A stretch of 64,000 nucleotides of DNA from Mycoplasmataceae bacterium. Lineage in GTDB: Bacteria > Bacillota_I > Bacilli_A > Mycoplasmatales > Mycoplasmoidaceae. The translations under genes and the position numbers were made by a program. The notes beneath the pieces were generated by a model. That model ran no database searches. It had not been told where the DNA came from and saw only the letters and a program-made list of their open reading frames with translations. How positions within the stretch are numbered: the first letter of the stretch is position 1; every line of letters begins with the position of its first letter. This document shows, one piece after another, positions 1-64,000 of this stretch. The stretch is taken from contig JAITFH010000060.1 of assembly GCA_031281465.1 (NCBI GenBank), positions 1 to 64,000 on the forward strand, in the 5' to 3' direction.

Positions 1-94
1 AGCTTATTATGACGGTTTGATGTGTATTTTTCGGGAAATTTAAACAAAAATTTCCGCTAGGTTTTAAAACGAACTTATAATATTTTCACAGGGA

Positions 95-114
95 TTCCAA
101 CTTTCAGGGCCCAA
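95..114. repeat. 20-bp GGGCCC repeat, copy 1
   Basis: TTCCAACTTTCAGGGCCCAA occurs here and again identically at 9614-9633; similarity continues a few bases further (CTA follows in both). A GGGCCC core is rare in such AT-rich DNA. Both copies are on the same strand and bracket the first surface-protein block. The function is unknown; it may be a remnant end of a mobile element or a recombination site. Confidence 0.6.
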
Positions 115-234
115 TCTAAGGTGGTAAAATTTTTGGAGAAAAAATGGGATAAAAAACGAATGTAATGTTAGTTTCGTTTTAAAGCTTTTGGTAAACAATA
201 TTTTGGTTTGAGAGATAATGTTTGTGCCGAATTT

Positions 235-339
235 TTAAAGTAGTGAGTTCACAGTATGTATTTTTCCATATCCACCTGCTCCTGCATGTATAAAATCGTG
301 ATTAGTCTTGTTTTCTAAAACTGTTTTTAGAACAAAAAG
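235..339 (-). pseudogene. Fragment resembling a P-loop NTPase
   Basis: A minus-strand frame of about 34 codons without a start codon encodes a stretch reading HAGAGGYGKIHTVNSLL before TAA. GAGGYGK resembles a Walker A motif (GxxGxGK), and such a context is common in helicases and AAA proteins. The final Ser/Thr of the motif is lost (GK-I). It is probably a decayed fragment of an ATPase or helicase, but so short a match could be chance. Confidence 0.22.
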
Positions 340-366
340 TTAATTTAAAATTGATAACAATTAATT

Positions 367-2343
367 TTATTCTTCAGAATTAGAATCTACCCACGTAACA
401 GTACCTGTTCACCATCCATCGTTGAATCAAGATTTGTTTTCCAAGTTTCCGTAAATTGTTATAGTGTTTGTATAACTAGAAGGATTACTACCTTCAGTTT
501 TTAAAAATGTATTTACTCAATCTCCCAACTCTGCATCATATTCTGTTGGTAAATATAGTTTTTCGAAATCTTCTCCAATTACAAAATTTTTAAAAGTTTG
601 ATTAGCAACATTAAGAATTTTAGAAATAGTGTTTTCTTCTGGTTCGTCTGGTTCATTAACTATTCCTTCGTCAGCCTCATCACTAGTAAACATTTCACTT
701 ACTGCGAGTATTGCTTCTGAAAGATCTAATTCTTTTAAACTATCAAAATGAGCTTCCTCAAAGGTAGACATAGCAGTATTGATCGATCCGCCTTTGCTCA
801 TTCCTTCTACAGCAAATATTGCTGTTGAAAAATCTAATTTATCTAAACTATCAAGATGTGCATTTACAAAAGTGGAACTCGCTGTATTGACGATTCCATT
901 AGTGCTTTTACACATATTTTTACCAGCGAATGTTGTTCCTGACAATTCTAGTTCAGTTAGTTCAGACAAATTAGTACCTTTGAAAGTTTCAAAACCCGTA
1001 ATAACCTTTACTATTGCATCAGAACTTTCTTCTTCAACTGCCATATCATCTACTGCAAAAACTGCACTTGATAAATTTAGTTGTGGTAAACTAGACAAAT
1101 TGGTACCTAAGAAAGTTTTATAAGCAGTATAAAAGCCCGCGGTATAGTTGTCGCCTATTTGATAAGTCATACCTTTTGCAGCAAAAATTGTATTTGTTAA
1201 ATTTAATTCTTTTAAATTAGAAAGGTTTGCGTTACAAAAAGTAAGATCTGCGGTAGTAGCATCACGGGCTGTTCCCATGTTATCGGCTGCGAACTTCGTA
1301 TTAGAAAGGTTAAGTTTCTCTAAGTTTCCAAGTTTTGCTTCAAAAAAAGTTTCAGCTGCTATATAGAGTGTAGGTGAGTTTCCTTCAGCAACCATCCCTG
1401 TTAAAGCAAATTCTGCACCAGACAAATCTAACTCTTTCAATTTGTTCATAGTAGCGTTTTCAAACGTTCCGAGAGCTGTACATATCTCGTTTTTACCACC
1501 TTCAGTTCTTCTTACCATGTCTTCTGACACAAATTTTGCTTGTTTAATTTTTAATTCTTTTAAACTCGGAAAAATTGCATTTTGAAATGTATAATGTGCT
1601 GATGTGGAAGTAGAAGCAGATGCTCAAACTGAAGTGCCAAAATCCAAACAGTATAAAGTATTAAAGTTAAAACCTTTGAATAATTGATTTCCAGTATGGT
1701 GAGAACTATCATTTAAAAAAGTTAGACTTCCGAAGTTTATATAACCAACTTTTCATGCTTCCATTGTTGCTTTGTTAAAAGTACAAGTATTGGATACGAG
1801 CTGTACATTAGATTGATTAGAAAAATCTAATGCATTATAGTTATTCAATGATGTTGGATTTGCTTTTACAGTTTCACTGAAACCAGTGATTGTATCGCTA
1901 TGTCCTTCTTCAAAAGTGAAGTATTCTGTCGTAAGGGGAACAGGAATAAGCTTTCCTACATCGATCATAGTCGAATCACTTTTTTCACCAGCACGAACAG
2001 TAATTTCAAGTTTTTGGGATTCAGCTATGATGTATTCTGCACTAACGGTAATTACAAGTTGGTTTGCATTTGTTGTACTATCAAATTCCAATATACCTTC
2101 ATATTCTTCTTCGTTAGTAATATCTCAACTAACTTCATCGTTTGTATTATTTACAGTTAAAGTAACATATTCAGTAGGTTTACACAATACATTCGGAGTT
2201 GATGTTGAAAATTCTTTAGAGATACTTAATGATGTATCATCGGGGTTAGGGTTTTGGCAACTTACTAGTTGCCAACCACTAGTGGTTACTAAACCGCCAA
2301 AAACTAATCCGGCACTTATTTTTATCAAAACTTTTTTATTCAT
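367..2343 (-). CDS. Surface lipoprotein with leucine-rich repeats
   Basis: Predicted 658-residue lipoprotein, continuous when TGA is read as Trp. The start is an N-terminal signal peptide with a lipobox-like LVSC at about residue 29, so it should be lipid-anchored on the cell surface. The middle (about residues 40-190) has beta-rich sequence with no family I can name. From about residue 250 there are at least eight degenerate repeats of 36-50 residues with consensus TFxxAxLxxLxELxLSxxxFAxxxM, like a leucine-rich repeat with long variable insertions. TATAAT at 2355-2360 lies 11 bases before ATG, with no Shine-Dalgarno. The C-terminus ends DSNSEE before TAA. The ligand is unknown; adhesion is an inference from the repeat class. 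Confidence 0.8.
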
Positions 2344-2408
2344 ATATATGTAAAATTATAACAAAAACTTCAAACCTATTATTTACATCAAGTTCTCAAA
2401 AGTGTGGT

Positions 2409-2453
2409 TGGCAAAGCATTTTGTCCCTAACTGTGGCAAGGCATTTTGTCCCT
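2409..2453. repeat. Tandem 20-bp motif, IS-end-like
   Basis: TGGCAAAGCATTTTGTCCCT (2409-2428) is repeated with one change (TGGCAAGGCATTTTGTCCCT) at 2434-2453, a period of 25 bases. Iterated GGGACAAAATGC motifs, as read on the minus strand, resemble multiple terminal repeats of some insertion sequences. A degenerate coding fragment begins 30 bases downstream. The link to a specific IS family is inference. Confidence 0.45.
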
Positions 2454-2482
2454 CGTCGGTATCGTTATTCAATATAAATATT

Positions 2483-2682
2483 ATGAGGAAAATACCAAAA
2501 CAAAAATTACAAAAACATTTCATAATTCAAAAAGATTGGTGTTTTTTAATGGTAGATAATGACAACGAAAAGTTCTAAACTATATTAAGCAGTTCAACTT
2601 ACAACAATCGTATGAGGAATGCGATGTAAAAAGCTTGTTTAAAAGACAAAAGTATGTATCTTTACTATCCAACGAAATATTT

Positions 2683-2700
<18 letters not shown>
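2483..2700 (+). pseudogene. Degenerate coding remnant, possibly transposase
   Basis: A 31-codon frame starts at ATG 2483 (MRKIPKQKLQKHFIIQKDW...) and stops at 2576-2578. After a one-base frame change the reading continues open (VLNYIKQFNLQQSYEECDVK...) to about 2700, where it runs antisense into the neighbouring gene's 3' end. Together with the IS-like repeats just upstream this suggests a frameshifted transposase N-terminus. No catalytic motif is visible, so the identity is weak. Confidence 0.3.
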
Positions 2701-4465
<1,765 letters not shown>

Positions 4466-4478
4466 TTGGTTATTTATG

Positions 4479-4488
4479 ATTATATAAT
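4479..4488. promoter_or_regulatory. Palindromic divergent -10 element
   Basis: ATTATATAAT is a perfect palindrome that supplies TATAAT to both strands. Minus strand: 4479-4484, 13 bases before the phase-variable gene start at 4465. Plus strand: 4483-4488, 85 bases before the gene at 4573. The two divergent genes would compete for the same -10 element. No clear -35 is seen on either side. Confidence 0.5.
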
Positions 4489-4572
4489 ATCCAAAATCCC
4501 TAAGTATTTTTATACATACGTATACACTTTGTTTTCGACAAACGTGTTAAGGGATAAAACTCCAATTTTCTT

Positions 4573-6933
4573 ATGTTGTTTAATAAAAAAAGAAACGAAT
4601 ATCGAACTCGAAAACAGTTAAAAAGAAACGAAAAGATTAAAATAGCTATTGTTTCTATCTTTTTCATCTTAATGTGTGCTGCTACAGGAGTAACTTGTGC
4701 TTTAGTTGCTATTACCGCTAATAATAATGGTGACACAGAAGGTTTTTCAAGCAACTCTTCTTATTTAACTATTGACGATATTAAACCAATCGAATGAGGG
4801 GTTAAATCTGAGAGAAGCGAAGAAGTTGAAAGCAATACGATTGTAACAAAAATAAATGACAAAGTTGTTGTTTTATCCACGCTTCCAGAAAACTCTTCAC
4901 TAAATTACGAACTTTCTGGAACTTTGCCAATTGGTTTAAATTTTAATGAATCAACCGGAGAAATTTATGGAACTCCAACACAAATAACACCAGAGAGTGA
5001 ACCATTTCATATTACAGGTTACTATTACCCCGACTTAGAACACACTAATTGTATTATTGGAAAAAGTAATGATTTTACTATTTCCATTTATGGTTTAATG
5101 ATTAACAACACTATTAATGATGTTGTCTACTATATGGAAGACGAAAATGATTTGTCCACCGATGAACCACAAATGACTTTTAAAGGTGACATAGTACCCA
5201 ACTCTGCTATCACATGAAGTTTAGATGATAGTAACGAAATCTTGAATAATCTAGAATTTAAAGACGGACAAATCAAAGGAAAACCAGGTATGGCTAGTGC
5301 TGTATCATTACGTTACCGTCTTAAAGCAGAATATCAGGGATATACGACTTTTTCTAATCAATTCAAACTTACCGTTATTTACGATCCTAGAAATATTTTC
5401 ACAGTAAGTGGGGTTACAAATTTAGAAAAACACTATTTAGATGGTCATGCACGAGAAAGAGATGAAAATAACACATGGATGGAACCAAAAATTATTAACA
5501 ATGATGATCCTTCCGCTCAAGACTATACAATTTCATATGAATTAAGTAAAAACTTACCAAAAGGAATAAAAATGGAAGAATCAACCGGAATATTTTACGG
5601 ACAATTCCAAGAAGAAAATTTTAATGAAAATTATGTTTTAACCGTTAAATTTACCAGCGATTTAAGCAGTTTTGAATTTTTAATCTTTTTTAACATCAAA
5701 ATCGTTCCTATCGAATTAGATTTAACTTATACAGGCGAATGTGAAACAGAAATCAATGGTGAACTTTTCAATATAGCTTTTAAAACAGTGTTTAATGGTG
5801 AAGAACTTGATAACGACAAATATGATATTAGTTTTGAAGAAAGCAATATCCCGGATGGATTAGTTTTTGATAATAATGATAAAACTCTTCAAGGAATGCC
5901 TGAAATGGATATTTTTTCTTTAGAAGATAAAACATTTAATGATATTAAATTTAAAGCAATTTACACACACAACGGACAAGAAATTGAGTCAAATGAAATT
6001 CAAATAAATCTAACATTAAAACATGCTTTTTCTTTAGAATATCGGGATGCTTCAAGTAATTCTAACAGTTCTAACTATGTTTCAGCTCTTAATGCGTACA
6101 TACCATTGCTTAAAACCGAACCAAAAAGTTCTACTCTTTTCTTTCTAGATCCTACCGTATGAGGTATGAACCAAGTTCAATTAAGATTTACTCCGGTATT
6201 GCTTTTAAATAATATAGATATAAGTTCTGGTTTTTTTGATGATGCTGGAGTTCTACAAACGCCAACATTTAACTGTAAACTTTACTCTAACAGCAATGAA
6301 TTAAAAGATAAAACAACGACAGATAGTACAGAAGATTACACAAATTGTTACGCTTTCTTGGATGGCAATGATATTTCATTAACCACTAAAGATAAAATCA
6401 ACTTAATACCTCCACAAAACAGAGATAAGATAAAGTGTAGTGCTTCATTAACATATGGTGCAGAAGAACCAATTACTTCAGATTTTACAATAAATATTAA
6501 AATCATAAACAAACTTAACTATCAACTTAAAAGTAATATTGAAGGCAATCCTATCTTAAATAGTGGTTTAATTAAAGGAACGACAACAAAAGAGGAAACA
6601 TGAGGAGATATTTTAACTAATTATCAAAGCGAATTTTACCGGGATAAATTTTCGTTGGATGAAAGCAAGCTAACATCAGGAATTACATTTGATTTAAGTA
6701 TGATTGACGAATCTGGTTCCGAAGTAAAATTAAATCGTAATACTCAAAGAATAAAAATATTAAAACAAAACAATAATTCACATTTTACATTTTCTGCTTC
6801 TACTCTTAAGTTGTTTTTTTCTCCATATAGCGACGGAAATGGTTCGCAAACTATATTAGATATATATTACGAAGAATACGAGGACGGTATGTGAAAAACT
6901 GTTTCTGTTGCTTTTATCAATATCGTGTGATAG
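4573..6933 (+). CDS. Ig-like surface protein (He_PIG-type), copy 1
   Basis: 786-residue protein, first of two tandem paralogs (the second is at 7079-9541). It has a basic cytoplasmic N-terminus (about residues 1-24) and one strong membrane segment (about 25-50, IFFILMCAATGVTCALVAI). A long outside region follows with several immunoglobulin-like modules of the He_PIG type, seen as LPIGLNFNESTGEIYGTPT and variants such as LPKGIKMEESTGIFYG. The protein should be a surface protein held by an uncleaved signal anchor. It ends FINIVW, as does its paralog. The region from the -10 element at 4483-4488 to the start is conserved between the two copies, giving an unusual leader of about 78 bases without a Shine-Dalgarno. 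The ligand is unknown. Confidence 0.8.
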
Positions 6934-6988
6934 TTTAGGGATAAAATCTTTGCTTTTTTTCTTAACCTGATTTAATAATTTATGGTTA

Positions 6989-7078
6989 TATAATATCAAA
7001 AATCCCTAATTGTTTTTCTATACATAAGTATAAACTTTATTTTCGATAAAAACTATTAGGAATGTTCTAAAAATTCTT
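6989..7078 (+). promoter_or_regulatory. Conserved leader of Ig-like copy 2
   Basis: TATAAT at 6989-6994 is followed by about 84 bases that closely match the sequence upstream of the gene at 4573. Shared blocks include ATCCCTAA, TATACATA-GTATA and TTTTCGA, and both end TTCTTATG at the start codon. The region was either duplicated with the gene or kept for a regulatory purpose. No Shine-Dalgarno precedes either start. Confidence 0.5.
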
Positions 7079-9541
7079 ATGTTATTTAATAAAAAAAAAA
7101 AAAATGGATATCAAACCAGAAAACAGCTACAAAGAAGTGAAAAGATTAAAATAATTGTTGTTTCTGTCTTTTTCGTATTAATGTGTGCTGCTACAGGTGT
7201 AACTTGTGCTTTAGTAGCTATTAGCGCTAAAGAGAGCAGTGAAACGGAAGGTTTTTCAAGTGATACTTCATTTCTAACTATCGATGATGTTGAACCGATT
7301 GAATGAGGGGTTAAATCTGAAGGAAGCGAAGAAGTTGAAAGCAATAAAATTGTGACAAAGTTGGACGATGAGGTTATTGATTCTTCTACGCTTCCAGAAA
7401 ACTATTCTTTGAGCTATGAACTTTCCGGAACTTTACCGGTTGGATTATATTTTAACGAAAATACTGGTGAGATTTATGGAACACCAACACAAATAACTAC
7501 TTCTAACGAACCATTTCATATCACGGCTTATTTTTTCCACAAAATAAATAATTCTAATTGTATTATTGGAAAAAGTAATGATTTCACCATCTCCATTTAT
7601 GGTTTAATGATTAACAATACTATTAGTAACATTGTTTACTATATGGAGGATGAAAACGATTTATCCACCGATGAACCACGAATGACTTTCAAAGGTGAAG
7701 CAATACCTAATTCCGCTATCACATGAAGTTTAGATAATAGTAATGATCCATACCCTGGTTTAAATTTTAGTCAAGGTCGATTTGTCGGCAAACCAATAGC
7801 TGCCAGTGGTGTACCTATCCTATATCGACTTAAAGCGGAGTATCGAGGATATACAGCATTTTCTAACCAATTCAAACTTACTGTTATTTATAATCCAAAA
7901 AATGTTTTTACAGTAAGCGGAGTTACAAACTTAGAAAAACACTGTTTGGATGGTCATGCAGGTACCACAATAGATGAAGATAATACATGGATGAATCCGG
8001 TAGTTACAAAAGATGATAATCTTTTTCATAACGACTACAATACTACTTATCAGCTAAACAAAAAATTACCAGATGGATTATTCATTGACGAATCAACTGG
8101 AAAAATTTATGGACAATTTCCTAGTGTGCCTTTTCCTTTAACAAATTACATTTTAACTGTTACAATTTTTACCGAATTAAATAGTTTCGAATTTCTAATC
8201 TTTTTCAGTATTAAAATTGATGAAATTAAATTAGAATTATCATATACAGGAAATTGTACATCTCAAATTAATGGCGAACCGTTTGATATATCTTTTAAAG
8301 CGAAGTTTAACGGAAAGACTCTTGCTAACAACGAATACACATTAGAATACGATGGAACTATTCCAGTTGGTATGGTATTTAATGAAGAAGATAAAAAACT
8401 TCAGGGTATGCCTAACGTCGATATTTTATCTATGCAAAATATAGAATATGACTCTATTGGTTTTAAAGCCTTTTATAACTACCATGGCGAATATATTTGC
8501 ACCAACGAGGAAGACAATGAAGTAAAATTAACGTTAAAATACTCCTTTACATTAGATTATGAAGACAGTATTAATAATTGAGCATGCTACTGTGCCGATG
8601 CTTACATGCCTCTAGTTAAAACAAGCATAGGGGAAGCAACACTTTTTTTACTTGATCCTGAAGATTTTGATTATTCCTCGTATCTTCTTTGATTCGAACC
8701 TTTATTATTTTTAAACAATACAGATGTAACTGCGGGGTTTTATGATAATTCTGGTATCGAATATGAACCAGAATTTAATGCTCAGTTATTGGGTTCGGAT
8801 GATGTGGAAAAAACTAAAACAAAAGATGAGTATGAAATAGAAAAAAACGAAATACAATATAGTGATGATGCTTGGGAAGTTAAACAAGGAAAATTAAGCG
8901 AATTAGAAAAGCCAAATTGTTATCTTAATACATGAGGCCCCGACACAACTAACTTTTTGTATTTTTATAGAAACAGCCAAGGAGGCTTGGAGGATCCACC
9001 CGTAGTTCCTGAAGAAGGGGATAAAATAGTAAGCACTGCTACTTTCACTTGAGATGATGACAAACAAATTACCACAGTTTCTACAATAACCATCAAACTT
9101 ATACATAAACTTGATTATCAGCTTAAAAGCGATATTTCAGGTTCCACATCTTTCGTTCTGAATGACAGTTTAGCTAAAGAAGGCGTAGAAATACCTGAAG
9201 AATTAGAAGGTTTTTTGACTGAAGTTAATAGCAACGAAAACAAAGACATATTCAAATTAGGAGGAAGTGCGTTAGAAACAGGAATCACTTTTGATTTGAG
9301 CATAATGCGAGACGAAACAGAATTAAAATACAATAATTTAAAACGTAATCAAAGAATAAGGATATCAAAGATAAATTCTAATTCTCACTTTATTCTTATC
9401 CCTTCTATTTTAAAATTGATTTTTTCTCCGTATGAACGACAAGGAGATGGTGAAGATACTAAATTAAATATATACTATGAAGAGTTTGATGGCGTTAGAT
9501 GGATACCTGTTTCCACAGCTTTAATAAACATTGTATGGTAA
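7079..9541 (+). CDS. Ig-like surface protein (He_PIG-type), copy 2
   Basis: 820-residue tandem paralog of the protein at 4573-6933, with the same architecture: basic N-terminus, signal anchor at about residues 26-52, and He_PIG-like modules such as LPVGLYFNENTGEIYGTPT. It shares long near-identical stretches (for example around GLMINNT and YYMEDENDLSTDEP), while other parts diverge and contain a short insertion before the C-terminus. It ends ALINIVW. The fifth to ninth codons contain an uninterrupted A14 run, still in frame, where copy 1 has an interrupted run. This makes copy 2 a candidate for on/off switching by slippage. Function beyond surface exposure is unknown. Confidence 0.8.
7091..7104 (+). 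repeat. A14 homopolymer in coding start
   Basis: Fourteen consecutive A bases encode the lysine run of the Ig-like protein starting at 7079. The present length keeps the frame open. A change not divisible by three would truncate the protein before its membrane segment. Confidence 0.7.
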
Positions 9542-9613
9542 ATCTAAAGCATCTTTTGATGTAAGGTTTTTGCTTCGTTCTTTATGTTTTGTTATTTTAT
9601 AAAAATTAAGTTT

Positions 9614-9633
9614 TTCCAACTTTCAGGGCCCAA
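9614..9633. repeat. 20-bp GGGCCC repeat, copy 2
   Basis: This is identical over 20 bases to 95-114 and on the same strand. It lies between the second Ig-like gene and tRNA-Gly. See copy 1. Confidence 0.6.
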
Positions 9634-9731
9634 CCTAGGAATTTACATTGGTTGTTGATATAATAAAATTAATAATTTTTAAATTTCTGCTAAACGCAGG
9701 AAAACAGAATCATTCTTAATCTTTGTTGAAA

Positions 9732-9805
9732 TGGAGCAGATGATGGGAATCGAACCCACGTAACGACCTTGGCAAGGTCGTGTTCTACCATTGAACTACA
9801 TCTGC
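9732..9805 (-). tRNA. tRNA-Gly (GCC)
   Basis: A full cloverleaf is visible on the minus strand. The acceptor stem is GCAGATG/CATCTGC, followed by TCCA (discriminator plus encoded CCA). The anticodon loop CTTGCCAAG gives anticodon GCC, and the T-loop is GTTCGATTC. It stands alone just downstream of the M29 aminopeptidase gene on the same strand. Confidence 0.95.
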
Positions 9806-9863
9806 ATAGCTAAATTATATATTTAAATATATAGGTTAAACCTAAATAAGAGAGAAAAAATGT

Positions 9864-11135
9864 TTAATCTTTAATCGCTTTTTCGGTTGTACTAATACTC
9901 TTTAAATCGATTTCTCCATCTTTCATTATTTGTACTTTTTGACCAGATTTTGTTGTTCCTACACAATTCATATCTTTAGAACCAAACATAAAATCGATAT
10001 GTAGGGCACTAGTGTTAGCACCTACTTTATCTTTTTTATGTTTAGACATCTTTGTTCCCTTAACCACATTGATAGGATAAGAAGAACCGATTGCTAAATG
10101 ACAAGAAGCATTCTCGTCATAAAGTGTTTCAAAAAATAATACTCCAGAATTACTAATTGGAGAGTTATATGAAACAAGTGCTACTTCTCCAATTCTTTTA
10201 GAACCAGCATCCGTGTCAATAATTTTTTTCAACACATCTCCACCTTGTTGTGCTTCATGTTTAACAATTTCTCCATCCTTAAAAGTTAGTTTGAAATTAT
10301 TAATTAATTGTCCATTATAGTTTAATGGTTTAGTAGATACTACTGTTCCATTTACGTGATATTTGTGGGGCATACAAAAAACTTCTTCAGATGGTAAATT
10401 AGGATTGTATTCAGGAACTCCCATTCCTTCTTCTTTACCACCTAATCAAATGTGGTTATCTACTAAACCAACATTTAAATCTGTTCCTAAAGAATTAACA
10501 AAGTGTAAATTGGTAAATTGGTATTTGTTTAGATGAGCACAAATTTCATGTAAGTTTCTGTTATGTAGTTCTCAGTTTTGAATAGCATCTTGGTTTTTTT
10601 TAATTCGGCAAGTGTCTAAAATTGCTCTAGTTAATTTTTTAAGAGCTAATTTAGGTTTTAAATCTGGAAAAACAATTTTTGCTCATTCGATATTAGGATA
10701 CCCAGCAATTGTTCATTGCACTGTGCTATCAATTACTCTTTTAATTACTGGTTTTAATAATGCGCGGTTATAAGTAGTAATAGCAGACATCTTTTCTGGA
10801 GCAACATCACTAAATAAACCAGGTATATCAGAAAGAATACGAATATAACAAGCTTTCTTTTTGGCAACTAATTCAATTCTTTCCTCTGCTACATACTTTA
10901 AATAATCTTTAACACTTTCCGCAGATTCGTTTTGGTAAACAGTATGGGTTGCTAAATCATCGGTTCATTGGATACGAACTTTCTTAGCTCCTAAAGCATA
11001 ACATTCATTAACAACTAATCTTGCTAATTTAACTGCTTCAACATTAGATACCAAAAGAACTTCTTGATCTTTTTGTACATTTACTCCAATTTTAGCAATT
11101 AGTTTTGCATATTGCTGTAAGTATTTTGATTTCAT
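9864..11135 (-). CDS. Aminopeptidase, M29 family (AmpS/PepS-like)
   Basis: 423 residues, matching the family's usual length of about 410. Members are dinuclear metal exopeptidases that remove N-terminal amino acids in the cytoplasm. The C-terminal half has family-typical segments: NPNLPSEEVFCMPHK, with a Glu pair and His, around residues 244-258; SGVLFFETLYDENASCHLAIG; and HIDFMFGSKDM near the end, carrying His and Asp ligands. Together they fit the Glu/Glu/His/Tyr/His/Asp metal set. The start is set by TATAAT (11143-11148), 7 bases before ATG, so the mRNA should be leaderless. It probably recycles peptides for a peptide-scavenging metabolism, like PepD at 20830-22248. Confidence 0.9.
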
Positions 11136-11254
11136 ATGTTAAATTATATGGTGGAGATTAGGTATTAATAAGAAGTGGAATGGGGTTGGTTTTGTATACA
11201 ATTTAATAGTTTGATAACTATTAAATTTTAAATGATGTGGGAAATATCGATAAG

Positions 11255-14080
11255 TTAAATTGGTTCTTTAAAAAATGTAATATTTTCTGTGTCCAAAGTA
11301 GAGGTATAAACGGTATCATTACCTGTGCCAGAAACTGCTATAATACCACTTAACGGGAAAGTCGTAACCAACGAATTGCCTCCGGAAGAAAGAACGAAAG
11401 GAGCAAAATCAATCCAATTAACTCATTCGTTAGCCATTCTTGGGTTTTGTAGCATTCATGCTTTCTCCATTATACAGTCCTTATCACTTTCAGTACTTCA
11501 CACCCTCAAATTATTATCATCATCATATGTACCATCACTGAATTCCCCAGAAAGTTTAGCTGGAGTGAGAACCCCATCAACGTAGCTTCCTTTTGTTAAT
11601 GTAAAATCACAGTATTGGTAATCGACGACAGCATTGTTCGCTAGGCTGGTAACTGAAAATTCAGCACGAAAGCTTTGACCACTTACACTTATTTTAAGTT
11701 TGCTAGAATATGTTTCATTATTAATTAGATTTGCGCCATAAGACATAACAATAGAATTAGCTAAATTTTGTATATCAAGGTTAACATTTAGAAAGATTCT
11801 AAAATCTTGATCGGTGTTTATATTTTCTTGACCGTATTGTATTTCTTTTTTTATTTGTGTCTTTTTATATTCTAGTTCATCATTAGGATTTAATCGATGA
11901 ACATTTTTAATTAAATAGTTGTTAGCTTCTTCGATAGTGCGTAATGCATTATCAATTTTTAAAGTAACATCTGTGTAGGTAAAGAAAGTTAAATAAGAAT
12001 CTACAGCATAAGCAGTTTTTACTTTAATACTATATGTTTTATCTTCTATTGTACCATCTAACTCTCCAACAATCGCTCCAGTATCTTCATCTATTCATAG
12101 TCCAGATGGCAAACTATCAAGTGATTCTGCTGCTAAATAAAAAGATAAATAGTTTGTTAAAGTGTTAGAACCATATGTTACAGTTGGTTCAATACTGCGA
12201 ACATCATTATTATCATTAAACAAATGAATGTAATTATCTTCTCCATACATTGTGGTAAAAGTAGTTTCATCTTGAATATCTGTACGGAATTTAAATGTTG
12301 CTGGGGTATTAGAAGTATATAAAGTGTTATTAACTATGGAAGCTGTAACTTGTGAATAAGCATCATCTGCTGTTTTACTATTGGGTGTTCCGGAAATAAT
12401 ACCAGTATTAGAATTTATCCCTCCATCTCAAGATTCGAGTGTCTGAGTGTTTCAATCATTAACGTGATTATCGAAAGTATAAGTTATTTGCATATTGCCA
12501 GGTATATCTTCTCCATCTCATGTTAAAACAGGAGGTTTTCATTCAAGCGGAATACCTACATGTGGTTTAAAATTATAGATACCATAATCATCAATATTAC
12601 TACTTGAAGTAGGGACAAAAGCTAAATCTCCATTTTTTGGGTTGTCAGGAGTTGCGTCACTACCACTAATATTAAAACTTTGACTAATCACATAACTGTC
12701 ACCATCTTCTGTGGTTATCAAAGCATACAATGTATATTCTGTTAATTCACAAGGTTGTGTTCCAATTTCTCAAACTATTTTTGCAGTATCAGAACCTGAT
12801 TCTTGAACTAATGTCATTCCTTCAGGCAAAGTTTTATTTAGATATCATTCAACAGTTGAATCATTAGGTAAATCAGCTATTCCAGGAAGCTCATATTCCC
12901 CTAAGTAATTAGTGTTGTATTCAAGATTATCAAAATCATCATCAAAACCATAACCTCCTTCTTCTAAGCCAACAACTGAAATAGTAACATCGGTTACTTT
13001 AGAAATTTTGAGTTGAGGATTTTTTACATAAGTGGTTACAACTTTATAAATACTTCCATAACCGTCATCAACTGTCACTCCTTCACCCAAATCGCCTCTT
13101 ATAGCTCCAGTTGTATTATCTATCGTTAAACCTTCTGGAAGAAGTTCAGAAGTTTCATCCAATGCAAAACTTGGTTCATTTTCAAAAACACCATTACTTA
13201 CTACCACTTGGGGGATAAAATTTATTCCTCGTTCACCTTTAAACAGTTGAATAAGGTTGTCTGTTCCATAAGCTTTGTAAGTTGTAACAAATTCTATTGC
13301 ATCGTCGATTTGGATATAAAAAGTAAAACTCACAGATTCCGCTGAATATGAATCAGTATTAGCAACAGAAGCGGTTATGGTAAAAGAAGTTTGAGGACAA
13401 GATTCAGAAGGTATTCCACTGATCGAACCATCTTCAGGGTTAAAGTACAAGCCTAGTGGTAAACTATCCAAAGGTGATAGCGAGTATGTTACTTGCATAT
13501 CACTAGCTGTTCCTGTATCAACACTTTTTCCTAATGGTAAAGGTGTTCAATCAACCAACGTTTGTAGATATCCATCAAGATTCTCGGAAGTTCCATTAAA
13601 CGATAAAGTTCCAGTCGATAGGGGGGGGGTGGAATTTTGGGCACCTACGGTGATGGTGAAAGCGTTTGTTGATTTTTCAATCTTCTTAGTTTTCCCTGCA
13701 ACTTCGACAGTGTATGTCACTTTTATTTTGAAACTTAATGGAGTCGCAGTGACAGCACACTCTCCTGTTAATTCACCGGTGTTTTCATTAATTCCTAACC
13801 ATTCTGGTTTTGTAGTTGTTCCTTGTGCTTCAAGGGAAAATTTCACATCTTTATCTGAACTACTATTTCATTCCTCTCCTTTGATTTTTACTACCAATGT
13901 AGTAGCACCTATTGCACTATTAGCGGTTTTAGTGATATTGTCCACGTTGGACAGCTGGAGCATTGAACTATATGGTTCTCAGTTACTTCTTTCAAAACAA
14001 CTAGTAAATAAGAGGGTAGTTGAAGAAGAAAGGATGAAAGTTGTTCCTAGTCTAAATGCAAACTTATTACTTTTTCTCAT
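11255..14080 (-). CDS. Large Ig-like surface lipoprotein
   Basis: 941 residues. The N-terminal signal peptide (MRKSNKFAFRLGTTFILSSS) has a lipobox-like LFTSC, giving a lipid-anchored surface protein. Repeated modules of about 100-130 residues carry the He_PIG signature, for example LPLGLYFNPEDGSISGIPS, LPEGLTIDNTTGAIRGDLG and PEWLGINENTGELTG. These are Ig-like beta domains found in many surface adhesins and enzymes. A C9 run lies about 150 codons in, at the coding junction NSTPPLS, and is in frame as sequenced. TATACT lies 8 bases before ATG, suggesting a leaderless transcript. The binding target is unknown. Confidence 0.78.
13621..13629 (-). repeat. G9/C9 tract inside lipoprotein gene (in frame)
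   Basis: Nine G on the plus strand (C9 in the coding sense) lie in the Ig-like lipoprotein gene. Frames before and after the tract agree, so the gene is ON as sequenced. The tract has the same length as the C9 run that puts the gene at 35999-39653 out of frame. Confidence 0.65.
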
Positions 14081-14204
14081 CTTATATAAGTATATCTTTT
14101 AAATGATTAGACAATTTCTAGTAAAATTTATTCTTCTGTGCTAATAACACACAGAAAAAATATTTTTGAAATAGTTAACATTTAGATTTGAAGATATTAC
14201 AATC

Positions 14205-14588
14205 CTATCACAATGGTGAGTTAGGATTTATATCAATTAATCAAATGTTGGTAAGTGTAACAGATAATTCAGAATTATCATTATCACCAGCTCTATGTGT
14301 GATGCCAGAAACAGATAATTCAGAATTATCATCACCAACAACTCTAATTCCTTTTATTCCAGATGCAGCATCTAATTCAGAATCATCATTATCACCAGCT
14401 CTAAGCACGATAGTAGAAACGGATAATTCAGAATCATCGTTATCACTAACTCTGTGTGTAATAGAAGAAGTACTAGTTGTATAAGAAATTGAACTGTTGT
14501 TTACTACAGCAAAACTTACTCCAACTGATAGGACAGCAGCTCCACCTAATAATGTTGCTAATGTTAATTTTGTTTTTTTACTCATCAT
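14205..14588 (-). CDS. Small secreted repeat protein
   Basis: 127 residues. The N-terminal hydrophobic segment (KLTLATLLGGAAVLSVGVSFA) looks like a signal peptide or anchor. The rest consists of about four imperfect repeats of 18-22 residues built around GDNDDSELSVS, acidic and serine-rich. The ATG at 14597 directly abuts TATAAT (14598-14603) and cannot lie in the transcript; the next ATG, at 14588, is 9 bases from it and is the better start. The signal segment matches that of the neighbouring small protein at 14672-15031, so the two are probably diverged duplicates. The C-terminus ends NPNSPLW before TAG. Function unknown. Confidence 0.7.
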
Positions 14589-14671
14589 AATATTCATATT
14601 ATAACTATGAAGGTTAAACTTTCGGGGTTTTAGTCTTTTTAAAAAAAAGCAATTTTAATATTTTATAGTTG

Positions 14672-15031
14672 TTAACTTTCTTGATTAGGAGTATAGTATA
14701 CAGGAGGAGTGATGATTATAGTTGGAGGAACAAAAACACCATAAGGAAGATGTATGTTTTCATTATTTTTATCAAGACTAAGCATAACTTGAGCAGATTC
14801 TCCAACATAATCAATAGGATAGATTATTGATGAAATTGGAACCCAAGTAGCACCAGGTAATTTAGTTATGTCGTTTTCTAAGTCAAAATTTTGTTTGACT
14901 TCTGACAAATCATTTTTTGAAACTACAAGACTAGTATTGTTTTGGTTTAAAGAGAATGCCACTATGCTTGATAGAATAGCAGCTCCACTGAATAATGCTG
15001 CTAGGGTTAGTTTTAAGTTTTTATTTATCAT
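14672..15031 (-). CDS. Small secreted protein
   Basis: 119 residues. The hydrophobic N-terminus (KLTLAALFSGAAILSSIVAF) closely resembles that of the downstream small protein ending at 14205, while the mature part differs: no acidic repeats, but a proline-rich tail (FVPPTIIITPPVYYTPNQ). TATAAT (15041-15046) lies 9 bases before ATG, giving a nearly leaderless transcript. It is likely surface-exposed or secreted; no family is recognised. Confidence 0.68.
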   Translation of the reverse strand: MINKNLKLTLAALFSGAAILSSIVAFSLNQNNTSLVVSKNDLSEVKQNFDLENDITKLPGATWVPISSIIYPIDYVGESAQVMLSLDKNNENIHLPYGVFVPPTIIITPPVYYTPNQES

Positions 15032-15151
15032 AATTTTCTTATTATAGCGAAAATTAAAAAAAGATAAAATACTTTTTTTAAATGCTTATGGAAATTCTAT
15101 TAAGTAGCAGCGACAACGGCTAAAGTGGATTAGGGACTCTAAATCGAATAA

Positions 15152-16528
15152 CTACACCTCTCTCTTTTCACCGTGAATAATTTTTAATGTAGGAAAACGA
15201 AGAGATGGTAAATTTGTTTTACTATCATATGTTTCTTCGAAATATTGAATAGTTACAACTTTACCAATAATTAGTTCAGGATTATGATATCATTCAATAC
15301 GTTGTTCGTCAGATAATCCTGAGCCTACATCTACCTTACATCCTTTGTGTTCGATAACAATTGAACCTACGCATGGCATATCAACTTTTATCCCTACATC
15401 GTTTAGCATTTTTTTTGTAGATGTAGAAACTCCTACAACCTCATACTCTCCGTCATAAAAGTTTTTTATCTTTTGTAAATCATAACTACGTTTACCGTTG
15501 TATACCGAATTCATTCGTCTCAACATTAAACCTTCTCAACCATTCAACTCTACTTTCTTTTTTCATTCAGAAATAGTGTTTTCATTTAAATCTGTTTCGT
15601 GTTCAACAATTCTTACAAAAGAACCAAAAGTTTCTGGTTTGATAGTTACTAATTTTTTGATTCTTTCACCAAATTTTTCCGTTCCAATAGTTTCATCAAA
15701 CTCTGAACGTTTGATGATATCAAAAAGAATATATGTAGGGTTGGGTATGGTGTGTTTTTTTCTAGTGATTTGTTTCATTATTCCAGCAAAATCTTCTTTA
15801 CCATTTTCATCAACCAAACAAGTTTCTCCATCTAACACATACTCTTCACCATAAAGTTTTTTAGCGGCTGCTAAAATTTCTTTTATTTGTGGTTTTAAAT
15901 TATCCAAAGTAGTAAACATTTGTCCTGTTCTACTATACAATTCTACCTCACCTTGGTTAAGTAATGCGATTGTTCTTACCCCATCTAATTTTCTACTAAC
16001 CATTCAATCTTTTGGTTGAGAAAAATCTATCTTATGAATAAGTGGAGCTTCATCGCTTCTTTCTGCTAAAGAAACTTTAAACTCTTTTACACAGGGAGCG
16101 ATTTTATTAATTAAAGAACTATTAATATTTGCTTTCAAATCTTTGTTAATAATTGCAAAAATTATTTCTTCATATTCTGCTCCTAAAAAGTCAATTAATT
16201 CCATTACATATTTTAAAGCTGCATGACCAGTTAATATACGGTTAGTTAATTGATCAAGTACATCAAAAATATCTTGTTCTGGAGAAAACTCTTGTTTATC
16301 AATTTTTAATGCCTTACGCATTTTTACTATATTGTCTGAAGACATTCAATAACGTTTGTCAAATGAATAAATGTAATCCATAAATTTACAAAATAGCTCT
16401 TTATCTAAAAGATAATATTTATTCAATATTTCTTTTTTAGCATTAGAACTATTATTGTTCTTTAACTCATCGGTTAAATTACGTAAATAGTCTAGCTGTA
16501 GTGATAATTTTGACTCAATACAAAACAT
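15152..16528 (-). CDS. ATP-dependent DNA ligase, phage T4-like
   Basis: 458 residues, close to the size of phage T4 DNA ligase (487). It seals nicks in DNA with ATP. The adenylation motif is SRKLDGVR (Lys of KxDG, about residue 181), followed by YVLDGE (motif III), EGLMLRR (motif IV) and a motif V Lys pair around LQKIKNF. An OB-fold C-terminus comes next. The N-terminal domain has the T4-type stretches ILTGHAALKYV and INKDLKANINSSLINK, which align with RKLTGNAAIEEL and the following segment of T4 ligase as I remember it. Mollicutes normally rely on NAD-dependent LigA, so transfer from a phage is likely. The chosen ATG is 16 bases after TATAAT; it starts 8 bases beyond the stop of the phosphoesterase gene on the same strand. 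Confidence 0.88.
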
Positions 16529-16535
16529 GAAATAA

Positions 16536-17231
16536 CTATTGTTTATTATAGCTGTGTTGGAAAAATTTGATTTGTCAAGTGAATTCACCTTTTTCATTTG
16601 CATACCCAACAACATATGTTCCAGGTAAATCTGGACCAACTGCACCCATATCATCACGAGGTTTAGTCATTGAACCTGGGTTAATTACTACCATCGGATA
16701 AACGACTTGATTACCTTTACTATCAGTTGTTGTTCACTCACAAGAATCGATATGTGCTCGGTGAGTGTGACCAGTAATTACAAAATTAGGTTTGATTTTT
16801 TTAATCAATCAATCTTTTCATTCGATAGTGTCAGTAATTCCACCAGTTCTTTTAGAAATAGTTTTACTAATACGATCTTCTTCTTCAAAGAAATGAGTTA
16901 ATAAAAATACTTTACCTTTTAAAATAAAAGTTTTGTATTGTTTTTTCATTACTTTGTTAAAATAATCATCTGGAAGGTTGTAACGTAGCATTTGGTTAGT
17001 TACTTCGTGATTTCCGTTAACTCAGTGAGTGAATCTTTGATCTTTTAATTCATCTTCTACTTCATAATCTGGGTTAGAAAATTCTTCAAAATCTCCAGCA
17101 TGAATAACTACATCTGCTTGGCATTCTTCCATTACTTGTAGGTAGTCTTCTCTACCATGTGTATCTGATAAAATTAATATTTTAGTTAATTCGTTATTTT
17201 CTTCGTTTAATTCTGCTACTTTTCTTGCCAT
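16536..17231 (-). CDS. Calcineurin-like metallophosphoesterase (YfcE/MJ0936 type)
   Basis: 231 residues. Metal-binding motifs are visible in order: ILSDTHG (DxH), HAGDFEE (GD), VNGNHE (GNHE) and ITGHTHRAH (GHTH). This family of manganese-dependent phosphodiesterases acts on small phosphodiester substrates in the cytoplasm; the real substrate is unknown. The start is fixed by TATAAT at 17238-17243, exactly 6 bases before ATG, so the message should be leaderless. The gene lies directly upstream of the T4-like ligase, and the ligase's own -10 lies inside this gene's 3' end. A shorter homologue lies at 35169-35783. Confidence 0.88.
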
Positions 17232-17237
17232 GAGTTA

Positions 17238-17243
17238 ATTATA
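17238..17243 (-). promoter_or_regulatory. -10 element of leaderless phosphoesterase gene
   Basis: TATAAT on the minus strand ends 6 bases before the ATG at 17231. Transcription starting about 7 bases downstream would begin at the start codon itself. Confidence 0.6.
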
Positions 17244-17485
17244 TTTTTTATTGAGAGAAAGAGAAAATTTTTGGACGAGATTTGTTTAATAAATATATTA
17301 AGTGTAGTGGGAGAGAAGTTTGTTACAACGAGACACTTCAAGCAGAGCTGATTTTTACTCGAGATTGTTTAATGATTGCGTATTTGTTTTACGTTAACAC
17401 TTTGTTGTATTTTTGTACATAAAAACAAACCTGGTCGAAAATTTTAGATAGAATAGTTATGTTTTTAACTTTCGTTTTCTCCTCT

Positions 17486-20400
17486 TTATTTTATAGTAAG
17501 GTAAAAAGAATACGAAATATTAGCGGTATAGTTGCCATTAATAAATATCCGCAGTAATAATGTATAATTATTAGTTTCGGTAGGTGTACCATATAATCGT
17601 CCGTTCGAACTATTAAAAAATAAACCTATGTTGCTTAATTGAGATTCTTTGTCTAAGGTATAGCTCACATTGTATTCTGTCTTGTTAATACCACTTAACG
17701 AAACCCCGGGACTTATTATTTGACTTTCAGTATAAGTTTTGTTTTTTTCTAGCATTATATCTTTTGGCAGCATCGCAGTTAAAAGAACCGTTTTTTTAGG
17801 GTTAGGAGCAACGAATACTTTAAATTTATTAGAAACCGCTGTCAAACTACCGAATTTAGCTATGATATAAAATTCGATAGGTTCTGGAGTAAGTGTTCAA
17901 CATTTCCCTATAATTTGTCCACTTGAGGAAAAAGACAAACCGCTGATTATGTTTGATAAACCGTTGTCAGCGGTTAGGATGTTTTCTTTGTCCCCTACAG
18001 CCAAAGAATAAGCTGCGGAGTTTGGGTTTCCTCCTCTAGTGATGATTGGTAAAGTTGTCGTTATTTGCTCATCGTCATAAAAAGTATAAACATCTTCGAT
18101 AACATTAGCAAACTCTAACCCATCAATTTCTACTGTAAACAGTTCACTAATAGCTTTTAAGCATTCTTTTTTGGTTTTGTCTGCATAATATATAGCTAAA
18201 ATCTGGAAGGTTTTTATTTGAAAAATTTCGCTACTTTTTCCAGTAATCATTCCTGTATTTTTATTAAATATTAAGCCACTAGGCAAACTACCAATTAATT
18301 CAAATTCTAGTTTATAGAAGGTGTTTTCGTTATTTTTGGACAAAATACTTCCATATAAAAGAACATCAACATTTTCACTAACCTCGCTGCCTACAACTGT
18401 ATGAATGTCGTTTAGAGAATATGCGAATCTAAAAGCATCAGAAGTGTATATTACCTCAATAGTAAATTCGTTACTCGTTGTTTTCAAGCATTCTTTTTTG
18501 GTTTTGTCTTTGTAATACAAAACCTCGATAGAGTATGTTTGTTTATAAAATTCTTCGGTGCATTGTCCAAAAATTCTTCCAGTACCAGTTTCAAACGTTA
18601 GGAAACTCGGAAGAGTTCCTACCAATTTAAATTCCAATTTATAGGCAGTAGTGCTACTGTTTGCTACTAGATAATTGTTATATAAAGAAACCCGCGGAGT
18701 GAAATTTATATTTTCCCACACATTTTTCACAACATCATCGATATTACTAAAAGCTAATTCGTTTCCTTGTTGTCATTCTACTTGTAAAGTAAAGAGATTA
18801 CTCTTAGATTTTAAACATTCGCTTTTGGTTTTGTCTTTGTAGTATGAAACAACTATACGAAGATTTTTTTGATAAATAGTTTCGGTGCAATGCCCTGAAA
18901 TTTTTCCTGTGTTAGAATCGAATATTAAGAAATTTGGTAGTTCTCCTTCTAATTCAAATTCTAATTTATATTCAGTGCTTGGATTATTCGCAATTAAATT
19001 TGTATTGTACAAAGAAACAACAGGTGTAATATTTACATCATCATTGACTTGAGCAATTGCATCTTGAATTTTAGCAACCGCTAATGGGGGAGAAAATGTA
19101 GATACTTCTAAAATAAAACTATTGCTCTTTGCTTTCCAACACTCTTTTTTGGTTTTGTCTTTGTAATACAAAACAGTAATTGAAAAACTTTGAGAATAAA
19201 AAGTATCAGTGCAATTACCGTTGATTATTCCTGTGCTAAAATCAAAGTGTAAAAATTCAGGCAAAGTACCGGTTAGTTCGAATTCTACTTTATATTTAGT
19301 TGTCGAATCATTTGTAACCAATTCTTCTCCATACAAAAATACTTGTGGAGTAATATTAAGTTCTTGCCCGACTGTTTTAGATGTGTCTTCTATTTCCCCA
19401 ATCACCAAATCATTACTTTGTCCAAAAACTTCCAAAGTAAACTCATTGCTGCTCACTTTCAAACATTCCTTTTTATTTTTTTCTTTGTAGTATAAAGCTA
19501 CGATACGATAAGTTTGAGCATAGAAAATATCTGAGCAATTGCCAGAAATTTCTCCGGTACTAGGACTAAAGCGTAAAAACTCAGGTAGGGTACCAATTAG
19601 TTCAAATTCTACTTTGTATTCAGTATCTGGGTTATCTTTTTCAACTTCTTGTTCGTATAAAAACACTTCCGGTTCAATACTAATGTTTTCCCCTATTAGT
19701 TTGCTGGTATTTGGCAAACTACCGATTACTAAATCATTTTCGTTTCCAAGAATTTCGATACTAAATTCATTACTAACAGCTTTTCAACATTCTATTTGTG
19801 TTTTATCTTCATAATACAAAGCGAGAATGTAGAAGTTTTGAGAATAAAAAGTATCTGTACAAGTTCCAGAAATTTCTCCATCATTATTATCGAAGTGTAA
19901 AAAAGACGGTAAAGTTCCTACTAATTCAAACTCTATTCTATAGTCGGTGCCTGGATTATTTTTTTCTTGTTCTACTTCAGATAAAAATACTCTCGGAGAT
20001 ATGTTAACTTCATCTTCAATAAAACAAATAGTGTTTTTTATTTCAGAAAGTTTTAATTCACTGATTGGTTTAATTATTTCTATAGTGAATTCATTACTTT
20101 TTGTTTCGTATCTTGTTTTTGTTGTTTTGTTTTCATAATACAAAGCAATAATATGAAAAGATGTTACTGGTAAAACTCCAGCACAAGTTCCAAAAATTAC
20201 ACCTGTGTTGGTATTAAAATTTAAAAATTTAGGCAGGGTACCGGTTAGTTCAAATTCTACTCTATATTCGGTTTGAGTTCCGTCTTTTTCCAACTCTTTT
20301 TGATTTAAAAATACTTCTGGAACGATTTCGATATCATCTCCAATAGTTTTGGTTTGATTTTCTAAATTATTCATTTTTAGTTCATCAGCAATAGTTGTAG

Positions 20401-20560
20401 AGTTTGTGGCTGTTTGTGTACTACAACCGTTAGCCGAGAACACAGAAATAGCTGCGGCGAATAAACAGATTAATACAAACACCGCTGCTAGCAGAATAAA
20501 CCGCATTTTTTCCATTCGTAAAATCTGCTTTCGAGACTTATATTTTGTTTTCTTTTTCAT
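17486..20560 (-). CDS. Surface protein with nine Ig-like tandem repeats
   Basis: 1024 residues. A lysine/arginine-rich cytoplasmic start (MKKKTKYKSRKQ) precedes a membrane segment at about 22-45 ending SVFSANGC, so it is a signal anchor or possible lipoprotein. The rest is about nine repeats of 95-115 residues. The conserved core reads EFELxGTLPxFLxFxxxTG, then IxGxCT, then LYYKDKTKKEC and SNxFTxEV. This is a He_PIG-like immunoglobulin fold. Repeats 2 to 6 are closest to each other and each carries two conserved Cys; the last two are divergent. TATAAT lies 12 bases before ATG, directly preceded by a 13-base T run. The near-identical blocks invite repeat-number change by recombination. Probable adhesin or surface scaffold; ligand unknown. 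Confidence 0.8.
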
Positions 20561-20577
20561 AAGTATAGTAAGATTAT

Positions 20578-20590
20578 AAAAAAAAAAAAA
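20578..20590 (-). repeat. T13 tract abutting a -10 element
   Basis: Thirteen T in the sense of the nine-repeat surface gene run straight into its TATAAT, in the place of the -35/-10 spacer. Length changes would alter promoter spacing, as is known for the poly-A promoter tracts of Mycoplasma hyorhinis vlp genes. No clear -35 is present to test this by eye. Confidence 0.5.
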
Positions 20591-20829
20591 TTGTCTTTTT
20601 GGGATTCCACAGCAGTTTATTCTGGTTTGGCGCATTGTATTCAATAACATTTTGCAGCAAACCAAAAAATATTTATCAGTGAGGTACACCCACAAAACTG
20701 GGACACAATGGCACTTATTTATACCTTCTTGTACCAGTTCAATCGTTTTATCCGCTTCTCTCTTTTTTCGTTATGCACAAAAACCTAGCACCAAAAGGAT
20801 ACACTCTAACCAAACAACTCTATTAAAAA

Positions 20830-22248
20830 TTATTTAGATAATTTATCAATAACTTGAACCAATATATCGTAGATTAAATTGATTGACTTAATTTCCACTT
20901 TCTCTTCTGGAGTATGTGCACCACGAACGTTTGGTCCAATAGAAACAGGAACCATTCCTGGATATTTTTTTACTATCATCCCAAATTCTAGTCCAGCATG
21001 GATAGATTTAATTTCCATGTGGTGTTTAAATTTTTCTTTCGCAATACTTTGTACAGCATCAGCTAAATCGTTTTGTAACAAAGGAGCAGCTCCTTCATAA
21101 GAAGAAACACAACGGTAGCTACTTTTAGTTAATTCAGCTAATGCTTTAACTTTGTTCTCTAATTTTTCTACAAAGAAATCATAACTTGTTCTACTTAATC
21201 AAGAAACATTGATTGTTTTTTCTGTAGTAGCAATAACACCAATGTTAGTAGAAAGTGTTGGCATATTGGTTTTAAAATCATATCCATTAATACCATTATT
21301 AGCTAAACTCATTAGGTTAAGAAACGATTGAGAACAAGCGTTGCTAAGTGGTTTAAATGATGGTTTAGCTACTTTCTTAATCTCGTAGTTTAAATTTGGT
21401 TCAAATGCTTCATAAGCTTTTTTGTATTCAGCAAACAAAGTTTTAAATTCTTTTTTAAATAATCCTAAATCTTCAATACTTAAAACGATGTTAATGTATG
21501 GTGGAATAACATTGTCCGCTCTTCCAGATTCAGCTGAAACCAAATTAAATTCTACTTTCTCACTAAGTGTTTTAAGCATAACAAAAGCGTCAACAATCAC
21601 ATTCGATCTTGATTCTTGTATCATTACACCAGAGTGTCCAGAAACTCCATCAAATATACGTAATAGGTATTGTATTTTATCATTTTCTTCTCTTTTTGTA
21701 CGGTAGCAAATTTCTGAACGTTTTCCTCCAGCTGAACCAACAACGATTTCATCATCATCTTCTGAATCTAAATTGATTAAATATTTTGATTTTAATACTT
21801 TTGGTTCAACATTTCTAGCCCCTGTTAATCCTTGTTCTTCATCAATAGTGAAAAGTGCTTCAAGGTTGTAATTACTTTTTTTATCCAAAAGCAAAGATAA
21901 AGCCATAGCTACACCAATTCCATCATCAGCTCCTAAAGTGGTTTGTTTAGCTTTTATTCATCCTTTTTCTTCGTATGCTTGAATTGGATCGGTAGCAAAG
22001 TTATGTTTAGAATCAGCAGTTTTTTCAGGAACCATATCTAAATGTGCTTGTAATAAAATCGGTTTTTTGTTTTTGTTTGTTGCGTTTTCAGTAAAAACAT
22101 AAACATTACCTGTTTTATCTACTTTAGTTTTTAAACCGTTTTCTTTCATTAAGTCAACGATGTATTTACTAATTTCACCTTCATTACCTGAAGCGTGTGG
22201 AATCTTACAAAGTTCGTAGAAGTATTTTAAAGTGTTATTATTTGCCAT
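20830..22248 (-). CDS. pepD: Aminoacyl-histidine dipeptidase PepD (M20)
   Basis: 472 residues, the usual PepD length. It is a zinc-dependent dipeptidase of the M20 family, cytoplasmic, that hydrolyses Xaa-His and other dipeptides. Metal ligands and the catalytic base appear in order: QAHLDMVPEK (His and Asp, about residue 68), GADDGIG (Asp), DEEQGLTG (the Glu pair), NLDSEDDD (Asp) and, near the end, SIHAGLEFG (His). TATAAT at 22255-22260 is exactly 6 bases before the ATG, so a leaderless mRNA is expected. The neighbouring coiled-coil gene diverges from it. Confidence 0.93.
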
Positions 22249-22254
22249 ACTCTA

Positions 22255-22260
22255 ATTATA
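22255..22260 (-). promoter_or_regulatory. -10 element of leaderless pepD
   Basis: TATAAT on the minus strand ends 6 bases upstream of the pepD ATG. There is no room for a Shine-Dalgarno within the predicted transcript. Confidence 0.6.
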
Positions 22261-22475
22261 CCCGGTGGGTAAGTTAATGATTTTTTGCTCAAATTTTGGG
22301 TGTTTTTTTAGACTGGGTAGTCTTTTAAAAACCTCATTTTTTCGTTCAAAGAAAAATTTTTTTTCTTGCAACTTAATATATTACATATATTACTTTTTAG
22401 TTTTGAAAAATTTTTTAAGTAAATGGCCAAAAATGCGGTAATATATATAGATGAGGAGAGATCCTGAATATTCAC

Positions 22476-23318
22476 ATGGCAATAAATAAAAAATCCAAAA
22501 AAAATATTTCCGTAGCTTCAATTTTGTCTTTGAACGAAGTGAAGGTACAAGAAATATTAAAACAAATCATAGATAAAGTTACTGAAGAAGTTTTATCTTG
22601 TTCGAAGTTTTCTGCGAAAACTAAGAAAGCTTTTGAAACAGTGGTACTGAGTCTCGCTGATAAGTTCTCTGGCATCCCTGAGCTTATAATGAGATATAAG
22701 GAACTTCCAAAAGAAACTGAGCCGGAACCACCTGTGCCACCAGAACCTCCGGTACCACCGGAGCCTCCAACTATTGAACCAGTCGTCGAACCAGTTGTTG
22801 AACCAGTCGTTGAACCACCGATTATTACAGAACCACAAGTTCCAACAGAAGTGCCAGATAATGATATGTTAAAACTAATACTTGAACAAATTAAAGCACT
22901 TACAGGACAAGTCCAAGTACTTACAGGAGAAGTTCAACAAGTTAGAGAAGAAGTTCAACATGTTAAGGAAGACGTTCAACATGTTAAGGAAGACGTTGCG
23001 GTGCTTAAGGAAGACGTTGCAGTGCTTAAGGAAGACGTTGCGGTGCTTAAGGAAGACGTTGCGGTGCTTAAGGAAGACGTTTGCGTATTAAAAGGAAGAA
23101 TGGATGCTCTTGAAAATAAAGTTGACGAAGGCTTTAAAAAACAAGCAGAGTTTAATGATTACATCAAAAATGAAGTCGAAGGACTTAAAGTTGAAATGCA
23201 AGAACTTAAAGTAGCTCAAAAGAAAACAGACGAGAAAGTCGAAGAAGTTATAGCAGCTCAAAAGAAAACTGATGAAAAACTTGATAGAGTGATTAAGCTT
23301 AACAATCTTAAATCATAA
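22476..23318 (+). CDS. Proline-rich coiled-coil protein with heptad repeats
   Basis: 280 residues with no signal peptide or membrane segment. Residues 1-80 are mixed helical. Residues 85-128 are Pro/Glu/Val-rich (PPVPPEPP, then EPVV three times). From about 135 to the end it is a predicted coiled coil. Its centre is a run of exact seven-residue units (VAVLKED four times, preceded by VQHVKED twice), encoded by 21-bp direct repeats. The architecture recalls the DUF16 coiled-coil proteins of Mycoplasma pneumoniae, but I cannot confirm homology. TATATA-like sequence and GAGGAG lie about 15-35 bases upstream. It may form an oligomeric rod; the partner is unknown. Confidence 0.75.
   Translation: MAINKKSKKNISVASILSLNEVKVQEILKQIIDKVTEEVLSCSKFSAKTKKAFETVVLSLADKFSGIPELIMRYKELPKETEPEPPVPPEPPVPPEPPTIEPVVEPVVEPVVEPPIITEPQVPTEVPDNDMLKLILEQIKALTGQVQVLTGEVQQVREEVQHVKEDVQHVKEDVAVLKEDVAVLKEDVAVLKEDVAVLKEDVCVLKGRMDALENKVDEGFKKQAEFNDYIKNEVEGLKVEMQELKVAQKKTDEKVEEVIAAQKKTDEKLDRVIKLNNLKS
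22932..23078 (+). repeat. 21-bp tandem repeat encoding coiled-coil heptads
   Basis: Seven consecutive 21-base units start GTTCAACA or GTTGCGGTG and end AAGGAAGAC or similar. The four central units are almost identical (GTTGCGGTGCTTAAGGAAGA is the core). Since 21 is divisible by three, copy-number change would lengthen or shorten the coiled coil without breaking the frame. Confidence 0.85.
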
Positions 23319-23325
23319 GATATAG

Positions 23326-24846
23326 TTAGTTATGCTTTTTTTCTTGATCGAATTTCGCACGAGAAATTAAAAGGTTAAAAAGGTAGCTTACAAATCCCAA
23401 ACTAAGTAATAAGAAAACGATGATTACTGTTAGGAAAGCGAAGTATCCTATCGCATGTCAGAAACCAAGAACTAAAAGTCCTGTTTGGTTTCTTACAAAG
23501 AAAAATAGTAACAGAGAGAAGATGACAACGAATACAAACCCCATTCCCCAAGAAAGTAGTTTGTGACTTTTATCCAATCAAGTTTTAACAGCGAACCATA
23601 ATTTTAGTCCCATATACAATGGCATAAAAATGATAGCATAGATTCCTTTTTTAGCTCCCTGAGCGTTAAATACCAATCCACACACTGCTATAAACGATAT
23701 AAATAGTAAGAAGATGTTAAAAGAAAGGAATAAGAGATAGGTAATTGTATGAGCAGGTTTAAAGATTTTTTGATAAGTAAAAAATGTAGCTAGTAAACTT
23801 AACAAAATACTACATACAAAAAACAACATTCATGTTAATCTAAAATTACCCATTTGTTGATATCATTTAGTGTATCTTTGGTTAAAAGGAATTTGTTTTT
23901 TTTCAATACTAATAACTCTACCCATTTCATAAGCAATATCAGTTTTTCTTTCTAACGCATCAACCTCTTCTTCTCCTTGAACTTTAATTTGCATAGGTGT
24001 AGTGTAAGCATATCTGTCGTATTTTACCACATTAGTTTCTAATAGGTTAGCTTCATCATGTAGTTGCACAGCATTAATAAACTCTTTGCTAATTAATAGG
24101 TTATTTATTTTTACTAATTTAGGAAAAGCATTGATTTTTCAATTAGTATTTGCGTCATTATTTAAAAAATATTCTTGACAAGCATTGTTCATAACTGAAA
24201 ATCTCGAATTATTTTCTAGATTGTAAGTAGGTATAACAACAGCTAGTTGTTTGATTTCTGGAGTGCAAAAAAGTTTAACATTTTCTCTTACATATTCTTT
24301 GTTTACTTGTCCTTTTACTTTTCAAAATAAAATATCGAATTCAATTTCTTTATTTACATGACAAAATTGGAAAATATTTTTTAAAGAAACACCTTTTTTA
24401 TAAATAATGTTGTAGTTTTTAGGAGTTAGTTTTTTAACTTCATCAGCATTTTTTTCATCATTCGAATTATCTGCTAAAAAGTAAACAATATTTTGATAAT
24501 CTTGAACAATGTTTTTTTCAAACTCTTCTACATTAAATTCTGATGTTAATTCATAAACTAAAAGTACTTTGGGTTGTAAAGAAGTATCCGCTTCTTCTAT
24601 AAACCTATCAAAATCTTGTAAATTCTTTTGTCTTAAAAACTTAGTTCTTAAAAAATAAAATAAAGCATTAGCGGCCAGTAAGAAACTAAAAGGGAACAAG
24701 AATACTTGTCACACTAAAGTACTTTTTTTATTTACCACTAAATAAATTGTGTATCCAATAAAAAAGATTACAGTTATGCTAATATTTAGGATCAATAGAG
24801 TCCATTTTAACTCGAAATTTCTATTTTTTGAATTAGAATTAATCAT
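23326..24846 (-). CDS. Polytopic membrane protein, possibly glycosyltransferase-like
   Basis: 506 residues. Two membrane segments lie at about 14-34 and 45-64. A soluble region of about 260 residues includes a stretch like PKVLLVYELTSEFN...DYQNIVYFLADNSN. About four membrane segments fill the C-terminal third, and the tail is basic. A helical pair, cytosolic domain and multi-helix C-terminus is the layout of GT2-type membrane glycosyltransferases, but the DxD and QxxRW-type motifs are not evident. If it is a relative it is degenerate. TATACT lies 7 bases before ATG. The gene converges on the coiled-coil gene, 7 bases apart. Confidence 0.6.
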
Positions 24847-25014
24847 TACTAAAAGTATAACACATTGTGGTTTGTTATATGTATATAAAGTGTTTAAAAT
24901 AAGTAGCTTCCGGTCATTTAGTCTAGGAAAAAGCAATGAATCTTTCTAAAATTCCTCTAGATTTATTATCAAATAGGAGTTAATAGGAGTTTTGCATACC
25001 TAATTAAATAATGC

Positions 25015-26340
25015 TTAAATTATTTCTTCTTTAATTAATTTAGCTCTCACTTCATCCACTTTTTGATAATCTTTATTAGCTAAATGCTCTTTTCATAATT
25101 TAATATCTTCCGCATATTGCTTAATAAACTCATAGTTATAAGTAATGTTAAACACTTTGAGAGCAACAATAATTTTGTTGATAGTTTTTTCAACTTCACC
25201 ATAATTTCTTTCTTTATTTAATCCAGAGAGAGTTTTAATAAGTTGGATGATATAAGCAACTGAATTAGGGAAATCTAAATCTTCATCTAAAATAGTTACT
25301 AACTCTGCAGGGATAAGCATATCAGCTTGATAGATAAATTCTTGATTTTGTAAAGCTAAATTTACAATAGCCAAATTTACATCTTTAACTAATTTATTAA
25401 AGTTCTTTTTTGTTTCGTCCATTATAGTTTCACTATAATTGATAGGGTTTTCGTATTTTGTTTGTAAGAAGAATCAACGAACAACATTAGGAGAATATTT
25501 AGCTAAAATATCTTTAGCTAAAATAAAGTTTCCTAAAGATTTAGACATCTTTACGTTGTTTACATTAACGTGTCCAACATGCATTCACACTTGTGCCATT
25601 TCTTTATGGTATAAAGCATAGTGTTGTGCTCTTTCGTTTTCGTGGTGTGGGAATTTTAAATCAATTCCGCCACCATGAATAGTTACTTGTTCTCCAAAGT
25701 ATTTGCTAATAAAATAAGCACATTCTGTATGTCATCCTGGTCTGCCGTGTTCGTTTCACGGACTTTGTCAGTTAACTCCCTCAGTTGTTTTTTTTCATAG
25801 CACAAAATCTAAAGGATTTTTCTTTTCTGAAACATCTATTTCTTTTCTGGCATCTTGTATTAAGTTGTCGACGTTTTGTTTTGATAACTGACCATAGATA
25901 TTTTTTACTTTATCTATTGAAAAATAAACGTCACCGTTTTGTGCTTCATATCCAGCATCAGCTTGCACTAATTGTTGTACATAGCCAATAATTCCTTCTA
26001 TATTTTCAGTAACTTTTGGAATAAAATCCATTAAATTGGCATTCAATTCCTTAATTAGTTCTAAATATGCTTGACCATATTTTTCACTAACTGCTAATTC
26101 GGTAGTTTTTTCTTCTTTTGCCCGTTTAATGATTTTATCATCTACATCAGTTAAATTGTGGGCATATTGGACACTTTTTTTAGAAAGTTTTAAATAGTTA
26201 TATAAAACATCGAATGTTATTAGCGGACGAATATTTCCAATATGTACGTAATTGTAAACTGTTGGTCCGCAATTATAAATTGTTATTTTATTTTCAGGTA
26301 AGTTTTTTGTTGTTTGAGTTAGAGAATCGTATATTTTCAT
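25015..26340 (-). CDS. cysS: Cysteinyl-tRNA synthetase
   Basis: 441 residues, a class I synthetase that charges tRNA-Cys in the cytoplasm. The signature YVHIGNIRP (HIGH motif, around residue 31) follows the zinc-ligand Cys of YNCGPTVYN. Further zinc ligands are at WHTECAYF and HHENERAQ, and KMSKSLGN is the second signature. The C-terminal helical part (after about residue 300) is shorter than in E. coli, as in other mollicutes. The start ATG follows an AT-rich leader of about 40 bases; no Shine-Dalgarno is seen. Confidence 0.96.
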
Positions 26341-26493
26341 TGTTTATTTTTTATTTAAATGGGGGTTTAGAATTACTCTTATAAAAGAATAAAAAATTAA
26401 CAACAGCAACAAGCAGTTTTAAAAAATTTGTTTACTAAGAAGAATTTAGTCATGGGTGTATTATATCGTTGGGTTCGATGATATAAAGTTGGG

Positions 26494-29400
26494 TTATACA
26501 CTGTTTTGCGTTTCTTGCATAACTCATACTTTATCTTCAGGGATAACAGGTTCCAAGTTATCGATCAATACTTGTCCAACGCCTACTGCTATGGTGATCA
26601 AAGTAACACCTATGGTAAATTTAGCCATAGTAGGACTTAAATTTTTTCTTTTTAAATATTTACCAAATTCTTCTTCCGTCATCACATTATCTTTGTACTT
26701 ATTTATTTTCGGAGCAAAATAGTCTTCTTCATATCTCGTATAGTAAGCTTCTGCTCTTCTTTGGTACCTATGAATTTCTTTTTTAGTATAAGGGGATTCT
26801 TCGAGAAGATTTTTTCATTTCTCTGTGTATCTATCTTCGAAAGCTTTGCAAAAAAGAACATCTCTAGGTGCTTCTATTTGCTTGCCTTTTGCACACTCGG
26901 GAACTTCAGTATAAAGAGCGGTATAAACATTATGCACCGCTATATTCTTTCCTTCGATGTTGCTTCACAGTTTAAGTTGCGAACCAATTATGTTTAATAC
27001 TCTGCCACCACAAACACCGCCAATAACACCCATTCCAAAAGAAGTAAAACAATATGCTTGTATTGAAAAATTAACAAACATTTCTTTTTCTAAACTTTGA
27101 GATTTATTACTTAAATCTTCAACGCTTTCCAAAACATTAACTCGTTTGTAAATAGTATTTACATCCTCGTTATGATAGTTTAAAAACTCGTTGTTAAAAT
27201 CGCTTTCAGTATACTCATGATACTTTGGATAATCAGTTTGTTCAAGAGTGTACACCATCCATGATTTTGCACGACGAGTATTTTCTTTACAAGTTTGTGA
27301 TAAGTTTTTTTCTTCTTCTAACAAATCTTTATCATCGAACAATTGCTCTGTAGCAAAATCAAAAAATTCAAAAATCGTAGGTAGGAAAGCAAATATGTAC
27401 GTACTTGCAATCGTGGCAATTTTTAATTTAGCACTAACGGTAAGATTTTCGTCATTTAACTTGTCATAAAACCCAGCAAAAATTTTAGCTACATCTTTTG
27501 GAACACAGGTTTTAAATTTTTCTACAAGGTTAGACAATTGTTCGATAGCTGGTATCATATCTCTTTTAGTTTTGCATGTTTTTATTCCGTTGTAAGCAAG
27601 AAAAGAATCTATTGCAACATTAACGGCAGAAAAACCGAGAGAAAGTAAATCTGCTGCAGATAAAATTGAACAAAACTCTTCTAGTGCGGATGAACCAATT
27701 AGTACACCAGAGAGTAACATGTCCATACCAGAACTTACTTCTAAAGTGGTTTGAATATTTTTTGCCAGATTTTTTTCTCTATCATCATCACCATATGACA
27801 AGATATAAAAATCGTGGATAAATTTAGCAAACATATTCCCTTGTTGAAGCAATGCTAATTCTTCATTTGAGTATGGGAAATATATTGGTAATGTGTTAGT
27901 TTGTTTGTTGCCGATACTATTTGTCCATTCGTATTCTCTAATTACTCTGTAACTACCAGAATTAGGTTCGTTGTCAACCAAAACTCATTTAGCTTCTATG
28001 TAAGGAATCAAATTTTTAAAACGATAAGCATCAGAATAGTTTTTTACCAATTCTTTATTAGCGAGTAAGTCTTCCAAAGTGCCTTGTTTAATGTAATTAG
28101 TGTTAGCTTTAGTAACCGCTAACATAATTTTCTCGTTGGCATGGTTGTTTTCTAATTGGTGAGGTTTAACGATACCAGGTAATTCCAAACTTTCTGTATC
28201 CACGATGTATGGATTTTTTTCGTTAAATGTGTAATGATCATTTTCATCACTTGGTGCATCGCTTAGTAAATTAGTTATTGTGGTTCTCTTTGAAATTTTT
28301 GTAGCATCAAAGTTTTCGTTTTTATACGACAATTTTAATTCGTTAGGATAGAAAAAATTAGTTGCACAATTCAATTTTTCTTCAAACGAAGAAACTTTGA
28401 ATTCTTGTCACAAATATTCTTCGTTTGAATTATTTTCTCCACCCGAAGTAATTCAATTAATTTTGTTTTCAAAATCACCGGTTTTAGAAATTCCTAATTG
28501 GAATCCAAGTTTTGCTATATTACTATCAGTAGTGTAATCTAAACTAATTATTTTAGCTTGCAAAGTATATCCGGGAACGATTTCGTTTTTAGCAAACGAA
28601 GGCAATCCTTCTGCTTTAGGTATGTACTTATCTAATGGTAAACATTCAGGTTTTACAGGTTCAGTTTTTGTGCCATTATTTGAATTATTGTTAGGTGCTT
28701 CGCCTGGTTCTAACAAAGGACTATCTCCTAAATAATCTCTTTTAGCTAAAAACAATTTGTTTAAGTCGTCTTGAGATAAAATGTTTTTCTTTTCTTTTTC
28801 ACTATAACCAGTTTTACCATCTATCGAGTATGGTGCTAATAAACCAACGAAATCAATTTCAGGGTTTTCGTTTAAAATAAGAGCTCTGTCGCTAACCATT
28901 TTCATAACTTGTGAAGAAACTAATTCAATATCTTTTTTATCCGTTAATCCTTCATCATTTAAAGTACTAGCTAAAAGTCTGCTGAAATGAAAAGAATTTA
29001 AGTGTTCTCCTAAAATTTTTTCTTTTAATTGACTTTTAAATAAATTGAACTTTTTGTTGGTTTTTTGTTGATTAGCACTAGAAGCAGTAATACGACAAAT
29101 TTCGTCTTCTATTTGAGGCAACAAAACATTTTGCAATTGATAAAAATCTATTGGACTAATATCGTATTGTTCATTAAGTTGTTTTAGTTCAGAATATACG
29201 GTAATAAACGGCGAACTTAAACTTTTTTTCTGAACATCAAAATATTCTTCGTCATAATATTTGCTTAAAATTTTACAAAACTCTTTTTCGTAAGCTGCAG
29301 CTTGAGCAAATGCATCAGCTGATGCTTCTTCGTTAGTCAAACCTAATATTCTTAAATCATAAGTATAAACTTTAGATTTAAGAAATTCTACAGACTCTTC

Positions 29401-29619
29401 TTTGTAAGACATTAATTTCTCATTAGCGTTAATTGCATCAATTACATCTTGAGAATTAGTGGTTGCAGCTCAAGTAAATTTTCCTAAATCGTTGTATACA
29501 AATTGTTTCTTTTTAAGATAAGTAAGTGTTAAAAGAACTGATGCACTTACTCCGGAAATCAATAATCCAGTTCCGATCAGCAGTTTGATTTTATTTTTAA
29601 GTTTTAATTTTGACTTCAT
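26494..29619 (-). CDS. Large membrane protein, paralog of the 60917 gene
   Basis: 1041 residues, no recognised family. An N-terminal membrane segment (about 12-33, LLIGTGLLISGVSASVLLTL) is followed by a large hydrophilic region to about residue 650. Two hydrophobic stretches lie at about 655-720, then more helices and a membrane segment near the C-terminus (FTIGVTLITIAVGVG). It is a paralog of the gene at the right edge of the window, sharing segments in the same order: LPLDKYIP, PGYTLQAKIIS, GIVKPHQLENNH and LPIYFP. AGGAG sits about 18 bases before ATG, inside a leader from TATAAT about 22 bases upstream. It is likely an exposed membrane protein; role unknown. Confidence 0.75.
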
Positions 29620-29764
29620 AATCGAAAAAAAATAACTCCTAAATTATACGAGAATATAAATATAAAATGAAATGGTTTTGCAAAAAGTTTTGTGCAAACT
29701 TTAACTAACAATATCTAGATGCCAAATTTTCAACAAAGCACTATAAGCAGTTTTAAACTAAAGT

Positions 29765-29770
29765 TATAAT
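29765..29770 (+). promoter_or_regulatory. -10 element of leaderless gatCA
   Basis: TATAAT ends 6 bases before the gatC ATG at 29777, predicting a transcript that begins at the start codon. Confidence 0.6.
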
Positions 29771-29776
29771 TTAACT

Positions 29777-30070
29777 ATGTTAATCAAACCAACAAAGGAA
29801 GAATTAAAAAAACTTTCAGAAAAACTTTTTTTCGAATTCGATGACAAAAAAATCGATAAAATTATTGAGCAAATAGAAGTATTTATTTCTTGTTTATCAA
29901 AGTTTGATGCCGTTCCAACTGCTGACATACTTCCTACAGATTATCCTTTTATCAAAAAAGATATTGTATTAAGAGATGATGAAGTTGCTGAAAACGAAAA
30001 TAATACTCAGCAAATTCTTGCAGGCACTGTAGGAACAAATGAAAGCAATTATGTAGTATTAAAAAAATAA
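29777..30070 (+). CDS. gatC: Amidotransferase subunit C (GatC-like)
   Basis: 97 residues, the usual length of GatC, which stabilises GatA in the GatCAB complex that makes Gln-tRNA(Gln) or Asn-tRNA(Asn). It has the expected two N-terminal helices (KEELKKLSEKLFFEF) and the later TADILPTDYP segment, which matches the VxPTxHP-type motif, followed by LRDDEVAE. Its TAA overlaps the ATG of gatA by one base (TAATG), so the two are translationally coupled. GatB is not in the window. Confidence 0.85.
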   Translation: MLIKPTKEELKKLSEKLFFEFDDKKIDKIIEQIEVFISCLSKFDAVPTADILPTDYPFIKKDIVLRDDEVAENENNTQQILAGTVGTNESNYVVLKK

Positions 30071-31461
30071 TGAAAAGTCTAATTATTGAAATTCAAAATA
30101 AATTACAAAAGAAAGATATTACTCCTGAACTTTTAGTAGAAAAATCAAAGAAAATTATTGAAGAAAACATTCACGCTAACTATGTTATTACCAACGCTAC
30201 TGATTTAATAAAATTTAATGAGAACCCTAACCCATCAATTTTGTCCAACATTCCTTATTCTTTAAAAGATTTAATCATCACAAAAAATATCAAAACAACT
30301 GGTGGAATGAAATTTTACGAAGACTTTATTCCACCATACGATTCTACCGTTGCTAAACTCCTTAATTCTTGCGGGGCATTGTTGGTATCGAAAGATAATT
30401 GTGATGAAACTGGATTTGGTGGAAGTGGATGTGAAGGTTTAAATGGTCCAGTTAAACTTAGTGAAAATAGCATCTATACCCCAATGGGTTCATCAAGTGG
30501 CCCAGTAGTTAGTGTTGCATTAGGTTCAGCTATATTTTCTATCGGTACTGATACAGCTGATTCTATTCGCCGTCCTGCTTGTTTTGCCGGAGTAGTAGGA
30601 TACAAACCAAGTTATGGTTTAATTAGTAGATATGGAGTGTTTTCTTATGCTTCTTCCTGTGATACGGTAGGGGTAATAGCAAAATATGTTACTGATACTG
30701 CTATTGTTGCTAAAGAACTAATGGTAGATGATGGTAAAGATTATAGTATTCGTAGTTTACCAACTCCTTTGCATTCACCAGAACAAAAAACAGCAATCAC
30801 TTTCTCTGTTATCGAAGGTATTGAAGAATATTTAACCCCCCAAGTAAAAGAACTATATTTAAAATCTTTAGAAGTGATTTCTTTAAAATTTAAAGTTGTT
30901 AAAAAACCATTAAATAAAAACCTACTTGCTTGCATCCCTGCTCTTTATTCCATCGTTTGTTTTTCCGAAGGTGCAACCAATCACGCTTTAGATACTGGTG
31001 TACAAGTTAAAACAAAATTTTCTTCTCAAGAAAAAACATATGAACAAAATCTAATTGCTAATAGAACAAATGGATATAGCGATAATTTAAAAAGAAGAAT
31101 GGTATTAGGATACTGAGTAACTAACCATGAAAACTACAACGATATTTATGAAAAGGCAAAAAAAATAAGAACATTACTTAATAATTACTATGATGAACTT
31201 TTACAAGATGTAGACTGTTTAACACTTCCAGGTGCTAGTGATTTAACTCCCACCATCACTTCTGTACTTGAAAAAACAAATTCTTTTACTCTAGCTGATG
31301 AAACTTTAAAGATGGCTAATTTTTCTGGTTATCCCTCTATATCTATTCCTTTTTATACCAAAGGCGAACAACATTGGGGAATCAACTTAAATGGGAAAAA
31401 TTTAGGGGATCAAGATTTGTTAGATGTTGCTGCAACTATTGAAGAACTTTTTAATTGTTAA
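30070..31461 (+). CDS. gatA: Amidotransferase subunit A (GatA)
   Basis: 463 residues, an amidase-signature enzyme that releases ammonia from glutamine for transamidation of mischarged tRNA. The Lys of the Ser-cisSer-Lys triad is in PYSLKDLI (about residue 70). The cis-Ser lies in GSSSGPVVS, where the family usually has GSSGGS, and the nucleophile Ser in GTDTADSIRRPA, usually GSDTGGSIRQPA. The loop GVVGYKPSYGLISRYG is canonical. The substitutions in the glycine-rich loops are odd, but all three catalytic residues remain. Its 3' end overlaps the convergent lspA-tsaB gene by 11 bases. Confidence 0.92.
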
Positions 31462-32599
31462 CAGCTTCTTTTACATACAACGGTTCTAATAATTCTGGAG
31501 CAGTTAGTTTGAAATCATTAAGATGAATAAGTAAAGCAGAAAAAATAAAGTTTTTAGGTAAAGTATTACTTTGATAAATTGGTAAATTTAATTCTTTGGA
31601 CTTTTGTTCAATTTCTTCATATGGCAAAACTTTTATCTCGTCTTGAATTTGATTATCTTTATAAATAGCTGTATAAAATTTCTTGCCTTTCGCATCTTGA
31701 ATAGAAATTCCAGATGATATTATTTGTAATTGTAAAGATGAAATATCATATATCTCAATCTTTGGGTTATAAACAGCTCAAGCTTTGGCAATTAGGATAG
31801 CAATTTTAACTCCTGTAAAACCTCCAGGTCCTTTGGTTACATATATTCTACCGATGTTTTTCTTATCCACACCACACAACTTCATTAGTCTATCAATATG
31901 TTTAACTGAAATATCGGTTAAATTGTTTTTCGTTGGAATAGATTTTTTTACTATAACTTTTTGTTGAAAAACAGCGATATTTAAATTAGTCGATGAACTA
32001 TCAATAAATAAATAAAATGGTTTAGTTGGATCAACTTTTTTTACAAGATAGAAAGTTCATTGACAAATTATAAATAATAGTAAGCAAACACAAGATACAG
32101 TAACGAACATATCAGGAAAATTAAAAATACCAGATGTTTTTCAAAATTGAAAATAGTCAACTACCACTCCTTCTATCATTGTACCAGCTGGACCATAATC
32201 GAACACATCAATAGCCATAGTTAACGGTACAAGATGATCAAAGAAATTAAACATTCCTCCAAAACTTATAAAAAAACCAACAGCTAAATATGGCAATTTG
32301 TTCAACGCAATTAGTGTAACAAAAAACACTAAGAAAGAGAATATTCCTTGAATAGCAGTAGCTACTTCTGGTTTATCTGATAACATTCCATAAGCTGCTC
32401 CAGAGTTTAAAGTAATGTTGATATGTAAAAAACTATCTAAAGCACCATAATATTGTTTAGTAGAATGAACAGCAAATTCGTGCATCGAGAACGAAGGGAT
32501 GAAAACAATAAGAAAACATACGACAAGCGTAATGCCTTTATAAATAATTTGTTTCTTTGTTCAATAATTTTGGAAATATTCGTTAATTTTTTCTTTCAT
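31451..32599 (-). CDS. LspA-TsaB fusion protein
   Basis: 382 residues in one uninterrupted frame with TGA as Trp. Residues 1 to about 185 are signal peptidase II (LspA), which cleaves lipoprotein signal peptides in the membrane. It has about four membrane segments, NSGAAYGML, the first catalytic Asp in FNFFDHLV and the second in GIFNFPDMF. After a last helix (VSCVCLLLFIICQ) and a short basic linker, residues about 195-382 match TsaB, the partner of TsaD in making t6A37 of tRNA: FYLFIDSSSTNLNIAVF, then KGPGGFTGVKIAI. I checked the junction (32141 to about 31970) codon by codon and found no stop and no ATG, GTG or TTG suitable for a separate TsaB. It begins 3 bases after the rnr stop codon. Confidence 0.88.
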
Positions 32600-32602
32600 G
32601 TT

Positions 32603-34846
32603 TTATATCTTTGGTTTAGAGTATATTTTATTTGGCAAAACTTTGATAAGTTTAAAATCTATTTTTCTGGTTTTTAAATTCACATCCACTACTTCAATTA
32701 ATACGTGCATACCGATATAGAAACGAGTTCCAGTTCTACCAACGAGTTCGTTAGTATTAGGATTATAAGTATAAAAATCATTACCTAAATTTTTTATACC
32801 AATCGTTCCACAAATAGTATTATCTAATTGTGCAGATATAAATGAACTACTAATGTTAACAATCGAAGCTTCATATTGCTGACCAATTCTTTTTCTCATA
32901 TATTCAGCAAACTTTAAAGCATTTACTTCTCTTTCACATTTTTGAGCAACCATTTCGTTTTTAGAAGATAATACACAATCTTCTTCTAGTTCATTAGTAA
33001 ATTTAGTTCTTGTCGTAGGAGCAGTAGTATCTTTTAAAAAATCATACATTCAAAATATTCTGTGAACCATTAAGTCTGGATATCTTCTAATTGGACTAGT
33101 GAAATGAGTATAGTTTAAAGAAGCTAATCCGAAGTGTCCGATATTCTTTACATCATATTTTGCTTTAGACATCGAAGTTAATAATAAAAAGTTAATCAAA
33201 TCAGTATTAGGATTATTTTTGTTAAACTCTAATCATTCACTAATATCGTGGGGTTTAATATCATCGATATCAGTAGTAATTTTAAATCCTAGTTTTTTAG
33301 CTTCGATAGCAAAAGTAGCTAATCTTTTTTCATCTGGTTTTTCGTGGATACGATAAACAAAAGGGAAGTTATGTTTTTTAGCATAAACTGTTACTGCTTC
33401 ATTAGCAGCCACCATAAAGTCTTCAATCATCTCTTGTGCTCTTCCATGAACTTCTCTTGTAATATCAACTGGTTCACCATGTTCATCAACCACGATATTA
33501 GCCTTTGGCACATCAAAAGCAATATATCCTCGAGCATCTTTCATTTTCTTTAAGATGTCTGAAAGTTCTAATCCAACATCAATTGATTGGACAACTGCTT
33601 TTTCTTCTTTTTCAAACACTTGATGGTTAGCAAAATAATCATTTACTTCGTCATAAGAAAAACGACGGTGAGAATTAATAATTGTTGGATACACTTTAAT
33701 ATCTTCTGTTTCCCCTGTTTTATTAATTACCATATCACATGTAAGTGCAAATCTTGGTTGATGTTCAACAATCGAACATAAATCATCACTTAAATTGTGA
33801 GGAAGCATAGGAATTACTCGATCAACTAAATAAATAGAACATCCTCTTCTCAAAGCTTCTTTATCTAAAATATCATCATATTTAACATAATGACTAACGT
33901 CAGCTATTGATACTGATAAGAAGTATTTTTCTCCTCTTTTTTCGCAATAAAAAGCATCGTCAAAATCTTTGGATGTAGCAGGATCAATAGTGATGATTGG
34001 TTTATCTGATAAATCAGTTCTTACTCTAGCTTGTTCTTCATCGATATCTAATTTAATGGTTTTAGCATAATTTAAAACCTCGTCTGAGAAATCTGGATTA
34101 ACACCATTATCATAAACGATAGACATAATGTCAACTCCTACATCGGTTTTATGTCCAAGAATTTTAGTTACTTCACCATAAGCGATACCGTTAGCTTTAT
34201 AGTCGGTAACATGGATTAAAATTTTTGACCCATTAACTAAACCATTAATGTTGTTTAACATAATTTTTAAAGTGTTTTTTTGATCATCTAAAATAACTTG
34301 ATATTTTCCTAGTTTATCAAGAGCAAATTCTCCAACATAGTAATCTTTAGAATGTTCAATTACTTCCATTACTTTAGCATCAATTAAATCTCCGGGAGTG
34401 TCAAAATTAGTTTTAACGGCTTCCACAATATCTCCATCTTGTGCACCGTTAACATTAGTTTTTTGTACATAAAATGTTGCTTTTTGTTCACCAATTAAAG
34501 TAATAAAACCATTTCCAGCAGCATTAAGATGGATTGTTCCTTTTACTCTAGGAGCATTTTCATCCCCTTTATAACTTTGTTGGTGGGGACGGAAATTATT
34601 ATTTTGGTGGTGGTGTAAATTAGTTTTTTTAATTAAAAAATCATTAGTGTTTGTTCTTTCTATTATTCCTTGAGCAGCAGCTGCATCAACACCACTCTGG
34701 AATTCTTGTTCAGAAAGTCTTCCTAATTGTTCGCCAAACTTTTTTACCAACAAACCAAAAAGTAAATGAGAAGAGATTTTATCGTTTCTGGTATCGGATA
34801 CGATTATTTTAATATATTTGGCAATGGCAGAAGTTTTGTTTACCAT
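32603..34846 (-). CDS. rnr: Ribonuclease R
   Basis: 747 residues, an RNase II/RNB-family 3'-5' exoribonuclease and the main processive RNA-degrading exonuclease of mollicutes. Cold-shock-like OB regions fill about 85-230. The RNB catalytic centre starts at [15 protein letters not shown] (the metal-binding Asp cluster, about residue 288) and continues through ADVSHYV and [12 protein letters not shown]. The C-terminal S1 domain ends in a basic KPKI tail. Its start overlaps the 3' end of secG by 7 bases, and the lspA-tsaB ATG follows its stop after 3 bases, so the operon is secG-rnr-lspA/tsaB. The secG-rnr pairing is common in Gram-positive bacteria. Confidence 0.95.
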
Positions 34847-35073
34847 TTTAGATAAAAAGCTAAAATAATCAAAGTAATAGAAGCTAAGAAAAGCAGGAAT
34901 AAAATTATTTGTAGAACTTTAACCATACCACGATCTTTAGTTTTTTTAAACAATTCCAAATCTTGTCCACTCATTGCGGTTAAACCTGTTGTTGACCCCG
35001 AACCAGAAAGAAACAAGCCTACAACAATTATCAACGCTGCAATCACAATCATCGCTATAACTACTGGTGTCAT
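34840..35073 (-). CDS. secG: Preprotein translocase subunit SecG
   Basis: 77 residues with two membrane helices (VIAMIVIAALIIVVGLFLS and LQIILFLLFLASITLIILAF). The intervening GLTAM and conserved loop are typical of SecG, the accessory subunit of the SecYEG channel. It is the first gene of the operon: TATAAT lies 13 bases before the ATG. The 3' end overlaps rnr. Confidence 0.88.
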   Translation of the reverse strand: MTPVVIAMIVIAALIIVVGLFLSGSGSTTGLTAMSGQDLELFKKTKDRGMVKVLQIILFLLFLASITLIILAFYLKW

Positions 35074-35168
35074 ATTTAATAATTACATTATAACCTATGT
35101 TTTATCTAGTGCTATTTTGCTGAAACATGATTTTTGTTTTTTAATTTTATAATATTTTTAACCTACAT

Positions 35169-35783
35169 ATGTCTTATAAAAATATTGAATGTGATAAAAT
35201 TTTGTTAATTTCCGATACTCACGGAGATAACGAAACTTATAAAAAAATAATTAAAAAAAATAAACCTGATGTTGTTTTACATGCCGGAGATTTTTATGAC
35301 TCAAAAAGTAGAGATAGTTTCGATTTAGATTCTTTTAAAAAGGTAGTAAACTTTTACATCGAAGGAAATCACGGAATAAAAGAAAAGAACATCGAATACA
35401 TCAAAAAAGTGACTGATAAAAAAGAAGGCAAAACCAGAAGGTTATTTATGTATAAAAAATTAATCAAAGATTATGAAATTGTTAAACTAAATGGTGAAAA
35501 CTTTTTACTAATTCATGTATTCGATGATGAAAAATATAACTTTTTTTGTGATGACGAATGATTTATGTATCGTTTAAAATTAAACCGTTTAATTCGAAAA
35601 AATAAAATTTCCTATGTAGTTTTTGGTCATAGTCATAAAGTAGAAATGGTTCAATACGACAAATTTTTAGCAATCAATCCAGGAAGTTTAACTGCCCCAG
35701 AAAACGAAGGTCAAGGCACTTATGCTATCGGACTATGAGATAAAAAAGAGAAGAAATTTAATTTTAAAATCAAAACCGTATAA
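35169..35783 (+). CDS. Metallophosphoesterase, YfcE-like
   Basis: 204 residues. Motifs in order are LISDTHGD, LHAGDFYD, IEGNHG and FGHSHKVE, with NPGSLTAP near the end: the complete two-metal site of the YfcE/MJ0936 phosphodiesterases. It is shorter than, and paralogous to, the protein at 16536-17231. TATAAT lies about 15 bases before ATG. Its stop codon overlaps the start of the S4-domain gene (TAATG), so the two are co-expressed. The substrate is unknown. Confidence 0.88.
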
Positions 35784-35992
35784 TGACACCAATTAAAATT
35801 CACACAGATTACATAACTCTTGGTCAATTCCTTAAATTAGCCAACTTAATCGATAACGGCGGTGCTGCTAAATATTTTCTAGCAAGCACCGTAGTTATTG
35901 TTAACAACGAAAACGAAAGTCGTCGTGGAAGAAAATTGTATCCTGATACCATTGTTGCAGTTAAAGGCAAAGAATATCAAATAGTTAAATAG
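35783..35992 (+). CDS. S4-domain RNA-binding protein (YaaA/RlbA-like)
   Basis: 69 residues. The whole protein is an S4-type fold: ITLGQFLKLANLIDNGGAAK matches the TLGQFLKxxxxxxSGGxAK start of the YaaA family, and VNNENESRRGRKLYPDTI matches its second half. YaaA relatives are usually encoded beside dnaA/recF; here it is instead translationally coupled to a phosphoesterase. It probably binds structured RNA. Confidence 0.85.
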   Translation: MTPIKIHTDYITLGQFLKLANLIDNGGAAKYFLASTVVIVNNENESRRGRKLYPDTIVAVKGKEYQIVK

Positions 35993-35998
35993 ACTATT

Positions 35999-38900
35999 TT
36001 ATTTTTTACTACGTTTAAGAGCAAATCCAGCAACAATGATAGAACCAATTGATACTGCTCCTAAAACACCAACTAATATGTAAGCAACATTAATTTTAGC
36101 GCTATTGTCAACTATCTCTTCTTGATAATCTTCATCATCCGTAGGATCGTCAAATTTATCTACATCTTTCTTAATTTCTCAAACAGATGAATCTAATCCT
36201 TTAAGTTGTTCTAATGTTACAGTTGATTCTTTTGTAATATGTACATACCTTTTAGTTTCGGCTTCACTACTAGCAGGATCGTTTCCTGAATTGACATTAG
36301 TTGTTATTCCATCTAAAGTTGAAACAGGACTGCTAGCAGCAGAAAACATTCCACCAAATGCTCCATCATCTATTTGGATTTGTGATGGATGGATTTTGTC
36401 TCAGTTTAATACAATGGATGTAATATTTTCCAATCCATTAAAAGCATTGGTTTCAATTTTTCTAACGTTTTCATACATCTGGAGTTTACCGGTTAATCCA
36501 TCACATTCAAAGAAAGCATCTGTACCGATTGTTCTAGTTAATCTAGGAATTATTAAATCTCCAGTTAAACCAGAACAAAAAGCGAAAGCTCTCGGACCAA
36601 TAGATGTAACTTCTGATGGGATATTAATTTCTCCATACAAACTACCACAGTTGTAGAATGCTTGATTTTGAATAGAAGTGATAGTTCATGGCAAAATTAA
36701 TTCCTGAGTCAAATCTGAACATCCGTTGAATACATTAGCACTTATAGTAGTAAGTTTAGTATTTTCTAAAATTACTTTTGAAAGTTTAGCGTCTCCTGAG
36801 AAAACAGCTTCTCCTAATTGTGAAAGTTGGTGTAAATCTATTGTTCCAGTAATGTTAGGACAATTACCAAATGCTCCACTACCTATATAGTCAATGTTAT
36901 TAGACATAGTTATAGTGTTAGCGATAGTATCGCTAACTAATGGAGAAGTTACAGGGATAGAACTCGTTGTTCCTATTTTTGTACAATTTCTAAAAGCAGA
37001 TAAACCAATATGTTTTAGGGTATTAGGAAAAGTAATGTTTCCTTCTAAATTTGCACAATTAACAAATGCATCATCTTCTATTGTTTCAAGAACAGCATCG
37101 GTTGAAAATTTTAATCCTGTGATTCCACTTCCGGTAAAAGCAGAGTTTCCAATAGATTTCAGATATTTACCAAACTTAATAGTTTTGTTAATGCCTGTAC
37201 AATTTTGAAACAATCCTGGTTCAATTCTAACTATTTTGTAATCGGTTGCAGAACCGCCTGAGATAGTTAAATTAACTGTATCAGGAAAAGTTACTTCAGT
37301 ATCTCCAGATGATGTGAAAGAGTAGCTGGTTGTCGAACTCGATCTCGTAACTCCAACTGTATTAAGACTTAGAATAGTAAATTTGACAGTAGGACTAGAA
37401 GTATTATCAAGAACACTTCAAAAAGTATTTGCAGCAACATCCGCACTTTCTGCTTCATGTTCTTTTATTTCTCAATATGTACTATCTAACATCAATTCTT
37501 CTGGAGTTTTAATATTAGAAACGCAATTAGTAACTATTACACGTTCAACAGAACTAACTAACGAAGCTGCTCAACCAGTAAACGGATTACCTTCTCTGTC
37601 TCCCTCAACTGTAATTCCATAAATTGATTTGTTATTTAAAGAAGTTCAACCGTTAATATAAAGTTTCTCTACCGCACTCATATTACCAAAAGCTTTCGTA
37701 CCAATTTCATTAATACTATTTTCTAAAACTACACTGGTAAATTTATCACAATTAAAAAATGCACCATCTAAGACTTTCTTAACGGAAGATGGAATTTTTA
37801 ATTCTCCGGTAAATTTATCATTTTCAAATGCATAATTTCATATTCCGTTGTCATCAGAACCGGTACCTAAAGTTGAGGGAAGCGTAAGTGTTCCATCAGT
37901 AAACCCGCAATCTTCAAATGCATAACTTCCGATTTTAGTTACTCCTTCAGGAATAACTAAACTTCCAGTAAAAACCACACCACTAAAAGCATTTCTACCA
38001 AACTCTTGAATATTAAAAGGTCTTGTTGGTGCTGCTTCACCCACAGCACTATCGTTTACAAAAGTTAACGTTCTAGTAGAAGGAGTTGCTGTATCGGTTT
38101 GGCATCCTTTAAAACAATCTTCTCCAATTCTTATAACATCATATTTTACATTGTTATAAGTAATTGTATCGTGAACTGCTAAATTATCAAATGTGGTACC
38201 TGGTTTTGCTAAAATTCTAACTTTATTATCGTTCTCGTTATAAAGTACTAATTCACCAGATTTTAGTCCTCAGTCTTTTATTGATTCGTCGTCATAAGGA
38301 ATGGTAAGTTGAACTCAAGGAACGACAGTGTTGTAGGTGTTGCTGCCAGCTTCGCTAAATGATTGACCTTCGCTTGGAATTTTATATCCATTGTTGTTTG
38401 CACCCGTATTATGCACAGTTCTCAAATAATTAAAAAATCCAAGTCCAACATTTCTAAATCCTTCGGATAATACTTCAAAACGAACTTCGCACATTTTATT
38501 AGCTATAGTACTATATCTATTAGATAAAAGGTCACCGAACATACCATCAAAATATGATTTGTTTGGATAGTAATTAGGGTTGTTTCCGTTTGCATTAGAC
38601 TTTGTAAAAGTGTATTCTGGATAATCTTCAGGACTACCCGCTAAGTTTCACCTAATATATAAAGGGTTATTTTCAGAGGCATTATAAAATGTAGATTCAA
38701 AAATTTTACTTTCGTAACGATTATGAAATGGCTCGTTGATAGCTGGAGTTCCAAGATTAAATCTTTGAATAGCAAATATTCTAGAGGCTCCTTTTCCTGT
38801 AGTTTTATCATAATCAAACATTCCAGCGAATCCTTGTTCTTCCACATATGCAACTTTGTTAAGATTAAATTCGTTCGTTAATTTAAAATTTTTAAAATAT

Positions 38901-39653
38901 GTGTTTTCAAAAGCATGACCCCCAATTCACCTTAAAGAGTCACCTAAATAAAAATCTTGATTATAATCAGTAAAATCAAACAAGGAATATTGAAAAAAAT
39001 ATGCTCCAATTTTTATAACCTTGCATTCGTCAGAAAAATTTATTTTAAATTCTGGAAGATGTTTTTTTTCGAAGAAGAGACTTGAATCACTACCAGGAAA
39101 CATACCTTTTGTTCATTGGTTGTTTGGATCCGCTCCTAAAGCAACAACGGTATAAGTTGTACTTTTTCATGTTACTGTGCCATCTGCTCCGCCTATATTA
39201 AAAACATTATTGGCAAAAGGAAAAAAGTGATCTGTATTCTTGAAATCTGATTCTTCATAACGTACTTTTAATCACACTGGATTCGTTGGCTTGTTATAAC
39301 CTTCAGGTCAATTCGACCATTGATTTGGTGCTGTTCCACCATTGTCATCTATCTTATAAAGAGATATTTTTCATTTACCGTCGTTAAGAAAACCTCACGA
39401 TGCTAGGGAATCATCAATTGGGATATTTTCAGCTTTATTTCCGCTACCGTCCTCTACAAGAGTTGTGGTAGAAAGATAATCTTTGTCGTGGGTATAAGGA
39501 AAACCTGATGTATCTGTCTCGGAGTTTAGTGTAGTTTTATAAGATTTTTTCTCTTGGGGGGGGGTTGCCTTTTGAAATAAGATTTGTCCCAAGAACGACA
39601 GAGAATATGGTAATTGGGAATAAAATTGTGCTAATTATTTTTTTAAATAACAT
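35999..39653 (-). CDS. BspA-like LRR surface protein, phase-OFF at C9 tract
   Basis: The start ATG at 39653 opens a clear signal peptide (MLFKKIISTILFPITIFSVV), but a C9 tract at codons 30-33 leads into a stop a few codons later. The remaining roughly 1185 codons are open in another frame whose only upstream in-frame codons lack ATG and hit TAA. Losing one C (C8) or gaining two (C11) would join them. The long body contains BspA-type leucine-rich repeats (LRR_5), for example SIGPRAFAFCSGLTG, IGNSAFTGSGITG and KIGSYAFEDCG. The C-terminus has a membrane anchor (YILVGVLGAVSIGSIIVAG) followed by KRSKK. TATAAT lies about 11 bases before ATG. In other organisms BspA-like proteins serve in adhesion; the target here is unknown. 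Confidence 0.78.
39556..39564 (-). repeat. C9 phase-variation tract (gene OFF)
   Basis: Nine G on the plus strand (C9 in the coding sense) follow the signal peptide of the BspA-like gene. The ATG is 61 bases from the first codon of the long downstream frame, one base out of phase. Confidence 0.82.
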
Positions 39654-39732
39654 ATAAAAATAATTATAGCACTCATATTTATATATAGGGGAAAAATTAA
39701 AAAAATTCTTTAGCAGTTTTTGATAATTAAAT

Positions 39733-39987
39733 CTATTTTTGCTCAGCTTTAAACTTAATCAACGCTTTAGCTATTTGATCTGGACAAGAAGTAGGTTTTG
39801 TTCCACATTTAACTCCACTAAGTTTTTTAATTGCTTCATCAACATCTATTTCTTTTAGTAATTCACTAATACCCAAAAGGTTACCAGGACATCCACCGAT
39901 TGAAACAAAATTTAAAATTTTATTACCTTCGATTTCAAAATTAAATTCTCTCGCACAAACCCCTTGAGGCTTATAAACAAACTTCAT
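39733..39987 (-). CDS. TSCPD-domain protein (TIGR03905 type)
   Basis: 84 residues. It shows the signature Cys-bearing segments of this small family: GVCAREFNFEIEG, SIGGCPGNLLGI and KCGTKPTSCPDQIA, the last being the TSCPD motif. The domain also occurs at the C-terminus of vitamin B12-dependent ribonucleotide reductases; the free-standing form has no established function. The conserved Cys pattern suggests metal binding. It follows truA on the same strand. Confidence 0.85.
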   Translation of the reverse strand: MKFVYKPQGVCAREFNFEIEGNKILNFVSIGGCPGNLLGISELLKEIDVDEAIKKLSGVKCGTKPTSCPDQIAKALIKFKAEQK

Positions 39988-39999
39988 TTTTTAATTATA

Positions 40000-40722
40000 T
40001 CAAACCTTATTTAAATACAATCCACACCCTTTAACCTTAGTAATAGCCGAACCTTTGAACGGATTATTTAACAATTTTTCTATATCTGCTAGTTCTTTTT
40101 TTTCTTCATTAATATCTAATAATGTCCCAACTATCATTCTTACCATTCCTCTTAAAAAACCATCACCTACCACTTTTATTTTAATAATGTTTTCATCTTT
40201 AGAAATAATAATCGATTTGATTGTTCTAACAGTTTCTTCTTTATCGGAAATACTAAAAGATTTAAAATCATGTTTACCTACAAGTAGTTTAGCTGCTTTT
40301 CGGATTAATGGTAAATTTATTTTTTTCTTATAGTGTAAATAATGATTATTAAAAAAAACATTTTTTTCACCAGTATATATTAAATAAACATATTCTTTTT
40401 TTATACAAGAAAATCTAGCATGAAATTTTGAATTTACTTCTTTAATTGATTTTATATAAATATCTTCTGGTAAAATTTTATTTAGAGAACTTTTAATTTT
40501 TCCAGTAATGAGTTTTTGTGTGGTTTCGAAATTACACACTTGGTTATTTGCATGAACATAAGCATCTGTTCTCCCAGCAGCATTTACTCTCGTTGGTTTA
40601 TTTAAAACTATCGATAGTTTTTCTTCAACCACTTGTTGAATAGTTATACTATTAGGCTGTTTTGCTCAACCATGATATTTTGTCCCATCATAACTTAGTG
40701 TTACTTTATAATTATGTTCCAT
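40000..40722 (-). CDS. truA: tRNA pseudouridine synthase A
   Basis: 240 residues, the enzyme that makes pseudouridine at positions 38-40 of tRNA anticodon stems. The N-terminus MEHNYKVTLSYDGTKYHGW and the catalytic AAGRTDAYVHA (Asp, about residue 53) are canonical, as are HARF and FLRGMVRMIVGTL. Its ATG overlaps the 3' end of ecfT by 11 bases, so it is the last gene of the ecfA1-ecfA2-ecfT-truA operon, an arrangement common in Firmicutes and mollicutes. Confidence 0.95.
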
Positions 40723-41875
40723 ACATTAAAGATAAGTCTGAATAAGCGAAGAACGATAAGAATAAATGTAATGCTACGAAAGAAATAACTACTCCAATAA
40801 AGAAAGATATTATTGAAAGAACCAAAATATCTCTTAGTTTTACACTATATTTACGATATAGCGTTTTAGCATATCTTGGATTGTAATTCTTAACAATCAT
40901 CGCATTAGCTAAATCATTTGACTTAATGAATGCGATAGTAAACATTGGCACAATCAAAGAGATTAAAACTTTCGCTTTATCCTTTAGCTTTCCGTTTTTA
41001 AAATCAGCTCCTCTCGATGCTTGGGCATTCAAAATCTTTTGTGATTCTTGAACAAGAGAAGGAGCGAACCTAATAGCTAAAGATATTGTCATTCCTCATT
41101 CATTTACTGGAGCTCTAAAAATAGAAAGTGGGTAGAATAAAATAGTAAAAGCATAAGCTAGTTGCACATCACTAGTTGTTTGCATTAGAATTGAAACTGC
41201 CATTACCACTATAAAAATTTTACAAGTTACGTTGAGTGAGAAAAATAAAATCTTTCAAGAAAAAGCTCACCACTCAACAGTATAAGCAACAAAAATGTAA
41301 TTCTTATCAAAGTATGGAACCAACGATACTTGGATGTTAGAAAAGTCATAGTAAGTAGCAGCAGTATCCATCGCGCTTTGATAACTATCTTGATTTTGTA
41401 TTACTGCAAAACTTACACCATTCATCTCACAAAAAGTGAAATCATCTGTTGGTGGTTCAATAAGTGGCGAAACATAGTTCTGTCCATATCCACCAATTAC
41501 AAAAACGCCAGTGTGAGAATCTTGAAAGTTTCCTAGCTTAAATTGACTAGCATTAAGAAAAGCAAACTTTGTTCTGTCTAAATCGAATATTGAAATAGTA
41601 GGAGCTTTGATTGTTAGTCAGTTTATTAAACCAACAAAAACTAACATCACAAAAGCTGAGAAAAAAATGAAACCAAAAGTTTTTTTAGGGAGTTTAGACA
41701 CGAGCGCCAAACCAATAATTAGGATGATTAAGATTAAGTTTAAAAACAATGAATTGCTAACGAATGTAATAACGATAAACAAGATAATCATTAATAGTTT
41801 AACAACAGGATGTAATGAAGTTACGATATCAACTTTCTCGTTAATGTAATTTTTTTGGATTTTATTTTTCTTCAT
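40712..41875 (-). CDS. ecfT: ECF transporter transmembrane subunit EcfT
   Basis: 387 residues, clearly longer than the usual EcfT of about 265. N-terminal membrane helices (LLMIILFIVITFVS and following) and the C-terminal coupling region with AQASRGADF (the Ala-Arg-Gly motif that contacts the ATPases) are normal. The extra length is a block of about 100 residues between helices, from ISIFDLDRTKF to YDFSNIQVSL, predicted to face outside. EcfT couples two ATPases to vitamin-binding S components; none of the latter is encoded here. AGGAG precedes the ATG, which overlaps ecfA2 by 14 bases. Confidence 0.9.
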
Positions 41876-42791
41876 AATTAATCTCCTTAATGTAAGTAAC
41901 TAATTCTTTTACTGTTCTAGGTTTTAAATCATAAAGTTTGTTATATTTTTTATCTTTTTTCATCAACTCAAAAATAATTTTAATAATTTTGGGTGTTGAA
42001 AGTTGAGTATTTTTAGTTAATTCAGTATCTAAGAAAATATCATAAACATCTCCTTCTTTAGCAATCTTTTTTTCGTTAATTACTAATAGTTTATCAGCAA
42101 CTTCTAGTGCATGATCCAGTACATGGGTAACAACAATAATTGTTTTTCCCATCTCTTTAAGTTTGGTAATAATTCCTAAAATTTCTTTTTCCCCGTTTGG
42201 ATCAAGTCCTGCAGATGGTTCATCGAAAACTAAAATATCAGGATCAGAAGCTAATACACCAGCAATAGCTACACGTCTTTTTTGTCCTCCACTTAAACCA
42301 AAAGGATTTCTTTTTAAAAAAACTTCATCCATTCCAACAAGTTTTAATTTCTCAGCAGCTAGTTCTTTTGCTCTAGCTTTTTTTATTCCAAAATTTAACG
42401 GACCAAACATAATATCTTTTTCAATAGTTGATTTAAAAAGTTGGTATTCAGCAAACTGAAATACCATACCGATTTGTTTCCTAACTTTTTTTACATTTTT
42501 AATTTTTCCTTTTTTAACAATCATTTTTTCATTGTTGATAAATATCTCGCCTTTTTCCGGTATCATCAAGCCATTAAAATGAGTGATTAATAAAGTTTTA
42601 CCACATCCAGCTGGTCCACAAATATAGTATATTTTTCCTTTTTCAAACTTATAAGAAAGATTTTCAATAATCGTATATTGAACAGGAGTGTTTTTATTCA
42701 AAACAATCGTGATATCTTTGATTTCAAAAGCTATATTGTTTTCGTTAGGAGTAGGGCTTGTTTCTTGACTGATTATTTTTTTTGACTGCAT
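41862..42791 (-). CDS. ecfA2: ECF transporter ATPase EcfA2
   Basis: 309 residues. ABC ATPase with Walker A GPAGCGKT, signature LSGGQKRRVAIAG, Walker B ILVFDEPSAGLDP and switch His in VVTHVLDHAL. As the second ATPase of the operon it should be the A2 subunit that forms a heterodimer with EcfA1 and powers vitamin uptake through EcfT. Its 5' end overlaps ecfA1 by 19 bases. Confidence 0.93.
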   Translation of the reverse strand: MQSKKIISQETSPTPNENNIAFEIKDITIVLNKNTPVQYTIIENLSYKFEKGKIYYICGPAGCGKTLLITHFNGLMIPEKGEIFINNEKMIVKKGKIKNVKKVRKQIGMVFQFAEYQLFKSTIEKDIMFGPLNFGIKKARAKELAAEKLKLVGMDEVFLKRNPFGLSGGQKRRVAIAGVLASDPDILVFDEPSAGLDPNGEKEILGIITKLKEMGKTIIVVTHVLDHALEVADKLLVINEKKIAKEGDVYDIFLDTELTKNTQLSTPKIIKIIFELMKKDKKYNKLYDLKPRTVKELVTYIKEINYEEK

Positions 42792-43615
42792 AAATTATTT
42801 ACTACATCGTTTAATTTTAAAGAAAGTGGAAATTCGTGTCCAGTTACTTCTGCCATTTCCAAACAAACTTGTAAACTAAAAGGAACATCTAGTTTAATAC
42901 TTTGTAGAAATTTTCTATCTTCAAAAATTTCTTTTGGACTTCCTGATTTAAGAAGTTTTCCTCCATTCATAATTAGTACTCTATCACATTCAGTAACTTC
43001 TTCCATATCATGGGTTACAGAAATAATAGTTTTGCCATATTGGTTTTTTAGAAACAACATTAATTTTTTTAAATCTTGTTTAGCGTTAGGATCTAACATC
43101 GAAGTTGATTCATCGAAGATAATAATTTTTGGATTACAAGCAATAATTCCAGCAATGGCAACACGTTGTTTTTGTCCTCCAGATAATTCGTTAGGTGATT
43201 TATTTAGCAAATCACTTACTCCAGTTGATTTAGCAACTAAATTAATAATGTCATCCATTTTTTCTTGTGGCACACGGTGATTTTCTAATCCAAAAGCAAT
43301 ATCATCAGAAACTGTTAATCCAACGAATTGGTTGTCGGGATTTTGAAAAATTATTCCAATATTGTTTCGAATATTCTTTGTGTTGTTACTATCTATTTCG
43401 TTTCCATAAACATTCACTTTTCCACCACGAATATTTAACAATCCAGTCATGATTTTAGAAATAGTAGATTTTCCTGAACCATTATGTCCAATAACACAAA
43501 CATATTCACCCTCGTAAATATTAAAAGAAACATCGTTAATATTTAACATAGTTGGTGTATAACCGAACATTACATTTTTAAATTCAATAACAGCTTTTTT
43601 TTCAGATTTTGCCAT
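42773..43615 (-). CDS. ecfA1: ECF transporter ATPase EcfA1
   Basis: 280 residues. ABC ATPase with Walker A GHNGSGKST, Q-loop NPDNQFVGLTV, signature ELSGGQKQRVAIAG, Walker B IIIFDESTSMLDP and switch His in SVTHDMEEV. It is the first gene of the ecfA1-ecfA2-ecfT-truA operon. TATAAT about 9 bases before ATG predicts a very short or absent leader. Glu-Ser after the Walker B Asp (DES) is the form typical of EcfA1. Confidence 0.93.
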   Translation of the reverse strand: MAKSEKKAVIEFKNVMFGYTPTMLNINDVSFNIYEGEYVCVIGHNGSGKSTISKIMTGLLNIRGGKVNVYGNEIDSNNTKNIRNNIGIIFQNPDNQFVGLTVSDDIAFGLENHRVPQEKMDDIINLVAKSTGVSDLLNKSPNELSGGQKQRVAIAGIIACNPKIIIFDESTSMLDPNAKQDLKKLMLFLKNQYGKTIISVTHDMEEVTECDRVLIMNGGKLLKSGSPKEIFEDRKFLQSIKLDVPFSLQVCLEMAEVTGHEFPLSLKLNDVVNNLCSQKK

Positions 43616-43819
43616 TTTTATAATATTATAAATATTATATATTTAACGAGACAAGTCAAATTATTTCTTAATCAGTCTGATGTATTATTTTTTTGTTTTT
43701 TTCTTCTGTGGATTTGTTTTTTATCAACAACAAATAGCGAAAAATACTTCGTAGTTTTTTGTTTCTAAATATTACATATTTTTATTATTAATATATAATA
43801 ATTTTGGTGAATGCCATAC

Positions 43820-43894
43820 GGACACATAGCTCAGCGGTAGAGCAATCGGCTGTTAACCGATTGGTCACAGGTTCAAATCCTGTTGTGTCCGCCA
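43820..43894 (+). tRNA. tRNA-Asn (GTT)
   Basis: Acceptor stem GGACACA/TGTGTCC followed by GCCA; anticodon arm CGGCTGTTAACCG gives GTT. First of three plus-strand tRNAs separated by 3 bases each. Confidence 0.95.
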
Positions 43895-43897
43895 TTA

Positions 43898-43974
43898 GGC
43901 CTGTTGGTGAAGTGACTTAACACATACGCCTTTCACGCGTACATTCATGGGTTTGAATCCCGTACAGGTCACCA
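43898..43974 (+). tRNA. tRNA-Glu (TTC)
   Basis: Acceptor stem GGCCTGT/ACAGGTC with encoded ACCA; anticodon arm CGCCTTTCACGCG gives TTC. T-loop GTTTGAATC. In organisms with GatCAB in place of GlnRS, Glu-tRNA chemistry links to the nearby gatCA genes. Confidence 0.95.
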
Positions 43975-43977
43975 TTC

Positions 43978-44053
43978 GCAGTGTTAGCTCAGCTGGGAGA
44001 GCAATTGCCTTACAAGCAATAGGTCACAGGTTCGAACCCTGTACACTGCACCA
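43978..44053 (+). tRNA. tRNA-Val (TAC)
   Basis: Acceptor stem GCAGTGT/ACACTGC with encoded ACCA; anticodon arm TTGCCTTACAAGCAA gives TAC. Third of the Asn-Glu-Val cluster. Confidence 0.95.
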
Positions 44054-44123
44054 TTATAATCTTCGGTTTTTTTTAACAATATATACAAATATAGTTTTTA
44101 CTTCCTATTGGAATACTAGAGAA

Positions 44124-44852
44124 CTATTCTTCTGGTTGATAATTAGTAACAACGTTTGTAATATCATCATCGTTTTCACAACTAATAATAAATTTTTCTA
44201 AACGTTCTTTTGATTCTTGAGAAATAGTAGTAACGGGATTTTGAGGAATTAATTTAATTTCTGCATCTAAAATTTTTCATCCTTTTTTATTAATTTCTTC
44301 TTTAATTTTGTAAAAGTTATCATCAGGTGTGGTAAAAATTTCCCAAGCATCATCTAACTCTACTGTTTCTATATAACCATCTAACTCTTTTTCTAAAATA
44401 AAATCTTCAATATCATTAACACTTAATCCAGGCGTCTTATCTAATACGATATCTCCTAATAAATTAAAGAATATTTTCACACTATTTTGTTTAGCTATTT
44501 GTCCATGTAGTTTAGATAGAAAACCATTTAGATTAGCAATTGTTCGGTTAGTGTTATCAGATAAAGCATTGACAATAATTTGTAATCCTTCTGGTCCATA
44601 ACATTCAAATTCTAATGTATTAGTTTCTGTTGGATCTTTTGAAGAACCATGGATGTTTTTTTCGATAGAATCTTTTGATAATCCATTTTGTAAAGCTTTA
44701 TCAACAGCAACTTTTAATCTTGGATTTCCTTCTGGGTTTGGTCCACCTGTTTTAGCAGCAACTTTAATTTCACGTGCAAGTTTTTGTCAAATTTTGGATT
44801 GAACTTGTTGTTGCTTGTTGATGTTTCCTAAAATTACATGCTTTCTTGGCAT
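44124..44852 (-). CDS. yebC: YebC/PmpR-family protein
   Basis: 242 residues, full length. Family features are the Lys/Arg-rich start (MPRKHVILGNINKQQQ), VAAKTGGPNPEGNPRL, the ALQNGLSKDSIEKNI helix and YGPEGLQIIVNALSDN. The family includes transcription regulators and, more recently, factors that ease translation of proline stretches. It is the third gene of rpsN-rpsH-yebC, with a purine-rich GAGGAAA in front of its ATG. Confidence 0.92.
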
Positions 44853-44871
44853 AGTTTTCCTCGTTAGTTTA

Positions 44872-45267
44872 TCAAACCAAAGCTAGTACTTCACCACCAA
44901 CATTTGCATCCCTAGCAACTTTATCAGATACTATTCCTAGGTTTGTAGAAACGATTGCCATACCAAATCCATTTTTAACATAAGGTAAATCATCACATCC
45001 GTAATATTGTTTTAGTCCAGGTTTAGAAACTTGTTTAATTTCGTTTATTGAAGATTTACGTTCGTCGTTATATTTTAACGAAACAACTAAGTATTTTTTG
45101 TTTTTGTCTTGTTCAACAACATATTTAGCCAAATATCCTTGTTCAACTAAAAGTTTTACAATGTTTTCTAAAACAGAAGAATAAATAACTTTAAAATTTT
45201 GTTGTTTTACTTGAACAGCGTTTTTGATGTTAATGATTAAATTTGCAATTGGATCTCTTGTATTCAT
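44872..45267 (-). CDS. rpsH: 30S ribosomal protein S8
   Basis: 131 residues, the usual length. It binds 16S rRNA in the central domain of the small subunit. MNTRDPIANLIINIKNA and the C-terminal KNGFGMAIVSTNLGIVSD are family-typical. AAGGAG lies 7 bases before ATG, so it starts by Shine-Dalgarno as an internal operon gene. It lies 13 bases after rpsN but away from the rest of the spc operon. Confidence 0.96.
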   Translation of the reverse strand: MNTRDPIANLIINIKNAVQVKQQNFKVIYSSVLENIVKLLVEQGYLAKYVVEQDKNKKYLVVSLKYNDERKSSINEIKQVSKPGLKQYYGCDDLPYVKNGFGMAIVSTNLGIVSDKVARDANVGGEVLALV

Positions 45268-45280
45268 ATATTTCTCCTTA

Positions 45281-45466
45281 TCAACTAGCCTTCTTTACTC
45301 CAGGTACAGCTCCTTTGTAAGCTAGTTCACGTAAGCAAAAACGACATAAGCCTAATTTTGTAAAAACTGCACGAGAACGTCCACAACGTGCACAACGATT
45401 ATAACGACGAGTAGAAAACTTTACTTTATATTTATTGTGGGTAGTTATTTTTGCTTTAATCGCCAT
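45281..45466 (-). CDS. rpsN: 30S ribosomal protein S14, zinc type
   Basis: 61 residues, the short type Z form. Four Cys form the zinc ribbon in RCARCGRSR and LCRFCLREL. It is the first gene of rpsN-rpsH-yebC. TATAAT is 16 bases before the ATG. In most bacteria it sits inside the spc operon between L5 and S8; here only S8 follows. Confidence 0.96.
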
Positions 45467-45566
45467 ATTTACTTATATTAAGATTATATATTTAAAAATC
45501 CAAAGCATTGTAATTTTTTGTTTATAGTAAAACAATGGTGTTTTTTATTAGCAAAAAATCAGTAAT

Positions 45567-45603
45567 GAGATGAGGACTTTTGGTTCAACTCCCGTCATCT
45601 CCA
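45567..45603 (+). ncRNA. tmRNA 3'-end-like fragment
   Basis: GAGATGAGGACTTTTGGTTC followed by AACTCCCGTCATCTCCA resembles the last 37 bases of a tmRNA (GGAC...GGTTCAACTCCC...CATCTCCA). The outer strands can pair (GATGA with TCATC), but the T stem is poorly paired and no 5' half (GGGGATG...) or tag reading frame lies nearby on either side. It is best read as a decayed ssrA 3' end, for example left by an integration event, or as a coincidence. Confidence 0.35.
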
Positions 45604-45653
45604 AACGAATTTTTGGTTAAAAACCTATTAGCTTTAAATACTTTATAATAACG

Positions 45654-46018
45654 GTGTAAGTGGTTAATCGCTACATTAATAATGTAGAGGAAAGTCCATG
45701 CTTGCCCAAGCTGTGATGCTTGTAAAATCTAGACCATTTTCAATTAGATGGGTGGTTTGACAACCAACGTGGAAGAAGATGCTAAGGTTTTTTACAAAAC
45801 TATGTGTTGGATTCATAACATACAACAGTGACGAATCGGATAGGAAACTTTCCGGGTGAAACGCGGTAAACACTAAGGAGGCAAGAAACTCAGTTTGAGT
45901 CGTAGTGACTCTGGTAAGAGGAACAATTATTGCAGAACCGAATGTAATAGTTGATAGCTTTAATCAGCTATAGATAAATGGTTAACTAAACAAAACATGG
46001 CTTATAGCTTACATGTCA
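45654..46018 (+). ncRNA. rnpB: RNase P RNA, type B
   Basis: The catalytic RNA that removes 5' leaders from pre-tRNA. GTAGAGGAAAGTCCATGCT near the 5' end is the universal conserved CRI core, and AGTGACGAATCGG, GGGTGAAACGCGGTAAAC and CTGGTAAGAGGAAC are further conserved elements of the Bacillus-type (B) molecule. TATAAT at 45644-45649 places the 5' end near 45654. A terminator hairpin follows directly (46019-46047). Ends are good to within a few bases. Confidence 0.93.
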
Positions 46019-46047
46019 AACAAGGTGCAGAAATGTACCTTGTTTTT
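46019..46047 (+). terminator. rnpB intrinsic terminator
   Basis: Stem AACAAGGT / ACCTTGTT with a short loop, followed by TTTATT. It ends inside the stop region of the convergent FakA-like gene. Confidence 0.75.
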
Positions 46048-47764
46048 ATTCTACAGAGAAAGTTAGGAAGTAATTCTTTTGTGAACCATTAATGATGATA
46101 GGTTTAATAGTATATTTATTTCTAATAACTTCGTTAATTTTTTCTAGTTCACTTTCGTGTAAATCAGCTCCATAGAAAACATAAATGGTTTTAGTTTTTT
46201 TACTAACAATAGCACTTAAAGATTTTTCTACTATATCGTGGAAATTTTTTCCAGAAGAAATAATTTTCTTTCCTACGATTCCGATATAGTCGTCTTTATG
46301 TACATTGATGTGAGAATATTTAACGTTTTTTACTGCCTTAGAAATTTTAGCATTAGATATTTTTGTTAAACGTTTGTTCATATTCTTAACGTTTGTTAAA
46401 TAAGCAATATGTGGGTTGAAAGTTAAAGCTAATAAATAAGCTGCCGAAATATCATGAGCATTTATCACAGTACATGTAATTTCTTTTGGAAGTAATTTTG
46501 CAGCTTCATTAGCAGCAAATAAATAATTTCCATCATCTAATAAAATAATAATTTTCTTACTTCCACTTTTTTGGATAAGGTTAATAAAATCTTGCACAGA
46601 TGGGTTTCCAGCATTAGCTGTTACAAATGTTTCTTCGATAGCAAACTCGTTTTTATAAATCTTTTTAAAATTATCACTAGGTACAGAAGCAACAATTCTA
46701 ATTTCATCAGAAGTGTTATTTTTAAAAATATTCTCTTCACTATTATTCTTTTTTTTATTAAAAGATTCTAAAGTTGTTCCAGGGTTTTTTTCTAAAAATT
46801 GTAAAGTCATATTTTCAACTTTAACTTTATTAAATTCTCCGAAACGAGCACCAAATTTTAAAATTTCATAAGGTTTAGTAGAGTGAATATGAACTTTTAC
46901 AATTTCATCTTCTGCAACTACAACTAATGAATCACCTAATTTTTCTAGTTCAGCTCTAAAAGTTGTTAAATCAAATTTTTCTTTATCAGGTTGAGTAATT
47001 TCAACTTTTGAGCCGATTGTCATAATAAATTCATTACAATAACCAAAACCGTTATTGTTATCATTAATGTTAGGTACGATGTTCTTTTTAACTTCTACGT
47101 TTTGTTCTTTTTCTTCTTTAACTGGTTTTTTTGCTGAACCACTTTCTTTTTGTAATTCGTTATACATACCGTGAAGAAATTTACATAATCCATAACCACC
47201 ACTATCTACAACTCCAACTTCTTTTAATTCAGGTAGCATATCAGGAGTTTTTTCTAATGTTTTTTCTCCAATCTCGATAGCTACTTTAAATAGTTCTTTT
47301 ACTGAATTAACTTTAGCTTTAGGCAATTCTTCGCTAATTACTCTAATAATTGTTAAAATAGTTCCTTCTACTGGAGTAGCTACAGAACGATAAGCTATTT
47401 CTTTAGCTTTTACAAAAGATTGTTTCAATACTTCTACATCAACAGTTTTTTGTCCTTCTACAAAAGGAGCGCAAAAACCTTTAAAAATTTGAGAAAGGAT
47501 AACTCCAGAATTACCTCTAGCTCCCATTAATAAACCACGAGAGAATTGTTTACCTAATGTGAAAGTATCTTCGTATTGAGTGAAACGAATAGCTTCACAA
47601 GCTGTTTCACTTGTAATTTTCATATTGATTCCGGTATCTCCGTCTGGTACAGGGAATACGTTTAACTCGTTAATGTATTCATAATGTTTGTCGATTTCTG
47701 CAGCTCCTGCAATAAACATTTTTTTTAACTGATCTACCGTAATACAGTCTGAAGGGTTTTTCAT
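46046..47764 (-). CDS. DAK2/DegV-type protein, FakA-like (YloV)
   Basis: 572 residues, the usual length of YloV/FakA. These kinases phosphorylate fatty acids bound to FakB (DegV) proteins so that exogenous fatty acids can enter phospholipids. The N-terminal DhaL (DAK2) domain has NVFPVPDGDTGINM (metal- and ATP-binding Asp cluster, about residues 36-49), then RGNSGVILSQIFKG. The middle and C-terminal domain (from about 230) is of the DegV-like fold, with VVAEDEIVKVHIHST. TATAAT lies 11 bases before ATG. The gene converges on rnpB, whose terminator touches its stop codon. Confidence 0.88.
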   Translation of the reverse strand: MKNPSDCITVDQLKKMFIAGAAEIDKHYEYINELNVFPVPDGDTGINMKITSETACEAIRFTQYEDTFTLGKQFSRGLLMGARGNSGVILSQIFKGFCAPFVEGQKTVDVEVLKQSFVKAKEIAYRSVATPVEGTILTIIRVISEELPKAKVNSVKELFKVAIEIGEKTLEKTPDMLPELKEVGVVDSGGYGLCKFLHGMYNELQKESGSAKKPVKEEKEQNVEVKKNIVPNINDNNNGFGYCNEFIMTIGSKVEITQPDKEKFDLTTFRAELEKLGDSLVVVAEDEIVKVHIHSTKPYEILKFGARFGEFNKVKVENMTLQFLEKNPGTTLESFNKKKNNSEENIFKNNTSDEIRIVASVPSDNFKKIYKNEFAIEETFVTANAGNPSVQDFINLIQKSGSKKIIILLDDGNYLFAANEAAKLLPKEITCTVINAHDISAAYLLALTFNPHIAYLTNVKNMNKRLTKISNAKISKAVKNVKYSHINVHKDDYIGIVGKKIISSGKNFHDIVEKSLSAIVSKKTKTIYVFYGADLHESELEKINEVIRNKYTIKPIIINGSQKNYFLTFSVE

Positions 47765-47957
47765 ATATGCTCATAATTATATATTTTTTGGTTATTTACC
47801 CGGTTTTACCAATGGAGTTGGGTGTAAAAACTGGGAAAGAATATACGTTAAACTATCGGTAAAACTCGTATGTTTTGCGTAGGATAAGTTACAGGAAGTA
47901 AAGCCATTTCCCTATCTATTTAACTGCTAAAAACATAGTGTAATATAATTCACTATA

Positions 47958-48539
47958 ATGAAGAAAGCTTATTTATTATTCTCTCCTATTTTTTTATCTC
48001 CTCTGCTTTTTGCTTGTAGCAATAACGGTGGTTCAACACCATATAGTGATTTGACTTATGGAAAAGATTGAAAAATAACTAATAGTGCAGAAGCAAATGG
48101 AATAAAAAATATTTCTACTAAGTATTTGGATAAATTTTCTCGTACAAGTCTTAGTCTGGAAGAAGTTAACAAAGTTTTTACCGATAGAATAGAATCAACT
48201 AATCTTTTATATTGCCCGCTGTATGCAATGAATACTTTTTACTGAGAAACAGCTCATGGATGTGGTGAAAAAAATGAGCACATTACTTTTTCTGTAGATC
48301 CTGACGAAACACCTTCTGTTAAGGGTTCTATGGATGACTTCAGTGACCGTTATTTTACCGTTACCGGTTGAAGAATAGAAGAACTAGGAGGAGACGGCTA
48401 CACTTTAGACTTTAAATGAAGCTTTAACGAACAAAATAAAGTTACTTTCAATATTCTAACAAATCCAAATGCAGCTCCTGTTTACTCCTTCACATCTTGA
48501 ATGTTTTCTGATGTACAAAAAGCTTCTGATGATGAGTAA
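47958..48539 (+). CDS. Small lipoprotein
   Basis: 193 residues. The signal peptide (MKKAYLLFSPIFLSPLLFAC) has a lipobox ending at Cys-20, so it is probably lipid-anchored. The mature part is acidic and beta-rich with three further Cys and no recognised family. TATAAT lies 8 bases before ATG. Its last codons overlap the start of the exonuclease gene (ATGAGTAA), so that gene may be translated by coupling to this one. Confidence 0.75.
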
Positions 48540-49410
48540 TAAAAAAGGTGTAGTAGTTGATGGAAATTCTTTGATTTATCGATGCTACTATGGTTCTTTA
48601 AATCAACTCGATTATTATAAAAAACACGGTATAGAACCGGCTAACGCTATTAAACTTTTTTTAAATATCATTTTTAGAATTTTAGAAAATAAAAATTATG
48701 ATTATGCTTTAGTAGCATTTGATCACGCTAAGAAAAATATTCGTCATGAAGATTTTGAAGACTATAAAGCTGGAAGACAAAAAATGCCTGAAGATTTAGT
48801 AATACAATTACCAAAGATAGTTGAATATGTTAGCGCTTTTGGAATAAAAGCTATGTCCTTAGAAGGATTCGAAGCAGATGATTTAATTGGTTCGTTTGCT
48901 AACGTTATGAACAAAAACGATGTTGATGTAGAAATCTATTCAAGCGATAAAGATATGTTACAATTAGTGAATGATGCTACTTTAGTAAACTTATTTAAAG
49001 TAGGTGTTACTGATATTCAAACTATTAACAATACTAACTTTGAAGAAAACTACTTTGGTTTAAAACCTTCTCAAGTTGTTGACTTCAAAGGTATTAGTGG
49101 AGATTCTAGTGATAATTTAAAAGGTATCCCGGGTATTGGTCCTAAAACTGCAGCAGAACTATTAAAGAAATATGACACACTAGAAAATATTTTTGCTAAT
49201 GTAGAATCTTTACCTTTAAAACAACAAGAAAAGTTTAAAGAAAATATTGAACATGCTCTGCTTTGTAAAAAACTAGCTACTATTAATAAAACTATTTTTG
49301 ACAATAAAGAAGTAAATGAATTTTTAAAAAATCCTACTGATATGAAAACATTAGAAGAAATTATTAAAAAACACAATTTCAGTGGTTTTGACAAATATTT
49401 AAAAAATTAA
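48532..49410 (+). CDS. 5'-3' exonuclease (PolA N-terminal-like)
   Basis: 292 residues, a stand-alone FEN-type nuclease as known from other mollicutes that lack a full Pol I. The acidic metal site is visible in VVVDGNSLIYR, VAFDHAKKNIRH, EGFEADDLIGS and YSSDKDMLQLV. The helix-hairpin-helix DNA-binding part is GIPGIGPKTAAELLKKY. It should remove RNA primers and flaps. The ATG chosen (48532, or 48529 just before) lies within the end of the upstream lipoprotein gene. The stop overlaps the convergent dnaA stop by 4 bases. Confidence 0.92.
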   Translation: MSNKKGVVVDGNSLIYRCYYGSLNQLDYYKKHGIEPANAIKLFLNIIFRILENKNYDYALVAFDHAKKNIRHEDFEDYKAGRQKMPEDLVIQLPKIVEYVSAFGIKAMSLEGFEADDLIGSFANVMNKNDVDVEIYSSDKDMLQLVNDATLVNLFKVGVTDIQTINNTNFEENYFGLKPSQVVDFKGISGDSSDNLKGIPGIGPKTAAELLKKYDTLENIFANVESLPLKQQEKFKENIEHALLCKKLATINKTIFDNKEVNEFLKNPTDMKTLEEIIKKHNFSGFDKYLKN

Positions 49411-50465
49411 ATTTTGTTAATAAAATCAGTTAATTTCTTTTTTAAATCTTCATCAAGTTTTATCATTCTTTCTACTTTTTTAAAAGAATTACTGATTGTT
49501 GAATGATTACGAGAGCCTAAAATTTCACCAATTTCTTCGTATGATATTTGTAGTTTCTTTTTTAAAACATAAACACAAATATCTCTTACATAAGAAATGT
49601 TTTTTTTACGATTTTTAGAGATTACTTCTTTAGGTAGGGTGTTGTAGTATGTACATACATTTTCTACAACCACATTCGGATTGACATCGAAACGATAATT
49701 TTTTGGTACTGGCTCAGCGTTGTTAAATATTGAAGAGAGATATTCTAACGTTACAATATTTTCTCCAGCTGGATTATCTAATAACTTATAAATTATTTTC
49801 GTAATCATTCCACCAAGTCTACGAATATCTCCCAATGCTCGATTAGCTAAAAATTCTGTTGCTTCATTAGTTAACTGCACAGTGTCGTTAGCATCAACAA
49901 ATTTTTGTTTAGCAATTAATTTAAGTGTTTTAATATCTGGAGTTTTAATTTCACAATTTATTCCAGATGTAATTCTTGAAAAAACTCTTTTTTTAATTTT
50001 TTGTTCTAATGATGGAAGTGGTTCATCATAGGTTAAAACTATTTTTGATTTACTGTTAGAAAATAAGTTCTCAATAAAATTAAAAAATATTTCTTCAGCT
50101 TTTTCTTTTTTACAAAGATATTGGAAGTCATCAAAAAGAATTAAATCATAGTTTAGTAAATTGTTTTGAATTTCTAAAATTTCTAATTGATTGTCAATAA
50201 AAGAATAAAATTCACGAATGATATCTTCAGAAGAAACGAAGATCACTCTTTTGTTTGGAAATAATTCAGAAAATTTATTTCCTATCGCATGGAGTAAATG
50301 TGTTTTTCCTGTTCCCACATCTCCGTAAAAAGAAAGGATTTTAATTTTATCATCATTAACGAATAATTCAGAAAAACTAATTATCTCTTTATTAAAGTCT
50401 CCTTTAATATAGTTGGCAAAAGTGTAATTCTTATTAAGATTAGAATTCAAATCTTCGTTCAGCAC
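49407..50465 (-). CDS. dnaA: DnaA-family protein lacking domains I and II
   Basis: 352 residues against the usual 440 or so. The AAA+ core is complete: YTFANYI start of domain III, Walker A GDVGTGKTHLLHAIG (about residue 55) and Walker B LILFDDFQYL. Domain IV has the origin-binding signature GEILGSRNHSTI. The N-terminal oligomerisation/DnaB-loading domain and linker are missing, and no in-frame ATG upstream restores them. The start is GTG, 6 bases after TATAAT (50472-50477), so a leaderless message is expected. It may be the only initiator or a second paralog. No cluster of DnaA boxes is evident around it. Confidence 0.85.
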   Translation of the reverse strand: MLNEDLNSNLNKNYTFANYIKGDFNKEIISFSELFVNDDKIKILSFYGDVGTGKTHLLHAIGNKFSELFPNKRVIFVSSEDIIREFYSFIDNQLEILEIQNNLLNYDLILFDDFQYLCKKEKAEEIFFNFIENLFSNSKSKIVLTYDEPLPSLEQKIKKRVFSRITSGINCEIKTPDIKTLKLIAKQKFVDANDTVQLTNEATEFLANRALGDIRRLGGMITKIIYKLLDNPAGENIVTLEYLSSIFNNAEPVPKNYRFDVNPNVVVENVCTYYNTLPKEVISKNRKKNISYVRDICVYVLKKKLQISYEEIGEILGSRNHSTISNSFKKVERMIKLDEDLKKKLTDFINKI

Positions 50466-50471
50466 TTAAAT

Positions 50472-50477
50472 ATTATA
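50472..50477 (-). promoter_or_regulatory. -10 element of leaderless dnaA (GTG start)
   Basis: TATAAT ends 6 bases before the GTG at 50465. The spacing rules out longer N-terminal extensions from this promoter. Confidence 0.6.
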
Positions 50478-50607
50478 TTTAATTGGGTTTTTAACCTGGC
50501 GGAAAATTTTAGACAGATTTATTGTTTTTAAAATAAAAAATATATCTCCTAAAAATATTCTTATCTCTCTTGTAGAATAGGGGTTTTGCTCCAAATCTTA
50601 CTAAAAT

Positions 50608-50683
50608 TGGTGCAGCTTATAGGACTCGAACCTATAACCAACCGATTATGAGTCGGGGGCTCTAACCATTGAGCTAAAGCTGC
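50608..50683 (-). tRNA. tRNA with CAT anticodon, probably Ile2
   Basis: Acceptor stem GCAGCTT/AAGCTGC with encoded ACCA. The anticodon arm CCGACTCATAATCGG gives CAT. This arm resembles tRNA-Ile read with lysidine at position 34 more than elongator Met, but Met cannot be excluded by sequence alone. Confidence 0.88.
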
Positions 50684-50684
50684 A

Positions 50685-50762
50685 TGGTAGCAGGAGTGGG
50701 ACTTGAACCCACGACATCCCGGGTATGAGCCGAGCTCTCTAACCAACTGAGATACCCTGCTA
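50685..50762 (-). tRNA. tRNA-Met (CAT), probably elongator
   Basis: Acceptor stem TAGCAGG/CCTGCTA with encoded CCA and anticodon arm CTCGGCTCATACCCGGG. It lacks the three consecutive G-C pairs and the C1-A72 mismatch of an initiator, which favours elongator Met. Confidence 0.88.
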
Positions 50763-50764
50763 AA

Positions 50765-50841
50765 TGGTCGAGAAGACAGGATTTGAACCTGCGACCCCTT
50801 GGTCCCAAACCAAGTGCTCTACCAAGCTAAGCTACTTCTCG
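50765..50841 (-). tRNA. tRNA-Pro (TGG)
   Basis: Acceptor stem CGAGAAG/CTTCTCG with encoded ACCA; anticodon arm CTTGGTTTGGGACCAAG gives TGG. First of three minus-strand tRNAs downstream of the candidate ncRNA terminator. Confidence 0.94.
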
Positions 50842-50892
50842 TTTGTATTGGTTTATTAATACTTTAATATTATATATTTTAAAAGCAAACAA

Positions 50893-51235
50893 AAAAACCA
50901 CCCGGGGATCAGCCGAGTGGTTTCTTCGTTTTTGTTAGAATTTCAATTTCTCTAACCAACAAACATTTGCAACTATTCGTTAGATAAAGAAGGTAAAACT
51001 CCTTGCACTTATCGATAATCTTACGACATTTGTAATTAACTTAATCTTTGTTATCTTTTGGCAATCTCCGACTTTTCAATTTAGAAAAACCATTAACCGC
51101 TACTTCGAACACAAGTTGAATTAACTTTAAGGAATTGATAATTCATTTGATAACATACCAAATAAATTATTTCATTGCACTTATTGCTAATCGACTCCGT
51201 TGTTTTGCAAACGTTGCACAATTATCGAACTATGC
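50893..51235 (-). ncRNA. Candidate structured ncRNA, unassigned
   Basis: A 455-base gap between tRNA-Pro and the phosphatase gene has no credible reading frame. On the minus strand it has a -10-like TATAAC (51242-51247), about 340 bases rich in short inverted and near-direct repeats (GTGCAATGAA/GTGCAAGGAG; GTTTGCAAA/GTTGCAAATG), and then a very strong GC terminator hairpin with a U tail. No RNase P, tmRNA, T-box or clear 6S/SRP signature was found. Ends are approximate. Confidence 0.5.
50896..50922 (-). terminator. Strong intrinsic terminator
   Basis: In minus sense, AACCACTCGG pairs with CCGGGTGGTT (one G-U) around a 7-base loop, followed by TTTTTGTTTG. It is the most GC-rich hairpin in the window and lies 55 bases upstream of tRNA-Pro. 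Confidence 0.8.
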
Positions 51236-51296
51236 AATTATGTTATACTATCTTTTTTTAAGTTTTTTAAAACAATTTTTGTAATATATTAATATA

Positions 51297-51845
51297 TTAT
51301 TTTTTATAAATTATGCATTCAGCGTTCTTTGGACCTTTAAGCATAATGTGATTTTCTGGTAATCCGTTGAAGTATGCATCGAAGTGTCTACCGATTGCTC
51401 CGTGAGCAACAACTAATACTTCTTTACCTTCATAATTCTTTAATACGTATTCAATAAAATTAACTACACGTGCGTTCGTATCTTGAATTTTTTCCACACC
51501 TAAACCAAAATCATCGTTTAAATCATAGTTGTACATATTTTGTTTTGATACAGGCGAAGTTTCTCCTGCTGGAGTTCCTTCTAGTTTACCAAAATTTCTT
51601 TCTTTTATTCGTTCATCAACATTTGGTTTAAGATGGTGAAATTTATTGATATATTTAAATGTTTTTCTCGCTCTTTTTAATGGTGAAACAAAAGCTACAT
51701 CAAACTTTACATCTTTCAATTCTTCACCAGTTTTTTGAGCTTGTTTTTTACCTTCTTTTGTTAATTTAGCATTACTTGAACCTGCTCAAATATTTTTTAC
51801 ATTGTAGTCAGTTTGTCCGTGTCGAACATAGTAAATTTTTGTCAT
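51297..51845 (-). CDS. Histidine phosphatase (phosphoglycerate mutase family)
   Basis: 182 residues. The catalytic RHG motif is in IYYVRHGQTDYN, the second His in VLVVAHGAIGRHFD, and the acid in IKERNFGKLEG. These fit the histidine-phosphatase superfamily, which includes cofactor-dependent phosphoglycerate mutase and broad sugar-phosphate phosphatases; the substrate cannot be told. TATAAT/TATTAT lies 10 bases or fewer before the ATG. It diverges from the Nudix gene with only 56 bases between start codons. Confidence 0.87.
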
Positions 51846-51901
51846 GATATAATACATTATATGTGTCAAAGAATTTATATTCTTTTACAATGTGGTATAA
51901 A

Positions 51902-52429
51902 ATGTGGTTTAGTAAAAAAAATGACAAAAAAGTAAGCAAAAAACAATATGCCACATATTTGTCTGGAGTACAATTATATTTAACTAAAAAAGTTGATGGA
52001 GTAACTTATGTTTTGTTACAATTAAGAAAAGGTGGATGAGCTGATAATGAATGAGATGCTGGGGCTTGTGGACACGTTGATGTAGGAGAAAATCCTATTC
52101 AAGCTATTATCCACGAAGCAAAAGAAGAAATTGGTGTTAGTTTAAAAGAAGAAGATATCCAATTTAAATGTTCTATGTGTAAATGTATTAATAATGATAA
52201 CGGTGTATTTTCTCAAGCTGTATACAACTTCGTTATGGTTTGTGATAAATGAACTGGTGAACCAGTTGTTTGTGAACCAGACAAAACTTCTGAAGTTGCA
52301 TGGTTTCCAATCGATAAACTTCCAGCTAACACTATTCTAGATAGAAGAGCAGGGTTAGAAAATATTCTTAACAACAAAAGTTTCTCTAACTTTAACTGAT
52401 ACAAAGATAATAAAAATAAAACTTATTAA
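51902..52429 (+). CDS. Nudix hydrolase (IDI-like)
   Basis: 175 residues. The Nudix box GHVDVGENPIQAIIHEAKEEIG fits GX5EX7REUXEEXGU except for His in place of the Arg. QLRKGGWADNEWDAGACGHVD before it is typical of the isopentenyl-diphosphate isomerase-like Nudix subgroup, which in bacteria often has unknown substrates. The start is uncertain: ATG 51890 (MWYKMWFS) and ATG 51902 (MWFSKKND) are in frame, and TATAAA directly precedes the second. Confidence 0.85.
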
Positions 52430-52431
52430 TA

Positions 52432-53586
<1,155 letters not shown>

Positions 53587-53594
53587 TTAAATAA

Positions 53595-54575
53595 TTATTT
53601 TTTTAATTCGTATCCTTGTTGTTTTAATCTTTGGATAATTTCACGGATTGATTTTTTACCTAAGAATTTAATTTCAGTAATTTCTTGTTTTGTTTTTTCT
53701 AATAATTGTTGAACAGTTAAAATACCATTTCTCTTTAAACCGTTGTTAGCACGAGTTTCAAGGTTAAGTTCTTCAATAGGAATAGATTTTTGTTTTGGTT
53801 CAACAACTTCGTTAGCAACTGGTTCTTCAGCGATAAATGAAGTCATAGTTACATCACTACTAGAAGCTAATGGAGTTAAATGTTCAATTAAAATTCTTGA
53901 AGCAACTGAAACAGCATCAGCAGGAGAAATTGCACCGTTAGTAGCAACGTTAAGTGTTAATTCGTCACTAACAACTCCTTTACCTACGACGATTTCTTCA
54001 ACATTGTATCCAACTGATAAAACTGGAGAATAACTAGAATCAACTGGAACGATACCAATAGAGTTAATTAATTCTTTGTTTTGAGTGTGAGAAGAGAAAC
54101 CGAAACCATAGTTAGCATATAAGCTTACGTTTAATTTACAGTTGTCATTATCAGAAGTAGCTAAAACTACATCTTTGTTAACAACTTCAAATCCAGAAGG
54201 ACAAACTACATCAGCACCAGTAACTTTTCCTTTTCCTTTAAAGTTAATAGTTAATACTGGTCAGTTCTCAATGTTGAATTTTTCTAAATCAGCAACTGGT
54301 AAAACATTAGTATCTAATTTAATTACTAATTTTTTAACATTTAAAACAAATTGTACTCCGTCTTCTTTAATTCCTGGAACTGCATCATATTCATGTTTAA
54401 CTCCGTCAGTTTTGATAGCGAATATAGAAGCACCTGGAATTGAAGAAAGTAAAGTTCTTCTTAATGCATTTCCTAGTGTTACACCAAATCCTTTGTTTAA
54501 AGGTTTAATAGTAACTTTAGCTACGTTTTTTGTTGAGTTGTTGATTTGAATGTTTGATTTGCTGAATTTGTTCAT
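53595..54575 (-). CDS. rpoA: RNA polymerase alpha subunit
   Basis: 326 residues. The N-terminal dimerisation domain has PLNKGFGVTLGNALRRTLL and SSIPGASIFAIKTDGV. The C-terminal domain (about 260-326) has the helix-hairpin-helix core IEELNLETRANNGLKRNGI, which contacts upstream DNA and regulators. It is last in rpmJ-rpsM-rpsK-rpoA; rplQ is not downstream. Confidence 0.97.
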
Positions 54576-54621
54576 TTTTGATATTTTGTTTTTGGGGTTT
54601 TTTAAGAAGTTTTACAAGTTC

Positions 54622-55050
54622 TTACCTTGGCTTTTTAGGCGGCTTGCAGCCATTATGTGGTATAGGAGTGTCATCTCTTAATTCTGTAATTTTTAATCCA
54701 GCCGCATCTAATTGTCTCATAGCAGTATCTTTTCCTTGTCCAATACCATTAAGAGAAACAACGATGTTTTGGATTCCTAACGCCATAGCAGCTTTAGCGG
54801 CTTTATCAGCAGCTAAACCAGCAGCATAAGGAGTTGATTTTTTTGTTCCTTTGTACCCACAAGTTCCAGCAGAAGCTCAAGAAATAACGTTTCCATTTTC
54901 ATCAGTAATAGATACGATTGTATTATTAGCCGTTGAATGGATGTGTGCTACTCCATTAACAAAAGTTAATTTTTTCTTTTTCTTTGTAACTGGCTTTTTA
55001 GCTACAGTTTTGTTTTTTTGTGTGGTTTTTTTCTTTTTATCAGTTGCCAT
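54622..55050 (-). CDS. rpsK: 30S ribosomal protein S11
   Basis: 142 residues. A Lys-rich N-terminal extension ([19 protein letters not shown]) precedes the conserved [28 protein letters not shown] and the C-terminal [17 protein letters not shown]. It lines the mRNA exit platform of the 30S subunit. GGAGGAG sits 6 bases before ATG: a canonical Shine-Dalgarno for an internal gene. Confidence 0.97.
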
Positions 55051-55064
55051 ATTATCTCCTCCTA

Positions 55065-55439
55065 TTATTTACTTTCTACCTTTTTGTTTGCAACAGTTTT
55101 TCTAGGACCTTTTCTAGTACGAGCGTTAGTTTTTGTTCTTTGTCCTCTTGTTGGTAAACCACGACGGTGTCTAATTCCTCTATAACTTCCAATTTCCATT
55201 AAACGTTTAATGTTTTGAGAAATTTCTCTTCTTAATTCACCTTCTATCTTATATTTAGAAGCAACTTCACGAATTGCTGAAATTTCTTGAGGTGTTAAAT
55301 CGCTTACTTTTTTGTCTGGATCGATATTAGCTTCTTGACAAATAACTGTTCCTGTTTGAATTCCAATACCAAAAATATGTGATAAAGAATAAGGAACTTT
55401 CTTGTTGTTTGGTATATCTACTCCTAAAATACGTGCCAT
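55065..55439 (-). CDS. rpsM: 30S ribosomal protein S13
   Basis: 124 residues. [19 protein letters not shown], the helix-two-turn-helix part and [20 protein letters not shown] are canonical, with a basic tail that touches the P-site tRNA. AAGGAGATAG precedes the start. Confidence 0.97.
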
Positions 55440-55462
55440 AATGTTTTACCTAATCTATCTCC

Positions 55463-55576
55463 TTATCCTTGTCTTTGTTTGTGTTTTGGGTTTTTACAAA
55501 TAACACGTAAAACACCTTTACGTTTAACTAGTTTGCAATCTTTACAAATGGGTTTCACTGACGCTCTTACCTTCAT
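55463..55576 (-). CDS. rpmJ: 50S ribosomal protein L36
   Basis: 37 residues. [20 protein letters not shown] and [13 protein letters not shown] show the CxxC...C...H zinc ribbon of the L36 family. It opens the rpmJ-rpsM-rpsK-rpoA operon; TATAAT lies about 18 bases before ATG. infA, the usual upstream neighbour, is absent and cmk takes its place. Confidence 0.95.
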
Positions 55577-55625
55577 TTTACTTAATTAATACTTATTATA
55601 TACTTTTTTTTGGAAAGTAATAACA

Positions 55626-56339
55626 TTATTTGCTTGTACCTACTTTCTTTCAGTTAATATCCAATTCTGGATATTTTTTATGAATAACTTTTAACATACG
55701 TTTAACAGTGTCAATACGTTTAATCATACTATTATTAATTACTTTCATTCCAGGTTCAAATTTTAGAGGAGAAAGTTTACGTTTCATATCTAACGAATCA
55801 CGTCTTTCAATTTGTTTGTAAATAGTATTTAAAGAAACTTGATGTTGGTTAACTCCATAACGTTTTACATATTGTCTTAAACGACGTTGTGCACGAGCAA
55901 AAATTGTTGATTTAATATAGAACTCTACACTTGGTTCAGGAACTACTTCTCTTAGTCCTCTTCCTTCAAGAACAATGTTTTTGTTTTTAATAAATGGTCC
56001 AATAACATTTTTGTTAATGAAATCACGGTATCAAGATTTTTGTGCTAAATGTGCAGCTTTAATCGCTAATTCTTCATAACCAATATCATTAGCAATATCT
56101 TCACCATTATAAAATACAGATTTACCAATAAATTCAAAATTATATTGTTTCATAATTTCTAAGCATTGGTTTTTGTTGTATTTAATGATGTTATTTTTTT
56201 GTAGTGCTCAAGTGTAAGCACGGTAAACATTACCAGTTGATAAGAAGGCGAATTTTAAGCATAAAGATACTTCGTATGCTGCTGAAGATTTACCACTTGA
56301 ACCTGGTCCATTTACACAAATTGTATAGGTTTTAGTCAT
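55626..56339 (-). CDS. cmk: Cytidylate kinase
   Basis: 237 residues. The P-loop is VNGPGSSGKSSAAYEV (about residues 9-24), followed by STGNVYRAYTWAL, the NMP-binding part, ENIVLEGRG-like VLEGRGLREVV and the LID region RRLRQYVKRYG. It phosphorylates CMP/dCMP in pyrimidine salvage. The last 40 residues are a basic extension. TATAAT at 56346-56351 is exactly 6 bases before ATG, so the message should be leaderless and the upstream in-frame ATG at 56402 is not used. Confidence 0.9.
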
Positions 56340-56345
56340 GTAATC

Positions 56346-56351
56346 ATTATA
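56346..56351 (-). promoter_or_regulatory. -10 element of leaderless cmk
   Basis: TATAAT ends 6 bases before the ATG at 56339 and decides between it and the in-frame ATG 63 bases upstream. Confidence 0.6.
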
Positions 56352-56408
56352 TATTAACTTTTTTCTAACCAATATTAGTTTTAGGTATGGTTTACCAACC
56401 AAAAACCA

Positions 56409-56906
56409 TTACTTTTCTTCTTTAATTTTTTTGCTATTTTTCTTCATTTCTTCAAAACATTTGTCAAGATTTTGAAGAGATAATTTTATGTAATATCCTC
56501 GGTTAGGAAAATCTTTGTTAATTTCTAATTTATCAGCAATATAAACTATTTTTTCTAAAGGAGTAGGATTATCTTGAGGAATAACGTGGTAAGCAATAGC
56601 ATTAAGAACTTCTTCATCGGTAATTTTAAATTCTTTCTTTACAAATTCTGCTCCAGCTATCCCGTGTAATGAAGGGATTGTCTTATATCCTTTAATTTTT
56701 GGATCATTACGTACCATACCAATTATTTTTCTACTCGAAAAGTCTTTTGCTACATCGTGTAGTAAACCTGCTAAAAAAGCTTTTTTCTCACTCACTTTGT
56801 GGTAAGAAGCTATTTTTTGGCACAATGTAGCGACTGCTAATGAGTGACGAAATCTTTCGAGTGGAATAATTTTCCTGATTTTATTTACAATCGATTTGTT
56901 ATACAT
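56409..56906 (-). CDS. yqeK: HD-domain hydrolase, YqeK-like
   Basis: 165 residues. The HD-superfamily metal site is seen in RFRHSLAVA, LLHDVAKD, SLHGIAGAEF and YHVIPQ. This matches YqeK, which splits diadenosine tetraphosphate symmetrically into two ADP. A ten-codon out-of-frame ATG reading frame starts 11 bases upstream of the start codon and overlaps it. NadD, the frequent neighbour of yqeK, is not present here. Confidence 0.87.
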   Translation of the reverse strand: MYNKSIVNKIRKIIPLERFRHSLAVATLCQKIASYHKVSEKKAFLAGLLHDVAKDFSSRKIIGMVRNDPKIKGYKTIPSLHGIAGAEFVKKEFKITDEEVLNAIAYHVIPQDNPTPLEKIVYIADKLEINKDFPNRGYYIKLSLQNLDKCFEEMKKNSKKIKEEK

Positions 56907-56991
56907 TTCTTGTACATATTAAGAAATTATAATTTTTTATTCATGTGGACGAACAAAGTTATTTATTAAATGGTATAATAAAAATATAGTT

Positions 56992-57708
56992 ATGGCTGAC
57001 AACAAAGAATTAGAAACGACAGGTGAAAATACCGGTGGTGATCCGCTTGAATTTACAAAACCTAGTGCAGTATTAACAAAAGATACTTTGGATATCAACG
57101 AGAACGTTGGTTCTTTCGGAAATGTTGAAACACCTGTTGACGATTTAGATGAACAAGAAAAAACTGGTGTTAAAATAGATTTTGAAAGATTCGAAAAAAA
57201 GAACAAACAAAAGAAAAATGTGTTCGGTAAAGTTCTTAATTATTCTAACGGTTTAACAAACTGAATGTTTGCTAAATTAGAAAATAAAAAATCGTTAGCA
57301 ATTATTTGAGGTGTTTCTTTACTCGTAATAGCTTTGCTCGTTTGTGGTGCTGTTTTATTTGGGTATTATGTTAGTGACGATTTAAAACATGGTGACGGAA
57401 CAAACGGTGGATTAAATGCTTTAGTTAGTGTTAGACTTTGTGGTTATGTTGGAACAATTTTTGCTTACATTAGTGTTGCAATTATTGTACTACCATTATT
57501 AGTTTTGTTGGTTTGTTGATTCGTTGGAATTAACGGAGTTTATAAATCAGTTAAATTCCATTTATTTTATTGAGGTGTATTAACTATTAGTTTTTTATTA
57601 ATGGTTATAGCTATTATTTTATGTAGTATTTATTTAAGCGAATTTAATAAATTTATTTCTTATATTCCACCAGCTAAAGAAGAAACCGCTCCTGCAGCAG
57701 ATGCATAA
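56992..57708 (+). CDS. Membrane protein with acidic N-terminus
   Basis: 238 residues, family not recognised. Residues 1-65 are acidic and polar, 66-85 basic. Four membrane helices follow: about 104-127, 153-178, 188-205 and 207-226. The tail is Ala/Glu-rich (PPAKEETAPAADA). TATAAT lies 12 bases before ATG. Six bases separate its stop from the trmL start, so the two form an operon. Confidence 0.75.
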
Positions 57709-57714
57709 TAAATA

Positions 57715-58221
57715 ATGCTTCACATAGTTTTATTCCAGCCGGAAATAGCTGAAAACACTGGTAATATAGCTCGAACTTGTGTTGGGTTTAATGCTCACCT
57801 ACATTTAATTAGACCATACGGTTTCTTCTTTAACCCTAATGATGCTCGACTTAAAAGAAGCGGAGCAAACTATTGAGAGCATTTAACTTTATCAGAACAT
57901 GATAACTATGAAGAGTTTTTAAAAACATTAAAAGAAGGCACTAGGATTTATTATCTAACTAGATATGGAACAAACGCTCCAGATGAAATGAAATTAGTTG
58001 AACAAGCAGAAGAAGATATCTACTTAATGTTTGGTAAAGAATCAACTGGAATAGATAAAGATATTTTAAGAAACAATTTAGAAAAAACAGTAAGGATTCC
58101 TACTAGTGCTAATGTGCGAAGTTTAAATTTAGCAAATTGTGTAAGTATGTTGTGTTATGAATATGCTAGACAAAATAAATATAAAAATTTAGAGACTAGT
58201 GAACCACACAAAAAACTTTAA
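57715..58221 (+). CDS. trmL: tRNA (cytidine(34)-2'-O)-methyltransferase TrmL
   Basis: 168 residues, a SPOUT-fold methyltransferase that modifies the wobble base of tRNA-Leu. [29 protein letters not shown] (AdoMet knot loop), [19 protein letters not shown] are the family's three motifs. Its stop abuts the stop of the convergent rpmG gene. Confidence 0.93.
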
Positions 58222-58380
58222 TTATTTAGTTTTTGTTTCTTTGTGAACAGTTACTTTTCTACAGTGTTTACAATATTTTTTTAGTTCTAATTTTTTAGGA
58301 CATGTTTTATTGTTTCTAAAAGTTAAATAATTAATATTTTTGCATTCGGTACATTCCAAACGAGCTTGACGTTTTACCAT
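58222..58380 (-). CDS. rpmG: 50S ribosomal protein L33
   Basis: 52 residues. [20 protein letters not shown] and [19 protein letters not shown] contain two CxxC pairs, the zinc-binding form of L33. Stop codon directly adjoins that of trmL. Confidence 0.93.
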
Positions 58381-58475
58381 AGTACATATATTATATAAAC
58401 TATTTTACGGAGTGTGTACTTAGAAAACTACTAACGAAATTTTTCCATAGAAGGACTTATGCAAATGGTATTTTT

Positions 58476-58541
58476 ATGAATAATCTCCCAATTTTATCTG
58501 TAAAATAATCCCAATTTTTTATGAATAATCTCCCAATTTAT
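58476..58541 (+). repeat. Threefold AATAATCTCCCAATTT repeat upstream of ATPase gene
   Basis: ATGAATAATCTCCCAATTT occurs at 58476 and again at 58521, with a shortened copy (AATAATCCCAATTT) at 58504. The copies end just before the promoter of the DUF4143-type ATPase gene. Repeats so placed could be operators, or the end of an element carrying that gene. Confidence 0.6.
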
Positions 58542-58553
58542 TTGTTTTATTAA

Positions 58554-58559
58554 TATAAT
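58554..58559 (+). promoter_or_regulatory. -10 element of leaderless ATPase gene
   Basis: TATAAT ends 6 bases before the ATG at 58566. Confidence 0.6.
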
Positions 58560-58565
58560 ATCGGT

Positions 58566-59822
58566 ATGAAAAATGAGCTTTATATCAATCGGTTAGTCGA
58601 AGAAAAAATAAGCAGTTATTTAAAAATATTTGGAGCAATATGTTTAGAAGGTCCAAAGTATTGTGGAAAATCTTGAATTGGTGAATATTTTTCTACTTCA
58701 CAAATATATCTTTCTGATCCCGATCAAAAAAAGTTTGTTTCTTTAAATCTTGATTATGCTTTGGAAGGTAGCAAACCTCGTCTTATAGATGAATATCAAA
58801 CAGTACCCGGAGTATGAGATAAAGTACGTAACTATGTTGATAAAAATTCTACTAAAGGTATTTTTATTCTAACTGGTTCTTCCACTCCAGATGACTCTTC
58901 CAAAACTCACACCGGTACCGGTAGAATTGCAAAAATAAATGTTTACACCATGACTTTAACTGAAACAGGAGATTCATCGAAAAAAGTTTCCTTATCAGCT
59001 ATTATTAAAAACAAATTCAATTTTGTAATCAAACCAGAAAAAGACATATTTTGAATTATTAAGCTAATGATAAGAGGAGGGTTTCCAGCTAACCTTTCTT
59101 TAAACGAAAAACAAAGTTTTATTTTTTACAATAACTATGTAAAAAATTTGATTGAAGAGGATGTGCAAAAAATCGATGGAGTCAAAAAAAATATTCCTAA
59201 AATGAACGCTTTAGTTAAATCTCTTTCTAGAAACAGCGCTACAAATATTTTAAATACCACTTTACTAAACGATGTTTCTCAATACGATACAGAAATTTCT
59301 AAAAACACATTACCCCAATATTTAGAATCTTTAGAAAGATGTAATTTTTTCTATAGGATCAAAGCTTTTTCTCCATTTAACGCTCACTCCAAAACAACTA
59401 TCCGGACTACTGATAAAATTATTCTATGTGACGAGTGTTTGGGATTAGCATTATTAAATTTAAACAAAGATAACATTTTAAAACAGTTAAACAATTTTGG
59501 ACACCATTTCGAAAGTTTTGTTTTAAAAGAACTATTAGCTTATGCTTCTTGCATAAATGCTGAAATATTTTTCTACAAAGACAACACTTATGAAGTTGAT
59601 GCAATAATGGTTTTAGAAGACAAAAGCTACATTGCTTTTGAAATAAAACTAGGAAGTGATGAAGAGGAAAGTGCGATTCAAAGTTTAAAAAAGTTTGATA
59701 AGTTTATGGAAGGTAAAAATAACAAACCTTTAAAACTAGTTGCGTTGATTGGCGTTGGTTCAGTTAGTAGAAAAGTAGAAGATAACTTATATGTTGTTTC
59801 TTTAGAACACTTTACTCTATAA
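58566..59822 (+). CDS. ATPase of the AAA_14/DUF4143 family
   Basis: 418 residues. The N-terminal ATPase has a P-loop-like GPKYCGKSW (about residue 30), then LIDEYQTVPGVWDKVR (Walker B) and FILTGSSTP (sensor). The C-terminal DUF4143 part ends with a nuclease-like core: EVDAIMVLED and AFEIKLGS, the ExK of the PD-(D/E)xK fold. The family is scattered in gut bacteria and archaea, often in many copies, and has no settled function. The set of iterated repeats directly upstream and the patchy distribution of the family suggest transfer. Confidence 0.87.
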
Positions 59823-59847
59823 GTTTTACTAAGACTATTTAGTTTTA

Positions 59848-60852
59848 TTAATTATCTGAACGGACATTACTTTTAGCAATGTTTAATACTGGAGTAGCAT
59901 CTTTGTTAGAACACAATACGATTAGCAAATTAGAAACTGTAGAAGATTTTTCTCCTTCAGTAAAATTACAAATTTTATTTTCTTCTAATCTCTTTAATGT
60001 GTTTTCAACCATACCAACTGCACCTTCAACGATTTTTTGACGAGCTTCAATGATTGCTGTTGCTTGTTGACGTTGTAGCATTGCAGAAGCTATTTCTGGA
60101 GCATAAGCTAAATGTGCAATTCTTGCTTCTACGATTTCGATTCCAGCAACACTAACTCTTGTTTGTAATTCTGATTTTAGTAGTTGAGCAATTTCACTTG
60201 TTGAACCACGTAAAGATTTTTCTCCAGTTCCTTCTTTATCATAAGGGAATAGTCTAGCCACATGTCTTACCGAAGAATCAGCTTGAATTGAAACGAAGTT
60301 GCTGTAATCATTAACTACGAAACGAGCACGAGCAGTATTAGTAACACGTAAAATTACTATCACTCCAATTTCGATTGGGTTACCCATTTCATCATTAACC
60401 TTTTGAATACCATTGTTTAATGTTAACATTTTTAAAGAAATTTTTGAACCAGATGTTCAAAAAGGGTATACTCAGTACATTCCACTTTTTCTTAATGTTC
60501 CTTTATATTTTCCGAAGAAAGTATAAACATTAGCTTCGTTTGGGTAGATTGTGGTAAATCTAGCAAATATAGCAAAACAAGCGATAGCTAAAACAGCAAA
60601 CAATGCCCCGAAAATAAAGTATGCAGTGTTTGTGATTTTCATTGCTGAATACTTTATTCCTATAGCAAACATTGCTATACACAAACCAACGAAGGCAACA
60701 CCACAAATAATTCCTATCAATCCATAAATTCACGAAGGTAATTTTACATTACGTTCCTCGATATCGATATTTTTTAATTCAGGATTTGCTTTAAAATATT
60801 CGTCATCAATTAATGAAAGTTGTTCATTTGTTTTATTATTATTTAATTCCAT
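59848..60852 (-). CDS. SPFH/band 7 domain membrane protein
   Basis: 334 residues. Two membrane helices lie at about 43-68 and 75-96. The SPFH domain follows: FFGKYKGTLRKSGMYWVYP, VNDEMGNPIEIGVIVILRV and LLKSELQTRVSVAGIEIVEARIAHLAYAPEIASAML. A helical tail of the stomatin/prohibitin kind completes it. Such proteins form oligomeric cages in membrane microdomains. TATAAT at 60859-60864 is exactly 6 bases before ATG. No NfeD partner is encoded beside it. Confidence 0.88.
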
Positions 60853-60858
60853 ATAAGA

Positions 60859-60864
60859 ATTATA
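60859..60864 (-). promoter_or_regulatory. -10 element of leaderless SPFH gene
   Basis: TATAAT ends 6 bases before the ATG at 60852. Confidence 0.6.
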
Positions 60865-60916
60865 GGCTTAATGCAATAATCTGGCGTTTTTTAGACAGAT
60901 TTATTGTATCCGAGAT

Positions 60917-63900
60917 TTATACCACACTTTGCATTTGCTGAACAATTTGTACTTTATCAGATGGAATAACAGGAAGTAAATTATCTACTAACATCTGAGC
61001 AATACCTACCAGTAAACTTATGGCACCACTAACTAAGGCTATGGTATTTGTTTTTGTTACCATATCGCGTTCAAAATACTTGTGATATTCCTTTTCTGAT
61101 ACAATATTTTTGTTGTATTTCATTCCTCTTTCTGGTTCTTCTATAAAACTCAAATTAGCTTCTCATAAGTTGTAATTTCTAGCTCTTTGCATTAGCTGGG
61201 CAGCACTTTCTCGGGTGTGCCCTAATTCAGTCAGTCTTTTATCTCAACTAGCTATAGTTTCTACTCTCTGTGCGTCTGAGAATTTTGTCATTTGACTTGC
61301 TGTAGGGTGAGTAAATGAACTTTCTGTATATAGCAATTTGTATGTCACTGTGTTTTTGATAAAGATATTTCTTCATACCGCTAACTGCATATTTATTATT
61401 CCTACTACCTTAAAACCTAAAAAAGTACCAACATTTATTATTCCAAATAAGCTAAAATATGCATAATGAATTTTATAGCTATAAATTATTTTTTGTTCAA
61501 TATCACTAAGGCTTTCTAATTCATCTTTTTCTAGCATATTGTATGCTCTAATAATATTGTCATCGTGGTAATTTAAAAATTGATTTGTCATATCTAAATC
61601 TACATATTTTTTTCCTCCGATGTTTTCTACAAACTTAACCATAATTTCACGTACATAAAAAGTATCATCTTTAAAATAATCTGCTCATTTCTTTTCTTCT
61701 TTCATAAAATCTTCATTTTGTGTTAATCCAGCAGCATATTCGAAAAATTTAAAAATTGATTCATAAAATGTGTCAATGTAGTATTTCGCTATTAAAGCTA
61801 TCTTTAGTTTTGCATCTACTGAAATAGTTTCGTCATTTAATTTGAGATAAAAATCAGCATAGCTTTTAGCAACTTCTTGTGGCACGAAGGTTTTGAATTT
61901 TTCTACAATTTCGCTAACTTCTTTCACGGATGGTAAAAAGTCGATTTTAGCAGCTGATGTCATAGCTCCGTTGTAAGCTAAATATCCATCTACCACAGTG
62001 CAGATTATTGCCGAACCCATCGCTATACCACCAAATGCACTGATTATCGAACATACGTCGTTTATTCCAGAAGAAACTATTAACAATCCAGAAAGTGCAC
62101 CGTCTAAACCTGCAGTTAATTGCATATTTTTATAAATTTCTTCTGCTACATTTCTTTCTTTTCCATTTTCATCATAAGCTAAACTGTAAAAACCGTAAAT
62201 AAATTTGGTGATAAAATCACCTTCTTGAAGGATAGCTAATTCTTCATTAGAAAGCGGAAAATAAATTGGTAAAGTACTAACTTGACTTTTATCAAGTGAG
62301 TTTACTCATTTATATTCTTTGATAATTTTATATTCTTCTGAACCAGGAACATTATCAACTAATACCCATTTAGCTTCAACAAAAGGTATTAGGTTTTGAA
62401 AACGATATGCATCAGCACTATTTTCTACTAGTTCTTGATTGTTTAACAAATCTTGTAGTGAACCAACTTTGTTGAAATTAGTGTTAGCTTTCGTGATTGC
62501 TAACATAATTTTTTCATTAGTATGATTGTTCTCTAATTGGTGTGGTTTAACAATACCAGGTAATTCTAGTTTATCAACATTTACTAAATAAGGGTTTTGT
62601 TCGTTAAAAAGATAATGGTCATTTGCATCAGTTGGAGCACTATGTAGTATGTCGGTAATTGTAGAACGATTAACTATTGCTTTAGCATCAAAATTTTCGT
62701 TTTTATATTCCAATTTTAATTCGTTTGGATAAAGAAAATTTTTTGCACAGTTGTATTTTTGTGCAAAAGATGTAAGTTTGTATTCATGAAATAAATATTC
62801 TTTTGTTTGGTTTTGTTCGTCAGAACCAATCCAATTAATGTTAGAATCTGATTCATCAAAAGTTCTTGAAACTCCTAATTGAAAACCGACATTTGCAACT
62901 TCGGAATTAGTAGCATAATCGATACTGATTATTCTTGCATGCAATGTATATCCTGGAATAATTTCGTTTTCTTCAAATGTTGGCATTCCCTCAGTTGCTG
63001 GAATGTATTTATCTAAAGGTAAAAGTTCTTGTTCTTTAATTTTATCTATTGTTATTTCTTCGTTTGCCTGTGCTCTATCGTCTGGTTTTAACATTTCAGT
63101 ATTTCCTAAAAAATCTCTTTTCGCTAAAAACAGTTTGTTTAAAACTTTTTGCTCTAAAATGTTTTTGTTGTTTTTGTTACTATATCCTTCAGCACCAGTT
63201 TCCGAATAGGGAGCTAACAAACTAGTAAAGTCAATTTCTGGATTTTCGTTTAAAACTAAAAATTTATTAGTAATCATTTTCATTACTTCAATAGTTACGA
63301 ATTCCATTTCTTTTTCTTTCGTTAATCCTTCATTATTCAAACTAGAAGCTAAAAACTTATTTAACTCAAAAGAATTTAAGTGTTTATTTAAAATTTCAGT
63401 TTTTGCTTGTTTTTTTAAGATATTGAATTTTTGATTAATATTTGGTAATTCTTCACGACTTACAGAATGCAAAAAGTTTTCTTTAACTTGTGGTAATAAA
63501 ACAGTTTCAAATTGATAGTAATCGATTGGTTCTATATTATGTAAACTATTCAAATTAACCAGTTTAGAATAAATATTAACAAAAGGAGAGGATAAAGATG
63601 TTTTTTGAGTTGTAAAGTATTCTTCATCTAAATATTTGTTTACGTATTCAGAAAACTCTTTGCTATATTTTTCTGCTTGTATGTATGCATCATTACTAGC
63701 CTCTTCTTTGGTTAATCCTAAAACATTCAAATCGTATGTGTAAGTTTTGGATTCAAGATATTCTAATGATTCATTTTTAAAAGATGTTATTTTTTCATTA
63801 TCATTGATAGCTTCAATAACATCCTGCGGAGTAGTTTTGTGTTTCCACACAAAACTTCCTAAGTCAAACAATTGGAGATTTTTGTTTTGGAAATAATTAA

Positions 63901-64000
63901 TTCCAATTATCACGCTAGTTATTGTTGAAGCAATTATTAGTGCTGAAGTAATTATCGTTTTATACTTATACTTTAAAAGACTCGCCCTCACGGTTGTGAT
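60917..64000 (-). CDS. Large membrane protein, paralog of the 26494 gene (5' end may be cut)
   Basis: At least 1024 residues. The frame stays open to the window edge; a GTG at 63991 (MRASLLKYKYK) is the only start seen and the true start may lie outside. An N-terminal membrane segment (TIITSALIIASTITSVIIGI) precedes a large polar region, then hydrophobic stretches at about 620-690 and 790-815, and a final membrane segment (IALVSGAISLLVGIAQML). It is collinear with the protein at 26494-29619: shared LPLDKYIPATEGMP-type, IIPGYTLHARIIS and IVKPHQLENNH segments. Family unknown; probably exposed on the cell surface. Confidence 0.75.

Follow-up and report, generated by a model that had tools for sequence, protein, structure and literature searches.

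A putative stand-alone structured noncoding RNA gene in a draft Mollicutes genome and its probable counterpart in a congeneric genome

Introduction

The 6S RNA carries a rapidly evolving sequence on a long rod-like closing helix, and in the bacterial Y RNA, the partner of Ro60, a long closing helix is formed by pairing between the 5′ and 3′ ends. The tracrRNA of Cas9 systems is structured and has a terminator. Other noncoding RNA genes, namely ROOL, GOLLD and OLE, are large and highly folded, and their function is unknown or they are RNP or RNA-only (PMC12286853).

Here we have analysed an intergenic gap within a 64,000-nucleotide stretch of DNA, “the window”, from a draft Mollicutes genome (G000; 1.25 Mb, 72 contigs, code with TGA=Trp). 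An earlier note had singled out this gap as the likely site of an unassigned RNA ending in a strong terminator, and this is supported by the strand-specific fold, the terminator and the absence of an Rfam match. Bases ~51238 to 50888 (minus strand) would constitute a stand-alone gene for a noncoding RNA, with a promoter and an intrinsic terminator of its own; we infer its transcription from the sequence and the predicted fold.

Results

Locus and neighbourhood

On the minus strand, the gene order is histidine phosphatase, gap, tRNA-Pro, tRNA-Met, tRNA-Met and DnaA. The features at this locus, together with the RNase P RNA gene of the same window, are the following.

51297-51869, minus strand: histidine-phosphatase gene (Pfam assignment), its stop codon bordering the gap
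50842-51296, minus strand: intergenic gap of 455 bases between tRNA-Pro and the histidine-phosphatase stop
50765-50841, minus strand: tRNA-Pro, bordering the gap
45656-46009: RNase P RNA (RF00011, class B), identified by covariance match

The gap thus has the 455-base length reported earlier, and it was also rightly described as lacking a reading frame: no credible one exists in it under the TGA=Trp code. The longest frame, of 78 codons, lies on the opposite strand without a Pfam match, and a small protein encoded in the gap was rejected on these grounds. No reverse transcriptase, the marker of a retron, was detected among the Pfam-assigned flanking genes from YebC to MnmA, where a 193-aa frame at 47958-48539 is matchless. 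As a separate observation, the DnaA encoded at 49407-50465 of the window has just 352 aa and begins almost at its ATPase domain, compared with 420-480 aa in many congeners.

Comparison with known RNA families

The claim that the gap bears no known RNA signature was borne out by an Rfam covariance search, which gave no match at gathering scores and, with permissive filters, only unconvincing sub-threshold noise up to E=10. Among individual families, tmRNA gave no covariance match at the gap (the tmRNA of this genome lies at G000:C18:11013-11419), and SRP RNA (RF00169) was ruled out, its copy being found at G000:C34:142-229. RNase P RNA was likewise ruled out. Similar to the gap RNA, it is a stand-alone structured gene of ~350 nt with a -10 element and a strong terminator, yet there is no covariance similarity between them, and RNase P RNA shows BLAST-visible blocks across the genus whereas the gap RNA shows none.

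No match to 6S RNA appeared among those listed up to E=10, and the architectures differ, 6S RNA being an unbranched rod of ~190 nt with one central bubble whereas the gap RNA has a branched, three-way domain of 235 nt followed by a hairpin. For a T-box, a riboswitch or another Rfam cis leader only sub-threshold noise was obtained; moreover, the gap RNA is followed by its terminator and then by tRNAs with a separate TATAAT inside a 50-base spacer. The ends-paired closing helix is common to the gap RNA and Y RNA, but no TROVE/Ro60 protein was found in G000 at E<=0.001. A tracrRNA was also rejected: although both are structured and carry a terminator, nowhere else in G000 is there an exact match to the gap RNA as long as the CRISPR repeat, and the cas9 gene, the array and the anti-repeat-like stretch of this genome are located on contig C45, away from the gap RNA. 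That locus (L260:1-4796, G000:C45) is worth recording for itself; it encodes a Cas9 of ~1500 aa with REC lobe, HNH and bridge helix by Pfam, beside a CRISPR array at the contig end with a palindromic-ended repeat, GTTTGAGAGTGGTTCTAAAGCGAAACACTCTCAAAC, and an anti-repeat-like stretch near 200-230.

ROOL, GOLLD and OLE are highly folded like the gap RNA, but they are larger and conserved in sequence, and no Rfam family matched the gap (PMC12286853). The literature searched, of partial coverage, provided background on structured RNAs and no description of the gap RNA, which adds only weakly to the case for novelty made by the Rfam result. Most likely, the gap RNA matches no described RNA family and is new relative to Rfam.

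Promoter-like element, internal repeat and terminator

Three kinds of sequence element had been claimed for the gap, namely a -10-like element, internal repeats and the strongest terminator of the window, and all of them were recovered.

51242-51247, minus strand: -10-like element TATAAC, from the sequence and from comparison with the upstream regions of RNase P, tmRNA and tRNAs
51175-51192, minus strand: internal repeat GATTAKCRATAAGTGCAA, copy 1 (GATTAGCAATAAGTGCAA), reading 51192-51175 in the RNA sense
51003-51020, minus strand: internal repeat GATTAKCRATAAGTGCAA, copy 2 (GATTATCGATAAGTGCAA), within the 3′ strand of the closing helix P1
50888-50930, minus strand: intrinsic terminator, its hairpin extending into a U tract, ranked first in the window

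TATAAC matches the -10 consensus at 5/6 positions and a good -35 is absent, as is also the case for the RNase P RNA of G000. By itself the element is not significant, the promoter scan having given fewer sites than shuffled sequences. The predicted start at ~51236-51238, ~5 bases past TATAAC, is where the closing helix begins; thus the -10 element, the predicted start and the terminator frame the fold. The terminator reaches -17.9 kcal/mol and tops the window-wide ranking, followed by that of the RNase P RNA with -15.3 kcal/mol. A separate terminator scan missed it, probably because its stem runs into the U tract.

An 18-base exact copy of the GATTAKCRATAAGTGCAA-type repeat was observed, in the same sense as the RNA, at L216:2217-2234 (-) (G000:C1). 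It sits in a membrane-protein frame of a region resembling a conjugative element, with a chance expectation of ~0.1 (by hand).

Predicted fold

The predicted RNA consists of three parts: a 235-nt domain with a long closing helix, a three-way junction and two arms; a 66-nt hairpin; and, last, the terminator hairpin.

50888-51238, minus strand: predicted RNA gene of ~350 nt, from MFE and z scores
51193-51237, minus strand: closing helix P1 (32 bp in total, with internal loops), 5′ strand, mean pair probabilities 0.87-0.99
51119-51192, minus strand: arm 1, 74 nt, with an apical 15-bp hairpin and UGU loop (predicted)
51048-51114, minus strand: arm 2, 67 nt, with an apical 9-bp helix UGGUUUUUC/GAAAAGUCG beyond a 2x2 internal loop (predicted)
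51003-51046, minus strand: 3′ strand of P1 (predicted)
50937-51002, minus strand: second-domain hairpin, 66 nt, 26 bp, with the 8-nt loop GUUGCAAA, z -5.7 alone

The 353-nt strand has an MFE of -109.9 kcal/mol, compared with ~-67 kcal/mol in dinucleotide shuffles, corresponding to z = -8.2 and -8.8 in two runs (-7.5 without the terminator). Of the same-genome controls, RNase P RNA reached z -2.1 and tmRNA -3.7. The three-way junction is kept in 465/500 sampled structures, and the fold holds across the ensemble and from 30 to 42 degrees. When the whole window was scanned by regression, the gap RNA was one of the two best structured regions; the other peak, 14081-14430, was rejected as an RNA, being a repetitive short protein gene. 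In the region 14081-14690, short genes for proteins of secreted appearance carry a repeated DNDDSELSVS-type unit, and the fold signal there stems from these repeats.

Perhaps such a structure could lack any function and be what remains of a mobile element, or an inverted repeat arisen by chance, as long imperfect inverted repeats end the 235-nt domain and the sequence is single copy and missing from the syntenic sites of relatives. Yet folding is strand specific, the opposite strand reaching only z = -1.5, and 22 of the 109 pairs are G-U, so that a plain DNA inverted repeat is not what is seen; both features speak for selection on the RNA and against a simple DNA palindrome. With a promoter-like element and a terminator of its own, and no other copy in the genome, a relic is extremely improbable. 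Separately, a repeat, TTACGGAATTTTGACAAAAATGCAAAATTTCGTAATACAC, was noted in three copies at L251:3810-4292 (G000:C36), possibly as mobile-element ends.

The pairing pattern also bears on function. The strong terminator and stand-alone layout would suit a small regulatory RNA that base-pairs with mRNAs, and the 8-nt loop GUUGCAAA could act as its seed. However, hardly any stretch is unpaired: before the terminator ~70% of bases are paired and the longest unpaired run within the fold is 8 nt, which makes a protein-binding or scaffold RNA likelier than a seed-pairing antisense RNA. Furthermore, no long complementarity exists elsewhere, the longest exact shared stretch being the 18-nt copy in the sense direction described above. 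A base-pairing regulator is therefore very improbable, and we favour a rigid structural RNA.

Search for sequence relatives and synteny

BLAST with the gap RNA against 60 related genomes (the genus and sampled families) returned nothing beyond its own locus, where it is single copy in G000, and chance matches. The same held for a single-sequence covariance model (R1) over the overlapping sets of 36 genus, 320 order and 395 class genomes. Only chance matches were found in phages, in plasmids, with exact strings in viral contigs and with one degenerate string in genome contigs. As a control, BLAST detected the RNase P RNA of G000 in 29/35 other genus genomes; it thus works at this distance, and the gap RNA must change faster or be rarer.

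The tRNA-Pro-Met-Met cluster is ~90% identical across the genus, while its upstream flank varies among the genomes examined. When dnaA, the phosphatase gene and the tRNA cluster were used as synteny anchors, the gap RNA was not found beside them in the relatives examined. This bears on another explanation, namely that the RNA is the 3′ untranslated region of the histidine-phosphatase mRNA, which it would terminate and protect, or from which it would be cut out. The strand is shared, and the stretch from 51297 to 51248 yielded no separate terminator. Against this, the -10-like element puts the start at the closing helix, and a branched 235-nt domain far exceeds the needs of termination. In addition, the corresponding phosphatase genes of G008, G028, G002 and G011 are closely followed by other genes, and a different gene precedes the G028 counterpart described below. 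We consider a 3′ untranslated region quite improbable, and return to the RNA as a gene of its own.

Counterpart by fold in a congeneric genome

Intergenic DNA of the whole of G008 (~77% complete), the whole of G028 and 0.98 Mb of G000 including the window, 2.03 Mb in total, was folded in a strand-specific manner and then searched, blind to sequence, for local folds of three-way type that are closed by a long helix. Among the 42 folds obtained from these three congeneric genomes, the window RNA ranked first (z -6.1) and a G028 locus, L294:15442-15676 (-), second (z -4.2). These two alone combine a -10 element of 5-6/6 within <=7 nt upstream with a terminator of <=-14 kcal/mol downstream.

G028:C1 75394-75681: probable counterpart gene of G028, immediately preceded by TATAAT and immediately followed by a terminator

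Folding of relatives, which the earlier note had named as a check, gave by computation a locus that agrees with the window RNA in architecture and in dimensions from promoter to terminator. The spans are 235 nt in the window and 234 nt in G028, the arms 74/67 and 76/69 nt, and the apical helices 15/9 and 14/9 bp. In arm 2, the apical helix is UGGUUUUUC/GAAAAGUCG from position 149 in the window RNA and UAAUUUUUC/GAAAAAUUA from position 150 in that of G028, differing by one G-C to A-U change on both sides. When the G028 RNA was shuffled, the mountain distance to the window profile was as small in 2/1500 shuffles, and the arm sizes were matched in 0/1500. Structure-aware alignment placed 20 pairs in register, 8 of them changed on both sides, as seen in two sequences only. 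Both RNAs start with TATAAYANAATTGCA, absent elsewhere in 311 loci, a pattern that was read from the two afterwards and is no independent test. Sequence similarity is marginal, with 11/1000 shuffles scoring as high when the -10 region is included. The G028 RNA lacks the 66-nt second-domain hairpin, and its neighbours, a membrane-type protein beside dnaJ and a convergent atpB, are unlike those of the window.

It could be argued that the gap RNA is a single, lineage-specific structured RNA with a promoter and a terminator of its own, and that the G028 locus is an unrelated chance look-alike. No BLAST or covariance homologue appears in the 36 genus, 320 order and 395 class genomes, the model R1 gives the G028 locus only ~3 bits, and the positions differ. 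Nevertheless, span, both arms, apical helices and start sequence all match, which renders a chance resemblance unlikely. Homology of the two loci is likely rather than certain.

The fold scan found no counterpart in G008 (~77% complete), and its structured intergenics, viewed one by one, do not share the architecture. Two fold look-alikes inspected in loci of other congeners proved to be protein genes, named by eye as a frame similar to ribosomal protein L28 (L091) and a DNA glycosylase-like frame (L103). Independently, G008 was seen to hold two tandem short units at L180:11457-11678 (G008:C5), and a similar element in L204 near 6100 (G008:C12). Each L180 unit combines a G-rich core with a TATAAT-like element and a hairpin that precedes a T run, and may represent a small RNA or a terminator repeat family.

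Discussion

The explanation that we favour, with moderate confidence, is a stand-alone structured noncoding RNA of an undescribed, fast-evolving family in this Mollicutes genus, which would act in trans in a rigid RNP or scaffold role. The family would drift fast in sequence, with the gene at G028:C1 75394-75681 as its probable second member; the role as a rigid protein-binding or scaffold RNA is suggested by the geometry of the fold. Perhaps it is even a core RNA gene present in most species of the genus, holding a constant structural or RNP job and escaping BLAST and covariance models through fast drift of sequence and position, but this is a tentative and rather doubtful extension.

Mollicutes serve as minimal-cell models, for which the usual list of RNA genes comprises rRNA, tRNA, tmRNA, RNase P and SRP RNA. 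If true, a stable RNA that escapes sequence-based annotation would lengthen this list. It would also show that sequence-blind fold scans, combined with promoter and terminator context, find RNA genes missed by comparative pipelines that depend on alignment. Together with its probable, strongly diverged counterpart, the window RNA suggests that genomes as reduced as these hold RNA genes which escape sequence searches.
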